Of a stretch of 64,000 nucleotides of DNA, positions 1-64,000 are shown in pieces. A model generated the notes under the pieces. It was not told where the DNA came from and did no database searches. It saw only the letters and a list, made by a program, of their open reading frames with translations. Positions within the stretch are counted from its first letter, which is position 1. Each line of letters starts with the position of its first letter. The stretch covers positions 496,001 through 560,000 of the forward strand of contig NJBN01000002.1 of NCBI GenBank assembly GCA_005223185.1, written 5' to 3'. A program made the translations under genes and the position numbers. Source of the DNA: a candidate division LCP-89 bacterium B3_LCP (GTDB lineage: Bacteria; Electryoneota; B3-LCP).

Positions 1-215
1 CCTACATCGCCGATGATCTATTCGATCTGCCGGTGCTAATGCAAGTCGGTTTTTCCGCCGCACCTGCTGATGCGCATGCAGAAGTCAAAGACAGAGTGCA
101 TTTCGTCAGCGACAGAAAAGGCGGACGAGGCGCCGTCAGGCAGGTTTGTGAACTCATCTTGAAAGCTCAGGGGCATTGGGAGGACCTTATGAGGAATTTT
201 ATACCCGATTATTGA
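1..215 (+). CDS. kdsC: KDO-8-phosphate phosphatase, C-terminal part
   Basis: The frame is already open at base 3 and gives the last 70 residues of the protein; the start lies outside the window. The visible part opens with YIADDLFDLPVL, the acidic motif IV of HAD phosphatases, followed by the DAH and KGGRGAVR segments and an ELILKAQGHW tail that are typical of the KdsC (YrbI) subfamily. KdsC removes phosphate from 3-deoxy-manno-octulosonate 8-phosphate in the cytoplasm to give Kdo for the LPS core. kdsD follows nine bases later, which supports the call. The first residue of the usual GDD motif reads A here. Confidence 0.88.
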   Translation, partial: YIADDLFDLPVLMQVGFSAAPADAHAEVKDRVHFVSDRKGGRGAVRQVCELILKAQGHWEDLMRNFIPDY

Positions 216-223
216 TTATAGCT

Positions 224-1207
224 ATGAATGAAAAAAGCAAATACTTGGATGAGTGCCGCAAGGTCATCCAGATCGAAGCTGATGCGATCCAAAAGCTGCT
301 AACGCGTGTTGATGGTGGTATCGTTAAAGCGCTGGATATTATATACGCATGCAGCGAAAAAAACGGCCGTGTCATATTGAGTGGTATGGGAAAGTCCGGT
401 TTGGTTGCCCGCAAGATTGCCGCTACCCTGTCATCGACCGGAACCCCTTCGTTGTTTCTGCATCCTGCAGAAGCGATTCACGGTGACGTTGGTGTGGTTG
501 ATCCAAGTGACGTTGCCATGGTTATATCAAAAAGCGGCCGTAATGATGAATTAGCTCTACTTCTCCCTGCTTTTAAACTGCTTGATATTCCGGTTATCGG
601 TATGCTGGGTGATCCCCATTCTCCACTTGCGGAACGTTGCGATGCGGTCATAGACGTTTCCGTGGCAGAAGAAGCATGCCCGCTGGATTTAGTGCCTACT
701 GCTTCGACTACCGCAGCTCTGGTTATGGGCGATGCCCTGGCGATTTCGCTATTGCATCGCCGTGGCTTCACCGAAGAGGATTTCGCCTTGCTGCACCCGG
801 GCGGCACCTTAGGGAGAAGATTGCTACTAAAACTTGATTCGATCATGCACTCAGGGGATAACATTCCTAAGGTCGAGGAAAGCACGCCACTGAAAGAGTT
901 GATCGTGGAAATGACTACTAAAATGCTCGGAGCTACCTGCGTTACCAATAGTGCCAATGAATTGTTGGGTATGATAACGGATGGTGATCTCCGCAGACTT
1001 TTAGAGCGTGGCGGCGATCTTGAATCCATAACGGCGGCAGATTTGATGAATTGCGATCCTAAAACCATCAACGCTGACGCTTTAGCGACGCGAGCCATCA
1101 GTATTATGGAAAAACACAGCATCACGCAGTTAGTGATAGTTGATGATAATAAACAAATAGCCGGTATCGTTCACCTGCACGATCTACTGAAGGCGGGAAT
1201 TACTTAA
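224..1207 (+). CDS. kdsD: D-arabinose 5-phosphate isomerase (SIS plus CBS domains)
   Basis: KdsD interconverts ribulose 5-phosphate and arabinose 5-phosphate, the first committed step to Kdo. From the chosen ATG the protein has 327 residues, the normal family length. An N-terminal SIS domain carries SGMGKSG (about 53-59), HGDVG and ISKSGRNDE; HPGGTLGRRLL ends the SIS part, and two CBS motifs follow, with ITDGDLRR in the first. An in-frame ATG at 176 would overlap kdsC by 40 bases and add a non-conserved 16-residue tail, so 224 is preferred. The gene lies between kdsC and lptC in one transcription unit; in E. coli the kdsC/kdsD order is reversed. Confidence 0.93.
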   Translation: MNEKSKYLDECRKVIQIEADAIQKLLTRVDGGIVKALDIIYACSEKNGRVILSGMGKSGLVARKIAATLSSTGTPSLFLHPAEAIHGDVGVVDPSDVAMVISKSGRNDELALLLPAFKLLDIPVIGMLGDPHSPLAERCDAVIDVSVAEEACPLDLVPTASTTAALVMGDALAISLLHRRGFTEEDFALLHPGGTLGRRLLLKLDSIMHSGDNIPKVEESTPLKELIVEMTTKMLGATCVTNSANELLGMITDGDLRRLLERGGDLESITAADLMNCDPKTINADALATRAISIMEKHSITQLVIVDDNKQIAGIVHLHDLLKAGIT

Positions 1208-1208
1208 A

Positions 1209-1745
1209 ATGCGGCTGGTTTTTATATTTTCATTCTGTATCTTATTGACAGGATGTAGTAGTAGAGATAGTTCACCTGATATTTCCGTCAGCGGGAAGAA
1301 AAAATATCCCGATCAGGAAATATGGGACGGAAAAATCGAAGTTACCAGCGATGGTCGGCGCCAATCTGTGGTACAAGCCGGACATATCCTCTCTTTTGAA
1401 AGAGATAAAATCACCATCTTCAGAAAAGACGTTAAGGTTGATTTCTACGATAAATCCGGCGAGCTTCAGTCAGTACTAACATCAGATAGCGCTCGCATAG
1501 AAGAAAAGCGGGATCTCTTTGTAGCATTAGGAAACGTCGTCGTGGTTTCAGAAAATGGAGACGTACTTAAAACGGAACGACTCTACTGGGATCGAAAATT
1601 GCAGGAGGTGAGTTCAGATACCTTGGTGGTTTTAACAACTGAACTGGATTCATTGCAGGGTTACGATTTTGTTTCCAACGAAGACTTGACTTCCTGGACT
1701 TTGAGGAATCCTACCGGACAGACATTCAGACAACGCCGGGAGTAG
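1209..1745 (+). CDS. lptC: LPS export protein LptC, lipoprotein-like
   Basis: A 178-residue protein whose N-terminus is a lipoprotein signal peptide ending in LLTGC, so the mature protein would be lipid-anchored through Cys16. The rest is beta-rich with the LptC-like stretch DVKVDFYDKSGELQSVLTSD (about 79-98) and repeated asparagine/valine strands. LptC joins the LptBFG transporter to the LptA bridge in the periplasm. E. coli LptC has an uncleaved anchor; a lipidated form is seen in several other phyla. The gene starts one base after kdsD and ends one base before the LptA-like gene. Identification rests on the fold pattern plus operon position. Confidence 0.85.
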   Translation: MRLVFIFSFCILLTGCSSRDSSPDISVSGKKKYPDQEIWDGKIEVTSDGRRQSVVQAGHILSFERDKITIFRKDVKVDFYDKSGELQSVLTSDSARIEEKRDLFVALGNVVVVSENGDVLKTERLYWDRKLQEVSSDTLVVLTTELDSLQGYDFVSNEDLTSWTLRNPTGQTFRQRRE

Positions 1746-1746
1746 G

Positions 1747-2868
1747 ATGAGTATAACTAAATTGCGGCTGATTTATCTATCTGTATGTTTAATTTTATTT
1801 AGCACCTCAGCTCTTCCACAAGCGCCGATCGTGCTTAAGCGAGCCGATCTCATGAGAACCGGCGGCACTGCTGAAGCTCCGATTCGATATTTGGACGGTG
1901 ACGTGTGGATCACGCAGGATACTCTTTCGGTAACCTGTGAACACGCCACCTACGAAGAGGCGATTGGCAGGTTGTTCTTTGAAGACAATGTGCATTTAGT
2001 AGAACCGTCCCGGCAGATATGGGCGGATCAGACAACCTATTATGAAAAGAGCGGTCGCGCGGTGGCTGACGGTAACGTCAAGATCGATCAGGATTCGATA
2101 ATCATCTACTGTAACCGCGTTATCTACAATGAGAATAGGGAAGATGCCTTCTTCTTTGGCAACGTTCGCATATTTTCGACTACTGACGACGCCGTTATTA
2201 CAGGAGAACATGGGGTATATAACCGGCCGGATGAGCGCGGTGTGATGACTCAAGATCCCCGCATGGTGAACTACACTGAAGAAGGGGATTCTATGGTCGT
2301 TGTGGGCATGCTAATTGAATATCTGTTTGCAGAAAAGCAAGCAATCGTTACTGATAGCGTACACATGTTCAGGGAAGATTTTGAGGGCTGGGGGCAAAAG
2401 CTATATTACTGGGATGCGTCAGAGTGCGCCCGCTTGACCGGCGACCCAATATTGCAGCAGGGAAGAGACGTATTGACCGCTGATTCAGTTGACGCATTCT
2501 TTGAAGATCAAAAACTGAAGCGGGTAATATTGATTGGTCAGGCGTTGGTTACTTCACCACTGGATTCTTTAGAGATGCGCCCCTTTAACCTCATGTCAGG
2601 TCATTATATGGAAATGACTTTCCGTGAAGGTGAAGTTGATAGCGTGTATGTGCGCGGCAATGCCACCAGCATATATTATATCCGTGAGGATACGGGAGAA
2701 AAAGGAGCTAACAAAGTATCGGGTGATTTGATTGATATGTTCATTAAAGATGGTCAAATAGACTGGATATATGTGGAAGGGGGTACTGAAGGCACGTATT
2801 ATCCCGAACGTCTGGAAGAACGGCTATCCACCGAGTGTGAAGAAATAATTGCGCGTCGGAGACGCTGA
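1747..2868 (+). CDS. lptA: LptA/OstA-like periplasmic LPS bridge protein
   Basis: A 373-residue secreted protein; a signal peptide ends near STSALPQ. The body is a run of short beta segments of the OstA type (ADLMRTGGTAEAPIRYLDGD, ITQDTLSVTCEHATYEE, VHLVEPSRQIWADQTTYYEK, VDSVYVRGNA), the jellyroll repeat shared by LptA and the N-terminus of LptD. It should carry LPS across the periplasm between LptC and the outer membrane. It is twice the length of E. coli LptA (about 185 residues), so it can form a longer bridge by itself or resemble the long OstA-like proteins of Bacteroidetes. Its stop shares a base with the lptB start. Confidence 0.82.
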   Translation: MSITKLRLIYLSVCLILFSTSALPQAPIVLKRADLMRTGGTAEAPIRYLDGDVWITQDTLSVTCEHATYEEAIGRLFFEDNVHLVEPSRQIWADQTTYYEKSGRAVADGNVKIDQDSIIIYCNRVIYNENREDAFFFGNVRIFSTTDDAVITGEHGVYNRPDERGVMTQDPRMVNYTEEGDSMVVVGMLIEYLFAEKQAIVTDSVHMFREDFEGWGQKLYYWDASECARLTGDPILQQGRDVLTADSVDAFFEDQKLKRVILIGQALVTSPLDSLEMRPFNLMSGHYMEMTFREGEVDSVYVRGNATSIYYIREDTGEKGANKVSGDLIDMFIKDGQIDWIYVEGGTEGTYYPERLEERLSTECEEIIARRRR

Positions 2869-3596
2869 TGCACGTTCTAAAAGCACAAGACTTAGTGAAG
2901 ATCTACGGTCGCCGGCGAGTTGTTGATCAGGTCTCGGTGGATGTTTCGCAGGGTGAGATTGTCGGTCTGTTGGGTCCTAATGGAGCTGGTAAAACGACTA
3001 CTTTCTACATGCTGACCGGCATGATCAGAGCTGCTGAAGGCAGCATCTATTTGGATGAGGACAACATCACCGAAATGCCCATGTACCGCCGGGCTAGGGC
3101 TGGTATCGGCTATTTATCCCAGGAGCCGTCAATTTTCAGGAAGCTGACCGTCAAACAGAACATCATGGCTATCTTACAGATGCTACCGATTTCAAAGAAA
3201 GAGAGAAAACAGAAACTGGAAAAACTGCTTGAAGAGCTATCTGTAAGCCACTTAGCTGACAATAAAGCTTATACGCTGTCAGGTGGTGAAAGACGCCGGG
3301 TGGAGATAACCAGAACTCTGGTTACCGACCCCAAATTCATTCTTCTGGATGAACCTTTCGCAGGTATTGACCCGATAGCGGTCAGCGATCTACAATCGCT
3401 TGTACGTGGATTGAAGGAACGTAACATAGGCGTTTTAATCACCGATCACAACGTGCATGAAACGCTCTCGATAACTGATAGAGCGTACCTCATGTTCGAA
3501 GGCAACATTCTCAAATCCGGCACTTCTGACTTTTTAGCAGCAGATTCAGAAGCGAGGGAACTCTACTTAGGAGATACATTCAAACTGGACCGATGA
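2868..3596 (+). CDS. lptB: LPS export ABC transporter ATPase LptB
   Basis: A 242-residue ABC ATPase with Walker A GPNGAGKTT (about 37-45), a Q-loop at YLSQEP, the signature LSGGERRRVEI, Walker B FILLDEPFAGIDP and the switch histidine in ITDHNVHET. The sequence matches LptB closely, including the characteristic ERRRVEI after the signature. It powers extraction of LPS from the inner membrane with LptF and LptG, which are not in this window. The start ATG overlaps the stop of the upstream gene by one base, so translation is probably coupled. Confidence 0.96.
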   Translation: MHVLKAQDLVKIYGRRRVVDQVSVDVSQGEIVGLLGPNGAGKTTTFYMLTGMIRAAEGSIYLDEDNITEMPMYRRARAGIGYLSQEPSIFRKLTVKQNIMAILQMLPISKKERKQKLEKLLEELSVSHLADNKAYTLSGGERRRVEITRTLVTDPKFILLDEPFAGIDPIAVSDLQSLVRGLKERNIGVLITDHNVHETLSITDRAYLMFEGNILKSGTSDFLAADSEARELYLGDTFKLDR

Positions 3597-3616
3597 CCTT
3601 ACCATAGAAATAAATT

Positions 3617-5062
3617 ATGATTCAAACACTTAGACAGGACTTGCGTCAACGGCTGGAAATGAGTATCCAGCCGCTGCAGATACTCCGCTCCGAACTTATC
3701 CAGCTTCCACTGCTTGAATTGGAATTGCGCATCAATTCCGAATTGGAAGAGAACCCTTTTCTTGATGAAGCAGAAGCTCCTGAAGAGGAGAACCCTGAAG
3801 AAACAGAGGAGATCCCTGTTCCCAAGACGGCGGAAGAACTTGATGAGGAGGACGGTGAAGAACTTCCTGCTAAAACGGAAGCTAAAGAAGTTGACTGGGA
3901 AGCTATACTGAATGATGAGGATTTTTACGAATATCGTCCACGTTCACTACCATCGTCAGTAGAGGTGCATGAAATCCCTCGCGCCGCGACTCTATCTATG
4001 AATGATCACATTCGTACACAACTACGGACCGACAGGTTAATCGGCAATTTTGTTGAAGTTGGTGAATATATCTTAGGAAGTCTGACTCCGGATGGGTATT
4101 TGGATATGTCTGTTGAAGAGATATCGGCTGACATCCGCATCAGGCCTGAAATAATAGAAGCGGTCATAAAACGAATCCAAACTTACGATCCGCCCGGCAT
4201 AGCAGCACGCAGTTTGCAGGAATGCTTGATTATCCAGTTGGAAGCTCAGGACAATCCCGATCCAAACGCATTGCGCATGCTGAAGGAATGTTTCAAAGAG
4301 TTCACCAACAAGAAATATGAGATCATAGCCAAGAAACTGGAAGTTACCTTAGAAGAGGTTAAGAAAGCTTATGAAATAGTAACGAAACTGAATCCCAAAC
4401 CGGGGGAAGGGTTGTTTGATGAGAAACAAAACTACATCGTTCCTGATCTGATCGTTAAACAGATAGGTGATGATTTTGAGATATTTATCAACGATGGCAG
4501 CATTCCCAATTTCTATGTTAACACCGAATATCGTAATATGGTGTTAGCCAAGAAAAAGGTGGATAAAAAAACGCGAGAATTCGTTCACCGCAAGCTGGAA
4601 TCAGCCAGATGGTTCATAAATGCGATCCACCAACGCCGTTCGACCATGCTGCGCACCATGCGTGCTATTGTGAAAAAGCAGGAAGATTTTTTCCGCTTCG
4701 GCAAGGAGCATCTCCGCCCCATGATCCTGCAGGATATCGCCGATGACATTGAGATGGATATCGCCACCATTTCCAGAGTTACCAATGGAAAATATGTGCA
4801 GACAGATTTCGGGGTTATTGAATTAAAATACTTCTTTAGCCAGCGCATGGAGACCAATGAGGGTGAGGACGTCTCCACGAGGATTATAAAATCCAAACTC
4901 AGAGAAATTGTTGATAAAGAGAACAAAGCCAGCCCCTGGTCGGATGAGAAATTGGCAGAGCTGTTATCACAGGAAGGCTACACCATAGCCCGCCGCACAG
5001 TACAGAAATATCGCGAACAACTGAGCATACCGGTAAAAAGGCTGAGAAGGGAAATAGTGTAA
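3617..5062 (+). CDS. rpoN: RNA polymerase sigma-54 factor
   Basis: 481 residues with the whole sigma-54 layout: a Gln/Leu-rich region I (LRQRLEMSIQPLQILRSELI) that contacts activators, a strongly acidic region II (about 48-95), the core-binding domain, a helix-turn-helix (DIADDIEMDIATISRVTNGK) and the C-terminal RpoN box ARRTVQKYRE. It directs RNA polymerase to -24/-12 promoters and needs an AAA+ activator; one such activator is encoded at 29419-30798. The lptB-rpoN neighbourhood is conserved widely, though the hpf gene that often follows is replaced by a thioredoxin-like gene. I found no convincing -24/-12 promoter in the window. Confidence 0.96.
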   Translation: MIQTLRQDLRQRLEMSIQPLQILRSELIQLPLLELELRINSELEENPFLDEAEAPEEENPEETEEIPVPKTAEELDEEDGEELPAKTEAKEVDWEAILNDEDFYEYRPRSLPSSVEVHEIPRAATLSMNDHIRTQLRTDRLIGNFVEVGEYILGSLTPDGYLDMSVEEISADIRIRPEIIEAVIKRIQTYDPPGIAARSLQECLIIQLEAQDNPDPNALRMLKECFKEFTNKKYEIIAKKLEVTLEEVKKAYEIVTKLNPKPGEGLFDEKQNYIVPDLIVKQIGDDFEIFINDGSIPNFYVNTEYRNMVLAKKKVDKKTREFVHRKLESARWFINAIHQRRSTMLRTMRAIVKKQEDFFRFGKEHLRPMILQDIADDIEMDIATISRVTNGKYVQTDFGVIELKYFFSQRMETNEGEDVSTRIIKSKLREIVDKENKASPWSDEKLAELLSQEGYTIARRTVQKYREQLSIPVKRLRREIV

Positions 5063-5079
5063 CAACTTTTGGAGATAGA

Positions 5080-5628
5080 ATGGCACTCGTTGATGGAACC
5101 AAAATAGCAATAGGGACGCCCTGTCCTGATTTTGATCTCCCCGCGGTTGATGGGAATCGGTATAAATTATCAGATTTCACCGACAAGGACGTATTGATTG
5201 TGATCTTCACCTGCAATCACTGCCCGTATGCGGTTGCGGTGGAAGACCGGATCATCCAATTGCGCCAGGATTTAGAAGGATATAGCGCTCAGATGGTGGG
5301 TATCTGTTCCAATGACCCCAATTACGTGCCTCAGGATTCCTTCGACAACCTGAGCAAGCGATGGGAACAGAAGGGCTACGGCTTTCCCTACCTGCATGAT
5401 CTGGAACAAACTGTAGCGAAAGATTTCGGCGCCGCTTGTACGCCTGAATTCTTCGTGTATGGTCCCGATCGCAAGCTGGCTTATCACGGCAGACTTGATG
5501 ATAATTGGGAGAATCCCCGTAAAGTAACGCGTCGTGAGTTAAAAGAGGCGGTGGATCTCTTACTTGATGGCAAACCTGTCGATTTTAAGCAGATGCCCTC
5601 AATGGGTTGTTCGATAAAATGGCGTTAA
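5080..5628 (+). CDS. Thioredoxin-fold (AhpC/TSA-like) protein
   Basis: 182 residues with a peroxiredoxin/thioredoxin fold: DFDLPAVDG near the N-terminus, VIFTCNHCPYA with the CxxC pair at Cys45 and Cys48, and a later ACTPEFFVYG segment that supplies the cis-proline region. This matches the family of thioredoxin-like proteins carrying a CNHCPY motif, mostly annotated only as redoxin. No signal peptide is visible, so it is likely cytoplasmic. It follows rpoN by 17 bases, suggesting co-transcription. The substrate is unknown; thiol-disulfide exchange or peroxide reduction are both possible. Confidence 0.85.
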   Translation: MALVDGTKIAIGTPCPDFDLPAVDGNRYKLSDFTDKDVLIVIFTCNHCPYAVAVEDRIIQLRQDLEGYSAQMVGICSNDPNYVPQDSFDNLSKRWEQKGYGFPYLHDLEQTVAKDFGAACTPEFFVYGPDRKLAYHGRLDDNWENPRKVTRRELKEAVDLLLDGKPVDFKQMPSMGCSIKWR

Positions 5629-5673
5629 CTCCAATTCGGTGCATGGCAAAGCCTGATTGACGGGAATATACGC

Positions 5674-7089
5674 ATGGGCAACACACTGGAACGACTGTTC
5701 CACCTGGTGGAAAACGGCACCAACGTCAGAACGGAAATAATGGCGGGCGTGACCACGTTCATGACCATGTCTTACATTATTTTCGTTCAACCTGCCGTGC
5801 TTTCGCAAGCAGGCATGGACTTCGACGCGGTAATGATTGCCACCTGTCTTTCCGCCGCCGCAGCGACATTCATTATGGGGCTGCTGGCTAATTATCCCAT
5901 TGCTTTAGCTCCCGGCATGGGGCAGAACTTCTTCTTCACTTTCACGGTTGTACTTGCGGCTGGCGTTGCCTGGGAAACGGCTCTGGGGATTGTATTTATC
6001 TCCGGGATAATCTTCATGATCCTCAACCTCTTCCGTCTGAGGCAGGCTCTGCTGGATGCCATTCCATCATCACTGAAGCATTCAATCGCCGCCGGAATCG
6101 GTTTCTTCATCGCTTTCATCGGACTTGCAGACGCTGGCATTATCGTGCGGAATAACGACCCCCTTGTTAGTGCAGTTTTCGCGGGGGATCTTTCGCCGGA
6201 GGGTCTTACCGGAAGACTGAAAATATGGGAGTATGCTACCGGTGCATTAAGGTTAGGTGATCTATCACATCCCGCTGCGCTGTTGACCCTCTTCGGTTTT
6301 GGAGTTATCCTGCTACTACTGGTGAGGCGTATTAAGGGCGCCATCCTGCTGGGAATCTTGTTTACCTTTCTGCTGGCACTAATCACCGGTCAGGTGAAAT
6401 GGGAGGGTGTTGCTTCAATGCCGCCTTCGATAGCTCCTACGTTTTTCAAGTTAGATCTTGTCGGAGTCTTCCGCTGGGAATTGATTCCCATCGTGTTAGT
6501 TTTCTTCTTCACTGATTTTTTCGATACCATCGGCACTTTAATTGGTGTTGGCGACCGCGCTGGATTTATAAAAAATGGCAAACTTCCCCGAGCGTCCCGG
6601 GCGCTGTGGGCGGATGCAACCGGAACTGTCGCAGGTGCGTTTCTGGGTACATCGACGGTAACCAGTTATATCGAATCGGCAGCAGGCGTTGAAGAAGGAG
6701 GCAGAACCGGACTTACAGCAGTAACGACAGGTATGCTTTTCCTCTTGGCGATCTTTTTTGCACCGCTGGTGAGGATGATCGGCGGAGGCGTCGAAGCGTC
6801 AGAAGGGACCATGCTCATCTTATATCCCATAACTGCGCCAGCATTGATTGTAGTCGGCTGCCTGATGGTTCAGACTGTAGCCAAAATTAACTGGTCCGAT
6901 CTTTCAGAAGCCATACCAGCTTTCTTAGTTATAATCGGAATGCCGCTGACCTATTCCATTTCAGATGGTCTGGCGTTCGGTTTTGTGAGTTATTCCATTC
7001 TTTCCATATTCGCAGGACGCTGGCGGAACACCAGTTGGTTGGTGCATGCATTAGCTTTGGTTTTTGCATTCCGATACATCTTTCTCTAA
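5674..7089 (+). CDS. NCS2 family purine permease (AzgA/PbuG-like)
   Basis: 471 residues, nearly all hydrophobic with about 12-14 membrane helices. ANYPIALAPGMGQNFFFTFT and FFTDFFDTIGTLIGVGDRAG are the hallmark segments of the AzgA-like branch of the NCS2 (nucleobase:cation symporter 2) family, which imports adenine, guanine or hypoxanthine by proton symport. An N-terminal GVTTFMTMSYIIFVQP motif is also family-typical. It sits alone between a redox protein and a Fic gene, so context does not fix the substrate. No purine riboswitch was recognised in the 45-base leader. Confidence 0.93.
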   Translation: MGNTLERLFHLVENGTNVRTEIMAGVTTFMTMSYIIFVQPAVLSQAGMDFDAVMIATCLSAAAATFIMGLLANYPIALAPGMGQNFFFTFTVVLAAGVAWETALGIVFISGIIFMILNLFRLRQALLDAIPSSLKHSIAAGIGFFIAFIGLADAGIIVRNNDPLVSAVFAGDLSPEGLTGRLKIWEYATGALRLGDLSHPAALLTLFGFGVILLLLVRRIKGAILLGILFTFLLALITGQVKWEGVASMPPSIAPTFFKLDLVGVFRWELIPIVLVFFFTDFFDTIGTLIGVGDRAGFIKNGKLPRASRALWADATGTVAGAFLGTSTVTSYIESAAGVEEGGRTGLTAVTTGMLFLLAIFFAPLVRMIGGGVEASEGTMLILYPITAPALIVVGCLMVQTVAKINWSDLSEAIPAFLVIIGMPLTYSISDGLAFGFVSYSILSIFAGRWRNTSWLVHALALVFAFRYIFL

Positions 7090-7102
7090 ACAGGTTATAC
7101 CA

Positions 7103-8521
7103 ATGTACGAAAAAATCGATGAACTGAAGGCAAAACTGGACGCAGAACGTCCTTTTACTGCAGATCAGTTCGAACGCATCGATAAGGAGCTAACCCCACG
7201 CCGTATCTATAGCACCAATATCTTCGAAGATAACTCTCTGACTTTAGAAGAGACTCGTTTTTATCTTGAAACTAACCGTATGGCTGGTGGTAAACTGAAA
7301 CGGGAGTTCCAGGAAATCGATGGAGTCAGGGAAGCAATTAAGTTTATAGAAGACAAAATCGAAGCAAGAAAAGATATTAACGAAGAAATGATAAAGGAAT
7401 TGCATTCGATATTGACAGAACCTATAGATCAAGTTGAACGATACCACCCCGGAGAATACAAAGACCGGGACATGCCCATCATTGCCAAAGACGGAACCCG
7501 GTTGAATTTCGTTCCCTTTGATCGTGTTCCCGCAGAAATGAGCGCACTTTTCAGTTGGTATAACGAGGGATCGGGAAAGGTTCATCCCCTGGAGCTGGCG
7601 GCTAAATTCCACTACCGCTTCACTTTGATACACCCCTTTTTCGACGGTAACGGGCGGATGGCGCGCCTTTTGGATGACTTCATACTGGGGAAGAATGGAT
7701 ACGGACCAGCTATGATAGAGGATAAGGCGAAGTACTATGCAGCGCTGCATGATGCTGACGATAAACTTCCTGCCACCAACCGACCTGAAGCTTCCGTGTC
7801 CCTTGATATTGCCCCTTTCATCGAAGTGATCTGTGATTCCTCCTGCAATTGCATGCAGATAATGCTGGACGCATTGGCGGAAACCCAGGTTCCAATCGCG
7901 TCGGATCTGGCTGCCAGATTACAGACATTCGACAAGGTGCTTTCCGGTGACAGTTCAACCGATCTGGACAAACAACACATTGAAGAGAAGGAAGCCGCCA
8001 AGCTGGCGATCGGGCGGGAGATCAGCGAATATTTAAAAGGTAAATTACAGAGTAAATACGTTCAATTCCTCTTCAGCGGACCCGCAAAATTTCAGCAGAA
8101 CAACCACGAATACAGTCCGCTCATTTCGGAAGTAGTATCGCGGCACAATTACACATTTGCACCGAATGAAAGCCTGTATGAGTACCATTTTGCCCCCAAT
8201 ATTGCAGCTCTGGAAGAAGCGGGCATGACAATGGAACCCTTCATGAAGCTTATGAGTTTCGCAGTTATAAGTCATGATACGGAAGTGGGCGTTTTTTCAG
8301 GTCTTATGGACATCGAATTCGGCAAGGTGTACATAAAGCAGGAGAATCGCGAAGAGATTGTCATGAAATTGCGCCAGGACAGCGTACGGGAATTGGTCGG
8401 TAGTTCGCTGTTCGCAGATTGGGAACTGAAGGATTTGAGGAATCTAATTTACAGCAGTCTTGATTACTTCTTCCAGCAGATTGAGAACGATTATGCTGGG
8501 GAAAGCAAGGACGAAGATTAG
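7103..8521 (+). CDS. Fic domain protein (probable AMPylase)
   Basis: Fic enzymes transfer AMP or another phosphate-containing group to protein side chains. From ATG 7103 the protein has 472 residues; this start is 13 bases past the permease stop, whereas an upstream in-frame ATG at 7064 lies inside the permease gene. The catalytic loop HPFFDGNGRMAR is complete (about 177-188, catalytic His177). The N-terminal inhibitory helix motif [S/T]xxxE[G/N] is present in altered form as TNIFED (Thr38 to Asp43). Beyond the Fic fold a further 250 residues match nothing I recognise and contain ARLQTFDKVLSGDSSTDLDK. It could be a toxin-like regulator or a housekeeping modifier; no antitoxin gene is adjacent. 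Confidence 0.88.
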   Translation: MYEKIDELKAKLDAERPFTADQFERIDKELTPRRIYSTNIFEDNSLTLEETRFYLETNRMAGGKLKREFQEIDGVREAIKFIEDKIEARKDINEEMIKELHSILTEPIDQVERYHPGEYKDRDMPIIAKDGTRLNFVPFDRVPAEMSALFSWYNEGSGKVHPLELAAKFHYRFTLIHPFFDGNGRMARLLDDFILGKNGYGPAMIEDKAKYYAALHDADDKLPATNRPEASVSLDIAPFIEVICDSSCNCMQIMLDALAETQVPIASDLAARLQTFDKVLSGDSSTDLDKQHIEEKEAAKLAIGREISEYLKGKLQSKYVQFLFSGPAKFQQNNHEYSPLISEVVSRHNYTFAPNESLYEYHFAPNIAALEEAGMTMEPFMKLMSFAVISHDTEVGVFSGLMDIEFGKVYIKQENREEIVMKLRQDSVRELVGSSLFADWELKDLRNLIYSSLDYFFQQIENDYAGESKDED

Positions 8522-8588
8522 CAGTATTTTAACTATTGGTTACTCTAAGTCCATATTTTGTTGACAACTTCATATTTCGGCACACTTT

Positions 8589-8604
8589 TGGCATTTATAT
8601 GCCA
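8589..8604. promoter_or_regulatory. Palindromic operator candidate upstream of nadA
   Basis: TGGCAT TTAT ATGCCA is a perfect 6-base inverted repeat with a four-base centre, placed eleven bases upstream of the putative -35 box of the nadA promoter. The position suits a transcription factor that controls NAD biosynthesis. No regulator gene is adjacent and the protein that would bind is unknown. Confidence 0.35.
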
Positions 8605-8614
8605 CAAATCAAGC

Positions 8615-8646
8615 TTGATATGCAGAACATATTGAACTTATATAAT
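8615..8646 (+). promoter_or_regulatory. Candidate promoter of the nadA operon
   Basis: TTGATA (8615-8620) is followed after 18 bases by TATATA (8639-8644), overlapping a TATAAT (8641-8646). The leader to the nadA ATG is about 50 bases. The 180-base gap has no gene and this is the only plausible promoter there, though the spacing is not ideal. Confidence 0.4.
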
Positions 8647-8701
8647 GCACACCACAATTGTTGATAACTTGTTGAAAAGATCGTAAATCCTTAACTTCTG
8701 C

Positions 8702-9661
8702 ATGGCTAACTATACAATGGACGTCAGAGAATATTCAACGTTGCCGGTTGACGAACTTGTCTCAAGAATTAAACGGGCGAAGAAGAAAAAAAATGCTGTC
8801 CTTTTAGTCCATAATTACCAGCGTATGGAGGTGCAGCAGCTTGCTGACTTCCTGGGTGACTCGCTGGGGCTGGCTCGGGAAGCTACCAGGACGGATGCCG
8901 ATATAATAGTCTTCTGTGGCGTAGATTTCATGGCGGAGACTGCCAAGATATTAAATCCGGATAAAAAAGTGCTGCTGCCGGATCACCGGGCAGACTGTCC
9001 CATGGCACGGATGATAGATGCTCCCTTGTTAACCGAAGCCAAACGGAAATATCCTGGTGCTGTTGTGGTTACATATGTCAATTCAACTGCTGAAGTGAAG
9101 GCGCTGTCTGATATCTGCTGTACGTCCAGCAATGCTATCAAGGTCGTCAAGTCCCTGGGTGATAAACAGATAATCTTCACGCCGGACAAAAACTTAGCTG
9201 AATACTGTCGCCAGCATACTGGGGCAGACATAATTCCCTGGGAAGGTCACTGTTACGTGCACGATCAGTTTACAACTGAAGATGTTAAAATAGCCTTAGA
9301 AATGCACCCCGATGCAATATTCATCGCGCATCCGGAATGCAGGATGGAGGTGTTATCCATAGCTGATCATGTAGCATCAACTACCGGTATGGTGAATTTC
9401 GTTACTGACAACCAGGATGAAATCCGGGAGAAGGGAATTATCATCGGTACGGAAATCGGACTGGTTGAACAAATAAACACCGAGTATCCCGATCTCCCTC
9501 TTTACCCTTTGACATCAACCGCCATTTGCGCAACGCAGAAACTAACCAACCTGGCGAAGGTCGCCTGGTGTATCGAAACCCAATCGAATGAGATAATTCT
9601 TGATGAGGAGGTTCGTTGTCGAGCTTACGGCGCCGTAAAGCGTATGATAGATATCAGTTAA
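8702..9661 (+). CDS. nadA: Quinolinate synthase A
   Basis: NadA condenses iminoaspartate with dihydroxyacetone phosphate to quinolinate, the NAD precursor, using an oxygen-sensitive 4Fe-4S cluster. The 319-residue protein has the three-fold repeated core: VHNYQRMEVQQLADFLGDSL, FCGVDFMAETAKIL with PDHRADCPMA, VNSTAEVKALSDICCTSSNA, HPECRMEV and TSTAICATQKLTNLAK. Three of the Cys residues (in DICCTSSN, HPECR and ICATQ) are the expected cluster ligands. nadB and nadC are not in the window. A dedicated promoter and candidate operator precede it, and it leads a run of six closely packed genes. Confidence 0.96.
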   Translation: MANYTMDVREYSTLPVDELVSRIKRAKKKKNAVLLVHNYQRMEVQQLADFLGDSLGLAREATRTDADIIVFCGVDFMAETAKILNPDKKVLLPDHRADCPMARMIDAPLLTEAKRKYPGAVVVTYVNSTAEVKALSDICCTSSNAIKVVKSLGDKQIIFTPDKNLAEYCRQHTGADIIPWEGHCYVHDQFTTEDVKIALEMHPDAIFIAHPECRMEVLSIADHVASTTGMVNFVTDNQDEIREKGIIIGTEIGLVEQINTEYPDLPLYPLTSTAICATQKLTNLAKVAWCIETQSNEIILDEEVRCRAYGAVKRMIDIS

Positions 9662-10362
9662 AGAAAGCCGGTTTGTGGCGCAAAATCAGGCGTAATCTGA
9701 TAGCCGGAATACTGGTGCTGCTGCCCTTGTATTTCACCTGGGTGATTCTGGTCTGGCTCTTTCTCATGATTGATGGTATCTTCAATCGGGTAGCAACGCG
9801 TGCTCTGGTTTCAGCACTGAAACTCCCCATCAGTGAAGATCAGATAATATACGGTTTAGGTGTAATAACCCTCTTAGCTGTGGTCTTCATCACCGGCTGG
9901 CTGGCTCGTAACTATTTTGGCAACCGCCTCCTGCGCTGGTTCAATCACTGGCTGGATCGCATTCCTATTGTGAAAACGGTTTACCGGACTCTACGCCAGC
10001 TTTCCGAAGCTATTTTATCGAGTGGTGGTGATGCCTTTCAAAAGCCAGTGCTAATCGAATATCCACGCAAGGGTCTGTTCACGTTGGTTTTCAAGACCGG
10101 AAATACGCAAGGACCGGTTAAAAACGCTATCGGCGAAGAATGCATTTCGGTCTTTTTGCCGTCAACACCGAATCCCACCACAGGATATATACTGTTCGTT
10201 CCTATCTCAGACGTCCATGAAGTTGAAATGAACACTCAGGATGCTCTGAAGCTTATCATATCAGGTGGTGTCATTAATCCTGATAAAAAGTGTGAATTGA
10301 CCAGAAACTCAAGGCAAACAGTCGCCTCAAATAATCCTCCCGATGAAGGCAGTTCCGGCTAA
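9616..10362 (+). CDS. DUF502 family inner-membrane protein, TTG start
   Basis: 248 residues; DUF502 proteins are membrane proteins of unknown role. Two hydrophobic helices (AGILVLLPLYFTWVILVWLF and YGLGVITLLAVVFITGWLA) flank a short loop, followed by the family segment RIPIVKTVYRTLRQLSEAI and a soluble beta-rich domain with FVPISDVHEVEM. The start is a TTG at 9616: a strong GAGGAGG lies at 9605-9611 and there is no ATG in this frame before the first helix. This makes a 46-base overlap with nadA, suggesting coupled translation. Confidence 0.85.
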   Translation: MSSLRRRKAYDRYQLKKAGLWRKIRRNLIAGILVLLPLYFTWVILVWLFLMIDGIFNRVATRALVSALKLPISEDQIIYGLGVITLLAVVFITGWLARNYFGNRLLRWFNHWLDRIPIVKTVYRTLRQLSEAILSSGGDAFQKPVLIEYPRKGLFTLVFKTGNTQGPVKNAIGEECISVFLPSTPNPTTGYILFVPISDVHEVEMNTQDALKLIISGGVINPDKKCELTRNSRQTVASNNPPDEGSSG

Positions 10363-10366
10363 AGTA

Positions 10367-12217
10367 ATGAAGAGCCGGTTCTGTCTGGCTGTCCTATGTC
10401 TATTATTCTCTGTCGGCATTATTGTCGCTGAAAACGCAGATTCCCTGCAGATACATCTTCATCATGGACTCGATGAGATGGGAGCGGGGAGCATTTTCTT
10501 TATGGACGTTGACCGCAATTTCCTTCGAGTAGCCTTACGTAGCAACCTTGATGCACTTTATCGCAGACCTGGTGGATCACAGGGGGAATTAAAAACCAAC
10601 GCCGACTTTGATCTGCGCTTGTACCGATCGCTGCATGATAAATTCGACGTCGAAGCGGTTTTTAGCGGCGATTTCTATCACTTTGAAAGATTCTCCGGTC
10701 CCGATCCCTACGACATGGGAGTCCTCAGTCCTCCCTTTAACTGGGAGATGCAATCACCTGCAGGATCCTATACGGAATCTCTGCAGAAAATAGAAAAATC
10801 CTTGGTTGGCGTTGGTGGAACCTATAAACCCGATACCGTCTTAACCTTGACAAGCGTGTTAGGACAACAGTGGGAGAGGCGCGCAGGTTTCGATGACTAC
10901 GGTCTATCAGCTTCATTTGAAGCCGAATTGGACGATTTTGAATATTACGGTTATCATAACAACTTAGACCTTTATTTTGAACAGGAAGAATTAGGCGCCC
11001 GTACCAACCGCGAAATACGCTTCGGTTACGGAATGGATAAGCAATTCTCCCAGAATAGTTCTGACAGGTTGGAAGTGCTCTACCATCACAAGAGATACGA
11101 CTATCACATCTGGGGAACTAATTCTATTGGCAGGAGGACCGATTCACAGCAGATTCTCAACAATCAACTGATATACGATCCTTTAACCAGTATTAAGTTA
11201 CACATGGATACCCAACTGGCAGGATCAACCCACAAAGACCGCACTGCAACGGCTGAAAATACCAGAGATGAATTCACCACGTCAAACGCGCTCACACTTT
11301 TGGGTGATTATGAAACCATTGCCGGTTGGACCAGGTTGAAATTCGACTGGGGCGCTCAAGAAGATGCTACAGGCTTAAAGCGGGACCGGGGCACGTCATT
11401 GGAAGGGAATTTTTCCTGGACTCCCTCTGAGGAAGATTCTCTGGCTTTCTTGACAGCACTACGCAAACGCCAGTATGATACTTCAGACACTGCCAATTAC
11501 GACGATAGAGACCGCCTGCGCTACGAAGTCGATCTCGCCTATAAACATGAATTCAGCCCCTATTTTCGTGCGCTAGCACGTGTTCAGACCACACTGGAAC
11601 ATTTAGTCTATATTTACGGCGAGAAGAGCGATCAGAACCGCTGGAATAGAATCTTCAAGCTTAGACCGGAAATCTCCTTTGAACCGCACCCAGATTGGAG
11701 TAATATCGCTCGCTTTGAGTTAGTGGCAAACACCACCGATTACGACTTCGAATTGGATCCCGATCTCATCAAGAGCACCATATTCCGCCGCTACACCGCC
11801 AGTGACATTATCAACTGGGATTTCAACCGCCGTTGGACGTTAAGCCTGAGCTATACTCTTGACCTGGAAGATGGGGGACGGTTCCTCTGGAACGAATGGA
11901 TCCAGCAGATATCCGAAGAATACCAAACTCATCACATGACCCTGTTAATCATGCGGCAGACGCACCGGGAAATATTCGTTGATGCCGGGCTTTCCATGTA
12001 TGAACGCAAGGGTTGGGAATATTATCTTGATCCTGAAGAGGGCACAGTCAAATCACCGTTTTTCTATCTCTCGCGCTGGGGGCCGGTGATCCAGTTGAAT
12101 TACATCACTTCAAATGGACTGAACCTGAGAATGGATGGTGATCTATCCTGGGTACATGAATGGAATAAAGATGATTACACTCTGGTCAACTTAGATATTA
12201 CACTCTCCTGGCGATGA
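10367..12217 (+). CDS. Exported outer-membrane beta-barrel protein, unknown family
   Basis: 616 residues starting with a clear signal peptide (MKSRFCLAVLCLLFSVGIIV, cleavage near VAENAD). The mature part is rich in Tyr, Trp, Asp and Arg with alternating short strands such as RLEVLYHHKRYDYHIWG and WTLSLSYTLDLEDGGRF, ending NLDITLSWR with an aromatic penultimate residue, the usual signature of a barrel. I do not recognise the family. An in-frame ATG at 10343 lies inside the DUF502 gene; 10367 sits just past its stop and gives a compact signal peptide. It overlaps the downstream POTRA gene by four bases, so the pair may work together. Confidence 0.7.
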   Translation: MKSRFCLAVLCLLFSVGIIVAENADSLQIHLHHGLDEMGAGSIFFMDVDRNFLRVALRSNLDALYRRPGGSQGELKTNADFDLRLYRSLHDKFDVEAVFSGDFYHFERFSGPDPYDMGVLSPPFNWEMQSPAGSYTESLQKIEKSLVGVGGTYKPDTVLTLTSVLGQQWERRAGFDDYGLSASFEAELDDFEYYGYHNNLDLYFEQEELGARTNREIRFGYGMDKQFSQNSSDRLEVLYHHKRYDYHIWGTNSIGRRTDSQQILNNQLIYDPLTSIKLHMDTQLAGSTHKDRTATAENTRDEFTTSNALTLLGDYETIAGWTRLKFDWGAQEDATGLKRDRGTSLEGNFSWTPSEEDSLAFLTALRKRQYDTSDTANYDDRDRLRYEVDLAYKHEFSPYFRALARVQTTLEHLVYIYGEKSDQNRWNRIFKLRPEISFEPHPDWSNIARFELVANTTDYDFELDPDLIKSTIFRRYTASDIINWDFNRRWTLSLSYTLDLEDGGRFLWNEWIQQISEEYQTHHMTLLIMRQTHREIFVDAGLSMYERKGWEYYLDPEEGTVKSPFFYLSRWGPVIQLNYITSNGLNLRMDGDLSWVHEWNKDDYTLVNLDITLSWR

Positions 12218-13551
12218 TTACTGAAGTTTTGAAAAATGGGGTGCTCCTCTGTTGTTTATTGCTTATCGCGCTGCTTACGCTATTTGGCACTGCTTCAGCC
12301 CAATTACATATTGAAGAACCATCCCTCCTGAATCGCCCCATAGCGGATATTGTTATCACTGGTAATTACGTTACAGATGAGAAGGTAATTCTCAGTGAAA
12401 TGAAGACCCGAAAAGGTGTGATTCCCACGCGTGAAATGCTGGAACTTGACATGCTCAGAGTGCAAGGTTTGGATATATTCACCCGTGTGGAATTCTTCCT
12501 CCTTGAAAGTGCGGGAAAGTCGGTTCTAAATATCGTAGTCACCGAAGAATGGTATATTTTCCCATTGCCCTATTGGAGCTTGTCGGATGATACGCCACCG
12601 GAATTGACCTACGGTTTTCGGTTTCAGCAGAAGAACTTTCGCGGACGCAATGAAACTCTAAGCATCAGCCTGTGGAGCGGTGATGATCGTGGTTACATGC
12701 TCTCGCACACCACACCCCGTCTTAGAGGGAATCCCACACTGACCAGTTCCGTTTCTCTTTATCAAATAACCCAAACCAGCAACAATCTGGCTGTCAAAGA
12801 TCTGGATCTGGAGAGCCGCCATACCGTGGCACAATTCGCCATTGGTAAACGATGGACGAGGGAATTTGTCAGCGGAATTGGTTGCAGGTTTCACCTGGTG
12901 CGTGCAGAAAATCCACTTCAACTCGCCGGTGATGGGTTATTGGATCGCATCGTTGAAACGCATGTATCCACTACCTGGGACGGTAGAGATTTGAGGCAGT
13001 TATCCAGGAGAGGTTTATTCGGAAGTGTGCGGTATGTCCAGGGTTGGGTACTGTCTTTAAAACAACAGTATCAACGTTTTTCGGTTGATTTACGTTCATA
13101 TTTGCCTTATCATTTTATATCACTGTGTTCACGGTTGCAGTGGCATCCGTCATGGGGAAGCTTACCGCCGTACGACTGGACAATAATTGATGATAATTCC
13201 TACATTCGCAGTGTTAATTTATCGGATGAAGGTGAATCCTTCTATTCTGCTACCTTTGAGATTCGCTTTGACTTGTTGCCCCTGCGTTATTTTACCTGGC
13301 AGCGAGCGCCGTATTTCAAGCAGTACTTTACCAACCTGCAATATGGCCTGGCAGCGGAAATATTCTTGGAAACGGGAGATGCTTACAGCATTTCTGATAA
13401 AACCTCGGTTGATAATCTCATGTGGGGGTATGGTGTAGGCTTATTACTCAGGCTGCCCTATGCAGACGTTATTCGCCTGGAAAGTTCCTGGAACCCGGAA
13501 TATTCTTTTAGTGATGTTCTCTTATCTTGGAAATTAGGCATTTCCTTCTGA
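12214..13551 (+). CDS. POTRA-containing outer-membrane protein (BamA/TamA-like)
   Basis: 445 residues with a signal peptide (ALLTLFGTASAQ), then a single POTRA-like domain beginning IADIVITGNYVTDEKVILSE and ending VVTEEWYIFPLPYW, then a C-terminal barrel that finishes LLSWKLGISF. This is the plan of the BamA/TamA/D15 superfamily with only one POTRA, so much shorter than BamA (about 800 residues). Members insert or secrete proteins through the outer membrane, or act as surface antigens. The ATG overlaps the stop of the preceding barrel gene (ATGA). A link between the two barrels is inference. Confidence 0.8.
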   Translation: MITEVLKNGVLLCCLLLIALLTLFGTASAQLHIEEPSLLNRPIADIVITGNYVTDEKVILSEMKTRKGVIPTREMLELDMLRVQGLDIFTRVEFFLLESAGKSVLNIVVTEEWYIFPLPYWSLSDDTPPELTYGFRFQQKNFRGRNETLSISLWSGDDRGYMLSHTTPRLRGNPTLTSSVSLYQITQTSNNLAVKDLDLESRHTVAQFAIGKRWTREFVSGIGCRFHLVRAENPLQLAGDGLLDRIVETHVSTTWDGRDLRQLSRRGLFGSVRYVQGWVLSLKQQYQRFSVDLRSYLPYHFISLCSRLQWHPSWGSLPPYDWTIIDDNSYIRSVNLSDEGESFYSATFEIRFDLLPLRYFTWQRAPYFKQYFTNLQYGLAAEIFLETGDAYSISDKTSVDNLMWGYGVGLLLRLPYADVIRLESSWNPEYSFSDVLLSWKLGISF

Positions 13552-13565
13552 CAAAAGACTTCTCG

Positions 13566-14276
13566 ATGCGTCATCAGTTCACGTTTTATATCGATCCATC
13601 CGCAATATCCGGTGATGAAGTTTACTTCAATTCTGGGGAGACGCATCACATACGTAACGTCCTCCGTTTGCAGAATGGACAGGAGATAATTGCGACAGAC
13701 GGTACGGGCTGGGAATTCCACATAATCCTGCAAGACCCGGACAAAGAGCATCAGAGGGGGAAGATCGTAAAACGTGAGATTTTAGAGGAAACTCCACCTC
13801 TTCCAGTTTCGATAACCATACCCTGCTTAAAAGGTGAACGATGGCTGTTCGCCGTGGAAATAGCCTGTGAATTAGGCGTGCAGAAAATTATTCCGGTTAA
13901 TTTTGTTCTATCACAGGCGAAATGGACAGAAACCCGCCTGCAGAAGGCTAAGAAAAAAGCTATCGAATGTTTAAAACAATCCGGTGGTGCGTTTTTAACT
14001 CAGGTTGAAGAACCGGATGATCTTACGGGAGTTCTACAGAGAAACAGTTCAACAGAAATCTGGTTTGCACATCAGAAGGGAAGGCAGAATTCTGTAATTA
14101 GAGCTGATACTCTAATCATCGTAGGACCAGAATCGGGCTTGGATGACAGCGAAGTTAAGATTTTAACCGATCTTAACGCCCGGAGCTTCTATTTAGGTAG
14201 CAGACGATTGCGCTCGGAAATCGCAGTAGCAGCAGTATTAGGGCAAATATCATCGAATTTCATGAATACGAAATAA
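13566..14276 (+). CDS. rsmE: 16S rRNA m3U1498 methyltransferase
   Basis: RsmE methylates N3 of U1498 in 16S rRNA with S-adenosylmethionine. From ATG 13566 the protein has 236 residues, near the family norm. An N-terminal PUA-like part (HHIRNVLRLQNGQEI) precedes the SPOUT knot, with GPESGLDDSEV and LGSRRLRSEIAVAAVLGQI as the SAM-binding motifs. The longer frame from 13527 would begin inside the POTRA gene and is not needed. The gene follows the POTRA gene by 14 bases. Confidence 0.93.
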   Translation: MRHQFTFYIDPSAISGDEVYFNSGETHHIRNVLRLQNGQEIIATDGTGWEFHIILQDPDKEHQRGKIVKREILEETPPLPVSITIPCLKGERWLFAVEIACELGVQKIIPVNFVLSQAKWTETRLQKAKKKAIECLKQSGGAFLTQVEEPDDLTGVLQRNSSTEIWFAHQKGRQNSVIRADTLIIVGPESGLDDSEVKILTDLNARSFYLGSRRLRSEIAVAAVLGQISSNFMNTK

Positions 14277-14289
14277 AACGAGGTTAACT

Positions 14290-14631
14290 ATGGATTGCAT
14301 TTTCTGCAACATTACCAAGGGTGCCATACCGGCTGACATACTGCATCGTGATGACGATGTGATGGCCTTTAAGGATATTAATCCTAAAGCACCCGTGCAT
14401 ATATTGATCATTCCCATCAAGCATATTGAAACCGTATTGGATCTATCAGATGAAGATAACGCCTTGATTGGGAAAATGGTAATGGTGGCTAATCAACTGG
14501 CTGAAAAGGAAGGCATAGACGAGAATGGCTTCCGATTGGTCTTTAACTGCCGAGAGCACGGCGGACAGGAAGTCTATCACCTCCATCTGCACCTGATGGG
14601 CGGGCGTTCGTTTCGCTGGCCGCCAGGGTAA
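14290..14631 (+). CDS. HIT family nucleotide hydrolase (HinT-like)
   Basis: 113 residues of the histidine-triad family. The N-terminal DCIFCNITKGAIPADILHRD, the nucleotide-binding NPKAPVHILIIP and the catalytic triad HLHLHLMGGR near the C-terminus are all intact. HinT-type enzymes cleave aminoacyl-AMP and adenosine phosphoramidates in the cytoplasm. It begins 13 bases after rsmE and closes the nadA-led gene run; the miaB promoter follows. Confidence 0.95.
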   Translation: MDCIFCNITKGAIPADILHRDDDVMAFKDINPKAPVHILIIPIKHIETVLDLSDEDNALIGKMVMVANQLAEKEGIDENGFRLVFNCREHGGQEVYHLHLHLMGGRSFRWPPG

Positions 14632-14667
14632 TAAGCTATCTTGTTCAAATCACAGTAACTAAAGTAC

Positions 14668-14696
14668 TTGATCTTTTCTCCGGTAGATTGTACATT
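14668..14696 (+). promoter_or_regulatory. Promoter of miaB
   Basis: TTGATC (14668-14673), 17 bases, then TACATT (14691-14696), with C before the first box and G before the second as in the other promoters in this window. The leader to the GTG start would be about 40 bases. Confidence 0.6.
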
Positions 14697-14740
14697 ATAA
14701 GTTCTGAAACAAATCACCGATTGTTAATATTTAACGCAAA

Positions 14741-16048
14741 GTGAAGGTATTCATAGATACATACGGCTGCCAGATGAACGTGTATGACGGAGAACTGGTA
14801 ACCGGTCTCCTGCTATCTGACGGCTTCGGCATTACGCAGGAAGCTGAAGATGCGGACGTCATTTTGATAAACACCTGCAGTGTTCGTGATCATGCCGAGC
14901 AGAGAGCTTTGGGAAGATTGCGTTCATTGGGAGCGCTAAAACGAAAGCAGCCGCACTTAGTTCTCGGTGTTTTAGGCTGCATGGCGGAAAGAATGCAGGA
15001 AACAATTCTTAAAACGGCACCCGACGTAGATCTGATAGCTGGTCCTGATTCTTACCGCCAACTTCCTGAAATTATCCGGAAGCACTTAAATGGCAGCTTT
15101 GGGAAATTTTCCATAGTGCCCGGTGATGCTGGTGAAGATTTTACGGATATTATGCCATCAAGGGGAAATGGCATAAACGCTTATATGGCTATCATGCGCG
15201 GCTGCAATAATTACTGTTCATACTGCATAGTGCCTCACGTGCGCGGTAGAGAACGCAGCCGCCATCCCGATGATATTATTATTGAGATCGAAAGATCCGT
15301 TGAAGAGGGCTTTCCTGAAGTTACCCTGCTTGGTCAAAATGTCAATTCATATAAGTGGTCAGACTTGGGTTTCCACGAGCTGCTGGATCGCGTGTCGCGG
15401 GTTAGCGGCTTGAAGAGGATACGTTTTTTAACTTCTCACCCCAGAGACTTAAGCGAAGAACTGATCGAACGGATGGTTATGGGAGGCAATATATGTCCAT
15501 CCCTGCACCTGCCGGTGCAAGCGGGTTCTGATCGCATCTTAAAACTGATGAAACGGCGATATACCAGAAGTGAATACGTCAGTAAAATCCATAAGCTTAG
15601 AGAAGCAGTGCCTGATATAGCTATCACCACCGATCTTTTGTGCGGTTTTCCCGGAGAGACTGAGAATGATTTCCAACAGACGCTGGATCTGATTGGTGAA
15701 GTTCGCTTCGATGATGCATTCACCTTCAAATACTCACCTCGCCCTGGTACTGCCGCCGCCGCCATGGAAGATGACGTCCCCGAAGCTGAAAAGGTAGAAC
15801 GCTTGGAACGCATGATTGCGCTATGCAGAAAGTATTCCGACAATTCGCGCAAGGAGATGATTGGCAGGGAAGTGGAAGTGCTGATGGAAAGCGTCAGTCC
15901 AAAAAACGCCAGCGAATGGACAGGACGGACCGGGTGCGGTCGAGTAACGTTAGTTCCCGGCGCATACAAACAAGGTCAGTTAGTGCGCCTTAAGGTGGAG
16001 AAAGTCCTGGGTTTCTCACTATGGGGAAACCCGGTATTAACAGTGTAG
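14741..16048 (+). CDS. miaB: tRNA-2-methylthio-N6-dimethylallyladenosine synthase
   Basis: MiaB is a radical-SAM methylthiotransferase that adds the 2-methylthio group to i6A37 of tRNAs. The 435-residue protein has the UPF0004 cysteines (TYGCQMN, NTCSVRDHAEQRA, GCMAERM), the radical-SAM triad in GCNNYCSYCIVPHVRGRERS and a C-terminal TRAM domain. NTCSVRDHAEQRALGRL and IVPHVRGRERSR are MiaB-specific rather than RimO-like. The start is GTG at 14741, giving MKVFIDTYGC, the normal beginning. It has its own promoter upstream. Confidence 0.96.
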   Translation: MKVFIDTYGCQMNVYDGELVTGLLLSDGFGITQEAEDADVILINTCSVRDHAEQRALGRLRSLGALKRKQPHLVLGVLGCMAERMQETILKTAPDVDLIAGPDSYRQLPEIIRKHLNGSFGKFSIVPGDAGEDFTDIMPSRGNGINAYMAIMRGCNNYCSYCIVPHVRGRERSRHPDDIIIEIERSVEEGFPEVTLLGQNVNSYKWSDLGFHELLDRVSRVSGLKRIRFLTSHPRDLSEELIERMVMGGNICPSLHLPVQAGSDRILKLMKRRYTRSEYVSKIHKLREAVPDIAITTDLLCGFPGETENDFQQTLDLIGEVRFDDAFTFKYSPRPGTAAAAMEDDVPEAEKVERLERMIALCRKYSDNSRKEMIGREVEVLMESVSPKNASEWTGRTGCGRVTLVPGAYKQGQLVRLKVEKVLGFSLWGNPVLTV

Positions 16049-16092
16049 ATATCACAACTTCTAAATAAAAACAATTGCAAACAGGAGGTCCT

Positions 16093-16434
16093 ATGTGGAT
16101 TGTCCGCTGGATTTTAATTATAGTGTTGATCCTGGCTCTGGTCGGTTTCTTAGGCTTGAATCAGGATGAACTGGTTGACGTGGATTTCCTCTTCTGGGAA
16201 TCACCGCCAATTCCGTTAGCGTACGCTCTTTTCTTCGCTTTTGCCTGCGGTATGGTGGTTCATTTGTTAATGGCCATATTCCGTCAGTTAAAACTGCGAT
16301 CAGTAATTAACAAACAAAAACGTCAGATCCGCAGGTTACAGGACGAACTGGAAAACTTGAGAAATCTGTCCATCGATGATGAATTACCTGCTTCACAAAC
16401 TGTCGGTACCAATAATAATCAATTAGAGGATTAA
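16093..16434 (+). CDS. lapA: LapA domain (DUF1049) membrane protein
   Basis: 113 residues with two membrane helices (WIVRWILIIVLILALVGFLG and LAYALFFAFACGMVVHLLMA) joined by the family segment DVDFLFWESPPIPL, then a basic, coiled tail. LapA works with LapB to control LPS assembly and LpxC turnover in E. coli. AGGAGG lies ten bases before the ATG at 16093 and settles the start; the longer TTG frame from 16075 includes this ribosome site. lapB follows six bases later, the standard pairing. Confidence 0.88.
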   Translation: MWIVRWILIIVLILALVGFLGLNQDELVDVDFLFWESPPIPLAYALFFAFACGMVVHLLMAIFRQLKLRSVINKQKRQIRRLQDELENLRNLSIDDELPASQTVGTNNNQLED

Positions 16435-16440
16435 GTCAAC

Positions 16441-17580
16441 ATGACCATGACAATCCTGGTAGTTGCCACAGCGCTGGTGGTGGCTATAATAATATTATCG
16501 CTCGTACGAGTTAAGAAAAATAAATCTGCCAAAGAAATGGATCAGCCCTATACCAGAGGCTTGAACTTTCTTTTAGCCGGTGAAATAGAGAAGGCCAAGG
16601 AGCAGTTCAGTCAGGCGGTGCGGACGGATTCCGATAACATAGATGCTTATCTGAAACTTGGCGCATTGATGAGGCAGAGTGGTCAGGCATCTCAGGCGAT
16701 CAAGGTTCACCAGAGTCTCACCATCAGGATGGAACTCAAGCAAGCTCAAAAGGTGGAGATTTACCGGGAATTAGCCTCAGATTACCTGGCTTCTGGATCG
16801 TACGCAAAAGCAGCGGAATTTTCAGATAAGATATTAAGCCTGCTGAAAGAAGACCGCAAAGCGCTAAAGTTACGCATCGATATAGCGGAAAAGGAAGGGG
16901 ATTGGACCATCGCATTCAACCTCACCAAACGATTAGCATCCGTCGATGGTGTTAAACTGGACGATCAGTTAGCGCTATATCGAGTGCAGGAAGGATACAA
17001 ACTCATTGACGTGGGTAAAGGTAAAGATGGCCGTATAAAGTGTAGAGAAGCCTTGAAGATTGACCGCAAATGTGCGCCCGCTTACCTCTGCCTGGTTAAA
17101 TCCTACATCGAAGAAGAACGCCAGGATGATGCACTGAAAGAAGTGAGGAACCTCCTGAATCACAACCCGGAAAAGGGCTACTTAGCCTATGATATCATGG
17201 AAGACCTTTACTTCAACTTAAAACGCTTCGATGAAATTGAAGGTCTCTATAGAGATATCATCACGGAAAGACCCGGTGATCTTCAAGCCAGCCGTGCCTT
17301 AGCACGGTTCCTGCACAGGAAAGGCGATGTTGACAGAACTTTAGCCGTTTGCCAGGATGCGCTCATCCACTTCCCTGAAGACGTATGGATGCGCCGCTAC
17401 ATGATTCGAACGCTTTTAGATGCGGGCAGGACGGAAGGCATTGGTCCTATTGCCATCGAACTGTTAGACCGCATTTTCGATGAACGCCCGCAATTTACCT
17501 GTTCAAGTTGCGGCTATAAAACCAATGAAGCTCTCGTGCTCTGTCCGGAATGTTCTTCCCTGGGTACTTTTAAATTATAG
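16441..17580 (+). CDS. lapB: LapB-like TPR protein with C-terminal rubredoxin-type zinc site
   Basis: 379 residues: an N-terminal membrane helix (MTMTILVVATALVVAIIILS), about eight TPR motifs (for example NFLLAGEIEKAKEQFSQAVR), and a C-terminal metal site CSSCGYKTNEALVLCPECSS, the hallmark of LapB (YciM). In E. coli LapB guides FtsH to degrade LpxC and scaffolds LPS assembly at the inner membrane. Its pairing with lapA and the presence of the lpt genes upstream agree with that role here. The residue length matches the E. coli protein (389) closely. Confidence 0.92.
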   Translation: MTMTILVVATALVVAIIILSLVRVKKNKSAKEMDQPYTRGLNFLLAGEIEKAKEQFSQAVRTDSDNIDAYLKLGALMRQSGQASQAIKVHQSLTIRMELKQAQKVEIYRELASDYLASGSYAKAAEFSDKILSLLKEDRKALKLRIDIAEKEGDWTIAFNLTKRLASVDGVKLDDQLALYRVQEGYKLIDVGKGKDGRIKCREALKIDRKCAPAYLCLVKSYIEEERQDDALKEVRNLLNHNPEKGYLAYDIMEDLYFNLKRFDEIEGLYRDIITERPGDLQASRALARFLHRKGDVDRTLAVCQDALIHFPEDVWMRRYMIRTLLDAGRTEGIGPIAIELLDRIFDERPQFTCSSCGYKTNEALVLCPECSSLGTFKL

Positions 17581-17601
17581 AATTTAAACAACTGGCGATA
17601 C

Positions 17602-17889
17602 ATGATCAAACTGGCTCGTAAAATTATCATAGCAGTTATCGGACTAACCATAGTGTTGATCGGCATCATCATGCTGGTTACACCTGGGCCGGCAATTATA
17701 GTTATCCCATTGGGGCTGGCAGTGCTGGCTACGGAATTCGTATGGGCGAAGAGGATACTGAGGCGGGTCAGAGAAGATGGTATGAAAGTGGGCACGGCAA
17801 TCTTGAAATCCATGCCTTTCTACAGACCTAAAAAGAAGCACAATCCAACTAAAGCTAATCCTGAAATAGAAAAATCAAAGGTAGCCTGA
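17602..17889 (+). CDS. PGPGW family transmembrane protein
   Basis: A 95-residue protein with two membrane helices: IIIAVIGLTIVLIGIIMLVT and the GPAIIVIPLGLAVLATEFVW segment. TPGPAIIVIPLGLAVLATEF followed by WAKRILRRVRE is the recognised PGPGW pattern of a family with no known function. The tail is highly basic. It lies 21 bases after lapB and 12 bases before the SPOR gene. Confidence 0.8.
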   Translation: MIKLARKIIIAVIGLTIVLIGIIMLVTPGPAIIVIPLGLAVLATEFVWAKRILRRVREDGMKVGTAILKSMPFYRPKKKHNPTKANPEIEKSKVA

Positions 17890-17901
17890 AAATTCAGTAA
17901 G

Positions 17902-18591
17902 ATGTTACGACTTTTATTCTGCATGGCTTTACCAGCGCTTCTGTTCGCACAGGATGGTTACAACGCTTATAACCACGGCCGCCTGGCACAAGCTTACAAC
18001 CACCTCCAGGGTGGTATCGGGGGACCGGGTGAAATTGATTTCTTGCGGGCTGCTCTGACTACTAATGCCGACAGCGCTGTTGCGGTTTATAGTCAGGTTG
18101 TCCTTTCCAATAGCGGATCTGAGATAAGCAAACGCGCTTTAGACCGCATCAGGCAGTACTATTACGCTCAGGGGTATTACGGCAGAGCGGACGAGATCGC
18201 CAAGGAATTAACCGGTTGGGAATTGCCCCAAAAACGCCTGAGGACGCCTGAATCCACGCCACCACCGCCGTTTGTTCTAACTTCTGAAGTCCATCCAATT
18301 CCTGAGAAACCACAGCAAACAGAAGATGCTAAAACGGAAGATGACAGCGCTCTATATGGTTTGCAGGTAGGTGCCTTTTCCAATAAAACTAACGCACAGA
18401 ATTTAAAGAAAGACCTGGAGAGATTAGGCTACAGAATCGAAATCCTGTCACCGGCCGACAACCCTACCAACCTGTATATGATTAGAGCTGTTGGTTACAG
18501 CTCAGTTGAAGAAGCATTCGCTGCTGCGGAGAAAATCCAGGCGAAATTCAATCTGAAACCAGTCGTGATCTCTTTGAATGGGGAGGAGTAG
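17902..18591 (+). CDS. Secreted SPOR domain protein
   Basis: 229 residues with a short signal peptide (LLFCMALPALLFAQ), a helical part with TPR character (AAL TTNADSAVAVYSQV and GYYGRADEIAKELTG), a Pro-rich linker and a C-terminal SPOR domain (YGLQVGAFSNKTNAQNLKKD to PVVISLNGEE). SPOR domains bind denuded peptidoglycan, mainly at the division site, so a role at the septum or wall is likely. It ends the miaB-lapAB run; a repeat-rich gap follows. Confidence 0.85.
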   Translation: MLRLLFCMALPALLFAQDGYNAYNHGRLAQAYNHLQGGIGGPGEIDFLRAALTTNADSAVAVYSQVVLSNSGSEISKRALDRIRQYYYAQGYYGRADEIAKELTGWELPQKRLRTPESTPPPPFVLTSEVHPIPEKPQQTEDAKTEDDSALYGLQVGAFSNKTNAQNLKKDLERLGYRIEILSPADNPTNLYMIRAVGYSSVEEAFAAAEKIQAKFNLKPVVISLNGEE

Positions 18592-18644
18592 GGATTATAT
18601 ATCGTAGTCTGTATAGGTGGGTTTATCTAAACAGTTATTCACCG

Positions 18645-18761
18645 CCCGGAAATAAATTTCCAGGCTAATTTAATGCTGTCCCGCAAAGCGGGACGCTTAA
18701 ATGCCTTTACATCCGTCGGCCGACGGATAGAAATTAAATAGCTCGGGAATTTATTCCCGAG
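18645..18761 (+). repeat. MITE-like nested hairpin element, copy 1
   Basis: About 117 bases with imperfect terminal inverted repeats: CCCGGAAATAAATTTCC then AGGCTAATTTAA at one end and TTAAATAGCTCGGG with AATTTATTCCCGAG at the other. Inside are two more palindromes, GTCCCGC-AAA-GCGGGAC and ATCCGTCGGCCGACGGAT. A full copy in the opposite orientation lies at 39434-39543 and a half copy at 22914-22967. No transposase is encoded. Confidence 0.8.
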
Positions 18762-18839
18762 TAACAGAATAGAATAAATATTGTCAGATCTAGCTTTTGT
18801 CGACAATGGCCGGTCACTTAGCTTTACATCAAAACTACT

Positions 18840-19619
18840 ATGACTTACAATACAAACTCCAAAACCTTAAAACTTCAAACCGCCATGGTTTACGGCCCTG
18901 TGGGATCGAGGCGCATCGGTCTCTCACTGGGCGTGAATATCAGTCCGGTATCGGAGAAATTCTGCAGTTTCAACTGCGTCTATTGTCACTACGGGTGGAC
19001 GGACACGCTATCTTTGGATGCCACGAAACATCAGGGTAAACTACCCGGCGTGGACGATTTAACCAGGCAGCTCGAAGAGTATAAAGTTGACCGCTATCTG
19101 CTGGATCATATCACCTTTTCCGGCAATGGTGAAGCTACCTATCATCCTGATTTCGGCAGGGCTGTTGACATTGTTATCGAATTTCGTGATAAGTATGTTC
19201 CTCAAAGCAAGACGGCTATCCTGTCCAATTCATCTATGGTCATGAAACAGGAAGTCAGGGAAGCGCTTAAGAAGCTTGACCGTTGCATCATGAAACTTGA
19301 CGCCGGTGATGAAGTTACCTTTCGCAAGGTAAACCGCCCGCCTTCCCAACTTCGATTTGAAGACATAATAGCTGGTTTGCGAGAGCTGAAAAAATTTGAA
19401 ACTCAGTCAATCTTTCTAGACGGGAGCGTCTCCAATTCCAGCGATGAAGCAGTCGATTCCTGGATTAAAGTTATGCTTGAACTTAAACCCTATTCTATGC
19501 AGATATATACCCTTGATCGTGCTCCGGCAGATGATAGATTACAGCCGGTCAGTCGCGAACGTATGCGCGACATTTTCTTGAAAACCAAAAAAGCAGGTCT
19601 GCCAGTTAACTTATATTAA
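18840..19619 (+). CDS. Radical SAM protein, COG0731 (TYW1-like) type
   Basis: 259 residues with the radical-SAM cluster motif CSFNCVYC (Cys42, Cys46, Cys49), the upstream [16 protein letters not shown] segment and [13 protein letters not shown], all features of the COG0731 group related to wyosine synthase. Bacterial members are of unknown substrate, probably modifying tRNA or acting as an activating enzyme. The start ATG at 18840 follows a repeat-rich 248-base gap; ATG 18885 is an alternative. ltaE starts two bases after the stop. Confidence 0.82.
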
Positions 19620-19621
19620 AG

Positions 19622-20659
19622 ATGAAGATAATAGATCTGCGTTCTGATACAGTTACCAAACCCACGACAGAGATGCGTGAAGTCATTGCCACTGCTGAAG
19701 TCGGTGATGATGTTTTCGGTGATGATCCTACAGTCAATAAGCTGCAGGATAAAACCGCTCATCTTCTGGGCAAGGAAGCCGCTCTCTTCGTCCCTTCCGG
19801 AACGATGGCGAACCAGGTATCCATCAAAGCGCACACTCAGCCCGGCGATGAGGTTCTGATCGAGGCTGATGCGCACGTATTCAACTACGAAAGCGGTGCG
19901 CCTGCATTTCTGTCTGGAGTTACCCTGCACAGGTTGTCCGGTGTGCGGGGAGTTTTCACTGCTGAACAGGTGGAAGAAGCCATCCGTCCCGGTGATCATC
20001 ACTTCGCGCCCACGCGTTTGGTAATGATCGAGAATACCAATAACCGAGCCGGCGGCACCATCTTTCCGGTTGCAGAGATGCAACGAATTCGCGACACCGC
20101 GTCGCGTTTTGATTTATCAGTGCATTTAGATGGAGCGCGCTTGTGGAACGCCAGCGCCGCGACCGGCTTAGACCCGCGAAACTGGACGGATTTAGCGGAT
20201 TCCGTATCCGTTTGCCTGTCGAAAGGGTTGGGTTGTCCGGTGGGGTCTTTGATTGCCGGATCTGCTGAATTCATTGACCGCTGCCACCGCTACCGCAAAG
20301 TCTTCGGAGGTGGAATGAGGCAGGCTGGCATTCTGGCTGCAGCAGGAATTTATGCCTTGGACAACCATAGGGAAAGAATGGTGGATGACCACCGCAACTG
20401 CCGACTTTTAGCCGACGCCATATATCACCTTCCAGGGACTGTTATAGACTTACAAGCTGTTCACACAAACATATTGATCGTAGAACTGACAGAAGACGCT
20501 CCCTTCGACGGTCCCGGAATGGTTAAAGCGCTGAAAGAGGTTGGCGTCTGGATTACTTCCGGCGCTCTCAACAAGGTGCGGCTGGTTACGCATTTGGATG
20601 TTTCTACCGAAGATGTGGAAGATGCTGTTGACAGAATACGAAGAGTTTGGAGTGTTTGA
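19622..20659 (+). CDS. ltaE: Low-specificity L-threonine aldolase
   Basis: PLP enzyme of 345 residues that splits threonine or allo-threonine to glycine and acetaldehyde. [12 protein letters not shown] opens the protein, followed by [38 protein letters not shown]-like [11 protein letters not shown] and the PLP lysine in [12 protein letters not shown] (about Lys200). All are typical of the beta-eliminating lyase/aldolase family, and length is normal. It is probably co-transcribed with the preceding radical SAM gene. Confidence 0.93.
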
Positions 20660-20692
20660 GAATAATATAGAGTAATCTTTAGAGTATTACCC

Positions 20693-21697
20693 ATGCCCCC
20701 ACCCACAGAAAAACTACTGCAGGAACTGAATCCGGGTGAACACTTCACCGGTTTCGTGGCCATACGTGTCCTGCACGTTCGCCAGAAGAGAGATGGATCT
20801 CCCTATCTAGCGCTGGAATTTTCCGACAGATCGGGAAGAATGTCCGGCAACGTCTGGGATAACGTCGAGGAATTCAAGAAAGTCCTGAAAGTAGGGCAGG
20901 TGGTCAAACTCCACGGGAGCATCACCACCTATCAGGACAAAAAGCAGATCACCATAGAAAAACTGCGTCCCGCACGACCCGAAGATCCGGTAGATAAAAC
21001 CCGCCTAATACAGACCAGCCAGCGTTCTCAGGACGAGATGCGGCGCCACCTGCGCCGGCTGATCGAAGGCGTAGAAAATGCGGATATTCGTAGCTTTCTG
21101 CGGCGTTTCTTCGATGATCCGGAAATATCGGAAAAATACTTCGATGCTCCGGCGGGAAAATTATGGCATCACGCCTACTTGGGCGGTCTAGCTGAACACT
21201 CCCTGAACATGGCGGAAATTCTGTTGAAGGTATCAGAATTTTATCCCAACGCCAACCGTGATCTGCTGGTTACAGGTGCGCTACTGCACGATATCGGTAA
21301 AATTTACGAATACCAATGGGACGTTTCTATAGACTTTTCCGATAGAGGCAGACTGATCGGACACATTGTCATCGGGCAGGAGTTACTGAATTTACATCGT
21401 CAGAAAGACCCTGAGATGCCCGAGGAGATCTGGAATCAGATTATACACATGGTGCTGTCGCATCAGGGTAAATACGAACATAAAACACCAATATTGCCAG
21501 CGACTCTGGAAGCGGTTCTGCTTTACTGCGCCGATCTGATGGATTCTAAAGCCAATGCCTTTAATCGCATCATCCAGCGCTCAAGAGAACAGGGAGACCG
21601 CTGGTCGGAATACATCAAACTCGCCGATACCTTCCTGTTTGCAGGTGATGAAGAGCCCCAGAAGGGCGAAGGATCGCAGGAAGATACTCTATTCTGA
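20693..21697 (+). CDS. 3'-5' exoribonuclease, YhaM family (OB fold plus HD domain)
   Basis: 334 residues. The N-terminal OB fold (FTGFVAIRVLHVRQKRDGSP to GSITTYQDKKQITIEKLRP) precedes an HD domain with HHAYLGGLAEHSLNMAEI and LLHDIGK, then a conserved MVLSHQGKYE. This two-domain plan is that of YhaM and CBF1, which degrade RNA or single-stranded DNA ends. The protein should be cytoplasmic. The 33-base gap from ltaE leaves operon membership possible. Confidence 0.9.
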   Translation: MPPPTEKLLQELNPGEHFTGFVAIRVLHVRQKRDGSPYLALEFSDRSGRMSGNVWDNVEEFKKVLKVGQVVKLHGSITTYQDKKQITIEKLRPARPEDPVDKTRLIQTSQRSQDEMRRHLRRLIEGVENADIRSFLRRFFDDPEISEKYFDAPAGKLWHHAYLGGLAEHSLNMAEILLKVSEFYPNANRDLLVTGALLHDIGKIYEYQWDVSIDFSDRGRLIGHIVIGQELLNLHRQKDPEMPEEIWNQIIHMVLSHQGKYEHKTPILPATLEAVLLYCADLMDSKANAFNRIIQRSREQGDRWSEYIKLADTFLFAGDEEPQKGEGSQEDTLF

Positions 21698-21730
21698 CAA
21701 AGCATTCAAAAATATATAACTGGAATAACC

Positions 21731-22780
21731 ATGGAACTGAAAAAATTATTGAAAGATCTGTGTAATGCCTTCGGACCATCCGGTTTTGAGGAGGACGTGC
21801 GGGCACTAATCAGAGAACAGGTAGAACCTATTGCCGATAAGGTGGAAGAAGATGCCTTGGGGAACATGACCGCCTGGAAGAAGGGTGAATCTGACCGAGT
21901 GGTATTGATTGATGCTCACACGGATGAAGTCGGCATAATGATTTCGCATGTGGATGATAAGGGTTTCTTGAGGTTTGCCACTTTGGGCGGATGGGATGCG
22001 CGGCAATTCCCGGGAACCAGAGTAACGCTTAAAACCAAAAGCGGCTTCGTGCCTGGTGCTATCGGTTTTACGCCGCCGCATATAACCAAACCCGAAGAGA
22101 GATCAAAGGCCATCCCCACTGAGAATTTGGCTATAGATATAGGGGTAAAATCCAAAGATGAGGCTGCAGAACTGGGTATCGTACCCGGTACACCCGGAAT
22201 TTTGGACGGTCCTTTCGTCTCACTTCCCGGTAATCGTGCTATGGCTAAAGCGTTCGATGACCGCGCCGGATGTGCTGCCGCCATCAAAGTGATGGAAGAA
22301 TTCAGTGATACAAAATTACCGTTTACTCTGGCAGTCAACTTTGCCACCAGCGAAGAACTGGGCTTAAGAGGCGCCAAGGTTTCTTCCTACCGCATTGCAC
22401 CTGAGATTGCGCTGGTTTTAGAAACCACAACAGCAGGCGATTTTCCCGGCGTTCCTGGACATCTATCCCCCTGCATCATGAGTGATGGCGTTGCTTTGAC
22501 CGTTGCTGATAGAACAATGCTGACTTCACCTAAAATGCTTCGTTTCCTGCAGGAAGTTGCACAGAAAAACGAAATTCCCCACCAGTTGAAACAACCTCTC
22601 TTCGGCGGTACCAACGCTGGTGAGATACATCTTTCCAGATCCGGTGTATTGACCGGAGTCTTAGCAGTACCCGGCCGTTACATCCACGGACCATCCTCCG
22701 TCATCGACCTGCATGATTTAGATTGCATGATCAAGTTGGCTATAGCTGCCATAAAAGAGATACCCAAGCGGTTGATGTGA
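21731..22780 (+). CDS. M42 family metallo-aminopeptidase (FrvX-like)
   Basis: 349 residues of the M42 glutamyl/aminopeptidase family. Metal and catalytic motifs are present: IDAHTDEVGIMI, AFDDRAGCAAAI, ATSEELGLRGAKVSS (with the general base Glu), and a terminal GRYIHGPSSVIDLHD. These form large tetrahedral cytosolic peptidases that trim peptides. The stop at 22780 is followed by repeats and convergent minus-strand genes. Confidence 0.93.
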   Translation: MELKKLLKDLCNAFGPSGFEEDVRALIREQVEPIADKVEEDALGNMTAWKKGESDRVVLIDAHTDEVGIMISHVDDKGFLRFATLGGWDARQFPGTRVTLKTKSGFVPGAIGFTPPHITKPEERSKAIPTENLAIDIGVKSKDEAAELGIVPGTPGILDGPFVSLPGNRAMAKAFDDRAGCAAAIKVMEEFSDTKLPFTLAVNFATSEELGLRGAKVSSYRIAPEIALVLETTTAGDFPGVPGHLSPCIMSDGVALTVADRTMLTSPKMLRFLQEVAQKNEIPHQLKQPLFGGTNAGEIHLSRSGVLTGVLAVPGRYIHGPSSVIDLHDLDCMIKLAIAAIKEIPKRLM

Positions 22781-22850
22781 TAGGTTCGGGGGGGAGGATA
22801 GGCATTCTTGCCTGTCAGATAAGAATATCTAACCTCCCCAATGAGAACAA

Positions 22851-22897
22851 CATCAGGTCATACTTCCCGCCTTCGGCGTCCAAGACCTGACGCAACA
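22851..22897 (-). repeat. Dispersed TCAGGTC hairpin repeat, copy 1
   Basis: An inverted repeat of about 47 bases: on the minus strand GTTGCGTCAGGTCTTG, a 17-base spacer and then ATGACCTGATG. The same arms recur at 55634-55678. It lies between the convergent M42 and GGQ genes and might also help to end transcription. Confidence 0.6.
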
Positions 22898-22913
22898 TGT
22901 AAACCATCCGAAA

Positions 22914-22967
22914 GTGTCCCGCTTGCGGGACAGCATAAAAATAGCCCGGAAATTGATTTTCGGGCTG
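22914..22967 (-). repeat. MITE-like nested hairpin element, half copy
   Basis: On the minus strand it matches the first half of the element at 18645: AGCCCGAAAATCAATTTCCGG, then GGCTATTTTTATGCTG, then the GTCCCGC-A-AGCGGGAC hairpin. The second half with the GTCGGCCGAC palindrome is missing. Confidence 0.65.
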
Positions 22968-22988
22968 TATTACCTTCCATATAAGAAG

Positions 22989-23327
22989 CTAATCGGAATC
23001 CACCTTCCGCCGCAGATCCTTCAACCTGGAGCGATGTTTCTTATTATCCAATCGCTTTTTCCTCACATAAGCGGGAATTCTGGTGGGAACACGCAATTTG
23101 GCAGGACGATGGCGCTCTCGAAGCTTCTTCAGCAGGCGCTCTAAAGCTAACTGACGATTGCGGTATTGGGAGCGATGTTCCCTGGCGATGGCAGTTATCC
23201 CTGTAGGTACATGGATAGCCTTGACGCCAGTTGCACTCCTGTTGGCGTGCTGTCCACCGGGCCCACCGGTAGTGAATGATTCATAACGGATATTATTCTT
23301 GATATCCGCAAGGTCAATTGAGTACAC
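22989..23327 (-). CDS. Stand-alone GGQ-domain release factor-like protein
   Basis: 112 residues made of only the RF-1 catalytic domain: TTGGPGGQHANRSATGVKAI carries the GGQ loop that hydrolyses peptidyl-tRNA, followed by a basic tail rich in Arg and Lys (VRKKRLDNKKHRSRLKDLRR). There is no codon-recognition domain, so it resembles ArfB/YaeJ or PrfH-type rescue factors. The start is GTG at 23327, with AGAGGA four bases upstream. Which rescue substrate it uses is unknown. Confidence 0.85.
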   Translation of the reverse strand: MYSIDLADIKNNIRYESFTTGGPGGQHANRSATGVKAIHVPTGITAIAREHRSQYRNRQLALERLLKKLRERHRPAKLRVPTRIPAYVRKKRLDNKKHRSRLKDLRRKVDSD

Positions 23328-23394
23328 GATCCTCTAACCGCAAAGTTGGGAAACCAACCTCTGAAAGAAAGCAGATTAACAGTAAATACGCCGC

Positions 23395-23967
23395 TTAGTA
23401 CTGTTTAATAGTATCGATCAACGGAGTATCTAAGATAATTCTCTCGTCAGCTTCACGCTCAAGGTCCAAACCTCTAGGCATCTTGGGGCAGTATGCTAAA
23501 TGAACGACCACGGATTCGTTTTTAGCGATGCGGGCAGCAGGACTGAAGTCATCATCAGCCGCTAAGAGTACAGCATGCTGAATTTCCTTGCGAGCAGCTA
23601 AGGATATCAGGTCAATTGACAACTGCACGTCGACCCCTTTCTGCACGTAGTCCGCGTTACCATGATCGTCGTAAACGCGCATCACTTTGCCTTTGCGAAC
23701 TTCGAATCTTGGGTGAAATTCGAGTGCTTTCAAGAAGCGGTGCTTGTTGTCGAAGCGTTCTCGATCTTGAGGTGTGGGGGTTGTGGGTAAGTAGGGGAGA
23801 GCTCCGTAATAGTATGTTCGCAATAAAGCTATCTCTTCTGACGAAGTTTCACGAGCTTGACGCCAGAGGAATTCCGATAGCTTTTTAAAGTCAATTCTTA
23901 CGTTAGATAAACGAATTTCACGAACTTTTTCAAGATACTCTCCATCGATGAAGATTGCACAGCGCAC
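23395..23967 (-). CDS. NYN domain (LabA/DUF88-like) putative RNase
   Basis: 190 residues with the PIN-like NYN fold: CAIFIDGEYLEKV near the N-terminus, DVQLSIDLISLAA in the middle and LLAADDDFSPAARIAKNESV later. The acidic residues in these three motifs form the usual metal site of NYN ribonucleases. The start is GTG at 23967, with GAGGT seven bases upstream. Function beyond probable RNA cleavage is unknown. Members are common as single genes. Confidence 0.85.
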   Translation of the reverse strand: MRCAIFIDGEYLEKVREIRLSNVRIDFKKLSEFLWRQARETSSEEIALLRTYYYGALPYLPTTPTPQDRERFDNKHRFLKALEFHPRFEVRKGKVMRVYDDHGNADYVQKGVDVQLSIDLISLAARKEIQHAVLLAADDDFSPAARIAKNESVVVHLAYCPKMPRGLDLEREADERIILDTPLIDTIKQY

Positions 23968-24068
23968 GATTTTACCTCATAATATGTGTACATCCGGGCA
24001 TTCCAATAGCATTAATAGCATCCCGGATTTGAGTAATTTCAATAACTTCAATCTGTAAACTTGGTACG

Positions 24069-24100
24069 ATAAGCACAGGCAATAGTTTGCCTGTGCTTAT
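24069..24100. terminator. Long perfect hairpin downstream of tRNA-Pro
   Basis: ATAAGCACAGGCAA pairs perfectly with TTGCCTGTGCTTAT (14 base pairs) around a four-base loop. It lies on the 3' side of the minus-strand tRNA, so a transcription end or processing role is likely, but no T-run follows on either strand. Confidence 0.45.
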
Positions 24101-24110
24101 CATTAGTGTT

Positions 24111-24170
24111 TTGTCGGGGCGACTGGATTTTCCCATAGGGACTCCTATGGAGGAACCAGCGACCTCATGT
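24111..24170 (-). pseudogene. Broken duplicate of the tRNA-Pro 3' half
   Basis: Twenty bases, TTGTCGGGGCGACTGGATTT, are repeated exactly 60 bases from the same sequence in the functional tRNA (24171-24190). In this copy the T-loop is then split by about 22 bases that include the palindrome CCATAGG-GACT-CCTATGG, after which GAACCAGCGAC resumes. The anticodon arm is missing, so it cannot be a working tRNA. Confidence 0.7.
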
Positions 24171-24173
24171 TTG

Positions 24174-24247
24174 TCGGGGCGACTGGATTTGAACCAGCGA
24201 CTCCATACTCCCGAAGCATGTGCGCTACCGGACTGCGCTACGCCCCG
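24174..24247 (-). tRNA. tRNA-Pro (anticodon CGG)
   Basis: On the minus strand the 74 bases fold as a full cloverleaf: acceptor CGGGGCG pairs with CGCCCCG (7 of 7), D-arm GCGC/GCGC, anticodon arm CATGC-TTCGGGA-GTATG (one G-U pair) with anticodon CGG, and T-arm GCTGG-TTCAAAT-CCAGT. The discriminator is A and CCA is not encoded. The overall sequence closely resembles bacterial tRNA-Pro. Confidence 0.95.
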
Positions 24248-24261
24248 AAATGAAAGTATGA

Positions 24262-24290
24262 ATTATGAAGTATTAATTATAAATAAACAA
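24262..24290 (-). promoter_or_regulatory. Candidate promoter of tRNA-Pro
   Basis: On the minus strand TTGTTT (24285-24290), 17 bases, then CATAAT (24262-24267). Transcription would begin about ten bases before the mature tRNA 5' end. The region is very A+T rich, so the match is weak evidence. Confidence 0.35.
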
Positions 24291-24377
24291 AATCTGAAAG
24301 AATAAATATAACATAATAATCTGACGCAAGCAAGGACGATCTATCGCTAACACTCATTGGCATTATGCAATATCAGC

Positions 24378-24884
24378 TTAATGAACCCCCAACAACGCTT
24401 TTGTTGCTGTAGATCCACCTACCACCACGCTGGTTACTATGATACCTGCTAACAGTATCCCTAAAGTGATAATTGGCAGAGATAACCGGAATCTGACTCC
24501 GAAGACGAATGCCGCCAGAGCGCCCGTCCAGGCTCCTGTGCCGGGAAGGGGCGTTGCTACAAATAACAGTAATCCTAATGCTTCATAACGCTCTATCAAT
24601 TTCCCCTTGCGCCTGGTGCGAGCGAACAACCAGTTAAAGAACTTATCGAAGATCACCCAGCGGCGCAGGTAATTCGCTGATGGTTCCAGCAGCAGTAAGA
24701 TCGGTATTACCGGTATGAAATTACCTATTACCGACCACACGAAAGCCCCCTGCCAACTCATTCCTCCAGCTAAGATAGCCCAGGGAATCGAGCCGCGCAG
24801 TTCCAGAATAGGCAGTGAAGCCAGACTTAACGCAATCCAATGTGAAGGAATCCCTGAGAAAAACGCTGCAACCTGTTCAGCCAT
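24378..24884 (-). CDS. Small multidrug export family membrane protein (COG2426)
   Basis: 168 residues with four or five membrane helices. LPILELRGSIPWAI in the first part and LFVATPLPGTGAWTGALAAF in the second are the recognised motifs of the Sm_multidrug_ex family. The name is historical and the substrate is not established. It overlaps the upstream PCMT gene by eight bases, so it is the last gene of a three-gene operon (glycosyltransferase, PCMT, exporter). Confidence 0.85.
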   Translation of the reverse strand: MAEQVAAFFSGIPSHWIALSLASLPILELRGSIPWAILAGGMSWQGAFVWSVIGNFIPVIPILLLLEPSANYLRRWVIFDKFFNWLFARTRRKGKLIERYEALGLLLFVATPLPGTGAWTGALAAFVFGVRFRLSLPIITLGILLAGIIVTSVVVGGSTATKALLGVH

Positions 24885-25548
24885 TTGCTGACCAACCTTC
24901 CCGCCCTATTAATGGGACGAAAACGCATCCACCTGCGTTGCGGCTTTCGTATCCCGTTTCGTGGCGATTTATAACCATCAGATCCTGTCTATACCTATCC
25001 CCGACGGGGACTACCATGATACCTCCGTCAGCCAATTGCCTCTTCAACGAATCGGGCACGTCCGGTGATCCTGCTGTAACGATGATTCGATCATAAGGTG
25101 CGAATTCATCCCAGCCAATGGTGCCGTCTCCGTAGCGCAATAACACGTTTGAATATCCTAACTTTTCCAGTACTTTTCGTGCTTGCTGCGATAAGTTATA
25201 GGATCGTTCAATCGTGAAGACTTTTCCGGCAAGTTCTGCCAATATTGCTGTTTGATAGCCTGAACCGGTTCCTATCTCCAGCACCTTTTCAGTCCCCTGA
25301 AGGTTGAGTTCCTGAGTCATAAGGGCTACCATAAAGGGTTGGCTGATAGTTTGTCCATCACCTATCGGCAGAGGAGAATCGTCATAAGCTCGGCTTTGCA
25401 GCGCTTCGCTGATGAATGATTCCCGGCGAACTTCACCCATGACCCTGAGAACGCGCTGGTCGCTTATCTGACGGCTTTCCAACTGTTCGACTATCATCCG
25501 CTGGCGGGCTCGCCCTACACCTCTAATTTCACTGTTGGAATTATTCAT
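24877..25548 (-). CDS. pcm: Protein-L-isoaspartate O-methyltransferase
   Basis: PCMT repairs L-isoaspartyl residues in aged proteins with S-adenosylmethionine. ATG 25548 gives 223 residues and overlaps the end of the glycosyltransferase by eight bases; an earlier ATG at 25563 lies further inside that gene. Key motifs are DSPLPIGDGQTISQPFMVA, the SAM-binding VLEIGTGSGYQTAILAELAG and the VTAGSPDVPDSL motif III. All are intact and the length is normal. Confidence 0.94.
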   Translation of the reverse strand: MNNSNSEIRGVGRARQRMIVEQLESRQISDQRVLRVMGEVRRESFISEALQSRAYDDSPLPIGDGQTISQPFMVALMTQELNLQGTEKVLEIGTGSGYQTAILAELAGKVFTIERSYNLSQQARKVLEKLGYSNVLLRYGDGTIGWDEFAPYDRIIVTAGSPDVPDSLKRQLADGGIMVVPVGDRYRQDLMVINRHETGYESRNAGGCVFVPLIGREGWSANG

Positions 25549-26218
25549 AAAACGAACGAGCAAATAGCTTTAAGAATCGGATCGTTTCCGGTACTTTTCT
25601 TAGATAACTGGTTTCACCCTGGTAAACCGCGAGGATAGGAATCCAGCCGATTCTGTAGTTAGTTTTCCAGGAACGCAAGATCATCTCAACTTCAATCTCG
25701 TAACTCTCTGATTTCAAATTCAGCGGTTTCAACATACTGGTTCTGACTGCTCGGTAGCCACACTGGATGTCCGGTAAATTCAATCCCGTTCGCCAGGAGA
25801 GCAGTAGAGAACTGGTATGGTTGGAAAATCGCCTTAATAAAGGCATGTCACCCTGATCATGAGATCTGTTACCAATAATCAGATCACACATATCGCGAGA
25901 AGCTTCCTTCTGAAATGCGGGTATCATTTTAGGGTCGTGCTGACCATCAGAATCCAGGCAGATGACCCAATCAGAATCCTGTACTACAGAATGCATGAAC
26001 GCCTCCCGCAAAGCCGTCCCTTTGCCGCCGTTGGTCAATCGTTGTTGCAGAACAGCACCAGTCTCTTCAACCAGTTTTCCGGTATCATCCTCCGAACCAT
26101 CATCAACTACCAGAATGCGGTTCTCCTGGATATACGCTGATACTCCGCTTACGACCTCTTGTATGGTGTCAGCGGCATTGAAGGCGGGTATAACTGCAGA
26201 CCAACGATTCGGCTTCAT
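25541..26218 (-). CDS. Family 2 glycosyltransferase (dolichyl-phosphate-sugar type)
   Basis: 225 residues of a GT-A fold: WSAVIPAFNAADTIQEVV, the nucleotide-binding ILVVDDGSEDDTG, TNGGKGTALREAF and the metal-binding CLDSDGQHDPKMI. It resembles bacterial polyprenyl-phosphate mannose or glucose synthases but has no membrane helix. It lies first in an operon with PCMT and an exporter and has a consensus promoter upstream. The acceptor is unknown. Confidence 0.9.
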   Translation of the reverse strand: MKPNRWSAVIPAFNAADTIQEVVSGVSAYIQENRILVVDDGSEDDTGKLVEETGAVLQQRLTNGGKGTALREAFMHSVVQDSDWVICLDSDGQHDPKMIPAFQKEASRDMCDLIIGNRSHDQGDMPLLRRFSNHTSSLLLSWRTGLNLPDIQCGYRAVRTSMLKPLNLKSESYEIEVEMILRSWKTNYRIGWIPILAVYQGETSYLRKVPETIRFLKLFARSFYE

Positions 26219-26234
26219 CTTATTAAAAGATTAA

Positions 26235-26263
26235 AATGTACAAAAATTATTGGCACTTGTCAA
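26235..26263 (-). promoter_or_regulatory. Promoter of the glycosyltransferase-PCMT-exporter operon
   Basis: On the minus strand TTGACA (26258-26263), 17 bases, then TACATT (26235-26240), with G before the second box and C before the first. The leader to the ATG at 26218 would be about 10 bases, which is short; the -10 position is still compatible with the start. Confidence 0.65.
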
Positions 26264-26297
26264 GTCGTTTCCGCAGAATACGGCAATTTCATATCGC

Positions 26298-27305
26298 TCA
26301 TTTGGAGAATTTACCAATATCCTGATCGCTGTAAACCTGATCTATAATGGTTTGATTGATTAAACCCTCTTCACCAGGGATGGGCGCCGGGTTATCTTCC
26401 TGAATGGAAGCGGAGAACGCCTCGATCATCCGCGAATATGAATTTCCTGTATTCAAGGGAATTCCTTCGTAGCTGCCATTCCTTTCGACTTTTACCAATA
26501 CGTCCTTTTCAGGCAGTGTGAAAGGCTCAACTAGTGCTCTGCCAGCGCTGCCCTGAATTTCCAACCTGCTGTAATAAGGACTCTTATATGAACAGAGGAT
26601 ACTTCCCAGCGCTCCGGATGCGAATCTAAGATTAACCTGGGTTGATTCTTCAATCCGGTTTTGGGATTTTGGAGGATCAAGCATGCTTTGGACTTCAACA
26701 ATTTCACCCAGGAGAAAGCGAAGCGTATCCAGGCAGTGAACACCTATATCGATCATTGCGCCACCGCCAGCCAAATGCGGATCATAAAGCCAACTCCTGG
26801 GCGACTTCGATCCATCGTAAGTAAAAACAGTGCTGCCCGACACCACCTCACCCAGTTGACCGCTGCTGCTGATCCGTTTTATTTCCAGAATTGCCTCTGA
26901 ATAGCGCAGGTTATGTGCAACCATGAGTTTCACGTTAGCTTTGTTGCACGATTCGACAATTCTCAAACAACTTTCAGCAGTAATGGACAGCGGTTTCTCA
27001 CATAGCACATGTTTTCCAGCTTTAGCCGCTGCGATCACATGAGCTTCGTGCATATTATTGGCGCTGGTAACGTAAACAGCATCGACGCCGGGATGCTTCA
27101 ACAAATCTGATAGATCACCGTAACCAGCCGGAATACCATATTTCTGCGCTTCAGCCTCTGCTTCCGATTTGGATCTCTTCCAAATAGCAGATATTCTTGC
27201 ATTATTAGTCTGTCGAAATGCGGGGATCAAGCGATTTTGACAGAAACGACCGAATCCCACCAGACCGAAGCCGATAACGTTTGAGGAATCTGATTTCGCA
27301 ATCAT
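26298..27305 (-). CDS. Gfo/Idh/MocA family oxidoreductase
   Basis: 335 residues with an N-terminal Rossmann fold (GFGLVGFGRFCQNRLIPAF), the nucleotide/substrate motif VLCEKPLSITAE and a C-terminal alpha/beta domain with GGAMIDIGVHCLDTLRFLL, where the His is the likely catalytic residue. This family reduces or epimerises sugars and cyclitols with NAD(P). It follows the PEGA gene by seven bases. The substrate cannot be told from sequence. Confidence 0.93.
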   Translation of the reverse strand: MIAKSDSSNVIGFGLVGFGRFCQNRLIPAFRQTNNARISAIWKRSKSEAEAEAQKYGIPAGYGDLSDLLKHPGVDAVYVTSANNMHEAHVIAAAKAGKHVLCEKPLSITAESCLRIVESCNKANVKLMVAHNLRYSEAILEIKRISSSGQLGEVVSGSTVFTYDGSKSPRSWLYDPHLAGGGAMIDIGVHCLDTLRFLLGEIVEVQSMLDPPKSQNRIEESTQVNLRFASGALGSILCSYKSPYYSRLEIQGSAGRALVEPFTLPEKDVLVKVERNGSYEGIPLNTGNSYSRMIEAFSASIQEDNPAPIPGEEGLINQTIIDQVYSDQDIGKFSK

Positions 27306-27312
27306 TTTATAA

Positions 27313-28563
27313 TCAGAGGAGCACTATTTTCTGCAGATAAAAGAAGCAGCGGCTGGATCCTGAAGCTTGAATTTGGATTTGATTTTTTCCTGAAAGAAGG
27401 TAGGAATTGACAGCCAGCGTATTTACGTCAGGAATGCGGCTTTTTCCTACGATAGCTGCTGGGTGGTAAGCTGTAACGACCTGCCGGTCGTTCACCTTTA
27501 CGTCCACCAAAGCCTGTCCTGAAATGACGAAGGGGTATTTCTTATCTGAAGCGAATCCGAATATCTGCAGTTCTAATGCTTTATTACCATCCCAGTTTTC
27601 AGGAAGGTCGAAGTTTATCTCTATGACATCTGAACCAGGCGGATTCCTGTTGGAATACGCATAGCCAATCTCCCATACGAACGCACCGATTTCATCGACG
27701 TATTTAATTCCCGGACCGATGATTGGATCATCATAAGTATACGAATTATCGATGTAGTATCCTGAGCGCACTTCGCATTTCTGAGTAATCAATCGCCCAG
27801 ATTGATCTAAATTACAGGTGATATAAATCAGCGGTAAATAGAGTCCTTCTAAATTTGCATACGGCCATGATCCTGTCAGAGATGCTTTTTGTGGCTGCGG
27901 CGTTCGATAGCCTTCCACCTCCCCGAAACGAATAATCAGTTCACCTAAGGACAGATCAGGCATGACAACTTTGCCGATCCCCTTGAAAATGTCATCCACA
28001 AAAATCCCACCTTGAATAGGATATGTGTTCACCTTCAAAGTTCCTCGCTGCTCGCTCGTCTCTAATTCTTTGGCGCTGACTGCAATATCTTCTTCCTTAG
28101 CTTCATCCGATCTCGTATTTGTCTCCGGGGAAAACTTTTTCTGTTGTGCAAGAGGCTTAACAACGGGTGGCTTCTTGCTTTTAGGGATTTCAACTTCCGG
28201 AGGAATGGGTTCAAGTTGAAATGACAATTCTATCGTCTTACCGGCGGCAACTTCTACAATATCTTCTGAAGGAATAGGATGGTATCCGGCTAAGTGTACG
28301 GTAATTGTGTATGTATCAGGGCGCAGGTTTCTTATTTTTGTGCCCACCATGGTATTGGTAACTGACCCGTTGATAACCACATAGGCGTCTTCGTGATCAG
28401 CCTGAACCAGAAGAGTGCATTTTCGCTCACTTATGAGTATCACAGACACTATAAGTGCGATTACGACAAGAATAATCGTAACTGTATAGGCGTAGAGCGT
28501 TTTTCTGCGGTGAGTGATGAGGGCTTGGTCGCGTCCTATACCGGTATGGTGCGGTTTTAACAT
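27313..28563 (-). CDS. Membrane-anchored PEGA domain protein
   Basis: 416 residues. A single membrane helix near residue 30 (TVTIILVVIALIVSVILI) is followed by a PEGA domain (VQADHEDAYVVINGS to VHLAGYHPIPSEDIVEVAAG), a Pro/Lys-rich linker, a second short PEGA-like stretch (VNTYPIQGGIFVDDIFKGIG) and a C-terminal beta domain with many aromatic residues. PEGA domains occur in surface and cell-wall-associated proteins. The protein lies between an exported hypothetical gene and an oxidoreductase in one unit; its function is unknown. Confidence 0.7.
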   Translation of the reverse strand: MLKPHHTGIGRDQALITHRRKTLYAYTVTIILVVIALIVSVILISERKCTLLVQADHEDAYVVINGSVTNTMVGTKIRNLRPDTYTITVHLAGYHPIPSEDIVEVAAGKTIELSFQLEPIPPEVEIPKSKKPPVVKPLAQQKKFSPETNTRSDEAKEEDIAVSAKELETSEQRGTLKVNTYPIQGGIFVDDIFKGIGKVVMPDLSLGELIIRFGEVEGYRTPQPQKASLTGSWPYANLEGLYLPLIYITCNLDQSGRLITQKCEVRSGYYIDNSYTYDDPIIGPGIKYVDEIGAFVWEIGYAYSNRNPPGSDVIEINFDLPENWDGNKALELQIFGFASDKKYPFVISGQALVDVKVNDRQVVTAYHPAAIVGKSRIPDVNTLAVNSYLLSGKNQIQIQASGSSRCFFYLQKIVLL

Positions 28564-28581
28564 TCCTACTACTGATGGTAT

Positions 28582-29211
28582 TTAAAAATTTAAGCTTAGT
28601 GTGAAGCCGTTCGGTGATGGTGTAACTCTGATATTATTCTTCAGCGGTACTTTCTCATATTTGGGCGTCAGCCCGATAAGTAAACAGGCAACGGCTCCGG
28701 CAACGGAAATCTGCCCTAATGTCTGCTGTCTTGCCGATTGATTACGCTTGGAAGTGAAATCCATGCCCAATTCTTCCAATACCTGAGAATCTTCATATGC
28801 TTTAGCGCTTTTACTTAACTGAGTAACGCCAACATACCCTAAAATAGCCGTTCCCCCTAATAAGGGCCACAAGGGGAATTTAATTACTTTGCGGTATTCA
28901 CCAGTATCTTGACTTAATAACGGCTGTTGGGAAGTTACTTCTGGATTGATCTTCTGTTGGGGCACATCTGGTGGCAGCACAGGCGATAGCGAACCGTCAT
29001 AGAGAACATTCCCTGAATCATCCGTTGCCCGAAAAACGTCTCCTATATCTATCAGCTTGACGGTACCATCCGAAAGTTTCAATTCGACTGCAGAGCTGTC
29101 CAGGCGCGTTATCGTTCCTGCGAATACATCCCCGTTCTTCAGGTAGATCATATCAGCTATTGCAGGCAAAGGTATGATTATACATAAAATGACTGTGATG
29201 AACCACTTCAT
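28582..29211 (-). CDS. Exported hypothetical protein
   Basis: From the ATG at 29211 the protein has 209 residues and begins with a signal peptide (MKWFITVILCIIIPLPAIAD). The mature N-terminus, MIYLKNGDVFAGTITRLDSS followed by AVELKLSDGTVKLIDIGDVF, resembles the short SH3-like repeats seen in many exported proteins that begin with KNGD. A later membrane-like stretch (PLWPLLGGTAILGYVGVTQL) is present. An upstream in-frame ATG at 29289 would add an unlikely 26 residues. A promoter lies at 29296-29324. I do not recognise a family. Confidence 0.6.
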   Translation of the reverse strand: MKWFITVILCIIIPLPAIADMIYLKNGDVFAGTITRLDSSAVELKLSDGTVKLIDIGDVFRATDDSGNVLYDGSLSPVLPPDVPQQKINPEVTSQQPLLSQDTGEYRKVIKFPLWPLLGGTAILGYVGVTQLSKSAKAYEDSQVLEELGMDFTSKRNQSARQQTLGQISVAGAVACLLIGLTPKYEKVPLKNNIRVTPSPNGFTLSLNF

Positions 29212-29295
29212 AACAGTCCTCCCGATTACGTGGGCGTGATGCTTGCTACAGTACATTAGATGAACACCATAAGGTGATAAATTCCACAACGTAAT

Positions 29296-29324
29296 AAGTT
29301 ATGCAGGCGTGATATGAAAGTCAA
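29296..29324 (-). promoter_or_regulatory. Candidate promoter of the PEGA/oxidoreductase operon
   Basis: On the minus strand TTGACT (29319-29324), 17 bases, then TAACTT (29296-29301). The first box is a consensus match with a C before it; the second is weak. The leader to the ATG at 29211 would be about 80 bases. Confidence 0.45.
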
Positions 29325-29418
29325 GGGAAATTGGTAACTTCCTTGGGGTAAGAGAAATATTGGAAGTTCTATTTGAAGGATACTTATGATAGGGATTTAG
29401 CCAGTTCAATCACGATCT

Positions 29419-30798
29419 TCAAACTGGTTGAAGTACTTCTTGAGGTTTTATGCCTAACTTATTCATCTTCAGGTAAAAGTTCTGCCGCGGGATTCCCACT
29501 GCTTTTGCGGCTGCTGACACGTTATAATCGTTCATTTTTAGAGCAGATTCGATGAAATCTCGCTCAAATTCGATCTTTGCCTGATTGTACTCCTGTATTC
29601 TGATGTCAGATTTTCTTCTATGCTTACCTTCACGGATAATGGCAGGCAGGTCATCAGGCATAATGGAATCGCCGCTGCAGAGTGCCACTGTCCGTTCGAT
29701 AACATTTTGCAGCTCACGGATATTCCCGGGCCAATCGTGGGAATTGAGAAGCTCCATCGATGATGACGATAACTCCTTAACCGGTATGTTCATGCGAGCT
29801 GAAGAAATGCGGTTGAAATATTTAGCTAAAGTTTCTACGTCATCGCCCCTCTCCCGCAAGGGCGGTATATGAATCCTGATTACATTCAAGCGGTAATACA
29901 GGTCTTCTCTGAACGAACCGGAATCCACCATTGCTTTCAGGTCCTGGTGCGTAGCCGCCATCACTCTGCATTTAACCTCCAGATCCTTTTCTCCGCCAAT
30001 TCTGCGTATCGTTTTATCCTGAAGAACGCGCAATAGTTTAACCTGCAGGTCAGGAGGCATGTCACCGATCTCATCTAAAAAGATGGTGCCGCCTCCAGCC
30101 CTTTCAAAGTATCCCTTTATTCGCTTAATTGCTCCGGTAAATGCTCCCTTTTCATGCCCGAATAAGAGTGATTCTAATAGGTTTGGTGGAATACCGCCAC
30201 AATTTATAGCTGTGAAAGGTTTTTTGGTCCCTTTGGAGAGAAAATGGATGCGTTTCGCTAATACTTCTTTACCAGTACCTGTTTCACCGGTTATTAACAC
30301 AGTGGTATCTATTGGTGCAACGCGTTCGGCAAGCTGGAGCACTTTGCTAAATGCCTTGCCACCGATCAGTACCGGTTCCTCTTTAAGTTTTTTCAACTCT
30401 GATCTCAGCTCGCGGTTCTCTCGTAACAGATGACGGTTTGTAAGTATTCTACTGACTGCTATATTCACTATTTCAGGATCGTGGAATGGCTTTTCTATGA
30501 AATCTTCGGCGCCCGATTGAATCGCACGAACAGCTGCGGAAATGGAACCTTTTCCGCTCATAAGCAATACGCTGGTGTCACTCCGAATTGATTTGATCTG
30601 TTCTAACAGCTCCAATCCGGAAAGCCCCGGCATTACCATGTCCGTCAAGACGACGTCGAATGATGATTTACCGATTGCCTCCAGAGCTTCTTCAGCATTA
30701 GTGCAGAGTACGATCTCTCTATGCGGTTTCTCCAGCGCATGCTGGCAAAGTTCACGGCTCGATCTTTCGTCATCAACTATTAAAATTCTCTCTTTCAT
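29419..30798 (-). CDS. Sigma-54-dependent response regulator (NtrC family)
   Basis: 459 residues: a receiver domain with ILIVDDERSS, phospho-acceptor Asp in LTDMVMPGLSG, and IEKPF; an AAA+ domain with Walker A ITGETGTGKE, the sigma-54 contact loop GAFTGA and GGTIFLDEIGDMP; and a Fis-type helix-turn-helix (VSAAAKAVGIPRQNFYLKMN). It activates RpoN promoters when phosphorylated, and the cognate kinase lies directly upstream, overlapping by four bases. ATG 30798 fits that overlap better than ATG 30813. rpoN itself is at 3617-5062. Confidence 0.96.
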   Translation of the reverse strand: MKERILIVDDERSSRELCQHALEKPHREIVLCTNAEEALEAIGKSSFDVVLTDMVMPGLSGLELLEQIKSIRSDTSVLLMSGKGSISAAVRAIQSGAEDFIEKPFHDPEIVNIAVSRILTNRHLLRENRELRSELKKLKEEPVLIGGKAFSKVLQLAERVAPIDTTVLITGETGTGKEVLAKRIHFLSKGTKKPFTAINCGGIPPNLLESLLFGHEKGAFTGAIKRIKGYFERAGGGTIFLDEIGDMPPDLQVKLLRVLQDKTIRRIGGEKDLEVKCRVMAATHQDLKAMVDSGSFREDLYYRLNVIRIHIPPLRERGDDVETLAKYFNRISSARMNIPVKELSSSSMELLNSHDWPGNIRELQNVIERTVALCSGDSIMPDDLPAIIREGKHRRKSDIRIQEYNQAKIEFERDFIESALKMNDYNVSAAAKAVGIPRQNFYLKMNKLGIKPQEVLQPV

Positions 30799-32942
30799 GC
30801 CGGAATCTCGCAACTCTTCTCCTCTTCGATAATATGGGATTCTCTCTTTAATGGTATAATTAGACTTACCGTGGTTCCGCGCCCCAGTTCACTAGATACG
30901 TGAAAGCGCACGCTGTAAGGTTCCAACACCTTACGGGCTGTGGAAAGCCCCAGACCGGCTCCCGTGGGAGTGCCCTCTTTTCTGCCTCGCTGTTTGGTGC
31001 TGAAGAATGGTAGAAATATCTTATTGAGATTTTCCTTGTCTATGCCAATGCCGGTATCTTGAATATCCACTCGCACTGTAGAATTATCATGCCTGGTTCT
31101 GATTGTCATTTCGTGATTGGGGCTTTCAAGCATGGCTTCGATTCCGTTGACAATTATATTCAGAAGTGCGTGACAATAGTCTCCATAAATACCCTGTATG
31201 CAGGGTATGTCAGGATCAAGTTCGAAGCGTTTCTCTACGTTATGCTTGAAAAACAGGTCTGCTTCTAAGAATTGTACTTCATCTCTGATTAATTCATTCA
31301 GATCCAGGTGCTCTGATTTATTAACCCCACTACGAAGCCATTTCTGTCCCAATAAGGATACTTGATCAGCTATCCGCAAGGCGTCTTCTGAAATACGTTG
31401 AGGAATTTCAGCTTCCGGATCATTATGGTTCAGCAAGCTGGAATATCCGATGATGCTGTTTAAAGAACTGTTCAGGTTGTGAATAATCCCCTGTGAGAAA
31501 ATCCCTAAGAACGCCATTTTAGACGTCTCGATAAGTTCGATTTCCAAATCATTTCTTTCAGTTATGTCCACGAAGGTGGATAAGATACCGGCATCCTTTC
31601 CAGAGTTATCCTTCAGAAATCCGGACGTTTTCAGGGCTTGAACGCACTGACCGTCAGGTTTCAACCATTCAACTTCCTCAGTGGTAAAACCCATTTCATC
31701 TTCAATACGGTTGCCGGTTGCGGTTATCATCCCTTCAATATGAAATTTCATATCCTCCCCGCGAGCATCCTCCGAGATGCCTAACATCGCTTCCATGCGG
31801 GGATTCATGTACAGGGATTTTCCATTCGTATCCTCGATTAGCACGCCCTCTTTCATTGCCTGAATCATGGTCCTGAAAGTCATCAGTTCATCCCGATGCT
31901 TGGCGAGCTGTTCTAACATTGAATTAAATGAACGCGACATCGATGATATTTCGCCGCCGCCGGTTACAATTACACGACGTGAAAGATCCTGCGTGTCGCG
32001 TATATCTTTGATCGTCGCAGATAAAGTACGGATTGGTCTTTCTATCCACAAACCCAACATGAGTGCTGCTAATAAAACTGAAGCCACCAGAGGAATGCCA
32101 AAATATATCAATATATTATCAACTGCATCTTGAATGAAAATCCCCGGCGAAGTCCTAGGTGACCAGCCGATAGCGGCTATCTCTTTCGCTTGAATATTTT
32201 CAAGCAGATGAAAACCTATAAGGCGATTTTCATCGGTTGCTTCGTACAGATATGATCCACTGCATGATACCAATTCAGTAAAAATTTCACCTGGATCAAC
32301 GTATGGAAGAGAACTGACGGTATCCGTCGTCGCCAGTAATCTGCCGCCATAATAAACCATGAGGTCAGCTCTATCTTCGGGCATAATATCGACTAAGAAT
32401 TGATGAGTAAGTCTTTTGCCGAAAACAATGCTGCCAAAGTGGTTTCCTTCCAGGATTACGTCACCGATGGCGATGAGGTACAGATTCTGCGGGGTTGAAA
32501 TCCAACCGCTCCTCACAGTATCAATGCCCTTATATATTATGTTCCCTAATTGATCGTTCAGGAGAGAATCTGGTTTCCATTGATACAGGGAATGGTTATC
32601 TGTCCCCCAGATCGCCATATAATCCAGATGGTAGCTTTGCGGCGCCCAATCTGACAGATTTTGATCTGCCCAGACGTTTGATGGATTTTTGTAGAAATCA
32701 GCTAAATCTTTCCAGTGTGCAACAGTATTGACAGCATCAAGCAATCTTTTTTCAGCAGCAGAAAAGTAACCAGCTGCTTGATCGCTTCCATCGCGTACCT
32801 GAAGCTCACGTAAACTGCGGTAACTGTTACCGCCGAGATGAGTCAATACTCTGGTAGCCAGAATCATGGGAAGCAAACTGACGACGCAGAGAAAGATGAA
32901 TAATTTTCCTCTGACTGATAACTGGTATTGAAGCAATTTCAT
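30795..32942 (-). CDS. Membrane sensor histidine kinase with PAS and HAMP
   Basis: 715 residues: a membrane helix at about 13-30 (LFIFLCVVSLLPMILATRVL), a large periplasmic sensing domain, a second helix near 285 (LIYFGIPLVASVLLAALMLG), HAMP, a PAS domain with ALMGI-type core (MLGISEDARGEDMKF), then a dimerisation box with His in GIIHNLNSSLNSIIGYSSLL and an ATPase with LNIIVNGIEAML, DTGIGI, FFSTK and GAGLGLSTAR. The His box lacks the usual proline. It should autophosphorylate and pass phosphate to the NtrC-type regulator encoded next. Confidence 0.92.
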   Translation of the reverse strand: MKLLQYQLSVRGKLFIFLCVVSLLPMILATRVLTHLGGNSYRSLRELQVRDGSDQAAGYFSAAEKRLLDAVNTVAHWKDLADFYKNPSNVWADQNLSDWAPQSYHLDYMAIWGTDNHSLYQWKPDSLLNDQLGNIIYKGIDTVRSGWISTPQNLYLIAIGDVILEGNHFGSIVFGKRLTHQFLVDIMPEDRADLMVYYGGRLLATTDTVSSLPYVDPGEIFTELVSCSGSYLYEATDENRLIGFHLLENIQAKEIAAIGWSPRTSPGIFIQDAVDNILIYFGIPLVASVLLAALMLGLWIERPIRTLSATIKDIRDTQDLSRRVIVTGGGEISSMSRSFNSMLEQLAKHRDELMTFRTMIQAMKEGVLIEDTNGKSLYMNPRMEAMLGISEDARGEDMKFHIEGMITATGNRIEDEMGFTTEEVEWLKPDGQCVQALKTSGFLKDNSGKDAGILSTFVDITERNDLEIELIETSKMAFLGIFSQGIIHNLNSSLNSIIGYSSLLNHNDPEAEIPQRISEDALRIADQVSLLGQKWLRSGVNKSEHLDLNELIRDEVQFLEADLFFKHNVEKRFELDPDIPCIQGIYGDYCHALLNIIVNGIEAMLESPNHEMTIRTRHDNSTVRVDIQDTGIGIDKENLNKIFLPFFSTKQRGRKEGTPTGAGLGLSTARKVLEPYSVRFHVSSELGRGTTVSLIIPLKRESHIIEEEKSCEIPA

Positions 32943-32977
32943 AGCGCGGTTACTGCTGGGTAACAGTTCAGTTATCC

Positions 32978-33006
32978 AGTATAATACCGTTAATTGCTTA
33001 AGTCAA
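32978..33006 (-). promoter_or_regulatory. Promoter of the histidine kinase/regulator pair
   Basis: On the minus strand TTGACT (33001-33006), 17 bases, then TATACT (32978-32983). Both boxes are near-consensus and sit about 35 bases before the kinase ATG. It lacks the G before the second box seen in most of the other promoters here. Confidence 0.7.
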
Positions 33007-33083
33007 GGGAATAAGAACGTGCTGTAGGGGGATTACAGGTTGGATTGTCTGCAGGGGTGTTTTTAGCCGCATGAATTGCCAAA

Positions 33084-34547
33084 TCAGGGCTGGCAGCGAA
33101 CCTGGAAAAAGCGTTGATTTTCCAGTGATGTGAGGTTGACCGGAGGTGTTGATACAGTTGTAATTGAATCACCATGCAGACGGTTATAGAAAGGTTGATC
33201 TGATGCGTAAATGGTGTATTGTGTAACGGTTAACGTTCTGCCGAAAACATCCTCCTGTACCGGCTGCCAATCAAGTTGAATTTCATTCACCGATTGCGGA
33301 ATGATAGCGACCTCAGGTGTCTGCGGCGGTCCCCAGGCGTCCATTTCTGACAGAGCCCAGGTGGCGATACTATTCTGGAAGTCTTCTACTGTTCCAGCAA
33401 CCGGTATCCCCTGATTGCGCCATATTTCTAAAGCCGAATCAGCGCTGGCGGCAGCCTGATTTTCAATAATAAGCAGGTTTGGAAGAAGTCCCTGACCTGC
33501 ATCATCGATCACCCTCCAGGTATCGATCACGTCCGAACCAACGTCCCAGTCGTAGAGATAATCCCTCTGTTCTTGCGAACGGACATTTATAGCAGAATAT
33601 TCAGGACCGTCAAATTCGACGGGTGTAGAACCTGCATGAACCCACAGTGGCAATGCGACTGTGGCAATCGGTTCACCAGCCATTGCCCATACTGTGCACA
33701 GTAATGGGTCTTCGGTCGGGAAGATTCCCTGTACCACGTATGCTGATCTGGTAATATCTCTATTTATGGCATCGTGGGTATGCAGAAGCCCGTAGGGAAG
33801 TTCACGTTCCTGACCCTGAAAGGGTAGGGGATAGGGGTTGGTTTCTTCGTTGACCAGGTCTCTAAATATCGTCTGGAAAATGTACTGCTGGGTGATATAA
33901 TCACCTGTATAGGCAGTATCCAGAAAAGCCAGCATGCGGTCGTGGCGATGTTGACCTAAATGGTAGGAACCACCTTCGTACGCAAAGTTAGCTCGGACCA
34001 TATACCCATCTGGGGCTGCAACAGGATTATCTAAATCAAAACGGTAATGCTCGTAAGCAGCGCATTCGAAAAAGGCTCCATCGCCGTTAGCATCTATGAC
34101 GCCGTAAATAGCAGGGAGGGTTCGCCCAACATCCGTAGAATCCATTATCGCCTGAAAATCTTCCACAGTGGTACAGGTCTGCAACGCCAGACGAATTATG
34201 TATCCATCATCATCCTCACCTGGTACCGGGTCGCTGAAATTCCAGGCGTTGGCATTCTGAATGGCGAAACCGACTTCATTTACCCCGCCCCACGCCTGAT
34301 CGATTACTCCTGCATAGGTGACTGATACGTAGGGAAAAAGACCGTTACTATCATAGACAAATTCCTGGTCGTCATTGGATACGTCTCTGGATTTTACTAA
34401 GAGAGGTCTCCCGTCCTGAGTGGCGCTTCCAGCGATCAAGGCGACCGTGCACTGGTCTTGACATGGACCTTTAATCGGTAAGAAAACGCCGCAAATTGAA
34501 AAGCTTAATACCAGGGTAGTGAAAGATCTCGTTAGATAACTTTTCAT
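33084..34547 (-). CDS. Secreted C45/AAT-like Ntn-hydrolase with C-terminal FnIII-like module
   Basis: 487 residues with a signal peptide of about 30 residues. The mature protein would begin near QCTVALIAGSATQDGRPLL, where the Cys is the likely N-terminal nucleophile of the acyltransferase/acid-ceramidase-like Ntn fold (peptidase families C45/C59 type). WGGVNEVGFAIQNAN and NGDGAFFECAAY are family-like. The last 100 residues look like a fibronectin III module (VNEIQLDWQPVQED). Likely amide-bond hydrolysis outside the cytoplasm; substrate unknown. A consensus promoter precedes it. Confidence 0.8.
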   Translation of the reverse strand: MKSYLTRSFTTLVLSFSICGVFLPIKGPCQDQCTVALIAGSATQDGRPLLVKSRDVSNDDQEFVYDSNGLFPYVSVTYAGVIDQAWGGVNEVGFAIQNANAWNFSDPVPGEDDDGYIIRLALQTCTTVEDFQAIMDSTDVGRTLPAIYGVIDANGDGAFFECAAYEHYRFDLDNPVAAPDGYMVRANFAYEGGSYHLGQHRHDRMLAFLDTAYTGDYITQQYIFQTIFRDLVNEETNPYPLPFQGQERELPYGLLHTHDAINRDITRSAYVVQGIFPTEDPLLCTVWAMAGEPIATVALPLWVHAGSTPVEFDGPEYSAINVRSQEQRDYLYDWDVGSDVIDTWRVIDDAGQGLLPNLLIIENQAAASADSALEIWRNQGIPVAGTVEDFQNSIATWALSEMDAWGPPQTPEVAIIPQSVNEIQLDWQPVQEDVFGRTLTVTQYTIYASDQPFYNRLHGDSITTVSTPPVNLTSLENQRFFQVRCQP

Positions 34548-34582
34548 CGATCAGTCAGTGTTTAGTGGGGACTTCTCCTAAT

Positions 34583-34611
34583 AAGATACGAATATTTTAG
34601 CCATTTGTCAA
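34583..34611 (-). promoter_or_regulatory. Promoter of the Ntn-hydrolase gene
   Basis: On the minus strand TTGACA (34606-34611), 17 bases, then TATCTT (34583-34588), with C before the first box and G before the second. AGGAG is visible just downstream, ahead of the ATG at 34547. Confidence 0.7.
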
Positions 34612-34625
34612 GTAGCTTATAAAAT

Positions 34626-34647
34626 AAAAGTAAATTATTTTACTTTT
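34626..34647 (-). terminator. A+T-rich hairpin after the SurA-like gene
   Basis: AAAAGTAAA and TTTACTTTT form a nine-base stem around a four-base loop, with a T-rich tract on the minus-strand 3' side. It lies 15 bases past the end of the SurA-like gene. The stem is weak, so this is a tentative terminator. Confidence 0.35.
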
Positions 34648-34661
34648 TTACAAATTTAACC

Positions 34662-36008
34662 TTAACCCGCGCCCTTAATCTCTATGTAATATCTCTCTTT
34701 TAAATCACTCAACCAATTCGTAAAAGCCAATTCGCGCTTAGCAGCAAGCGTACGCTGAGATACCAATTCCCAATCTTGGTCTAAGGTAATGGCGCGCGCA
34801 TCCCTTCTTGATAAGACTTCTACCAGATGATACCCGTATTGCGACTTGAAGGGCTGACTGATTTCGCCTGCTGGTAAATCTTTTAGGCTTTCCTTAAATT
34901 CAACCGGCATGTCCTCTAAGGCAAACCAGCCCAAATAACCGCCGTTTTTAGCGCTTTCCAGATCGTGAGAATGCTCCTCTGCCAACTCTTCAAAGGGTTT
35001 ACCTTCGGTCAATTGAGTGCTTAGCGATAACAGAAAATCCTGGATTGGCAAATCGTCATCTTCTACTTGTTCGGGCACAATCAGGATATGAGAAGTATGA
35101 ATCTTTTCTTCGCGACGACTGTCCAGGCGAATGATATGGTAACCATAGCGAGTAAGCACCGGACGTGATATTTCTCCCGGTTGCAAAGCGAAAGCGATTT
35201 CTTCATAGCTGGCGATCAGGTCGCCTCGTTCAGTCCAGCCGATAGCTCCACCAAGCGGTACGGTGGTTTGATCATCAGAAACTTTAACTACCAGGCTGTC
35301 AAAAGATTCACCTGCCTTGATGGTTTCATAAATTGAATCGGCAAAGGCAGATGCTCGCGCTTCCGCAGCGTCTGAACTACCGGTTTCCCTGAGTATATGA
35401 GCTATCTCAATGGCGTCTTCCATCTGCGGAAATTCATCGGGATGATCTCTGAAATACTGCTCTATCTCTGCACGGGTTATGCGTATGTCCTGCAGATAGG
35501 CATACTTCACCCTGTCCACCAGTAAACCCTCTTCGACGACAGAGCGGAACTCTCTGCGTATGCGGCGGATTGAATAACCGTAGAGTTCCTCTAACTTCTC
35601 TTCGGAGCCCACATTCTGAATGATGCTCTGGAGTCGATTTTCCAGTTCGCGGTCAATCTCACGGGAATCGATAACAATGGAGTCCTCACGTGCTTTAGCC
35701 AGCAGAATCTTCTGGTTGATCATCTCCTGCATGACTTCGGTCTTCAACTGATCCATCTTTTCGGGATCCCGCAAGACATGCTGTCCCTGCTGTAAGGCAA
35801 TGGTTTGCGCATTCTGAAACACCTCACTCTCCAGGATTACCTCATCCCCGATAATAGCGATCAGTCTGTCAATTACATCCCCGGAGGATTGAGTTTTTCC
35901 GGTATTGAATGCCACTAAGGTGAAAGTGTACGCTATCAGAATAAATAACGAGTGCAACCATCGTCTTCTGCTTATTGATAGCCAGTCAGTTTTTAGCATT
36001 TTAATCAT
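34662..36008 (-). CDS. SurA-like periplasmic peptidyl-prolyl isomerase
   Basis: 448 residues with the SurA plan: a signal/anchor segment (LFILIAYTFTLVAFNTG), a SurA-N chaperone region starting IDRLIAIIGDEVILESEVFQ, and two parvulin domains (IEIAHILRETGSSDAAEARA with GGAIGWTERGDL, then THTSHILIVPEQ-like region with GGYLGWFALEDMPVEF and YGYHLVEVLSRRDA). SurA escorts unfolded outer-membrane proteins across the periplasm. Length is close to the E. coli protein (428). It ends a run of three foldase genes. ATG at 36008 or 35999 could both start it. Confidence 0.9.
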   Translation of the reverse strand: MIKMLKTDWLSISRRRWLHSLFILIAYTFTLVAFNTGKTQSSGDVIDRLIAIIGDEVILESEVFQNAQTIALQQGQHVLRDPEKMDQLKTEVMQEMINQKILLAKAREDSIVIDSREIDRELENRLQSIIQNVGSEEKLEELYGYSIRRIRREFRSVVEEGLLVDRVKYAYLQDIRITRAEIEQYFRDHPDEFPQMEDAIEIAHILRETGSSDAAEARASAFADSIYETIKAGESFDSLVVKVSDDQTTVPLGGAIGWTERGDLIASYEEIAFALQPGEISRPVLTRYGYHIIRLDSRREEKIHTSHILIVPEQVEDDDLPIQDFLLSLSTQLTEGKPFEELAEEHSHDLESAKNGGYLGWFALEDMPVEFKESLKDLPAGEISQPFKSQYGYHLVEVLSRRDARAITLDQDWELVSQRTLAAKRELAFTNWLSDLKERYYIEIKGAG

Positions 36009-36035
36009 GTAATAAATTTGCGTTTGTTCTGATCT

Positions 36036-36911
36036 TTAGTCAGCGTTTACGTTTATCTGTGGTTTATATACAGCCCAGAGACTGTCTCGAAGAGCTATCT
36101 CGGCATTTATTCTTTTTCGTGATAAAAGGCGTTGATGTATTTTTTTATAAACTTCTTCTAAGGGAAGAACAGTACCTGACTGTCTTCTTTCCCTGCACAT
36201 CATTACGATATATCCGGCGTCGCCTTTTAGCTTCAAGGGGTAGGATATGCCCCCGGGGAGTAGGGAGAAGGCGGTTTTGGCTATTTCTGAATCGAGATCG
36301 CTCTTCTCGATCCAGCCTGTTTCTTCACCTGTAAAGCTGTCATCTGTTGCTATTGCCTCAGAAATTTCAGCTCCACTTTGTAACGAACGACGGACTTCCT
36401 GGGCTTGTTCCCTGTCAGGGGTTATGACATAGAGGAAGTATATTTGGTCACTTGCAGTAGAATAAACTGTTCGGTTGGCGTCATATTCGTTTCGTATTTC
36501 TGTTGAATCGACAGAGACCCGCATGGTATAATGATCATAAAGCGACTGAATGAGCATTTCACGCCGAATTGCAGCTAAACGCTCGTTGAAAAGTTGATCC
36601 TGATCCAGATTTAATTTATCCCCTTCCTGCATCAGGATCTGTTCAAAAGCCCATTTACGTGCTGCTTCTCTGAGCATTTCTGAGGATACTTTGCCCGCGG
36701 AATTGGAGATAAACTCTTCTAAATTATACCTGCTTATCAAGTCAGCTTCACTTACAGAGCTATTCTTTACCGTAGCAATGGGGGGCTTATCATCAGCCTT
36801 CTTTCCGCACGAAATCACTAATGGGATAAGCAGCAGGAGCAGCAAGAATATACCTGCTGCTCCAGTTTTAAGTTCAAGAAATACCATGCCAACTGATGTT
36901 TTCAGTTTCAT
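36036..36911 (-). CDS. Parvulin-like lipoprotein
   Basis: 291 residues. A lipoprotein signal ends in LVISCGKK, so the protein is probably membrane-attached in the periplasm. The rest resembles SurA-N plus one reduced parvulin domain: VSEADLISRYNLEEF, then YFLYVITPDREQAQEVRRSL and GETGWIEKSDLDSEIAKTAF. The catalytic motif of true parvulins is only partly kept, so it may be a chaperone without isomerase activity. It lies between two other foldase genes. Confidence 0.72.
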   Translation of the reverse strand: MKLKTSVGMVFLELKTGAAGIFLLLLLLIPLVISCGKKADDKPPIATVKNSSVSEADLISRYNLEEFISNSAGKVSSEMLREAARKWAFEQILMQEGDKLNLDQDQLFNERLAAIRREMLIQSLYDHYTMRVSVDSTEIRNEYDANRTVYSTASDQIYFLYVITPDREQAQEVRRSLQSGAEISEAIATDDSFTGEETGWIEKSDLDSEIAKTAFSLLPGGISYPLKLKGDAGYIVMMCRERRQSGTVLPLEEVYKKIHQRLLSRKRINAEIALRDSLWAVYKPQINVNAD

Positions 36912-36966
36912 GCGTACTAGATTGTTTAATCAGTGAAGAACAACTATGTTACTGACCGCTGCTGAA

Positions 36967-38832
36967 TTAGTTGCCTTCACCTTTCTTAGGTTTAATGGGG
37001 ATCTGCTTCATTTTCGGTTCAGGGGCTTTAGGCTTGGGTGTTTCTGCCACAGCTTCCTGATCCTTTTCCGGTTTTGGTAAAACCTTCATCAACTGGTCAT
37101 CGTAGATGGTTACGGGATATCGTTTCTCCAATTCTGCCATCCATTCTTCTCGCAGTTTTTCTTCTTTAGTCTGGCGAAGTTGACGTTCAACCTGCGGTTT
37201 GGCGACATCGAATTCCTTGGGTACTGACGGAGTTTTCTTCAGCAGCTTGACAATGGAATACCCATTCCTTCCCATTTTTATGGGATCGCTGATTTCACCC
37301 TTTTCCATTTTGAAGGAGTGTCTGCCAATAGCGCCATACTGACGGCTGGTGATCGGGCCTATTTTGCCATTCTTACTTGTCGTTGATTTACGGTCACTGT
37401 ATTTTTTAACCAGACTGGTGAAATTCTCACCCCGCTTGGCGCGTTTGGCGATCTTGTCGGCGTATTTCTTGTCCTTGCCCTTCTCTTCATCTATTACAAC
37501 ATAGATTTCCTGTATTTCGACGGTGGAATCAGTCATGAAGTCTTGGAGATTGTCATTGTAATATTCCAGCATAGTGGTATCGTTTACTTCTATTTTTTCC
37601 TCAATCTTGATCTCTTCAACTCGACGAATCATGGCAATTTCTAAGGAACTCTTGTAGTTCTTCTTAACGCTCTCTGACTTATATAATCCCAATTCCTCGG
37701 CATGGTCTGCCAGAAAATCGGGAAGAACCATGCGTTCAACTAACTGGATTATACTCTTCTGATCCCTCCATTGAGGTGGTCTGCCAATCTTCGCTATCTG
37801 TTCGTCCAGATCCGAAACTGTGATGGTATCGCCCACCAAAGTAGCCACAACCCAGGCTTTTTCATCTTCGGCGAAATCTGCGAAATAGGAGTTATTGCGA
37901 GGTACTGACGGGTCGCTGACCTTGTCTAAAATCTTCTGGATATTGGCGTAATTATAGCTTAGCTCTTTCCCTTCTTTTATCTCCTCAAGGTACATCTCTG
38001 CAGCCTTAGTCAGTTCATCCTGAAAAGTGCGGCGCATGGTCTGCATGATGTTATCTTTTTCCTCATCGAAGTCCTTGCGGGATTGTGATTCCCTGCGACC
38101 TTCCAGCAGAATGATGTGGTACCCATAAGAGGATTTAATGAGCTCACTTATTTCTCCGATTTCAAGCGCGAAGGCAGCCCCCTGAAACTCATCGACCATC
38201 CGACCCCAGGAAAACCAACCTAAATCGCCACCATTTTGAGAAGTAGTGCCATCTTCGGATACTTCCCGAGCCAGAGAATCGAAATCTGCGCCGTTTTTTA
38301 GGGCTTCCATTGCTTTATTTGCATTGGCTAAGACCTCTTCGATCTCGGATTCTTCCAGGTCTGGTATCGTTCTGAAGAGCATGTGTCTCGCCTTTATTTC
38401 TTCACCCATTTTGTCATAGTGTTCGCGCACGGCTTCCGGCGGAACCACTTTTTCCATGATAGCCACTCGATATAGTTCCTGGATGGCTGCCTGTTTGCGG
38501 CTTTCTTCTGCAGACGCTACAATAGTTGAATCCTGATCCAGTCCCATACTGTATGCATCAAGGGCTTTGAGCTTATTGTCTGCGATATTTCTGGCTAAGG
38601 TGCGGCGGTCTTCAAGTTCACGCAGAGAGGCAAATTCTACGTTGCGGTAGAGTTTGATCATCGCATCCTTGAATTCGTCAGCGTAAATGTACTCAGATCC
38701 TACCTTGGCGATTTTTCCTTCTTTCTTACCGCAACCGGCAAATAGAATAATAATTGCCAGTAGAACTGGTACAAGCACAGAAATGGTCTTGATAACTGTT
38801 GTTTTATTTGATTTGAGCGAGGCGGGGAACAT
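36967..38832 (-). CDS. Large lipoprotein foldase with two parvulin domains
   Basis: 621 residues. A lipoprotein signal ends in LFAGCGKKEG. Then come a SurA-N/PpiD-like region, a first parvulin (IKARHMLFRTIPDLEE to SSYGYHIILLEGRRES, with GGDLGWFSWGRMVDEF) and a second, less canonical one (VEIQEIYVVIDEEKG to NGKIGPITSRQYGAI and RNGYSIVKLL). The tail is Pro/Lys-rich. It resembles PrsA or PpiD enlarged by a second domain and should act on periplasmic folding. GGAGG lies just upstream of ATG 38832. Confidence 0.85.
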   Translation of the reverse strand: MFPASLKSNKTTVIKTISVLVPVLLAIIILFAGCGKKEGKIAKVGSEYIYADEFKDAMIKLYRNVEFASLRELEDRRTLARNIADNKLKALDAYSMGLDQDSTIVASAEESRKQAAIQELYRVAIMEKVVPPEAVREHYDKMGEEIKARHMLFRTIPDLEESEIEEVLANANKAMEALKNGADFDSLAREVSEDGTTSQNGGDLGWFSWGRMVDEFQGAAFALEIGEISELIKSSYGYHIILLEGRRESQSRKDFDEEKDNIMQTMRRTFQDELTKAAEMYLEEIKEGKELSYNYANIQKILDKVSDPSVPRNNSYFADFAEDEKAWVVATLVGDTITVSDLDEQIAKIGRPPQWRDQKSIIQLVERMVLPDFLADHAEELGLYKSESVKKNYKSSLEIAMIRRVEEIKIEEKIEVNDTTMLEYYNDNLQDFMTDSTVEIQEIYVVIDEEKGKDKKYADKIAKRAKRGENFTSLVKKYSDRKSTTSKNGKIGPITSRQYGAIGRHSFKMEKGEISDPIKMGRNGYSIVKLLKKTPSVPKEFDVAKPQVERQLRQTKEEKLREEWMAELEKRYPVTIYDDQLMKVLPKPEKDQEAVAETPKPKAPEPKMKQIPIKPKKGEGN

Positions 38833-38909
38833 ACGTAACTCCTCCAGTGTAAAGTATTTGTGTTTTTCTTTGCTGAATTTTTTAGACAGAGCAGGATTAA
38901 TTCATCAAT

Positions 38910-38918
38910 ATTATACCA
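38910..38918 (-). promoter_or_regulatory. Extended -10 candidate of the foldase operon
   Basis: On the minus strand TGGTATAAT, a perfect -10 with an upstream TGN, about 80 bases before the ATG at 38832. I do not see a convincing -35 box, so this would be an extended -10 promoter if real. Confidence 0.4.
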
Positions 38919-39101
38919 TTAAACCTCAGGAATGATCCCGCATTTATGCAGATGATTTACGTTTTATTCATACTGATTTTCGCGGTAAAAATTTTACTTC
39001 ATTAACTATTTTTATTCCAGGTCTCTTCTGATTCCCATTTCAGCAGGATTTCGGGAGGCTCATTGTCAGAAATTCTACAGTTGTGTTGTGAAGTAAAGTA
39101 G

Positions 39102-39139
39102 GGTGGACTAAGTCCCGCCCAGGCGGGATGCAGTCCACC
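39102..39139. repeat. Double-stem palindrome
   Basis: GGTGGACT and AGTCCACC (8 base pairs) enclose TCCCGCC/GGCGGGA (7 base pairs). Such a paired-stem form is typical of dispersed repeats in this chromosome rather than a single terminator. Confidence 0.6.
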
Positions 39140-39192
39140 AATAAATATCTTATAACCCGTAGAGCGAGAATCCAGTTACCATATTGTATATT

Positions 39193-39219
39193 ATGGACTC
39201 CCGTTTTCACGGGAGTGAT
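39193..39219 (-). repeat. Hairpin repeat of the GTCATTCC/GGAATCCAG family, variant copy
   Basis: ACTCCCG-TTTTCA-CGGGAGT is flanked by a TATGG/GATAG context. This matches the ends and loop layout of copies at 47171, 51654 and 51866 with other bases in the stem. Confidence 0.45.
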
Positions 39220-39277
39220 AGGCTTGCAACATTTATACAATAATTCAAAGGTCTCTTCAGGGGGGCAAATATCCGTA

Positions 39278-39299
39278 GCCCAGCGCTTTAGCACTGGGC
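39278..39299. repeat. GCCCAG hairpin repeat
   Basis: GCCCAG-CGCTTTAGCA-CTGGGC, a 6-base stem whose loop contains a further GC/GC pairing. It may be a small dispersed repeat; no second exact copy was noticed in the window. Confidence 0.4.
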
Positions 39300-39433
39300 G
39301 TAATCTTTAAAACATTTCCCCCCCCCCAAAAAAAGAATTTCAGGGTATTGCTCACCCCATCCCAATAAAAAAAGGGTCTGGCAACTACGCCAATCCCTGT
39401 CCATATCAGATGATAAAAAGAATTTCTATGGAA

Positions 39434-39543
39434 GATTCCCGAGCTAATTTAATTCAGTCCGTCGGCTGATGGACGAAAAAACACATTCAGAGCGTCCCAC
39501 TTCAGTGGGACAGCATAAATTAGCCTGGAAAATTATTCCCGGG
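39434..39543 (-). repeat. MITE-like nested hairpin element, copy 2
   Basis: On the minus strand it aligns over its full length with the element at 18645: CCCGGGAATAATTTTCCAGG, GCTAATTTATGCT, GTCCCACTGAAGTGGGAC, the GTCCATCAGCCGACGGAC palindrome, and AATTAAATTAGCTCGGGAA. The inner stem differs from copy 1 (GTCCCAC/GTGGGAC versus GTCCCGC/GCGGGAC) but stays fully paired. Confidence 0.8.
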
Positions 39544-39747
39544 TAGTGTAAGTCATTTACTCAAAACCATTACTCTGGGTTAATACATGTCAACTTAATT
39601 TGTTAATAACCATCTGCAACAGCAAATGCAGAGCAAAAACGATTATTAAAATTATTAGTTGCAGAAAAAATAGAGTGTTGTTTTAAAGATACTTAGAGGA
39701 AAGATATGGTTTTTCGTGGTTCATCGGAGTGATGTATGCCACATTGA

Positions 39748-40584
39748 TTAATTTTCCGTGTCATCTATGATAGCGTTTACAGCCTGACTCCAGCCCAAAT
39801 GTCCAGGATTTTTGGTAAAACGCAACCCGCGCTTTCCCACTTCACTGTCGAACTTGCCGTCCGGTTTTCGCAGTAATACTGGTTGGTCAACAGCGTGCAG
39901 CATGGGAGCATCGATGAAATTATCGCCTAAACCTATGGTGATAATTTGCATCTGAGGGAATTCCTCACGGTATAGCTGCACCAAAAAACGAACTGCGCTG
40001 CCCTCATCATGATCACCTGTAATGATGTGATAGTTTCCCCGTGAAATGCAACGTAAGTTCATATGTTCAAGTTCTGCGTGAAAGCGGTGCATCTCATCTG
40101 CATCGCCTTCGAAGAGGATCGGTTCAGAGAACCTGCGCGCCTGTGCCGCACGAATCTCATCTAGGGAAAGTAAACCCATATCGGAAATTTGATCGGGAGA
40201 CATTTCCGAAAGCCCTAAAACTTTGAAGCCGTTGTGTGTACGAAGGTCAGCCAGTTTTTCTAAGATAAATTCGTGCTTGACGCCGAACTCTATGATTTTG
40301 TAGTTTTCCACCGTATCCTGATAATTGAATTCCACGCTGAATTCATCTTCGGGGATGTAAATAGCTCCCCCACTTTCAACGATGAGCGGACCCTTCAGGG
40401 ACATTCGTTGCACGGTTGAAAATACTTCATCCGCGGTTCTGTCGGATGTGATAATCAGAGGAATCTTTTCCCCTTGCAGCCTTTCTATGGTGGAAAGGAG
40501 ATCGTCAATGTCCGGCGCCTCCGGATTAAACATCGATCCGTAAAGACCGGAAAAAACGATGAATTGCCTGTTATCAGTAACCAT
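39748..40584 (-). CDS. HAD-IIB phosphatase, mannosyl-3-phosphoglycerate phosphatase-like
   Basis: 278 residues of the HAD-IIB (Cof) class. The family motifs are partly altered: IVFSGLYGSMFNPEAPDIDD replaces the usual DLDGTL box, while IVESGGAIYIP, ITGDHDEGSAVRFLVQLYRE and TIGLGDNFIDAPML are standard for the MpgP/YedP group. The usual first nucleophile Asp is replaced by a Ser (FSGLYGS), which needs checking. Homologues make the compatible solute mannosylglycerate. A promoter lies upstream. Confidence 0.78.
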   Translation of the reverse strand: MVTDNRQFIVFSGLYGSMFNPEAPDIDDLLSTIERLQGEKIPLIITSDRTADEVFSTVQRMSLKGPLIVESGGAIYIPEDEFSVEFNYQDTVENYKIIEFGVKHEFILEKLADLRTHNGFKVLGLSEMSPDQISDMGLLSLDEIRAAQARRFSEPILFEGDADEMHRFHAELEHMNLRCISRGNYHIITGDHDEGSAVRFLVQLYREEFPQMQIITIGLGDNFIDAPMLHAVDQPVLLRKPDGKFDSEVGKRGLRFTKNPGHLGWSQAVNAIIDDTEN

Positions 40585-40618
40585 GATTTTGCTTACTTAT
40601 TTCTAATGCCATTGCTAT

Positions 40619-40646
40619 ATATTACAAAAAAAAGCCAAAAAGTCAA
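40619..40646 (-). promoter_or_regulatory. Promoter of the HAD phosphatase gene
   Basis: On the minus strand TTGACT (40641-40646), 16 bases that include a T-run, then TAATAT (40619-40624). C precedes the first box and G the second. Confidence 0.55.
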
Positions 40647-40706
40647 GTTTTTACCCACCTTTTTTACTTATGGTCCTTGTCTGTAGTCGGAATTTCAGAA
40701 AAAGTC

Positions 40707-40740
40707 TTGCAGAAAGCCAAAAATTTTGATATTTTATAAT
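40707..40740 (+). promoter_or_regulatory. Candidate promoter of lon
   Basis: TTGCAG (40707-40712) with TATTTT at 17 bases (40730-40735) or TATAAT at 22 bases (40735-40740). The region is A+T rich. No CIRCE-like inverted repeat was seen, so heat-shock control is not shown. Confidence 0.35.
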
Positions 40741-40769
40741 ATCAAGAGAAGTTTTGAACTGAGATAAAA

Positions 40770-43136
40770 ATGACCCTTATAGACAAGCATAAAGAAGATC
40801 AACAAGGCTCTGTATTTGAATTTCCCCCACGGCTGCCGGTACTGCCATTACGAGACGTGGTGTTGTTTCCGGGAACAGTCTATCCCCTGCTCATAGGGAG
40901 ACCTGCCAGCCTCAGAGTTATCGATGAAGCCATAGATGAAGATAAACTGGTTCTACTGCTAAGTCAGAAAGATCCTGCGCAGGAAGATATAGACACGAAA
41001 TCCCTTTTCCGCATGGGTGTTGTAGGTCGGATTATTCAGTTACTGCGCTTACCTGCTGGGTTGACCAAGATATTGGTCGAAGCTATCGATCGAGCCAAAA
41101 TAGACCGGATGACCAAACGCGAAGGTATCATCCATGCCAGATTCCAAATTTTTATTCCACTGGAAGAGGAAGAGAAGAGAATAAAAGCGGGCTCAAGAAA
41201 GATAAAGGCTCTCTTTAGCGAATATATTGCCTTTAATCGCAATCTTCCTGATGAACTGCTCCTGCCTTTAGATAGAATTCAGCATCCGCAGCAGATAGCT
41301 GACTATATCTCCGCCTACACTGAAACTGACTATCTGAAGAAACAACCCATTCTCGAAGCGAAGGATCTCAATCAACAACATCTGCTCATCACCAGTCTAC
41401 TTAAAGAAGAGAATGAGATTTTAAAGCTGGAAAAATCAATCGATTCGATAACACGGGACAAAATGTCCAAGTCGCAGCGGGTTTACTATTTGCATGAACA
41501 GATGAAAGCCATTCGCCGTGAATTGGGCGAGGAATCTGATGAGGAAGAAGACGATTTAGTTGTAGAATACAAGGAAAAAATCCGTAAAGCCCGCATGACG
41601 GCAGAAGCTGAGGAGAAAGCTTACGAGGAGCTTGAGCGGTTGATAAATATGGCTGAGCTTTCACCTGAAGCCACCGTCGTCCGATCCTATCTTGATTGGT
41701 TATGTAGTCTTCCCTGGTCTAAACGAACCCGGGAGAACATCCACATAGAAAAAGCCCGTACCATCTTAGATGAGGATCACTACGGACTGGAGAAACCCAA
41801 GGAACGAATTTTAGAGCATCTCTCCGTATTAAAACTGGTGAAAAACATAAAGGGTCCCATACTCTGTCTGGTGGGTCCACCGGGAGTGGGGAAGACCAGT
41901 TTGGGAATTTCCGTTGCCCGCGCTATGAACAGAAAGTTCGTGCGCGTTTCGTTGGGCGGCGTGAGAGATGAAGCGGAGATACGGGGACACCGGCGCACCT
42001 ATATCGGTTCCCTGCCGGGTAGGATCATTCAATCATTGAAGAAAGCAGGCTCCAGAAATCCCGTCTTCCTGCTTGATGAAGTTGACAAAATGAGTGCGGA
42101 TTTCCGCGGAGATCCCGCTTCAGCGTTACTGGAAGCGCTTGATCCGGAACAAAATTCGGCATTTTTAGATCATTACTTAGACGTGGATTTTGATCTATCG
42201 CACGTACTGTTTATAACCACCGCCAATCATGAAGATGGAATCCCGCCTGCTCTGTTGGATCGCATGGAAATCATCCGTTTACCCGGCTACCTGCGCAACG
42301 AAAAGCTTCACATCGCCAATATTTTCCTGCTCCCCAAGCAGATGAAAGCCAACGGTTTGAAAAAGGGGCAGCTTGAAATTACCCGGCAGGCTATGCTTCA
42401 CATCATCGATGAATACACTCGTGAAGCAGGAGTTCGTGAACTGGAGCGGTACCTGGCTAAAATATGCCGCAAAGTTGCCCGGAAAACCGTGGAGAAAAAA
42501 AGCACATCAAGCACCAGGTTGAAGCTGTCCCATCTTCGCGGCTATTTAGGTGTGCCGCCCTATCCGGACAGAAAACTATCGAAGGGCAGTAAAGTGGGGC
42601 GCGCTACCGGCTTAGCCTGGACGTCGGTCGGAGGGGATATACTTTCCGTGGACGTGGCGCTTTTGCAGGGTAAGAGTGGGTTGATCATGACCGGCAGGCT
42701 GGGCGATGTGATGAAAGAGTCCGCACGAGCAGCTCTGTCTTATCTTCGCAAGCATGCGGAAACTTTGGGGATTGATAAGGACGCTTTTCGTGGTCGTGAA
42801 GTACACCTGCATATTCCTGAAGGCGCTGTGCCTAAAGACGGTCCTTCTGCAGGTATCACCATTGCGGCGGCATTGTATTCAGCAGCATCGGGAAAACCTC
42901 TGCCGCAGGACGTTGCCATGACTGGCGAAATTACTTTAAGAGGTGAGATTCTTGCCATTGGTGGTTTAGCGGAAAAACTGATTGCAGCTAAACGCAACAG
43001 CATCAAAAAAGTCCTGATACCTCTGGAAAACCTCCCCCAGTTATCTGAAGTTTCATCCGAAGTGAAGCGCGGGTTGAACGTCACGCCTATAGAAAACTTA
43101 GATCAACTCTGGTCTATCCTGGTGCCCGGCGAATGA
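40770..43136 (+). CDS. lon: ATP-dependent Lon protease
   Basis: 788 residues with the full Lon plan: N-terminal LAN domain (LPVLPLRDVVLFPGTVYPLL), a coiled linker, AAA+ with Walker A GPPGVGKTS, VSLGGVRDEAEIRGHRRTYI, and the protease domain in which Ser lies in PKDGPSAGITIAAALYSAAS and Lys in the later LAEKLIAAKRNSIKKVLIP. Lon degrades unfolded and regulatory proteins in the cytoplasm. The stop overlaps the engB start by four bases, giving coupled translation. Confidence 0.97.
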   Translation: MTLIDKHKEDQQGSVFEFPPRLPVLPLRDVVLFPGTVYPLLIGRPASLRVIDEAIDEDKLVLLLSQKDPAQEDIDTKSLFRMGVVGRIIQLLRLPAGLTKILVEAIDRAKIDRMTKREGIIHARFQIFIPLEEEEKRIKAGSRKIKALFSEYIAFNRNLPDELLLPLDRIQHPQQIADYISAYTETDYLKKQPILEAKDLNQQHLLITSLLKEENEILKLEKSIDSITRDKMSKSQRVYYLHEQMKAIRRELGEESDEEEDDLVVEYKEKIRKARMTAEAEEKAYEELERLINMAELSPEATVVRSYLDWLCSLPWSKRTRENIHIEKARTILDEDHYGLEKPKERILEHLSVLKLVKNIKGPILCLVGPPGVGKTSLGISVARAMNRKFVRVSLGGVRDEAEIRGHRRTYIGSLPGRIIQSLKKAGSRNPVFLLDEVDKMSADFRGDPASALLEALDPEQNSAFLDHYLDVDFDLSHVLFITTANHEDGIPPALLDRMEIIRLPGYLRNEKLHIANIFLLPKQMKANGLKKGQLEITRQAMLHIIDEYTREAGVRELERYLAKICRKVARKTVEKKSTSSTRLKLSHLRGYLGVPPYPDRKLSKGSKVGRATGLAWTSVGGDILSVDVALLQGKSGLIMTGRLGDVMKESARAALSYLRKHAETLGIDKDAFRGREVHLHIPEGAVPKDGPSAGITIAAALYSAASGKPLPQDVAMTGEITLRGEILAIGGLAEKLIAAKRNSIKKVLIPLENLPQLSEVSSEVKRGLNVTPIENLDQLWSILVPGE

Positions 43137-43738
43137 AAACCAGCATGGAAGCCACTTTTGTGGGGGCTTCGATGAATCCCAACGTACTGCGCCGTAATCC
43201 CCTGCCGGAAATTATCTTTTTAGGGCGATCCAATGTCGGAAAGTCATCGCTGATCAACTGCCTGGTCAACAGGAAAAAGCTCGCCAGAACCAGTTCCACG
43301 CCGGGGAAAACCCGGCTATTTTTCTTCTATGAAGTTGACCAGAAGTTCCTGTTTGTAGATCCGCCCGGTTACGGATATGCCAAGGTTTCCCAATCCCTGC
43401 GGGGACGCTGGATGAAGGAGATGGAACGCTACTTACGGAAAGCAGAGATGCTGTTAGGAGTGGTGCTCATCATGGATATCCGCCATGCCCCGACTGCTAT
43501 CGATCGTGATATGGCTCTCTGGCTGGCAGAGAGCCGCATTCCTGCCATATACGCCTTGAATAAAGCTGATAAACTATCCCGCAAGCAGCGCATAGAAGCA
43601 TTGAACCGCATCAGCGGCGAGCTTGACTTCGATGGCGCTGGAGAGATCGTGCCCTTCTCATCTCAGTCCAAAGATGGACGCGATGAACTCTGGAGGATTT
43701 TGAACAACTGGATGGAGGGTGACAGAAACGGCGAATAA
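43133..43738 (+). CDS. engB: Ribosome biogenesis GTPase EngB (YihA/YsxC)
   Basis: 201 residues with GRSNVGKSSLIN (G1), the switch region TSSTPGKTR (G2), DPPGYGYAKVS (G3; the family usually has DLPGYG or DTPGYG), ALNKADK (G4) and SSQSKDGRDEL (G5). EngB helps to assemble the large ribosomal subunit. It overlaps lon by four bases, a common pairing. The 500-base gap downstream is the left border of the accessory cassette. Confidence 0.95.
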   Translation: MKTSMEATFVGASMNPNVLRRNPLPEIIFLGRSNVGKSSLINCLVNRKKLARTSSTPGKTRLFFFYEVDQKFLFVDPPGYGYAKVSQSLRGRWMKEMERYLRKAEMLLGVVLIMDIRHAPTAIDRDMALWLAESRIPAIYALNKADKLSRKQRIEALNRISGELDFDGAGEIVPFSSQSKDGRDELWRILNNWMEGDRNGE

Positions 43739-43781
43739 TTCAGGTTTATTTTTTGGTGATGCTGATTTTTCGTGCTGGGCT

Positions 43782-43826
43782 GATGTCAGATGTGGCGGTC
43801 AGAATGTGGCGGACAGATTTGGACGA
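43782..43826 (-). repeat. Tandem 13-14 base units, copy A
   Basis: On the minus strand CCAAATCTGTCCGCCACATT then CTGACCGCCACATCTGAC: units close to CCGCCACATCTGA repeat about three times. A related tract with CCGACAAATCTG units lies at 49349-49393, also downstream of an orphan promoter. Confidence 0.5.
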
Positions 43827-43940
43827 CTTTTTTGTCAGTGTGTAGAGCGGGTGGTTTTACAGGGTATTTTACAGGGTATTTTAGTGAGTGTGGGGACGGA
43901 TAAAAGGAATTGAGTGTTGTATATAAAGGGCTATATATAT

Positions 43941-43969
43941 AATATACGATACAATTCTCGAAAAGTCAA
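43941..43969 (-). promoter_or_regulatory. Orphan consensus promoter A
   Basis: On the minus strand TTGACT (43964-43969), 17 bases, then TATATT (43941-43946), with C before the first box and G before the second, as good as any promoter in the window. It reads into a gene-free stretch that ends at engB, whose gene is on the other strand, so an untranslated RNA is possible. Confidence 0.6.
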
Positions 43970-44061
43970 GGGGAGAGAGGGGGAATTGGGAACGAACCAG
44001 AACATCAAGCTATCCCGGCTACCCGCGAGGTGAGAATTTTTGTGTTTTTTATTATTTTAGC

Positions 44062-44090
44062 TTGACAAAGTGATTGCTTCTTGGTATATT
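44062..44090 (+). promoter_or_regulatory. Promoter of the accessory cassette
   Basis: TTGACA (44062-44067), exactly 17 bases, then TATATT (44085-44090), with C before the first box and G before the second. It starts a leader of roughly 140 bases before the first long cassette gene. Together with the terminator at 47142-47170 it marks a complete transcription unit. Confidence 0.78.
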
Positions 44091-44184
44091 ATGGTAAATT
44101 GTGGGATCAGTCAGGTGCTGAGAAGTGATAGTATAAGAATAGCCGACAAGGTATACCTACTATTCGCATAAGTGGGGACAGGAA

Positions 44185-44229
44185 ATGAAGCCGATGTGGT
44201 GTGATAAATGCCAAATTATCAATACTTAG
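44185..44229 (+). CDS. Possible 14-residue leader peptide with CxxC
   Basis: A short open frame in the cassette leader: MKPMWCDKCQIINT, with GGGGACAGGAA directly upstream as a ribosome site and the stop nine bases before the first cassette gene. The WCDKC pair resembles a metal or redox site. It may be a leader peptide, or chance. No homologue could be looked up. Confidence 0.3.
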   Translation: MKPMWCDKCQIINT

Positions 44230-44238
44230 GTTTATAAA

Positions 44239-44799
44239 ATGATCTCAAAGACAAGCATACGATCTTCCGGACCAATCGAAAATGGGCTTGATATAGTACT
44301 GACACTTCTCTATGCGCCAGGTGGCAGCGGACAAAAGTGCGAGCCAGTGCGAGGTATTACTCGTTTGCAGAAACTGTTGTTCTTGCTATGGAAGGAAGGT
44401 GCCTTTTATGAAGACATTCCAAACCTTTACAATTTTAAAGCTTACGACTTTGGACCATGCTTGGATGATATATATGATGACCTCGATTTTGCCGAAGACA
44501 TCGGGCTAATTTATGTTAGCGAAGTGCCTTCTGGCAACGAGTATGAGGGTGGCGACGAGGATGCGTTTCTGGAGGATTTTGGTTTTAACTTGGTCAAGCG
44601 ATCAACGCGAAGAGATTTCGAACTTACAGAAGCAGGGCGGGAGGCTGCAAGAGATATCTACGAAAATCTCGACACCGAACGGTGTCAACGACTTGAACAG
44701 ATTAAGCGCAGGTTTAATTTCATGCCGTTCTTCGACCTGCTGAGGTACGTGTACCGTAAATATCCTGTCTTTGCAAAAAAATCGGTTCTTTCCCTATGA
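44239..44799 (+). CDS. YwgA/SocA-like (DUF4065-type) protein, cassette gene 1
   Basis: 186 residues. GITRLQKLLFLLWKEGAFYE then FKAYDFGPCLDDIYDDLDFA resembles the RLQKL...FxxYxFGP layout of YwgA and of the SocA/PanA (DUF4065) antitoxin domain, followed by DFELTEAGREAARDIYENL, a typical end of that fold. The middle is acidic (VPSGNEYEGGDEDAFLEDFG). These proteins often act as regulators or chaperones in toxin-antitoxin and defence loci. Its stop overlaps the next ATG by four bases (ATGA). Distant similarity only; no search was possible. Confidence 0.55.
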   Translation: MISKTSIRSSGPIENGLDIVLTLLYAPGGSGQKCEPVRGITRLQKLLFLLWKEGAFYEDIPNLYNFKAYDFGPCLDDIYDDLDFAEDIGLIYVSEVPSGNEYEGGDEDAFLEDFGFNLVKRSTRRDFELTEAGREAARDIYENLDTERCQRLEQIKRRFNFMPFFDLLRYVYRKYPVFAKKSVLSL

Positions 44800-45356
44800 A
44801 CGAATTTATAATCGACAATAAGGAAGTTCTATCGATTTGCACCTCACTGGCAATAATGTTACTATCTTTGGCCTTCGGTGGGATTCTCGCATGGCGCCAC
44901 AAGATATGCCTAGAATATGAGAGCCAGAAGAATGTTGCTATTAGCATTCTCAACGACAGGTTTGTGCAACGTACAAGTGTCCACTATTCAGACATCGAGG
45001 AAGAACGGGAGCGAGATAAAACCTCCATTGAAGAGATCTACAAGCGACCAGGGCAGCAACAGCTCGTACGAGAACTTGGAAGGGATCTTGAGGATCAAAA
45101 CCGTGTGAAGCGTTACTTTCGTTGGCTTGTTAAAGTTAGCGGAGCTTCGTTCGGATTTCTCTGGGCTGCAATAATATTGATAGTGGTTGCAGTTGCACTT
45201 CTTTGGGCTGAATCACCCTTTGCAGTGTGGGTAATATGGTTACTTCTTCTAGGGACACTGCTGGTTGGATTTTTCTCGTCTATCACAGCAATGTGGATGC
45301 TCGACGGCCGATTCTTTAAGCTGGTTCACCGCGTTATTGAACCTGAGGGGGAATGA
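44796..45356 (+). CDS. Three-helix membrane protein, cassette gene 2
   Basis: 186 residues. One N-terminal membrane helix (VLSICTSLAIMLLSLAFGGI), a charged cytoplasmic middle rich in Glu, Arg and Gln (EEERERDKTSIEEIYKRPGQ), and two C-terminal helices (AAIILIVVAVALLWAES and IWLLLLGTLLVGFFSSITAM). No known domain recognised. Start codon overlaps the previous stop, so translation is coupled. In defence operons such small membrane proteins often act as effectors, but that is inference. Confidence 0.6.
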   Translation: MNEFIIDNKEVLSICTSLAIMLLSLAFGGILAWRHKICLEYESQKNVAISILNDRFVQRTSVHYSDIEEERERDKTSIEEIYKRPGQQQLVRELGRDLEDQNRVKRYFRWLVKVSGASFGFLWAAIILIVVAVALLWAESPFAVWVIWLLLLGTLLVGFFSSITAMWMLDGRFFKLVHRVIEPEGE

Positions 45357-45359
45357 GGC

Positions 45360-45875
45360 ATGCCAAGAAAGCCATTAAAGGTGGTATTTAGCAGAGAAGT
45401 GGATATGTACTTGCCGCTGCTTAAGCTCTTTTCGAGTGTCGGACTGACTGTTGGGGAAGTACCATTTTTTGGAAAGCGAATCGATCTGCTTTTCGGAACA
45501 CCATCGCTATTGAGCCTATATGCAGTTGAGACAAAATTGCTTGACTGGCGGAGCGCCTTCAAGCAAGCCGCTCTGAATCAGCTCGCTGTTCAGCGGTCGT
45601 ACATCGCTGTTCCAAGGAGACTCGCGACACGTCTCGCGGAGCAAGAAGAGGATCTGTTTAAAAAATATGATGTTGGCCTAATAGGAGTTGCCGAGTCCGC
45701 TAAAGTCCTTATTCCGCCTAATAAAAACGGATGTTTCAGCCCACGCCATTATCGCGTTCTCAAAGAGACGTTGAAAAGAACGCAACACAAGAAATCCAGC
45801 AAAATAGGAGTCGTAGCTGATGCCATTGCCGATCGCTCCAAAGCCCTGGTCGTTCTACAGGCTGGGACCGACTAA
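45360..45875 (+). CDS. PD-(D/E)XK nuclease-like protein, cassette gene 3
   Basis: 171 residues. FFGKRIDLLFGTPS with Asp42, then LYAVETKLLDWRSAFKQA with Glu57-x-Lys59, matches the D-(x)n-E-x-K core of restriction-type nucleases; the following QA...NQLAVQRSYIAVP strand is also typical. The C-terminal third (HYRVLKETLKRTQHKKSS) is basic. GAGG precedes the ATG at 45360. Probably a DNA or RNA nuclease; the target is unknown. Start of the next gene overlaps by 56 bases. Confidence 0.6.
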   Translation: MPRKPLKVVFSREVDMYLPLLKLFSSVGLTVGEVPFFGKRIDLLFGTPSLLSLYAVETKLLDWRSAFKQAALNQLAVQRSYIAVPRRLATRLAEQEEDLFKKYDVGLIGVAESAKVLIPPNKNGCFSPRHYRVLKETLKRTQHKKSSKIGVVADAIADRSKALVVLQAGTD

Positions 45876-47109
45876 GGAAAAGGAACTTTTTAAGCGTCAT
45901 CGGGACACATATGATGGTGTGGTAATTCCTGCACACATTGCGTCTTACTATTCCACCTTTTGCGCTGAGTTCGTTGGTTCACTTCGTAAACCCTACTTTA
46001 TCGATCCAATGACGTACATCTTTTCCAACGATCCGTCGCACCTCAAACGATTTGTAAAGGTCAAGGGTACGGGCCGCACAGAGCGGGACGGAGTGGGGCG
46101 CAAGAAGAAGGGCGACATTAAGCGTTCCTACTCAAAGCTGATCGATGACGTATACCAAGGGATAGTCAAAGCGGCGGTCGCTAATGACCGGTCGCTAGTG
46201 CCGGCCGACTTCACTGATGCCTCCATGAGCCAATTCGTCCAAAACGTGCTGGACTTCCAAAGAACAAGGCTGGTAGCTATCCCTGACAAATACAAGAAGT
46301 ATGAGAAATATGTCCAGAAAGCGGATAAGCCAATGAGTATATCGGGTAACCTGCCCATGTGTCTTGTCGCGCCATACTTCCCAACGGCGACTTTGCACTC
46401 GCGAGGTTGGCATTCAACCAATCTTCAGCTGGTCCGGCAGGCCAAGGCGATGGCCGGCGGACTCCCCATCTTCGCTATGATCCTTGCCAGTCCCCATGTA
46501 CTGGACAAAGACGTGAGGCAGATCGCCGCCGATTATATAGCCACCGAAGTGGACGGATTCCTCTTGTGGCCGGATGGCTTCTCAAGCGACCAAGACCCGG
46601 CCGCGCTCCGCGTCGTCTTCAACGCGGTTGATGAACTTAGCAGAAATGGCAAGCCGGTCATCCTTATGTACGGCGATGCGTTTTCGCTCGTACTGCACTA
46701 TGCGGGCTTATCCGGCTTCGCTTGTGGAATCTGTTACGGGGAACACAAGCTATCAACCCTGGATATGGATGTAGAAGGAGCGATTCCGCCACGTTATTAC
46801 GTGCGAAGGCTCAAGAAGAAGTACGTTATCGATCCCGAGGCGATGCGTATAAGTATCGAACAGTATCCTGACCTTGTGTGTAACTGCGCTATCTGCCAGC
46901 GCAAGCCTGATCCCGCGACCTTGGACGATACCGATTCTCGTGAGCATTTTATGTTGGTTCGATCCGCTGAGATTAACGAGCTCCGCGACGGCCTCTCACA
47001 GGCGGAATTTGCTGCAGCTCTGGACGAAGCATATCAACTTCACTGCAATGACCCACTCCTCCAGCCAATTACTCGCCTACGAAATTGGGTCTCCTTGTTG
47101 TCCTCCTGA
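45820..47109 (+). CDS. TGT-superfamily-like zinc protein, cassette gene 4
   Basis: 429 residues, larger than the rest of the cassette. Two features match tRNA-guanine transglycosylase: GFACGICYGEHK (about 300-311), like the GFAIGGLAVGEPK loop of E. coli Tgt, and CNCAIC (354-359) with His376, like its CxCxxC...H zinc site. The segment between them is about 45 residues instead of about 80, and the MPTR nucleophile stretch is not recognisable. N-terminal YDGVVIPAHI and FIDPMTYIF belong to an (alpha/beta) barrel. AGGAG lies nine bases before the ATG. A DpdA-like 7-deazapurine enzyme is one possibility, not shown. Confidence 0.6.
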   Translation: MPLPIAPKPWSFYRLGPTKEKELFKRHRDTYDGVVIPAHIASYYSTFCAEFVGSLRKPYFIDPMTYIFSNDPSHLKRFVKVKGTGRTERDGVGRKKKGDIKRSYSKLIDDVYQGIVKAAVANDRSLVPADFTDASMSQFVQNVLDFQRTRLVAIPDKYKKYEKYVQKADKPMSISGNLPMCLVAPYFPTATLHSRGWHSTNLQLVRQAKAMAGGLPIFAMILASPHVLDKDVRQIAADYIATEVDGFLLWPDGFSSDQDPAALRVVFNAVDELSRNGKPVILMYGDAFSLVLHYAGLSGFACGICYGEHKLSTLDMDVEGAIPPRYYVRRLKKKYVIDPEAMRISIEQYPDLVCNCAICQRKPDPATLDDTDSREHFMLVRSAEINELRDGLSQAEFAAALDEAYQLHCNDPLLQPITRLRNWVSLLSS

Positions 47110-47141
47110 TTCGCTAACCATGCGGGTACAATTTAAAAGTG

Positions 47142-47170
47142 CTGTCAGACGCCCTCGTCTGACAGTTTTT
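47142..47170 (+). terminator. Intrinsic terminator of the accessory cassette
   Basis: CTGTCAGACG-CCCT-CGTCTGACAG forms a perfect 10-base stem with a four-base loop and is followed directly by TTTTT. It lies 33 bases after the last cassette gene. Confidence 0.9.
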
Positions 47171-47198
47171 CTGGATTCCGGGTCTTCGTCCGGAATGA
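47171..47198 (-). repeat. GTCATTCC/GGAATCCAG hairpin repeat, copy 1
   Basis: ATTCCGG-GTCTTCG-TCCGGAAT hairpin with the outer CTGG / GAT ends of the family. It sits directly against the cassette terminator. Confidence 0.55.
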
Positions 47199-47265
47199 TA
47201 ATTCCTGTTCCCACCTAAATTCCAAATTCTGCATTCTCCATTCAAAATTCTACATTCCCTATAGC

Positions 47266-48876
47266 CTATTCCCCTCCAATCGGATTCCACTCGCCGATAT
47301 GTTCAGTATATATCTTGCACTTACCCCTGGTTACCCACTTCTCATCCGAATTGTACGTCCATCCTAAGTACTCGGAATTTCCTCCGCCTCTGGTGGTTAT
47401 TATGTAGGTGTTGGTAAGATGTCCGATGGAATCTGCCTGATGTTCAGGTGAAGCTGAATCTCCTCTGGACGCATCCACAGGTATCCAACCGTAATTGGGC
47501 AGGTAAACTTCCGCCCAGCGGTGGAAGACGTCATCTAAGCTGGCATCATCACCACGAATGGCAATTGATCCCGCATAACGCGCCGGCAATCCTGCTGCCC
47601 GGCATATAGCGATGAACACGAACGTGTATTCGGAACAGGAACCGTTACCTCTCTCCAATACAGCCGGAGCCGTATTCCAACCACCGGACATTTCATAGTA
47701 TATGTTATCGATCACATAGTTGAAAATCCTGCGCATTCTCCAGTAGGGATTGGTTTCATCACCTACAGCTTCCGTTACAGCTTTTTGTATGGTGGGGTGA
47801 TCAAGGGAGAATTTATCATCATCTTCTAAGTACTCCTTGCGGATATCGGCGGGAATATCATCCAGTGCCCCCACCTTATCGGGAAAGATGAACCAGCGGG
47901 TATCCCATATCTCCGCTTCCACAGTCATGGATACCTTGTTTATGGTACCTGCCGGGCTGTCCGTAAAGTGATAATGAGCTACCTTTTGCCCCCACCGGTC
48001 TTTGAGAAAACCGGTCGGTTCAGGTGAAAACACTGGTTTCCCAAGTAGTTCCTGATTCGGCAGATTCTCCGGAATGGCGATGTAAACGTCCAGACTTTCC
48101 ATTATACCCGGTCCGTAATTGCGCACTTCATGAGTGAACTCAACGCGCTGTTTCTTTCCTTCTTTTCTGATAAAGGCGTCGTCACCACCAACACTTAAGC
48201 AATATATTGAATCAGATTGAAAGTCGGCATTCCAGAGTTTTTCCCCATCCCAGGCTAAGCCGTACGCGTACGGCGCCGGTGCATCGAACATGGCGATCAC
48301 TTCACCGCCAGTGGGATTGACTAAGTAGATCTTGTCACTGACCCTGTCTGCTACCCAAAGGTATTTGCCATCGAACGCCAACCCCTGTGGATAGCGCGCA
48401 GGCGATGGAAATGAATTGATCGTGGTGCCGTCTTCCGGATCGATCTGGTGAATTTCACGCGCCTTACGGCTAGCCACCCAGATATATTTACCATCCCAGG
48501 CCAGTCCAGTAGGCTTTTCCACCGGTGACTCCAGCCGATGAGTTACCAATGAAGTTTTAGGTATAATCCGATACAGCAATTCCTCTTCACCGCAGACACA
48601 CCATAATCCTTCGCCATCGAAGGCGAGACCCAGCGGTCTGAAGGTCGGAGCTGCGATTTTATCAGTAACCGTCCCGTCCGTTCTATCTATCGCGTAGAGC
48701 GTGTCCGTTTTCAGATCCGAAACCCAGAGACGCTTACCATCCCAAGATAAGCCCGTCGGACAGGTTCCCGGTGCAGGGAATGCTGCCGTTACATCACCAA
48801 CGGCGGCAAGAGCTGCTGCGAAAGCGAATTGAATGACTATACATAGACAAATGAAAAGCATCCTAAGATAATTCAT
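47266..48876 (-). CDS. Secreted protein with NHL-like propeller and transglutaminase domain
   Basis: From ATG 48876 the protein has 536 residues with a signal peptide (LFICLCIVIQFAFAAALA). About 230 residues of repeated WDGKRLWVSD / FDGKYLWVAD units form a beta-propeller of the NHL/SMP-30 type. Then come a linker and a transglutaminase-like domain with nucleophile Cys in GNGSCSEYTFVFIAICRAAG, His in FHRWAEVYLP and Asp in WIPVDASRG. It likely acts in the periplasm or outside. ATG 48894 is also possible, but AGAAGG before 48876 and the compact signal peptide favour the later one. Confidence 0.82.
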   Translation of the reverse strand: MNYLRMLFICLCIVIQFAFAAALAAVGDVTAAFPAPGTCPTGLSWDGKRLWVSDLKTDTLYAIDRTDGTVTDKIAAPTFRPLGLAFDGEGLWCVCGEEELLYRIIPKTSLVTHRLESPVEKPTGLAWDGKYIWVASRKAREIHQIDPEDGTTINSFPSPARYPQGLAFDGKYLWVADRVSDKIYLVNPTGGEVIAMFDAPAPYAYGLAWDGEKLWNADFQSDSIYCLSVGGDDAFIRKEGKKQRVEFTHEVRNYGPGIMESLDVYIAIPENLPNQELLGKPVFSPEPTGFLKDRWGQKVAHYHFTDSPAGTINKVSMTVEAEIWDTRWFIFPDKVGALDDIPADIRKEYLEDDDKFSLDHPTIQKAVTEAVGDETNPYWRMRRIFNYVIDNIYYEMSGGWNTAPAVLERGNGSCSEYTFVFIAICRAAGLPARYAGSIAIRGDDASLDDVFHRWAEVYLPNYGWIPVDASRGDSASPEHQADSIGHLTNTYIITTRGGGNSEYLGWTYNSDEKWVTRGKCKIYTEHIGEWNPIGGE

Positions 48877-48921
48877 GGTTTTAGCCCTTCTCATACATCT
48901 TGATTAGATCGCATTTGTGAT

Positions 48922-48950
48922 AAGATACTTCATATTTACAGAATGTTCAA
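48922..48950 (-). promoter_or_regulatory. Promoter of the transglutaminase gene
   Basis: On the minus strand TTGAAC (48945-48950), 17 bases, then TATCTT (48922-48927), with G before the second box. Transcription would begin about 40 bases before ATG 48876. Confidence 0.6.
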
Positions 48951-49021
48951 CGGTTTTTTACACGATCATTTGAGGGATTTCTATTGGGTGAAGGAGAAGC
49001 ATGCTTCGTCTCGCAGGGTGC

Positions 49022-49085
49022 CCCGACCTCTTTAGGGTCGGGTTTAACGGAATAATAGGAGAAACCCGGCTCTGAAGAAGCCGGG
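49022..49085. repeat. Two GC-rich hairpins in tandem
   Basis: CCCGACC-(7 bases)-GGTCGGG at 49022-49042 and CCCGGC-(9 bases)-GCCGGG at 49065-49085. The sequence GGTCGGGT in the first can also pair with ACCCGACC at 49088-49095, giving an outer stem, so the pair may form one larger structure. Confidence 0.5.
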
Positions 49086-49104
49086 CGACCCGACCGGAAG
49101 ATCT

Positions 49105-49142
49105 GTAGCTCGTTGGGCTCATAACCCAATGGTCGAAGGTTT
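49105..49142 (+). pseudogene. Initiator tRNA-Met fragment
   Basis: GTAGCTCG, then TTGGG-CTCATAA-CCCAA, then TGGTCGAAGGTT, reproduces the 3' part of the D-arm, the whole anticodon arm with CAT anticodon and the start of the T-arm of initiator tRNA. The three G-C pairs that mark initiator tRNAs are present. The acceptor stem and 5' D-stem are missing or do not pair, so it is not a working tRNA. Confidence 0.7.
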
Positions 49143-49348
49143 TACCATAGGCATCACTACGTGAAAATCCTTCCCCGGTGTTTTTATTTTACACTTTTGG
49201 GTACCGTCAGATTTGACGGTGGGGGCGGCGTGAATTTTCTTATTTCGTGCGGGGAAGCGACATTTTGTGTCGCCGTCCGTGCTGGGATTTTCAAATTCCG
49301 TCATACTTGTCGTTTTTAGTGGATAATTGCATGTATTTCAGTGGATTA

Positions 49349-49393
49349 GGTTGTCGGGCAGATTTGTCGGGGGTGACAGATGTGTCGGATGTC
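49349..49393 (-). repeat. Tandem 13-14 base units, copy B
   Basis: On the minus strand CCGACACATCTGTCACCC, then CCGACAAATCTG, then CCCGACAACC: about three units close to CCGACAAATCTGC. Similar to 43782-43826 in sequence and in lying downstream of an orphan promoter. Confidence 0.5.
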
Positions 49394-49439
49394 AAGAAGT
49401 TTTTTCAGGATTCAGGATTCGGGATTCAGTACAGGGATT

Positions 49440-49484
49440 GTGAGATTGCTTCGCCCGGCTGCGCCGTCCTCGCAATGACGGTGG
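49440..49484 (-). repeat. GTCATTGCGAG-type dispersed repeat
   Basis: On the minus strand CACCGTCATTGCGAGGACGG then GGCGAAGCAATCTCAC, the common bacterial dispersed repeat in which GTCATTGCGAG and GCAATCTC pair across a GC-rich centre. It lies inside the tract that orphan promoter B would transcribe. Confidence 0.6.
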
Positions 49485-49499
49485 AATATTCATATATAC

Positions 49500-49528
49500 A
49501 ATATACAACAAAAAGCGCGGAGAGTCAA
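49500..49528 (-). promoter_or_regulatory. Orphan consensus promoter B
   Basis: On the minus strand TTGACT (49523-49528), 17 bases, then TATATT (49500-49505), with C before the first box and G before the second. Like orphan promoter A it reads into a gene-free stretch and is followed by a GTATATAT-like sequence. Confidence 0.6.
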
Positions 49529-49597
49529 GGGATATGTTGAGTATTTGAATAGCCGTTAGATAAGAAACCCACCCCAAGGGGTGGGGCACCCTGCTTA

Positions 49598-49650
49598 CCG
49601 GGACATCCCCAAAGGGGTGGCTTCGCCACAAGCTGTCCCGGCCACCCGCC
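49598..49650. repeat. CCGGGACA/TGTCCCGG hairpin repeat, copy 1
   Basis: CCGGGACATCCCC, a variable loop holding AGGGGTGGCTTCGCCAC, then AAGCTGTCCCGGCCACCCGCC. The GGGACA/TGTCCC arms and the terminal GGCCACCCGCC recur at 51521-51575. Confidence 0.65.
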
Positions 49651-49696
49651 AAAATGTTGGGTTGCGCTGTGCTTAACCCAACCTACAAATTATTAT

Positions 49697-49737
49697 CGAG
49701 ATTCTTCACTGCGCCTTCGGCTTGCTCAGAATGACAA
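49697..49737 (-). repeat. GTCATTCTGAG-type dispersed repeat
   Basis: On the minus strand GTCATTCTGAGCAAGCCGAA then GGCGCAGTGAAGAATCTCG. Related to the repeat at 49440 in both end sequences and in layout. Confidence 0.6.
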
Positions 49738-49770
49738 TTTAGCACAACCTACCCCTAAAAATCTCCCCAC

Positions 49771-49799
49771 TTGACTTTTGGTGATTTATTTTGTATATT
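49771..49799 (+). promoter_or_regulatory. Promoter of the T9SS-like secreted protein gene
   Basis: TTGACT (49771-49776), 17 bases, then TATATT (49794-49799), with C before the first box and G before the second. The leader to ATG 49856 is about 50 bases and includes GGAGG at 49844-49848. Confidence 0.7.
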
Positions 49800-49855
49800 G
49801 ATTATCATCACTCTTTTCCAGTCTGAAAATTTGCATTTTGCATTTGGAGGATGCC

Positions 49856-51469
49856 ATGCGCTTCAAAATATTCTTGTCATTAATTCCCGCCTTAGTGCTC
49901 ACCCTGACAGGCACAACCCACGCCTGGTGGTTTGAATATGACACCATTGAAGAAAACATGCCCGTAGCAGCAGACTCCGGTGTGTACCAGGGATACCCAG
50001 TTGCATTGCCATTTATAAATGGAAGTACTATTATCCTATATCACGAAGGACAACCGCTTTGTGGAAATTACTATCAAATCATAGACAAATATGGTCAACC
50101 TGTATTAACTGAACCGCAAAACTTAATGCCACAAACTACCACCGGTCAATACGCCTTAGTAATACCTGACGAGTATGGTGGTGTATTTGCGACTGCTGCC
50201 AAATTAGGATCCGATGAAGGGATTTGGGCGCAGCAGATCGATTCCTTAGGTAACCGGATGTGGGGTGATGCCGGCATAAGAGTTTGTGATGAACAATCTG
50301 GTGGCGTTTCTATGGGCATTAGTACTGATGGAACGGGCGGTTTTCTAATTACCCATTCCGCTTCAGTTGATATTCATGTCTTTCGCATTGACGGATCAGG
50401 GCAACACATCTGGAGTGAAGATGGCGTAATTGTCTGCGATAATCCTGACCAGCAGAGCAATCCTCGAATAACGCACGATGGTAGTGGTGGTGCTTACGTA
50501 AGCTGGCGTGATTACCGTTCACCCTTTGGAAATTACGGCTCACTCTGGATGCAGCATTTGGATTCTGAAGGTAATGAACTCTGGCAAAATAACGGAATAT
50601 TAATTCATAACACAGGTCCCTGGTTTCACCAGTTAATACCGGATGAGGCAGGAGGGGTAATAGCACAAACAGGCAGCGGAATAGGCAACACTGTTCGCCG
50701 AATAGATCCAGCAGGTCATATATTATGGTCTTACTATGGTGCGAGCTATAGACCTGAGGCTAAAATAATCAGAGGTGAACCTGGATTCTTTTACCTGGGC
50801 TGGAGTTCTTATGATGAATATACTATTTACGCTCAAAAGATGGATATGCAGGGTAATTTCTATTGGAATGGGCAAACAGGTGCAGTTATGGGAACCTTCC
50901 GTGATTATCATACCTATAGCCGTCATAATTTCGCCTATAGACACCCGCATTTCTACGGCGTGTTTGAGTTTTATGATTCATGGCTGCCTGATTACCTCTT
51001 TGCTCAACGCTTAGATTCGTTGGGAAACAGAATGTGGGGGGAATCTGGTGTTATGGTTGCATATGAGGATGATGAATACATTAATTACCCGAATATAGTA
51101 CCAGATCCTGATGAAGATGGCGGCGCTGTTATCGTCTATGAGTCGTATTGGGGTCATGATATTTTCGGCAAACACGTTAATGCTAATGGGTCATTAGGAG
51201 GCCCTGATCCGCGTAAAAGACCTGCGGAACTTCATCCCGTTATCACCGGAGTTTCAGATAACCTGATATCATACAGTATCATAGAGGCTGGATTTGTTAG
51301 AATAGAGCTTTACAACCTGTTGGGCCGCTACATAAAAACCATAGAAAATACATACCTTCCAACCGGCAAACATACAACTCAGATAGATCCATCAGAATTA
51401 GTTTCAGGGATCTATTTCCTCAAACTGGAAACACACACCGGCAGCATGTTGCCAAGATGGTGGTGGTGA
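49856..51469 (+). CDS. Secreted protein with T9SS-like C-terminal module, tail truncated
   Basis: 537 residues with a signal peptide (FKIFLSLIPALVLTLTGTTH). The body has repeated segments of the type GGVFATAAKLGSDEGIWAQQ and GGAYVSWRDYRSPFG, each followed by LDSLGNRMWG or IDGSGQHIW, suggesting a propeller. The C-terminal stretch FVRIELYNLLGRYIKTIENT to LVSGIYFLKLETHTG is the type-A sorting-like fold used by type IX secretion. The protein then ends in MLPRWWW rather than the usual basic tail, in a sequence duplicated 144 bases downstream. GGAGG before ATG 49856 fixes the start; a TTG at 49838 is not needed. Confidence 0.72.
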   Translation: MRFKIFLSLIPALVLTLTGTTHAWWFEYDTIEENMPVAADSGVYQGYPVALPFINGSTIILYHEGQPLCGNYYQIIDKYGQPVLTEPQNLMPQTTTGQYALVIPDEYGGVFATAAKLGSDEGIWAQQIDSLGNRMWGDAGIRVCDEQSGGVSMGISTDGTGGFLITHSASVDIHVFRIDGSGQHIWSEDGVIVCDNPDQQSNPRITHDGSGGAYVSWRDYRSPFGNYGSLWMQHLDSEGNELWQNNGILIHNTGPWFHQLIPDEAGGVIAQTGSGIGNTVRRIDPAGHILWSYYGASYRPEAKIIRGEPGFFYLGWSSYDEYTIYAQKMDMQGNFYWNGQTGAVMGTFRDYHTYSRHNFAYRHPHFYGVFEFYDSWLPDYLFAQRLDSLGNRMWGESGVMVAYEDDEYINYPNIVPDPDEDGGAVIVYESYWGHDIFGKHVNANGSLGGPDPRKRPAELHPVITGVSDNLISYSIIEAGFVRIELYNLLGRYIKTIENTYLPTGKHTTQIDPSELVSGIYFLKLETHTGSMLPRWWW

Positions 51470-51622
51470 GGTAGGGATAAGAGAACAGAAGACAGAGAAC
51501 AGAGGACAGAGAAAACCAGTCCGGGACATCCTGACTTCGTCAGTCCCTTCGGGAAAGCTGTCCCGGCCACCCGCCACTACTGGCCAGTCAAGTCGCCAAG
51601 ATGGTGGTGGTGCGGTAGGGGA
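51451..51622 (+). repeat. Direct repeat flanking a hairpin insertion
   Basis: GCCAAGATGGTGGTGGTG followed by GGTAGGGA occurs at 51451-51477 and again at 51595-51621 with one or two changes. Between the two lie a purine-rich ACAGAGAACAGAGG tract and the CCGGGACA/TGTCCCGG hairpin at 51521-51575. The first copy supplies the end of the upstream gene. Confidence 0.65.
51521..51575. repeat. CCGGGACA/TGTCCCGG hairpin repeat, copy 2
   Basis: CCGGGACATCCTGACTTCGT, then CAGTCCCTTCGGGAAAGCTG and TCCCGGCCACCCGCC. It has the same outer arms and end as 49598-49650 with a different loop. Confidence 0.65.
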
Positions 51623-51653
51623 AGTGTTATCCCTTTCCAAATGCAAAGCATTT

Positions 51654-51680
51654 GTCATTCCCGCGTACGCGGGAATCCAG
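51654..51680 (+). repeat. GTCATTCC/GGAATCCAG hairpin repeat, copy 2
   Basis: GTCATTCCCGCG-TA-CGCGGGAATCCAG, a near-perfect palindrome of a form that is common in many bacterial chromosomes. Confidence 0.7.
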
Positions 51681-51865
51681 AGAACTAGAAGTGTAAAAAG
51701 TACGTCATTAATATTAATCTGTAGTCTATCACGAAGATTTTAGCGATATAGAACATGCCATTAAGCAAGAAAAACAACTAAGAAAATAGAAGAAACTCTG
51801 GAAACTGAAACTAATAGATCAAATAAATCCTGAATGGGAAAACTTATATGACGTTTTGAATACCT

Positions 51866-51909
51866 CTGGATCCCTGCGTCCGCCCCGAAGGGGCAGGCAG
51901 GGATGACAG
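51866..51909 (-). repeat. GTCATTCC/GGAATCCAG hairpin repeat, copy 3
   Basis: On the minus strand CTGTCATCCCTGCCTGCCCC, loop, then GGGCGGACGCAGGGATCCAG. Same ends as copy 2 with a longer, GC-rich stem. Confidence 0.6.
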
Positions 51910-51974
51910 GACGGGTAGCGTTTGCACTACTCCAGCGGGAGATGGGAACAGCCCGATATCCAGACACAATTGAA

Positions 51975-52006
51975 ATAAAAAAAGACGACTCTCACAAGCC
52001 GTCTTT
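51975..52006 (-). terminator. Intrinsic terminator of the outer-membrane protein gene
   Basis: On the minus strand AAAGACGGCT-TGTGAG-AGTCGTCTTT forms a 10-base stem with one G-U pair, followed by TTTTTT. It lies 28 bases past the stop at 52034. Confidence 0.85.
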
Positions 52007-52033
52007 ATCATTTGGTAACTATTAATAAGCAGT

Positions 52034-53338
52034 CTAAAACACCAACCGCTGCGACAGTGCGAAGTTGATGCCCTTGGAACCGTTGAATAACCCCCTCTGG
52101 TTGGCGATGGCTATGTCGAACTTATATGCCCCCAGATCCAATCCAATTCCACCTGCGAACATGGTTCCATGCAAGCCGCCCAATCCTAAACCGATACGTA
52201 TGGGAAGTACCGGTAAATAGCGTAGTTCCGCTCCCACCGCCAATCTCGGTTTGGTAGTTCCTCCCGCAACATTATTGAGTCCCTGTTTGTAATCCGCTTC
52301 GATAACAACTTCCGGCCGAAGCTGGTACGTCCCCGACATGACGAAATATTTCGGCATGACGTAGGTCAATTCTTCAGATGAGGTGAATGAGGTATCCGTA
52401 TCAACCGCGGTGCTGTCTAAATAATCACCAAAATTATCCAACTCATCTATGTTGATTCCCGGCTGATTGAAGGCGAAACTCCCCCAATACTCTTCATATC
52501 CTTTAAACTTGATGCTACCGAAAATGTTATGCAGGGAAAACCCGACGTTCAATTTCTCGTTAATTTTGGCAGCAGCGCCTAAATCCAGACCCAATCCATG
52601 ACCGACTTCGCCTTTGTCATCGAAGGGATTAACCATCATGGCGCGATAGCTGCCGTTGATGGCAATGGAATCGGTACTTGACAGCAGAGTTCCACTTGCC
52701 TGATCAACTACGGCATAGAACTCTCCGATAAGGTATTTTATGCTTCCGCCAACCGCCAGATGTTCCATCCATTGCCATTTGGTGTCGATTTTTCTGGCGT
52801 AGGACGCGACAATTTCGCCACCACCTATAGCTTCACCGTCCATGTCATCCAGATAGACAGGATCGGCATTTAATCCCATCAAAGGTACGGTCAATAAATC
52901 CTGCGGCAGAGTTGCTGTCATATATCCAAATACATTGACAGCTACGGCAAATTCGTTAAAGGAAACCGCTACCGGGGTTACCTGTATCTGAGTGTAACCC
53001 TCAAGACCACTGGAGTTGATATGATCGACTATTTCCTGTTTCGCTGCCAAATCCCAACTGCCGTTGGCATCAAAGTAGTCCTTACTGAAGTAGTCGTTGT
53101 ACAGATTTATATTCAAGCTGTTATTTCCGACGCTCAGTCCGATGTTGAGAAGGTCAATACTGATACTGGGTCCTCCAGGCATGGCTAAGTTGGCCGGATT
53201 CCAGTTGCCAGCTTCAGCGCCGGAGGCCATACCTTGATAGGCATTTGCCATTCCCATGCTGCGAGCGTTTATACTTGTCTGTCCCAACGCTATCGACGAA
53301 GACAGTACTATATGAGCAATGATGAATATTTTCTTCAT
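52034..53338 (-). CDS. PorV/FadL-like outer-membrane beta-barrel protein
   Basis: 434 residues with a signal peptide (FIIAHIVLSSSIALGQ). INARSMGMANAYQGMASGAE followed by AGNWNPANLAMPG is the opening motif of a broad barrel family that includes FadL-, PorV- and DUF5723-like proteins. The body alternates short strands and ends LSQRLVF with a terminal Phe, as in barrels. A good terminator follows. It starts three bases after the lipoprotein gene and both probably work together at the outer membrane. Confidence 0.75.
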   Translation of the reverse strand: MKKIFIIAHIVLSSSIALGQTSINARSMGMANAYQGMASGAEAGNWNPANLAMPGGPSISIDLLNIGLSVGNNSLNINLYNDYFSKDYFDANGSWDLAAKQEIVDHINSSGLEGYTQIQVTPVAVSFNEFAVAVNVFGYMTATLPQDLLTVPLMGLNADPVYLDDMDGEAIGGGEIVASYARKIDTKWQWMEHLAVGGSIKYLIGEFYAVVDQASGTLLSSTDSIAINGSYRAMMVNPFDDKGEVGHGLGLDLGAAAKINEKLNVGFSLHNIFGSIKFKGYEEYWGSFAFNQPGINIDELDNFGDYLDSTAVDTDTSFTSSEELTYVMPKYFVMSGTYQLRPEVVIEADYKQGLNNVAGGTTKPRLAVGAELRYLPVLPIRIGLGLGGLHGTMFAGGIGLDLGAYKFDIAIANQRGLFNGSKGINFALSQRLVF

Positions 53339-53341
53339 GAT

Positions 53342-55381
53342 TTATTCCTCCTCATCGTCTTCGAAATTGATGTCCACTAATATTGTAGCGTGAGCGCCCA
53401 CGGTTATGTAATCAGAAGACAGAGCTTGCACTGTCTGTCCATTCGTTGAATTTATAATTACCAACGTTTCGACAAACAGCGGATGATCTTCCGTTGCTCC
53501 AGCAAACATAGCGATCTGATTATCATCCAGGAAGCACGCCACATCAGATAGCCCGGATTCTGATACAAAGCCGCTGATGCCTAAAGTAGGCTGGGGAAGG
53601 ACAACCTGGAAAAAGGTGTCAACTTCCGTGCTGTAGGGATTATCAAATTCAGTCGAATCGTAACTCGCCCGAATGATCGCCTCTCCGCTTAAAGGAACGT
53701 GGTTTTCCAGGTGAAGGGTCAGGTGCACTTCATTCAGGAAATCGTCAAATCCATCTTCTATGCTGGTGATCTCCGGTTCCAGACTGCTTTCACCGATAGC
53801 CAATGAGAATGGCGAATACATGTGGTAATCACCGGTAGTCCACTGGGTGTCTTCAATATCGACCTGACCGGTTATGGTTGTCGTTCCAGTTGTTATGATG
53901 CTGTCAGGCAGGATGTTTACAATCGTTTCAAGTCCGGTGACGGTAACATCAGATATGCTTGGATTGCCCTCACTCCCCGCTGGTATTTGAATGGTGGGAA
54001 CACTAAAGCTGGATTCTATATAACCACCCTTATATGCGTTGAAAACCAGATCGACACTGATATTCCCATTGATGACATTGATAATATGCAGATCCACGTT
54101 TGCCGTAGCGGCATCCAATGAATCCAATCCTCCCGGGATATCCTCTATGGCGATGGATTGTGGCTCGATATCGATCACGGTGTTGCTCAACCACCCTTCG
54201 AAATGATTGAAGACTAAATCGGATACTTCGAAAGCAGCTTCCACCGTCTGGTTGGAATCTATTACAACGTAAGCTGGCGCTTGCGGGTATATCGGGTCAT
54301 TGGTATCTATTATATCCACCACTATTTCGCCATAGACCAGATTATCCTGTTCAGGGCGGTAGAATTCATAACCTTCCAGGGGAAAATCAGTAATTGTGAT
54401 GGAACTAAGCGCCTGGATAGTATCGATATAGGTAAAAGGTATATCGTTTAAGGTGAAATCGGGCAGGGTGAAGGTCGCTATCGTTATCACAGGTGTGTTA
54501 TTAGAAATTGTGCAGTTGACTGAACCTTCCATTATCTGAGCGGTACGGATCGAATCCTCTTCCTCTAAAGTATAGAGGCTGTCACTGCTGAAAGTTTGCA
54601 CTGGTATATGAGCACGAGCACTCTTGACTCCTAATTCGGATAATTCCACAGTTACCCAAATTGCATCATCTATCCCTATTGTCACCGGATTAACTGGCGA
54701 ACCCGGAGAATGACCACTGATGTAAACGCTCATATCGTTGTCAATTATGTCTTCCGGGCCGTTAGGCAAGTTCATAGGTGGAGAAATATAGACGTCAGAG
54801 GGATTTAGCAGTTCAGTCACTTGCAGGGATACGATAACCGTGTTGTTATCTCCGTATGAATTCAAGACCACTATGTTCAGTATATCAATCGGTACTGCCA
54901 GATCGTTGCGAACGGTTATAGTTACAGTTCCCCAGCTTAAATAAGCCCAATCATATTCATCGAAAGGATCCAGATCCTGCTGCGTTGAATCGATAGTGAA
55001 CGGTGGAATTATGGTATAACCCGGTACTAATTGATCAGGCTGGAAGGATACAGAGTCAGCTCCGGGGGAATCGACCGTACGAATTCCTAGATAAGCTTTC
55101 AGGACGTCATCGATCCCTTCTGACTGGAGATTATCTTCCACTTTTACAGTGTCGAGATCACCGCCAAAATTCAGATAGAGAGTGTCCCCGATGTTGGATA
55201 CCCAGTTGCCTGAAGAATCTATGACGGTGGAATCATCTATGATTTCAGCTAACCCGTAAACGCGATCCGCCAACGGAACTGTGAACTCGACTTCCCATTT
55301 GGGCGTCCCCGGCTCTTTTAGGCTGCAACCGTGGGTGGTGATCAGCGCGGATAGCAGCAGAAATGTCAAGATCTTGTTCAT
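53342..55381 (-). CDS. Large beta-rich lipoprotein of unknown function
   Basis: From ATG 55381 the protein has 679 residues and opens with a lipoprotein signal peptide ending in ITTHGCSLKEPG, so Cys21 should be lipidated. The rest is strongly acidic and beta-rich with many Ile/Val/Asp runs (EVEFTVPLADRVYGLAEIID) and no recognised domain. The next gene is the PorV/FadL-like barrel, three bases on, in the same orientation. The pair may be a surface lipoprotein with its barrel partner. Confidence 0.6.
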   Translation of the reverse strand: MNKILTFLLLSALITTHGCSLKEPGTPKWEVEFTVPLADRVYGLAEIIDDSTVIDSSGNWVSNIGDTLYLNFGGDLDTVKVEDNLQSEGIDDVLKAYLGIRTVDSPGADSVSFQPDQLVPGYTIIPPFTIDSTQQDLDPFDEYDWAYLSWGTVTITVRNDLAVPIDILNIVVLNSYGDNNTVIVSLQVTELLNPSDVYISPPMNLPNGPEDIIDNDMSVYISGHSPGSPVNPVTIGIDDAIWVTVELSELGVKSARAHIPVQTFSSDSLYTLEEEDSIRTAQIMEGSVNCTISNNTPVITIATFTLPDFTLNDIPFTYIDTIQALSSITITDFPLEGYEFYRPEQDNLVYGEIVVDIIDTNDPIYPQAPAYVVIDSNQTVEAAFEVSDLVFNHFEGWLSNTVIDIEPQSIAIEDIPGGLDSLDAATANVDLHIINVINGNISVDLVFNAYKGGYIESSFSVPTIQIPAGSEGNPSISDVTVTGLETIVNILPDSIITTGTTTITGQVDIEDTQWTTGDYHMYSPFSLAIGESSLEPEITSIEDGFDDFLNEVHLTLHLENHVPLSGEAIIRASYDSTEFDNPYSTEVDTFFQVVLPQPTLGISGFVSESGLSDVACFLDDNQIAMFAGATEDHPLFVETLVIINSTNGQTVQALSSDYITVGAHATILVDINFEDDEEE

Positions 55382-55584
55382 GAATGGCTCCAATGATGAT
55401 CTCTATTCTATATCCCTGAAGAGAAGGGACGCGTAGATTAGATTATGTTTACCCCATTTCGAAAAGTAACTATTCACTTGATATAATCCAAAGAAAAAGA
55501 CCGAAAATTATCACCCTATTGTTTATCAGTAGTATCCATTAGGAATCTTTTACGGAACGAGGAATGTTATCAGGATGATCTAAG

Positions 55585-55626
55585 GCTGTCATTCTGGCAA
55601 ACGAAGCGCGTCCAGAATCTGACAGC
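55585..55626 (+). repeat. GTCATTCTGG/CCAGAATC hairpin repeat, copy 4
   Basis: GCTGTCATTCTGG, loop of 14 bases, CCAGAATCTGACAGC: the same family as copies at 47171 and 51654 with a longer outer stem. Confidence 0.6.
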
Positions 55627-55633
55627 TTTGATT

Positions 55634-55678
55634 GTTGCATCAGGTCTTGTCAATCGGCTGACTGAAATGACCTGACGC
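55634..55678 (+). repeat. Dispersed TCAGGTC hairpin repeat, copy 2
   Basis: GTTGCATCAGGTCTTG, loop, then AATGACCTGACGC. Arms match those of 22851-22897 nearly base for base with a different loop. Confidence 0.6.
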
Positions 55679-55948
55679 AGATTAAGAAGCAATACGGATG
55701 CCAAAACCATTATGTCTCGTTGTACATTGATTATTAAGGATTTATAAAATACGAAATAACCTCGAGTGCTGAGATAATTGACAGAGAATTAGTTATTATG
55801 AGGTATTCAAGAGGGCTTTTTTTGACGGGGTGTTAACCTCACGAAACAGTCACTCCCGCGAAAGAGCATAAGCCCCCTTCTCTGTAGCGTCAGGTCCTTA
55901 GTGTAACGGAGACCAGAAGCTTTTCTAATTCAGAACTGATAAGCGGAT

Positions 55949-56009
55949 CGACACAAGATCGACCCCTACGCACGTTGGGAGCGCCTGCCCCTTCGGGAAC
56001 CTTGTGTCG
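55949..56009. repeat. CGACACAAG/CTTGTGTCG long hairpin
   Basis: Nine-base perfect arms 43 bases apart, with a smaller pairing inside. It precedes the OPT promoter by about 40 bases. Confidence 0.5.
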
Positions 56010-56046
56010 CCCCCCTATCCCCATCTTTGCCAGCCCAGAAAAACGC

Positions 56047-56075
56047 TTGACTTTTATCCGGATACTTCGTACCAT
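56047..56075 (+). promoter_or_regulatory. Promoter of the OPT transporter gene
   Basis: TTGACT (56047-56052), 17 bases, then TACCAT (56070-56075), with C before the first box and G before the second. The leader to ATG 56108 is about 30 bases. Confidence 0.65.
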
Positions 56076-56107
56076 AGGACACCCATAAAAAATTCAAGGT
56101 AACCTCG

Positions 56108-58087
56108 ATGAACGACCGCAATAGCAGTAACGATTTCCAACCCATAATTCCTGCCTCCCAATCGCTTCCGGAAATAACCGTAAAAGCACTGATATTGGGC
56201 GTTCTACTATCAGTCGTGCTCGCCGGCGCCAATGCCTATTTAGGTCTTTTTGCTGGTATGACAGTCTCAGCATCGATACCTGCTGCCGTTATTTCCATGG
56301 GCGTCTTAAGTCTCTTCAAGAAGCACAACATATTGGAAAACAACATCGTACAGACGGCGGCATCATCAGGTGAGTCGCTGGCTGCTGGAGTTATTTTCAC
56401 GCTGCCCGCTCTGGTTCTGATGGGATATTGGACTACTTTTCCCTGGGTGTGGGTTACCCTGATAGCCGGTTTAGGGGGATTGATCGGAGTGCTGTTCACC
56501 ATCATTTTGCGCCGAGCATTGATCATTGAGGGCAAGCTCCTTTACCCGGAGGGAATCGCTACTGCTGAGGTTTTGAAAAGCGGCGAAGAGGGTGGATCTG
56601 CTGTATGGTACATAGCGATAGCCGGGTTGATCGGAGCTTTCTTCAAGTTATGTGAGACTGGTTTTCATTTCTGGGCTGCTACTTTGGAAGGCGCTCGCAG
56701 AATGTTCGGCAGCATCTTCTATTTCGGAAGTAACCTCTCCCCGGCGCTTGTTTCTGTGGGCTATATCGTGGGATTGAATATATCCGTATTAGTCTTTTCG
56801 GGAGGATTCTTAAGCTGGGTGATCTGCATACCCATTTACTACGCTCTTAATGGAGCTCCCCCTGGAGATTTCACATCTGCCACCGATATCGCCTATGAGA
56901 TCTGGTCGGAAAAAGTGCGCTATATAGGAGTAGGCTGCATGGTGGTTGGCGGTCTATGGGCGTTGGTAAGTCTGAAATCCGCCATCACTAAGGGTATACG
57001 TGCTGGTCTGAACGCCTACAGTGGATCACAGGATGGCACCGCAATAGATCGAACTGAAAGGGACGTTCCCACGAAATGGGTTTTCATTCTTCTGGCAGCC
57101 AGCATGGTTCCTCTTTACGCTTACTACCTGATCGTGATCAAAGGTGTGGCGATAACCCTGTTTCTGACCATCTTCATGCTGATAGCCGCGGCGCTCTTTT
57201 CCGCTGTAGCTGGTTACATGGCTGGACTGGTAGGATCATCCAATAATCCCATCAGCGGTGTCACCATCGCCACGATTTTATCTACTTCCCTGCTGCTATT
57301 AGTGATGATGGGAGCCGGTCATGGGGAAGGACCAGCGGCAGCGATTCTGGTCGGAGCCGTTGTCTGCTGTGCAGCAGCCATTTCCGGGGATACTCTGCAA
57401 GATCTGAAAGCCGGATACTTACTTGGCGCAACACCGTATAAACAACAGATCATGGAGGTTGTGGGCACATTGTCGGCAGCCTTAGTCATGGCTCCGGTAT
57501 TGCTGCTCCTGTTGAAAGCTTACGGATTCGGAGAACCCACCGCCGCTCATCCCAATCCGTTGACAGCTCCTCAGGCGACGTTGATGGCTTCCGTCGCAGA
57601 GGGAGTCTTCACCGGCGACCTGCCCTGGGATATGATTTTAATCGGAGCGTTAATTGGCGTTGGTATAATCTCCTTCGACAAATACCTGGAAAGGCGAGGT
57701 TCCTCGTTCAGAGCGCCGATATTGGCGGTTGCAGTAGGAATTTACCTGCCCATCGAACTATCCACACCGATATTCATAGGAGGTTTGATATCATATTTCC
57801 TGCGCAGGCGCAGCCGAAAGTTTACGGGATTACCCAACTTCAGCAAGCTTAAGTCGAAATCCGATCAAGCAGGTTTGCTGTTCGCATCGGGGTTGATTAC
57901 CGGTGAAGCGATAGTCGGCATCCTGATGGCGATCCCGATAGTGATATCCGGAAATGCCAACGTTCTGGCGCTGATGGATTCCCCTTTAGGAGGATGGCCC
58001 GGTTTGGTTCTGTTACTACTGGTATGTTACATCCTCTTCAAAGCGGCGGCTAATCATTACCGGAAAAAAACTTCAGAAGTCACATAG
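56108..58087 (+). CDS. OPT family oligopeptide transporter
   Basis: 659 residues with about 16 membrane helices. The N-terminal ITVKALILGVLLSVVLAGAN followed by AYLGLFAGMTVSASIPAAVI, the IVQTAASSGESLAAGVIF segment and GYMAGLVGSSNNPISGVTIA are hallmarks of the bacterial OPT group. These move di- to tetrapeptides or metal-chelates by proton coupling. The gene has its own promoter; the ATC-hydrolase-like gene follows by eight bases. Confidence 0.93.
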   Translation: MNDRNSSNDFQPIIPASQSLPEITVKALILGVLLSVVLAGANAYLGLFAGMTVSASIPAAVISMGVLSLFKKHNILENNIVQTAASSGESLAAGVIFTLPALVLMGYWTTFPWVWVTLIAGLGGLIGVLFTIILRRALIIEGKLLYPEGIATAEVLKSGEEGGSAVWYIAIAGLIGAFFKLCETGFHFWAATLEGARRMFGSIFYFGSNLSPALVSVGYIVGLNISVLVFSGGFLSWVICIPIYYALNGAPPGDFTSATDIAYEIWSEKVRYIGVGCMVVGGLWALVSLKSAITKGIRAGLNAYSGSQDGTAIDRTERDVPTKWVFILLAASMVPLYAYYLIVIKGVAITLFLTIFMLIAAALFSAVAGYMAGLVGSSNNPISGVTIATILSTSLLLLVMMGAGHGEGPAAAILVGAVVCCAAAISGDTLQDLKAGYLLGATPYKQQIMEVVGTLSAALVMAPVLLLLLKAYGFGEPTAAHPNPLTAPQATLMASVAEGVFTGDLPWDMILIGALIGVGIISFDKYLERRGSSFRAPILAVAVGIYLPIELSTPIFIGGLISYFLRRRSRKFTGLPNFSKLKSKSDQAGLLFASGLITGEAIVGILMAIPIVISGNANVLALMDSPLGGWPGLVLLLLVCYILFKAAANHYRKKTSEVT

Positions 58088-58095
58088 CCAGAACA

Positions 58096-58575
58096 ATGAT
58101 AAAACTACCGGACTGCTTAGAGTACGAAGAAATACCACTGGATAAGCGCTACAGGAGCAACCTAAAAGGGCTATTGACGCGCATTCGTAAGCTGTACGAA
58201 GCCATCGAAGACCGCTTCGGTGAGGAAGGATTGCAGCTTATCAGGCAGGTCAGCATCGATTACGGTCAGGAAATCGCCAGGCGTGTCCGTTCGCGCCAGG
58301 GTGATATGGATCTGCAGCAGGTGGGGCTCTTTTTGGTAAAAATATTCAACGGCATGCGTTCCGATGGTGAAGTTACGGAGTGGACTGATGATCGCTTCGT
58401 CATCACCGTACCAAAATGTCCTTATCCGTTCACTCGCCCGCAAACGTGCGCGGCTCATACGGCGATGGAAGTGGCCCTCGTGAAAGGACTTAACCCTGCT
58501 CTCGATTATACCATTGAGAAGTGCATTCCTCGTGGTGACGAGGAGTGTTGGCATGTGTTGAAGAGAGGAAAATAA
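58096..58575 (+). CDS. L-2-amino-thiazoline-4-carboxylate hydrolase-like protein
   Basis: 159 residues. KCPYPFTRPQTCAAHTAMEV near residue 107 and ALDYTIEKCIPRGDEECWHV near the end give a Cys108, Cys118, Cys143, Cys151 pattern that recalls the small ATC-hydrolase and V4R-like families. The first 90 residues are helical. It follows the OPT transporter by eight bases, possibly in one unit; a link to peptide or sulfur-amino-acid metabolism is inference. Some other Cys-rich domain is possible. Confidence 0.5.
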   Translation: MIKLPDCLEYEEIPLDKRYRSNLKGLLTRIRKLYEAIEDRFGEEGLQLIRQVSIDYGQEIARRVRSRQGDMDLQQVGLFLVKIFNGMRSDGEVTEWTDDRFVITVPKCPYPFTRPQTCAAHTAMEVALVKGLNPALDYTIEKCIPRGDEECWHVLKRGK

Positions 58576-58607
58576 GCCGACGGATTTCGATTCGTTTCAT
58601 AATCCCG

Positions 58608-59309
58608 ATGAAGGTGAAAGAACTAAAAATTATCTATGACGATTTAATCGGGATTCTCATACCTGATACTTGTATTTTCTGCAGTGATTCCTTAAACGGG
58701 AGTAGTTCCTACCTGTGTGACTCATGTTGGGCTGCACTTCCGGTTTTTCCTGACCGCAGCGGTACGCCTTTCCGCGCCTTAAGAGGCGTATTAGATAGGT
58801 TGTGGATCGGTTGGGACTACGAAGAAAGACTCCGCAGGATAATCCATCTCTTCAAATTTCACGGTCGCCCGGAGTTTGCAGAGCTGTTGGTTGATCAGTG
58901 GATTTCTGCTCTTCCGCATCCGGATAAGATATTCTGCGCAGATCTGTTAGTGCCTGTGCCCATACATCTTGCCAGGCAACGGTCGCGTGGTTTTAATCAA
59001 AGTGAACTCATTGCGGATGTAGTTGCACAAAAGTACGGTATTGATGAAATCGACGATGAAGTGCTGCGGGTCATAAACACGCCGCCGCAATTTGCATTGG
59101 GGCGCAGTAAGCGCTGGCAGAATTTGAAAGACGCCTTTCAAGTAGCTAATCCTGCTATTATTCGTCAGAAGCGAGTATTGATTATTGACGATCTGGCAAC
59201 TTCCGGTGCAACTCTGCACGCAATTGCAGTTAAATTGAGGGAGAACGGTGCTGGAGAGGTCTCTGCTGCCGTTTTGGCCTCACCTGCTTATGGGGGTCAA
59301 GCAATGTGA
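58608..59309 (+). CDS. comF: ComF family phosphoribosyltransferase-like protein
   Basis: From ATG 58608 the protein has 233 residues. An N-terminal zinc-type segment (IPDTCIFCSDSL then LCDSCWAALPVF) is followed by a type I phosphoribosyltransferase domain with LVPVPIHLARQRSRGFNQSE and the PRPP loop VLIIDDLATSGATL. ComF proteins help DNA uptake in naturally competent bacteria, though the family also occurs widely without proven competence. Upstream in-frame ATG 58545 lies within the previous gene. No clear ribosome site was found for the chosen start. Confidence 0.9.
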   Translation: MKVKELKIIYDDLIGILIPDTCIFCSDSLNGSSSYLCDSCWAALPVFPDRSGTPFRALRGVLDRLWIGWDYEERLRRIIHLFKFHGRPEFAELLVDQWISALPHPDKIFCADLLVPVPIHLARQRSRGFNQSELIADVVAQKYGIDEIDDEVLRVINTPPQFALGRSKRWQNLKDAFQVANPAIIRQKRVLIIDDLATSGATLHAIAVKLRENGAGEVSAAVLASPAYGGQAM

Positions 59310-59318
59310 AAAATAGAC

Positions 59319-59347
59319 TTGACATTCATCCTTGATTAGCGTACATT
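59319..59347 (+). promoter_or_regulatory. Promoter of the acidic TPR protein gene
   Basis: TTGACA (59319-59324), 17 bases, then TACATT (59342-59347), with C before the first box and G before the second. The implied RNA start near 59354 argues against a start codon at 59332. Confidence 0.7.
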
Positions 59348-59373
59348 TACGGTGTGAAAATGCGGATAGTGAC

Positions 59374-60963
59374 ATGTTTGATGAAGATGCGAAAGTAAAG
59401 ATTGAAATAAAACATCTGCAGAAGCAGATGAAGAAATCTCCTCTGCTTTTCGCCCGGTTGGGCGAGTGCTATATCCAGCTCGGCGATTGGGAGAAGGCTG
59501 AAAAAATCCTAAGTTCAGGGATCGAAGATTACCCGGATTATGTCTCGGGTCTGATGATCTTAGGTGAGAGTTACCTGCTTAACGGCTTTCACAGTGACGC
59601 CGAAGAATGCGCCATCAAAGGTCTGGACAAAGATCCGACCCATTTGGGGCTTTTGCGTCTGATGGAGAAGATAAAGAAACAAACCGAAGAGATAGATGAA
59701 CTGGAAAAGGTCAGGGAACGCATTACCTCTATAGATCCTCTGATGATACCAGAGGTTATATCAAAACCGGCAAGAGAACCTGCCGTTATTGCACAGAGAG
59801 AAGAACCAGAAGGTAAGCAAGAAACGCTGTCAAGCGAGATAGGCTCCGACCAGAAAGTAGTTGATAAAGAAACCGCTGATATTGCTTTGCCTGAGCCGGA
59901 TAAGGATACCGAAGTCCCTGCTGAAACTGATAAATTAGAGGAAAAGATTGAGGTTACCGATCAGAAAGCAGGTGACGAAGAAACCGTTGATATTACTCCG
60001 GCGGAATCAGATAAAAATACAGAACCTCCTATTGAAGCTGACAAATTAGAGGATGAGATCGAAGCGGAGTTACTATCTTCAACTGATGAAATACTTGCGG
60101 AAGATGATATTGACGCCGCGGATATCGATAAACTTATTAATGAAGTAACTGCTTCTACAAATAGCCTCAATGAAGAGGGTAGTAAATCACCTTCTACTGC
60201 AGAAGGTGTGACAGAGCCGGAGGAAGTTGATGCTTTAGAACCAGGATCGGAAAAAGCTGAATCTGATAAGGAACCAGAAGATGAATCTGCTGTTGATTCA
60301 CCTCCGACTGAAGACGAAAAAGAGGTTTCCTCGGTTGACGTTGACGAAACAGAAAAGATCATTAAAGAATTGACTAATAATGGCCAGGTCGAGACAACTG
60401 AAGAACTTGACAAGATAAAAGAAACAGAAACGGATAAAGTCAAAAAAGCAAAGACTAAAGACGTCCCGCCAATAAGTGAAGAAGCGGTTGAAAAACCCCA
60501 GGCGCCATCCAAAGTCTCAGATAGTGAATCCGAGGACGCTGAAGTGATAGCTGAAGCGAAAGAGATTGCAGATGCTGAAAAGGTAGAAGATGACGAAGAT
60601 CCCTTCGGTTTAGATGCAAAACCCGATGACAATCAAACAGAAGAGACGTCCCAAACCATCGAAACTACCCAAACGGATGAAATCCTAAATGATTCTGTTA
60701 AGGAAGAAACATCGCAAGCAGACGTGGAATCCGATGAGAATTTAGATAAAATAGATGAAGTAACCGCAGAATCCAAACGCCCCAAGAAGAAAATCGCCAC
60801 AAAAACTCTCGGCGAATTATACGCCACTCAGAAGAAGTTCGACGAAGCAATTGAGATCTACCAGAAACTTCTTGAAACTGATCCTGATAACGAATCATAT
60901 CAAGAACGTTTAGCTGATCTCGAAAGCCGCCGGGATAACGCTGTGAGCGAGAAAATGGAATAG
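59374..60963 (+). CDS. Acidic TPR-containing protein
   Basis: From ATG 59374 the protein has 529 residues. TPR units fill the first 110 residues (ARLGECYIQLGDWEKAEKIL, VSGLMILGESYLLNGFHSDA) and one more lies at the C-terminus (LGELYATQKKFDEAIEIYQK). The 370 residues between are a Glu/Asp/Lys/Ser-rich, low-complexity stretch with variants of DKETADIALPEPDKDTE. A TTG at 59332 would place the start inside the promoter. Cellular role unknown; TPR ends suggest a scaffold. The M24 peptidase follows three bases later. Confidence 0.72.
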   Translation: MFDEDAKVKIEIKHLQKQMKKSPLLFARLGECYIQLGDWEKAEKILSSGIEDYPDYVSGLMILGESYLLNGFHSDAEECAIKGLDKDPTHLGLLRLMEKIKKQTEEIDELEKVRERITSIDPLMIPEVISKPAREPAVIAQREEPEGKQETLSSEIGSDQKVVDKETADIALPEPDKDTEVPAETDKLEEKIEVTDQKAGDEETVDITPAESDKNTEPPIEADKLEDEIEAELLSSTDEILAEDDIDAADIDKLINEVTASTNSLNEEGSKSPSTAEGVTEPEEVDALEPGSEKAESDKEPEDESAVDSPPTEDEKEVSSVDVDETEKIIKELTNNGQVETTEELDKIKETETDKVKKAKTKDVPPISEEAVEKPQAPSKVSDSESEDAEVIAEAKEIADAEKVEDDEDPFGLDAKPDDNQTEETSQTIETTQTDEILNDSVKEETSQADVESDENLDKIDEVTAESKRPKKKIATKTLGELYATQKKFDEAIEIYQKLLETDPDNESYQERLADLESRRDNAVSEKME

Positions 60964-60966
60964 GCG

Positions 60967-62028
60967 ATGAGTCGAATCCTCCGCCTGAAGAGACAACTCA
61001 CCAAACTCAACTTCGATAACTTTTTAGTTACACATCTGTCCAATATCCGTTACCTCTGCGGTTTTTCAGGAAGTGCGGGGGTTCAAATAATAACTCCTAA
61101 AAAGGTGCGCTTCTTCACAGATTTCCGCTACCAGGAACAGGCTGCACAGCAGGTTCATGATGCAGAAGTTATAATATATAAAGCAGATTATTTCAAGGAA
61201 CTAAAGCGCCATAATTACAAGTTAAAGGGTAGAACTGGTTTTGAAGCTGCTTATCTTGACGTTCTGACTTTCAATCTTTATAAGAGTATTTTTCCCAATA
61301 CGGACTGGATACCTTCAGAGAAGGTCATCGAGGAGATTGCTGCTGTCAAGGAACCATCGGAAATTGATATAATCAGGCAGGCAACGGCAATTACCGATCA
61401 AGTATTTGCGGAAATACTACCTCTGATCAAGCCGGGCATCAACGAACTGGACATTTCCGCGGAAATATCTTATCTGCACAAGAAAAAGGGCGCTGACGGT
61501 GATTCTTTCGATCCCATAGTCGCATCAGGACCCAGGTCCGCTTTGCCGCATGGCATAGCCAGTGATCGTAAAATTAAGGCAAACGAACCTGTAACCATCG
61601 ATATGGGCGGTGTTTATCAGGGATATGCGAGCGACTTGACGCGGACGGTCTTCGTTGGAAGAGCCGATTCAAAGTTTATTAACATTTACAATCTAGTTAG
61701 GACTGCTCAAAAAGCGGCGATGCGTGCCGTTCGTCCGGGTATGAAAGCGAAAGATCTTGATGAGATCGCCCGCAAGGTGATCCGGGACGAAGGGTATGCT
61801 GATCACTTTGGACACGGATTAGGTCACGGATTGGGTTTGGATATTCATGGAGAGCCCAGGATAAATTCTCTCTCCAATGACGTTCTTACGACGGGTCATG
61901 TGTTCACCATCGAGCCCGGAGTTTACATACCGGGTTTTGGTGGTGTACGGATCGAAGATGACATCCTGGTTACAACGGATGGCTGTGAAGTACTGACTAA
62001 ATCACCACGTGAGTTGATTGAGTTATAA
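60967..62028 (+). CDS. M24 family Xaa-Pro aminopeptidase
   Basis: 353 residues, a creatinase-N domain (NIRYLCGFSGSAGVQIITPK) followed by the pita-bread metallopeptidase fold. The metal ligands are found in VTIDMGGVYQGYASDLTRTV, GHGLGHGLGLDIHGEPRI, FTIEPGVYIPGFGGVRIEDD. The protein removes N-terminal residues ahead of proline, in the cytoplasm. Length is usual for PepQ/YpdF-like forms. It follows the TPR gene by three bases. Confidence 0.95.
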   Translation: MSRILRLKRQLTKLNFDNFLVTHLSNIRYLCGFSGSAGVQIITPKKVRFFTDFRYQEQAAQQVHDAEVIIYKADYFKELKRHNYKLKGRTGFEAAYLDVLTFNLYKSIFPNTDWIPSEKVIEEIAAVKEPSEIDIIRQATAITDQVFAEILPLIKPGINELDISAEISYLHKKKGADGDSFDPIVASGPRSALPHGIASDRKIKANEPVTIDMGGVYQGYASDLTRTVFVGRADSKFINIYNLVRTAQKAAMRAVRPGMKAKDLDEIARKVIRDEGYADHFGHGLGHGLGLDIHGEPRINSLSNDVLTTGHVFTIEPGVYIPGFGGVRIEDDILVTTDGCEVLTKSPRELIEL

Positions 62029-62079
62029 TATCACCTGAAAAGACATAAACAATCCCCTCATTAGACAAATAGAAAGACA

Positions 62080-64000
62080 ATGACTGTGAAGATAAGAGCT
62101 ATCAGTTTCATACTCGGAATTCTGTTCATTCTATGTCTGCCCATTACCTCCGGAGCGCTGGATTCACCGCGCGAAATTCTCCTGGAAGCCGACCAAATCA
62201 TTACTCTTACAAGAGGAGCGGCTGAGACTCGTACCAGCATCCCCGATTTAGATGCTTTGATAAACCGCTTCCCGGGCACATTGACAGAATACGCTGTCGG
62301 TTCTGCTGCTCAAAGACATGAAACGTTCGGGCGTTACCTGCTGATACGTCTTCCGCAAGATAAAGACGATCAGGTTTCAGCCTTCCTAGACGATTTGAAT
62401 CTACTATCGTCAGTGCGCTGGGCACAACCGAACCGGTTACTCAGGTCGCATTTTATTCCCAACGATCCTCAATATTATAGCCAATGGGGTCTGCAGAAAA
62501 TTCATATTGCCGGCGCCTGGGACGTCACCACAGGTTCTGCAGAGATTCCCATCGCTATTATTGACACGGGATGTGAGATGGATCATCCTGATCTGCTGGA
62601 TAATTTCTGGCGCAATGAATTGGAAGTCAACGGACAGCCAGGTATCGATGACGATGGCAACGGATTTGTCGATGACAGTTTAGGTTGGGATTTTGTGGAT
62701 GCACCCTCCTTTCCCTCAGGTGGGGATTATCTGGAGAGGGATAATGACCCATCAGATGAGATGGGGCATGGAACTGCTGTCTCCGGCGTATGCGGTGCTG
62801 TAATGAATAATGGCGTCGGAGTGGCTGGCGCCGCGCCCAACTGCCCGTTGATGATACTACGAGCGGGGAACATGAGTGGTTTCCTGCAGGAAGATGACGT
62901 AGCTTCTGCGCTGTTGTATGCCTTGGATAACGGTGCTCGCGTGGTCAACATGAGCTTCGGGGATACACAGGTGAGCCCCATGCTTGAGGACGTGATCAAC
63001 TATGCGGCAAATGGAGGGCTTTTGATGGTCGCTGCTGCCGGCAACAGCGGTTCAGCAGCGATAATTTTCCCCGCAGCTTTTGGTCCTACGTTGTGCGTGG
63101 GCGCTTGCGATGAGAACAGCCAGAAGACAACCTTTTCGAGCTTTGGGACGTCGCTGGATTTGCTAGCACCGGGAGCTAATATTGTGTCAGCGATCAACGG
63201 TCACGATTACGGTATGTTTCAGGGTGGAAACGGGACGTCATACGCAGCTCCCTTTGCTTCTGCGGTGGCGGGATTGGTCTTTTCCCAGCATCCTGACTGG
63301 AATTACAACGAAATCCGTTCGGCGCTATTAGGCAGCGCCGAAGACGTCGGAATCCCGGGGTGGGATCCGGAAAACGGACAGGGGATTTTGCGAGCGGACA
63401 ATGCCGTCTTAGTGAACGAAGCGCTTATCGCGGACATAACCAGTCCGATAATGTCTCAAGGTTTCACGGAATCCGATACGCTTGAAATTATAGGAACAGC
63501 AGGAGGCGTTTATATTCAGGATTTCAAGGTTTACACCGGCGCGGGTGAGAATCCATCTCAGTGGAATTTGATCAAGGAATCGGAAGGATTTCAGATCATC
63601 AACGACAAATTGGTGAGCTGGGTTAACAGCGAACCGCTGGATACCGCTTACACCATTAGACTGGAAGTAAGCGATATTTTCGGTAATCATGTCGATGACC
63701 GCGTGGTGGTATATTTCGATCCATCGCCACCGATCATTTCTGACCTCACCGTTGTTCCTATCCTGGATGCTGATAGACCATCATATCTGTTAAGTTTTAC
63801 CACCGATGATCTCACTACGGGTAAAGTATGGTTATTGGGATCGGGAACTTCATCGTGGATATTTCAGACTTCCGGTTACGAGACAACGGAGCATATAATA
63901 CTTTTAGGAAATAACTTGTCGCCAAATATATATAGTTATTATGTCTGGGTGATAAACTCAACCGGTCTGATGGACAGCACCGCCGTCTTCGGCGTTATCG
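62080..64000 (+). CDS. Secreted subtilisin-like serine protease, 3' end outside the window
   Basis: The frame is open from ATG 62080 to the last base, 640 residues. A signal peptide (IRAISFILGILFILCLPITS) is followed by a pro-peptide-like stretch, then the S8 catalytic triad: Asp in IPIAIIDTGCEMDHPDL, His in MGHGTAVSGV and Ser in GNGTSYAAPFASAVAG. VNMSFGD and AAAGNSG are also standard. After about residue 460 comes a beta-rich C-terminal extension with PSPPIISDLTVVP. Exported peptidase; a surface anchor or T9SS tail could lie beyond the window. Confidence 0.93.
   Translation, partial: MTVKIRAISFILGILFILCLPITSGALDSPREILLEADQIITLTRGAAETRTSIPDLDALINRFPGTLTEYAVGSAAQRHETFGRYLLIRLPQDKDDQVSAFLDDLNLLSSVRWAQPNRLLRSHFIPNDPQYYSQWGLQKIHIAGAWDVTTGSAEIPIAIIDTGCEMDHPDLLDNFWRNELEVNGQPGIDDDGNGFVDDSLGWDFVDAPSFPSGGDYLERDNDPSDEMGHGTAVSGVCGAVMNNGVGVAGAAPNCPLMILRAGNMSGFLQEDDVASALLYALDNGARVVNMSFGDTQVSPMLEDVINYAANGGLLMVAAAGNSGSAAIIFPAAFGPTLCVGACDENSQKTTFSSFGTSLDLLAPGANIVSAINGHDYGMFQGGNGTSYAAPFASAVAGLVFSQHPDWNYNEIRSALLGSAEDVGIPGWDPENGQGILRADNAVLVNEALIADITSPIMSQGFTESDTLEIIGTAGGVYIQDFKVYTGAGENPSQWNLIKESEGFQIINDKLVSWVNSEPLDTAYTIRLEVSDIFGNHVDDRVVVYFDPSPPIISDLTVVPILDADRPSYLLSFTTDDLTTGKVWLLGSGTSSWIFQTSGYETTEHIILLGNNLSPNIYSYYVWVINSTGLMDSTAVFGVI

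What the first reader, a model, noticed from the sequence alone, without database searches (positions are those of the whole stretch)
18645..18761. MITE-like element with covarying hairpins, present in opposite orientations
Copies at 18645-18761 and 39434-39543 align over the whole length with terminal inverted repeats, and a half copy lies at 22914. The central stem changes from GTCCCGC/GCGGGAC to GTCCCAC/GTGGGAC while remaining paired, and GTCGGCCGAC becomes a similar palindrome. Paired change indicates selection for the structure. No transposase is nearby, so it would move in trans or act as RNA.
Basis: seen in the sequence. Interest (0 to 1): 0.6.

Follow-up and report, generated by a model that had tools for sequence, protein, structure and literature searches.

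The report
Hairpin mini-transposon and its matching transposase
The repeat is one of about 40 copies of a tiny transposon made of four DNA hairpins, and its matching single-strand transposase belongs to a group whose DNA partner was not known, so the finding links an orphan enzyme family to what it most likely moves.

Summary
The 117-bp element at 18645-18761 recurs in its own genome (29 places at E<0.01 with one query; 83 strand-wise covariance-model matches, about 40 places) and in all five other held genomes of its family, but in none of 55 outside it. It consists of two inverted units, each an inner hairpin, a spacer, a [G/A/T]TAG tag and an outer hairpin. Stems covary strongly across 60 copies in six genera.

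The parent was found. In the same genome a 146-aa Y1 (HUH) transposase gene sits exactly between one left and one right unit; a 143-aa paralogue is also flanked by them. The eight other Y1 genes of that genome have other hairpins. The transposase carries the signature of TnpA_Y1 subclass 1.2 (DHVH, WQ, Y---Q--HH), described in 2018 as having no hairpins or REPs. Here 64 of 105 such genes, from about nine phyla, have the same tag-and-double-hairpin unit beside them (0.6 expected). In one planctomycete it is dispersed too.

Best reading: a non-autonomous, REPIN-like element moved in trans by a subclass 1.2 transposase through single-stranded DNA. Movement itself is inferred. Covariation fits a DNA substrate; an RNA role is not needed.

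The parts
18629..18644 (+). conserved left extension (consensus AAATAGCCTTACACCG; here AAACAGTTATTCACCG)
   Evidence: Flank alignment of 18 copies: information content falls off about 22 nt left of the first hairpin; no such conservation on the right.
18645..18664 (+). L unit, outer hairpin H1 (CCCGGAAAT..ATTTCCAGG)
18665..18677 (+). L unit spacer CTAATTTAATGCT with inverted tag (CTAA, i.e. TTAG on the - strand, at 18665-18668)
   Evidence: CTA invariant in A1.
18678..18694 (+). L unit, inner hairpin H2 (GTCCCGC AAA GCGGGAC)
   Evidence: 99% of cells paired, 3 pairs with changes on both sides.
18711..18728 (+). R unit, inner hairpin H3 (ATCCGTC GGCC GACGGAT)
   Evidence: 3 pairs with changes on both sides.
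18738..18741 (+). R unit tag ATAG (GTAG in the related genera G002, G004, G005)
18742..18761 (+). R unit, outer hairpin H4 (CTCGGGAATTTATTCCCGAG)
39434..39543 (-). second copy, L and R units, right outer hairpin cut short; H3 39457-39474, H2 39494-39511, H1 39524-39543
   Evidence: E 3e-18.
22916..22964 (-). half copy: L unit only (H2 22916-22931, H1 22945-22964)
   Evidence: E 3.5e-11.

Best explanation
The repeat is a non-autonomous, REPIN-like transposable element of about 120-135 bp: two double-hairpin units in inverted orientation with the tags inside, without the gene that lies between the same units elsewhere in the genome. Its enzyme is a small Y1 (HUH single-tyrosine) transposase of TnpA_Y1 subclass 1.2 (C16:80732-81169, and a 55%-identical paralogue at C15:70738-71160). 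Most likely the enzyme recognises the folded hairpins and TAG tags on single-stranded DNA, cuts and rejoins there, and inserts the element elsewhere without a target duplication, as IS200/IS605 elements do and REP systems are thought to do. Shown: the copies, hairpins, covariation, intergenic positions, absence of target duplications, an ortholog site without the element, and the specific pairing of these units with this transposase subclass. Inferred: that the enzyme is active, that it moves the element, and the cut sites.
For: 29 places in the genome and copies in all six family genomes, none in 55 others. Covariation: 60 copies, 96.6% of pair cells paired vs 82.0% shuffled, 267 double changes vs 67.9 sd 10.5 (A1 alone). 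L032 tnpA lies between an L unit 4 bp upstream and an R unit just downstream; L031 reads L-R-tnpA-R; related cassettes in G001, G002 and G004. Of ten Y1 genes in the genome only these two carry the units (scores 43-66 vs at most 20 for the other eight). Transposase: IS200/IS605 family (NF033573 above cut-off), homologous to IS608 TnpA (E 3e-11), subclass 1.2 motifs. Tagged double-hairpin units beside 64 of 105 related genes vs 0.6 in shuffles, tags GTAG 93, ATAG 37, TTAG 13, CTAG 0. Unit dispersed in Roseimaritima (54 matches). No target duplications, all 15 copies tested intergenic, conserved left flank only. Window site without the element in G003.
Against: No excision or insertion was observed, and no close strains were available for an exact empty site; the G003 site could be a loss. 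Only two divergent transposase genes (55% identical) exist, so the enzyme is not amplified like a typical IS; one relative is frameshifted (G001) and one has an in-frame stop (G004). In Pontiella the unit stays local (2 matches), and the cyanobacterial and several deep relatives lack a recognisable unit. The clade separating it from IS608 and ISDra2 has only moderate support (SH-aLRT 83).
Confidence: 0.8

Rival explanations
1. A transcribed structured RNA or 3' end element (terminator, mRNA stabiliser, regulatory RNA) that spread by recombination and is kept for its RNA structure.
For: Covarying hairpins, intergenic positions, one weak terminator-like match on the - strand.
Against: No Rfam family at gathering score; no consistent T-run after the hairpins; position not conserved; the same units sit precisely around a transposase gene, which RNA function does not explain.
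Confidence: 0.06
2. The element is moved by one of the class 2 RAYT transposases of the same genome; its proximity to the subclass 1.2 genes is incidental.
For: The genome encodes six RAYT-like Y1 genes, and the tag in related genera is GTAG, the classic REP tag.
Against: The RAYT genes have different hairpins beside them and no match to the units; the subclass 1.2 association recurs in many phyla.
Confidence: 0.06
3. The hairpins covary not through selection but through template-switch repair that makes near-palindromes perfect; the copies are inert relics of a formerly active element.
For: Whole stems are exchanged at once (GTCCGTC..GACGGAC vs GTCCC..GGGAC); half copies and cut copies are common.
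Against: Tags and spacers outside the stems are conserved too; two intact tnpA reading frames with catalytic motifs remain; a persistent C-A mismatch in H1 is not corrected.
Confidence: 0.15

Closest known systems
REPINs and REPtrons (REP doublets with RAYT / TnpA_REP; Bertels and Rainey 2011, PMC3116915; Quentin 2018, PMC6006769)
   Same: Inverted pair of tagged palindromes, intergenic, dozens of copies per genome, singlet remnants, low-copy divergent Y1 enzyme flanked by the same units, GTAG tag in related genera.
   Different: Enzyme is subclass 1.2 (Y---Q--HH), not class 2 (Y---NP); each unit holds two hairpins; tag is ATAG/TTAG in this genome.
PATEs, transposase-free derivatives of IS605-type elements (Haloquadratum, PMC3119063; Halanaerobium, PMC7290912)
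   Same: Ends-only derivative of a Y1-transposase element, near-terminal palindromes, no target duplication, tips of palindromes hit by small repeats.
   Different: PATEs are defined as lacking terminal inverted repeats and derive from IS605-type transposons; here the ends are inverted and doubled, and the enzyme is of another subclass.
IS200/IS605 insertion sequences (IS608, ISDra2)
   Same: Y1 HUH transposase, hairpin ends, no target duplication, asymmetric flanks.
   Different: Not in multiple near-identical copies; different subclass; two hairpins per end.
GTAG-tagged palindromic repeats (Di Nocera 2013, PMC3733652)
   Same: Tagged palindromes, often dimers, some in Planctomycetes.
   Different: There linked to RAYTs or TIRYTs; no link to subclass 1.2.

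Membership tests
TnpA_Y1 subclass 1.2 (transposase L032/L031) | DH[IV]H, WQ and Y---Q--HH motifs, about 148 aa | tested here: met
   Both G000 proteins (143 and 146 aa); 102 of 107 relatives have Y---Q--HH.
TnpA_Y1 subclass 1.2 (transposase L032/L031) | low copy number, no IS-like near-identical copies | tested here: met
   Two copies, 55-56% identical.
TnpA_Y1 subclass 1.2 (transposase L032/L031) | no associated hairpins (as described in 2018) | tested here: not met
   Units beside 64 of 105 genes. This is the new point: the 2018 statement is a failure to detect, not a feature of the protein.
REPIN / REPtron (RAYT system) | two inverted tagged palindromes as the repeated unit | tested here: met
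REPIN / REPtron (RAYT system) | cognate enzyme is class 2 TnpA_REP (Y---NP) | tested here: not met
   Cognate enzyme has Y---Q--HH.
PATE | no terminal inverted repeats | tested here: not met
   L and R units are inverted relatives: the element matches its own model on both strands over the full length.
PATE | ends related to those of a Y1-transposase element; too short to encode it; no target duplication | tested here: met
classic MITE (DDE transposase) | target-site duplication | tested here: not met
   No direct repeats above chance at any offset in 18 copies.
IS200/IS605-type transposition | single-strand excision and insertion by TnpA | not testable with these tools
   Needs biochemistry.
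known structured RNA family | match to an Rfam model at gathering score | tested here: not met
   Only a tRNA was found in the window.

The most novel reading that the evidence does not exclude
TnpA_Y1 subclass 1.2 is in general the enzyme of its own REP-like system, distinct from RAYTs: across many phyla it maintains families of double-hairpin units (inner hairpin, about 10 nt, [G/A/T]TAG, outer hairpin) as inverted doublets, forming an evolutionary link between mobile IS200 elements and domesticated REP systems.
Probability: 0.55. Interest if true: 0.72.

Novelty: new variant of a known kind. Interest (0 to 1): 0.6.

Why it matters
The 2018 classification of single-strand Y1 transposases left subclass 1.2 without a DNA partner and judged it not IS-like. 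This gives it a specific, testable partner, in one genome and in many phyla, and shows a system with features of both IS200 elements and REP/RAYT systems. It would also account for a common kind of hairpin repeat in genomes of uncultured bacteria.

Tried and rejected
Target-site duplications: none. Rfam: nothing beyond a tRNA. RAYTs as the cognate enzyme: rejected, other hairpins. Exact empty sites: relatives are different genera, flanks too diverged to align; only the absence at the G003 ortholog could be shown. Pontiella dispersal test: unit only local. Plasmid collection: only three distant relatives, of which Persicobacter has the unit and Bernardetia and Megaera have none recognised. The organism of the window could not be named with these tools. 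Literature: no paper on a DNA partner of subclass 1.2 in the held open-access library; subscription papers and ISfinder were not available.

Full report
OBSERVATION. The two copies at 18645-18761 (+) and 39434-39543 (-) and a half copy at 22916-22964 (-) are real. One copy used as query finds 29 places with E below 0.01 in the window's genome (3.79 Mb, 18 contigs), besides itself at 74-98% identity; about 17 are full length, and nearly all of the partial ones keep the left half. A covariance model gives 83 strand-wise matches, about 40 places because each element matches on both strands. All five other held genomes of the family, each of another genus, have it; none of 55 genomes outside the family does at E 0.001.

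ANATOMY. The left unit is outer hairpin H1, CTAATTTTATGCT, inner hairpin H2. The right unit is inner hairpin H3, AGAAATTGAATAG, outer hairpin H4. The right unit is an inverted relative of the left. Read 5' to 3', both units say: inner hairpin GTCC..GGAC, about 10 nt, TAG tag, outer hairpin. In genera G002, G004 and G005 the tag reads GTAG in most copies. Conserved sequence extends about 16 nt left of H1 (AAATAGCCTTACACCG) but not right of H4, and there are no target-site duplications in 18 copies. The fifteen copies tested lie outside open frames of 150 aa or more. Both window copies fold as single-stranded DNA far better than shuffles.

COVARIATION. In 14 full copies of this genome 96.2% of pair cells are standard pairs against 90.3% in shuffles, with 29 double changes against 10.1. 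In 60 copies from six genera it is 96.6% against 82.0%, with 267 double changes against 67.9 (sd 10.5, maximum 93 in 200 shuffles; that alignment was fitted to the model, so it leans towards the structure). H3 changes whole arms at once. This shows that the hairpins are maintained. It does not by itself prove selection, because template-switch repair of near-palindromes can change both arms in one event.

THE TRANSPOSASE. The genome holds ten Y1_Tnp genes. One, C16:80732-81169 (146 aa), has an L unit ending 4 bp before its start region and an R unit directly after its end: the element with a gene in the middle. A 143-aa paralogue at C15:70738-71160 (56% identical, 55%) has the layout L-R-tnpA-R. 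Relatives in G001 (frameshifted, L-R-tnpA-R), G002 and G004 (one in-frame TGA) are flanked as well. Scored against both units, only these two of the ten genes have them beside them (43-66 against at most 20). The six RAYT-type genes have other hairpins. Both enzymes score above the cut-off of the IS200/IS605 transposase model and far below that of the RAYT model, and match IS608 TnpA.

CLASS OF THE ENZYME. Quentin et al. 2018 (PMC6006769) define subclass 1.2 by DH[IV]H, WQ, Y---Q--HH, about 148 aa, low copy number and no hairpins, mostly in Cyanobacteria and Bacteroidetes. Both enzymes fit the motifs, and so do nearly all of 107 relatives. In a quick tree they group apart from IS608 and ISDra2, with moderate support. 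The reference sequences of that paper were not available here, so the assignment rests on the published signature.

GENERALITY. Around 105 relatives I searched 230-250 bp on each side for a [N]TAG tag followed directly by a hairpin: 72 have one (10.4 in shuffles), 40 have one on both sides (0.2), and 64 also have an inner hairpin 6-17 nt before the tag (0.6). Of 42 control genes from the same loci 8 have one, none on both sides, 6 with the inner hairpin (some of these may be dispersed copies). Tags are GTAG 93, ATAG 37, TTAG 13, CTAG 0. Genes with the unit come from Planctomycetota (34 of 44), Acidobacteriota (9 of 10), Verrucomicrobiota (4 of 8), Bacteroidota, Kiritimatiellota, Omnitrophota, Myxococcota, Pseudomonadota and the window's own phylum. 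An independent test shows inverted repeats around 43 of 105 genes above the 99th percentile of mismatched flanks. The loci were picked by similarity to one query, so the fractions apply to this clade. In Roseimaritima sediminicola the unit has 54 matches over many contigs; in Pontiella it stays local.

MOBILITY. In G003 the ortholog genes on either side of the window copy are adjacent, with about 40 bp between them and no element. This is compatible with insertion in the window's lineage, or with loss in G003. No movement was observed.

INTERPRETATION. The best reading is a non-autonomous element in the manner of REPINs and PATEs, moved in trans through single-stranded DNA by a subclass 1.2 transposase. 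It is not a REPIN in the strict sense, because its enzyme is not a class 2 RAYT; not a PATE as first defined, because its ends are inverted repeats (PMC3119063); and not a classic MITE, because target duplications are missing. It works like the first two. What is known of how REP and IS200/IS605 enzymes read hairpins and 5' tags (PMC8266576) makes the TAG tag the likely guide sequence here, by inference.

Noticed in passing
L003, L004, L009, L011, L013, L021, L026, L198, L243, L244 and others; not in the window copies: A 19-22 nt sequence made of two tiny abutting hairpins (TCCNNNGGANTCCNNNGGA) occurs at 35 places in the genome (0 for the backward control); 10 of 20 sampled copies sit exactly at the tip of a palindrome with a stem of 8 or more (1% of random positions), replacing the loop of H1 or H4. 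It recalls the SMR-A repeats that hit PATE palindromes in Haloquadratum (PMC3119063).
   Followed up: partly
window 39275-39299: A GTAG-tagged hairpin (GTAGCCCAGCGCTTTAGCACTGGGC) of the kind found beside another Y1 gene of the genome (L034), so the genome seems to hold several parallel tagged-hairpin systems, each with its own Y1 gene.
   Followed up: partly
window 44007-44028, 49630-49651, 51538-51576: Repeats AAGCTGTCCCGGCCACCCGCCA match the hairpin beside the RAYT gene L037 and are probably REP copies of that system.
   Followed up: no
window 22848-22898; L022; L203: A second repeat containing GCGTCAGGTC / GACCTGACGC lies directly next to several half copies of the element.
   Followed up: no
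window 24110-24130 and 24170-24190: Exact 21-bp direct repeat, 60 bp apart, the second copy overlapping the 3' end of the tRNA gene at 24174-24247 (-); may be an old attachment site.
   Followed up: no
L033 (G000 C12:418317-418652): This Y1 gene is flanked by direct, not inverted, copies of a long multi-hairpin repeat with no resemblance to the element studied.
   Followed up: no
L019: One copy has two left units in inverted orientation instead of left plus right, which suggests that either unit can serve as either end.
   Followed up: no

Follow-up and report, generated by a model that had tools for sequence, protein, structure and literature searches.

Transfer RNA-guanine transglycosylases (TGTs) form an enzyme family known chiefly for modifying tRNA. 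Described defence systems that use a SIR2 effector pair it with partners such as Argonaute, HerA or TIR. Panacea (SocA, DUF4065) proteins neutralise toxins, membrane-depolarising ones included, and have been proposed as sensors; the published survey of Panacea toxin-antitoxin (PanAT) loci kept those of two or three genes and dropped longer operons, and SIR2 is absent from the main text of both papers (PMC8832971, PMC10440598). The window (the whole 64-kb stretch of DNA analysed here, from an uncultured Electryoneota-like bacterium) contains a four-gene cassette that brings a Panacea-like protein, a membrane protein, a nuclease-like protein and a TGT-fold protein together. No matching system was found in PADLOC or in the searchable literature, in agreement with the first-pass annotation, which knew of no named system with this exact gene set. 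The cassette is widespread, undescribed and mobile, and its predicted layout is that expected of a cell-killing antivirus system.

The cassette and its four proteins

Table 1. Features of the cassette, in positions of the window.
Feature	Coordinates	Strand	Basis or remarks
Promoter, sigma-70-like	44062..44090	+	TTGACA-17-TATATT, TG before the -10; 11/12 matches; consensus match only
Gene A, SocA/Panacea-like, 186 aa	44239..44799	+	Antitoxin- or sensor-like; family matches to PF13274; PADLOC
Gene B, putative effector, 186 aa	44796..45356	+	Three predicted membrane segments (Kyte-Doolittle)
Gene C, PD-(D/E)XK nuclease-like, 171 aa	45360..45875	+	Invariant motif; AF2 fold; PDB profile match
Gene D, TGT-fold, 429 aa	45820..47109	+	AF2 model; PDB fold matches; zinc-type motif
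Intrinsic terminator	47141..47166	+	11-pair stem, then T run

The promoter, the terminator and the four co-directional genes were all recovered where the first-pass annotation had placed them, and ORF calling reproduces the junctions that it gave (a 4-nt overlap of A and B, a 3-nt gap between B and C, and a 56-nt overlap of C and D). Promoter-like and terminator-like sites are no more numerous in the region than in shuffled sequence (6 versus 4.6 ± 2.3 and 3 versus 3.4 ± 1.9, respectively), so the credibility of these two elements rests on their position and strength and not on their count. The flanks (43739-44238 and 47110-47265) had been described as gene-free and repeat-rich; no convincing gene was found in either, but the repeats amount to just two tandem repeats of 2.4 copies in the upstream flank, with no similar copy found elsewhere within the 64-kb window. 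An Rfam search returned nothing inside the cassette or beside it. The case against chance rests on unrelated genomes, in which the genes recur in this order.

Pfam and NCBIfam searches with single window proteins gave no useful lead. Among homologues of A, 19 of 30 match the Panacea model PF13274 (best 1.2e-7), which broadly bears out, at the family level, the earlier view of A as YwgA/SocA-like, whereas the window's own A, searched alone, falls below that model; gene A also matches the PADLOC model PDC-M19A (1.6e-6). The description of B as a membrane protein agrees with Kyte-Doolittle hydropathy, which predicts one N-terminal segment and a C-terminal hairpin, a layout common to most homologues; its sequence is weakly conserved, and its assignment was made partly through position and hydropathy. 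C is PD-(D/E)XK nuclease-like, as first supposed, judging from its predicted fold and its E, D, ExK motif. Residues E13, D42, E57, K59 and Q69 are invariant across 29 members, leaving E-D-ExK-Q intact, the best solved fold for its AF2 model (pLDDT 88) is 3dnx (E 2.4e-6), its profile matches 1y88 in the PDB (E 5e-4), and its Pfam lead is MmcB-like.

The TGT-like character of D is upheld by its predicted fold and not by the sequence family model. The AF2 model (pLDDT 82, pTM 0.85) has TGTs as all of its best eight PDB folds (E 2e-5 to 4e-4, TM-scores 0.35-0.54), and a zinc-type motif, C354-x-C356-xx-C359...H376, is invariant in 26 members, with the cysteines missing in a homologue on an Arthrobacter plasmid. 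None of the 26 members matches PF01702 at E 0.1, no other Pfam match of note was found among them, and the D profile gave no useful lead against the PDB and only E 0.05 (probability 1%) against real TGTs; membership of the canonical TGT family is rejected. A PF01702 search of the host genome finds a canonical TGT elsewhere and does not find D. Other marked residues are D62-P63, E308 and Y327. D62 is invariant within IDP, and its position is compatible, in a weak alignment, with the base-side Asp of the TGT DSGG[FY]Q motif. At the site aligned with the nucleophile Asp of TGT (DCVxPTR) D has no Asp, the alignment there being weak, and where TGTs carry the FDCVxPTR nucleophile segment D has a GEHR...GGGIP segment. 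The window D also departs from the consensus at several otherwise near-invariant positions and, together with the failure of its A to reach the Panacea model alone, this indicates that the window copy of the cassette may have drifted.

Recurrence, mobility and exchange of one gene

When 28 genome loci were chosen by D alone, A, C and D were found in the same order and on the same strand in 25, the other three being cut by contig ends or degraded. Together with further copies on plasmids (a mobilizable plasmid of Arthrobacter, and Haloarcula plasmids), these loci span about nine phyla of bacteria and archaea, and every locus with either B or SIR2 has four genes, as in the window. Examples of the B and SIR2 types lie on Arthrobacter plasmid pSI-1 (NC_010494.1, 61825-64653) and on Moorella mulderi contig NZ_LTBC01000003.1. 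The first-pass annotation would have been contradicted by rare co-occurrence of the genes or an order confined to one lineage, and neither appeared. A lineage-bound housekeeping operon is likewise rejected, given this recurrence and the absence of the cassette from close relatives: five genomes of the same family keep the HAD phosphatase-lon-engB block without it, which marks it as accessory. Its presence is patchy (five of 386 genomes), and strong matches to C (E < 1e-27) lie in the same five genomes and the same places as intact D; lone C-like proteins without D also exist. Two contigs of IMG/VR also carry the cassette, which in one of them is flanked by a repressor-like HTH gene and a tyrosine integrase gene. 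A first viral scan and a tblastn search of D against phage genomes gave no useful lead, and there was no match in a viral structure library at E 0.001.

Comparison of the loci, taken with the fold predictions, demonstrates a constant core of A, C and D with one interchangeable gene, B or SIR2. Of the 29 loci that carry all three core genes, 16 have B, 12 have SIR2, none has both and one has neither. The SIR2 gene lies after D. Eight of nine tested proteins match SIR2 or SIR2_2 at E 0.01, five of them over the Pfam cut-off, the variant-locus SIR2 also matches the PADLOC models SIR2 and Aga_SIR2, and the remaining SIR2 genes were identified by motif. Four changes between B and SIR2 are needed on the D tree (three to four in bootstraps), which suggests repeated swapping, and no more than a suggestion is warranted because the strongly supported branches force only one. 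There is also a third, more distant form, in which C- and D-like genes accompany a protein kinase without Panacea.

Proximity to known defence genes, a point raised for checking in the first-pass annotation, is occasional. Cassette neighbours are mostly housekeeping genes, with defence genes adjoining only sometimes; those seen are AbiJ_NTD5 beside one locus (L032), a DNA methylase with RE_TdeIII, and type I specificity subunits.

A proposed role in immunity and its alternatives

We propose, with the chances slightly in favour, that the cassette moves horizontally and serves immunity, as a module of the abortive-infection or toxin-antitoxin type in which a core of A, C and D is coupled to swappable effectors. 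B and SIR2 would be the harmful effectors, acting by membrane depolarisation and NAD+ depletion, respectively, and A would hold the effector inactive. C and D would form a nucleic-acid-facing unit in which D may bind a guanine-type base, whether in tRNA or in invading DNA, or alter it, while C may cut or hold nucleic acid. Phage infection or plasmid entry would disturb this unit and so lift the block imposed by A, and the released effector would halt cell growth before the invader spreads.

Several features argue for such a module. First, the A-(B)-C-D order is kept in the great majority of loci selected by D (25 of 28). Second, B and SIR2 exclude each other, and the identity of SIR2 is given by both Pfam and PADLOC. 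Third, strong C and intact D keep to the same five of 386 genomes. Fourth, the cassette behaves as an accessory element carried by plasmids and IMG/VR contigs. Fifth, the catalytic-type residues of C are invariant. Finally, toxin neutralisation and a proposed sensor role have been published for Panacea (PMC8832971, PMC10440598). Against it stand the mostly housekeeping neighbours, the weak conservation of B and its partly positional placement, the window A and D with their departures from model and consensus, and the kinase-type loci, which indicate that a C-D pair can dispense with Panacea.

The last of these also bears on another reading, in which the cassette is a Panacea addiction module where A neutralises B or SIR2 and stabilises mobile DNA, C and D are regulators, and there is no antiviral role. 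Carriage on plasmids and in IMG/VR, the short A/B overlap and the fact that Panacea is known to be promiscuous towards membrane toxins all suit it; we nonetheless think it unlikely, since nothing else in the cassette is as constant as C and D, C-D-like pairs also occur with a kinase and no Panacea, and D, the longest gene, would be superfluous in a simple toxin-antitoxin pair. A further alternative is a restriction-modification scheme of the Dpd kind, which works by base exchange: D would replace guanine in self DNA with a 7-deazaguanine or some other base, C would cut unmarked DNA, and A and B would be accessories. The TGT fold and zinc motif of D, the complete PD-(D/E)XK catalytic set of C, and the canonical TGT of the host, which means that a 7-deazaguanine route may exist, are in keeping with this, as is the presence, established or proposed, of TGT homologues in Dpd and BREX-related systems (PMC12839542). 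However, GEHR...GGGIP replaces the nucleophile segment in D, the cassette is without DpdB, DpdC or 7-deazaguanine genes, and the exchange of B for SIR2 is left unexplained, and we regard base exchange as quite improbable. The first-pass annotation had offered defence or modification and restriction together; of these we favour effector-type defence, and modification with restriction is less well supported given the non-canonical nucleophile region of D, the missing 7-deazaguanine genes and the B/SIR2 replacement.

Lone C-like proteins without D, the MmcB-like Pfam lead of C and its nearest solved fold (3dnx, SPO1766) would also be accommodated by a stress or repair operon, in which C acts like the DNA-repair nuclease MmcB, D edits tRNA or DNA bases, and the membrane or SIR2 gene serves signalling. 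A housekeeping repair pathway would not be expected to be patchy, missing from each of the five close relatives, carried on plasmids and subject to exchange of its effector, and we consider this explanation very unlikely. That unrelated genes merely lie together by chance, as promoter and terminator counts no better than those of shuffled sequence might allow, has a negligible probability: it is refuted by the recurrence of a single gene order, all on one strand, in about nine phyla from two domains of life.

The immunity module can be extended, more tentatively and to a point that we think doubtful, to an immune superfamily in bacteria and archaea built on an obligate pair of TGT-fold and PD-(D/E)XK proteins, in which a guanine-type base that is read or edited would be the infection signal and at least three partners (membrane protein with Panacea, SIR2 with Panacea, and protein kinase) would be interchangeable. 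If the module is confirmed, a TGT-fold protein would belong to the core of an immune system driven by effectors and not to a modification system, Panacea would operate inside a four-gene machine with a concrete lead on what it senses, and a group of hypothetical proteins, from plasmids and from uncultured phyla, would be accounted for. The clean swap of B and SIR2 makes the proposal directly testable, as a single core would be expected to govern two killing arms that are unrelated to each other.

Relation to described systems

Each described system shares a part of the cassette. C has the fold and E-D-ExK-Q motif of the MmcB-like, UPF0102 and Hjc nucleases but is coupled to D, and the MmcB-like proteins found alone are longer and distant from it. 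D resembles bacterial TGT (PF01702) in its predicted fold and C-x-C-xx-C...H zinc motif, and differs in lacking a PF01702 match in a host with a separate canonical TGT. As in Dpd (DpdA) and the TGTs of BREX-related capture systems, a TGT-fold protein stands beside a nuclease in a conflict-like operon (PMC6884629, PMC12839542); unlike them, D is not recognised by any TGT model and does not have the FDCVxPTR segment, and an effector-like gene takes the place of DpdB, DpdC, HerA, PglZ and 7-deazaguanine genes. Dpd membership is rejected, as none of the four genes matches the DpdB, DpdC or 7-deazaguanine families and there are no other genes in the cassette. The B-less variant shares a SIR2-domain protein, the likely killing arm, with short pAgo-SIR2, SIR2-HerA, Thoeris and DSR, from which it differs in its core of Panacea, PD-(D/E)XK and TGT-fold proteins. 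PanAT is matched in the family of A, in the exchange of partners typical of Panacea, and in B, a membrane protein as in a known class of PanT toxins (PMC8832971, PMC10440598). Membership of two-gene PanAT is rejected on the four genes of the window and of every B- or SIR2-type locus, and the cassette is set apart from PanAT by a nuclease-like protein and a TGT-fold protein as its constant parts.

Layout, recurrence and mobility of the cassette

An ORF check of the window confirms the four open frames proposed in the first-pass annotation, with their overlaps, and the promoter (11/12 consensus match, 17-base spacer, TG ahead of the -10) and terminator (a stem of 11 pairs) are present where it placed them. 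Counts of promoter- and terminator-type sites around the cassette are not above those in shuffled sequence, and these boundary signals are therefore plausible, not proven. The flanks, described as gene-free and repeat-rich, indeed hold no convincing genes but are not rich in repeats.

D, the TGT-fold gene, is present in three of the 39 genomes searched from the window's phylum, the window's own included; the other two carriers match Candidatus Tariuqbacter and Candidatus Hatepunaea, each placed in Candidatus Electryoneota. A D profile finds five of 386 related genomes, and the strong matches (E < 1e-27) of an independent C profile in the same 386 are exactly these five, at the same loci. The first-pass annotation had proposed a test of joint recurrence in unrelated genomes. 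In a D-alignment scan of 84,980 species genomes, A, C and D are co-directional and in the same order in 25 of the 28 D-selected loci; of the remaining three, L038 runs into the end of its contig, and L048 and L049 are degraded. By their record titles, carriers belong to the Electryoneota, Planctomycetota, Bacteroidota, Bacillota, Patescibacteria (Paceibacterota/Parcubacteria), Pseudomonadota and Acidobacteriota, and include the isolates Moorella mulderi, Merdimonas faecis and Caproicibacter fermentans. The four-gene form is also on Arthrobacter plasmid pSI-1, A-C-D on Haloarcula plasmids, and the cassette in two IMG/VR contigs; in one it has a repressor-like HTH on one side and a tyrosine integrase on the other, and in the second it adjoins serine recombinases.

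The HAD phosphatase-lon-engB block is kept in all five same-family genomes, and in none of them is any part of A-D found after it. Phyla are intermixed in the D tree (e.g. Electryoneota grouped with Phycisphaerales, and a Pseudomonadales copy within a mostly planctomycete clade); the placement of window D is unsure because it is a long branch and the deep branches lack resolution. Some loci come from MAGs, where misbinning is possible; isolates and plasmids give the same pattern.

Predicted proteins

Pfam and NCBIfam scans of the single window proteins A-D gave nothing useful, and of the four only A had PADLOC leads, to PDC-M19A (1.6e-6) and to a type I specificity model (1.1e-5); family alignments were more informative as to identity. 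SocA_Panacea (PF13274) is matched by 19 of 30 A homologues, and not by window A alone. The N-terminal part of B holds a single hydrophobic segment and the C-terminal part a hairpin; most homologues occupying this slot have that layout too, despite barely alignable sequences. In the C family E13, D42, E57-x-K59 and Q69 are invariant (29 sequences); the AF2 model (pLDDT 88) matches 3dnx (2.4e-6), and the profile finds 1y88 in the PDB (5e-4). Many genomes have lone C-like proteins that are longer, MmcB-like and not accompanied by D (L104-L106, L108, L109, L112, L114, L115), sometimes in a conserved neighbourhood (L104, L105, L115).

D has no relevant Pfam match and no significant sequence match in the PDB. 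The best eight solved folds for its AF2 model (pLDDT 82, pTM 0.85) are all TGT (E 2e-5 to 4e-4), and both a TGT-like CxCxxC...H motif and D62-P63 are invariant in the family. The TGT nucleophile is located in FDCVxPTR, whereas the stretch of D aligned with it, weakly, is GEHR...PVGGGIP and has no Asp at the nucleophile site; because of this, base-exchange chemistry may, judging from sequence, be absent or different in D. Window D deviates at near-invariant S69, A287, C302, K310, D317, E319, A321, K332 and K334, as most homologues do not.

Alternative partner genes

Counting the genome scan, the window and the plasmids, 29 loci have A, C and D together. B lies between A and C in 16 of them, and in 12 it is missing and a gene of 329-495 aa immediately follows D instead; B and this gene never occur in one locus, and both are absent from Haloarcula pNG400. 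Pfam hits of the post-D gene are to SIR2 or SIR2_2 and its PADLOC hits to SIR2 or Aga_SIR2; most copies share a GAGFS/GAGLS-type motif. A more distant C-like set, with an inserted helix-turn-helix stretch, is found beside a D-like protein and a Ser/Thr kinase. The C-D pair is thus the most constant part.

Cassette genes, related loci in other genomes and plasmids (L numbers), and neighbours
Feature	Location	Coordinates	Remarks
A, SocA/Panacea-like	window	44239-44799 (+)	
B, predicted three-segment membrane protein	window	44796-45356 (+)	
C, PD-(D/E)XK nuclease-like	window	45360-45875 (+)	
D, TGT-fold	window	45820-47109 (+)	
Apparently secreted repeat protein	window	47266-48894 (-)	outside cassette; NHL-type repeats by eye, transglutaminase-like domain
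C-like (HTH insert), Ser/Thr kinase, D-like side by side	L103	2375-5086	third architecture
Same	L111	1872-4701	third architecture
Same	L116	1645-4553	third architecture
Ser/Thr kinase fused to D-like domain; convergent C-like gene	L007	4032-6065, 6030-6701	Priestia megaterium plasmid p6_CACC119
Two-gene C-D form, no Panacea	L021	3933-5832	same genome as L022; two genes from a DNA methyltransferase-like gene
Stand-alone D-like	L008	4917-6146	Clavibacter pCM2; adjoins RES/Xre-MbcA type toxin-antitoxin pair
Stand-alone D-like	L009	4857-6065	Gordonia pGBRO01; adjoins same type of pair
D, apparently degraded	L049	5300-6491	Spiroplasma; split across two frames
C and truncated D, apparently degraded	L048	5595-6504	Opitutae MAG; no other cassette gene left
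AbiJ_NTD5	beside L032		defence neighbour
DNA methylase and likely restriction nuclease gene	beside L042/L017		our own reading

Possible function and relation to known systems

The analysis establishes the order of the genes, their folds as predicted, the conserved residues, that B and SIR2 exclude each other, and that the cassette is distributed as an accessory element; the roles that follow are proposals. We lean towards abortive infection, in which B and SIR2 would be toxic effectors, A would hold them in check and C-D would sense or process nucleic acid. Panacea neutralises toxins, membrane-depolarising ones among them, and has a proposed sensor role (PMC8832971, PMC10440598). A pure toxin-antitoxin module, favoured by this neutralising role and disfavoured by the constancy of C-D, appears unlikely on balance; base-exchange restriction-modification, favoured by the TGT fold of D and disfavoured by the segment aligned with FDCVxPTR, is slightly less likely still. 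As to the nearness to defence genes that the first-pass annotation had raised, some are adjacent but only occasionally, and no enrichment is claimed; the 80 neighbour genes include RE_TdeIII, N6/N4 methylases and two type I specificity subunits.

The gene set is described nowhere in the open-access journal papers searched, a range that makes this no proof of novelty. No PADLOC model recognises C-D as a system; the models matched are those for Panacea-like A, SIR2 and the kinase only, and one C has a single marginal match (PDC-S41, 6.5e-4). The published Panacea (PanAT) survey excluded operons of more than three genes, which may be why the cassette was missed.
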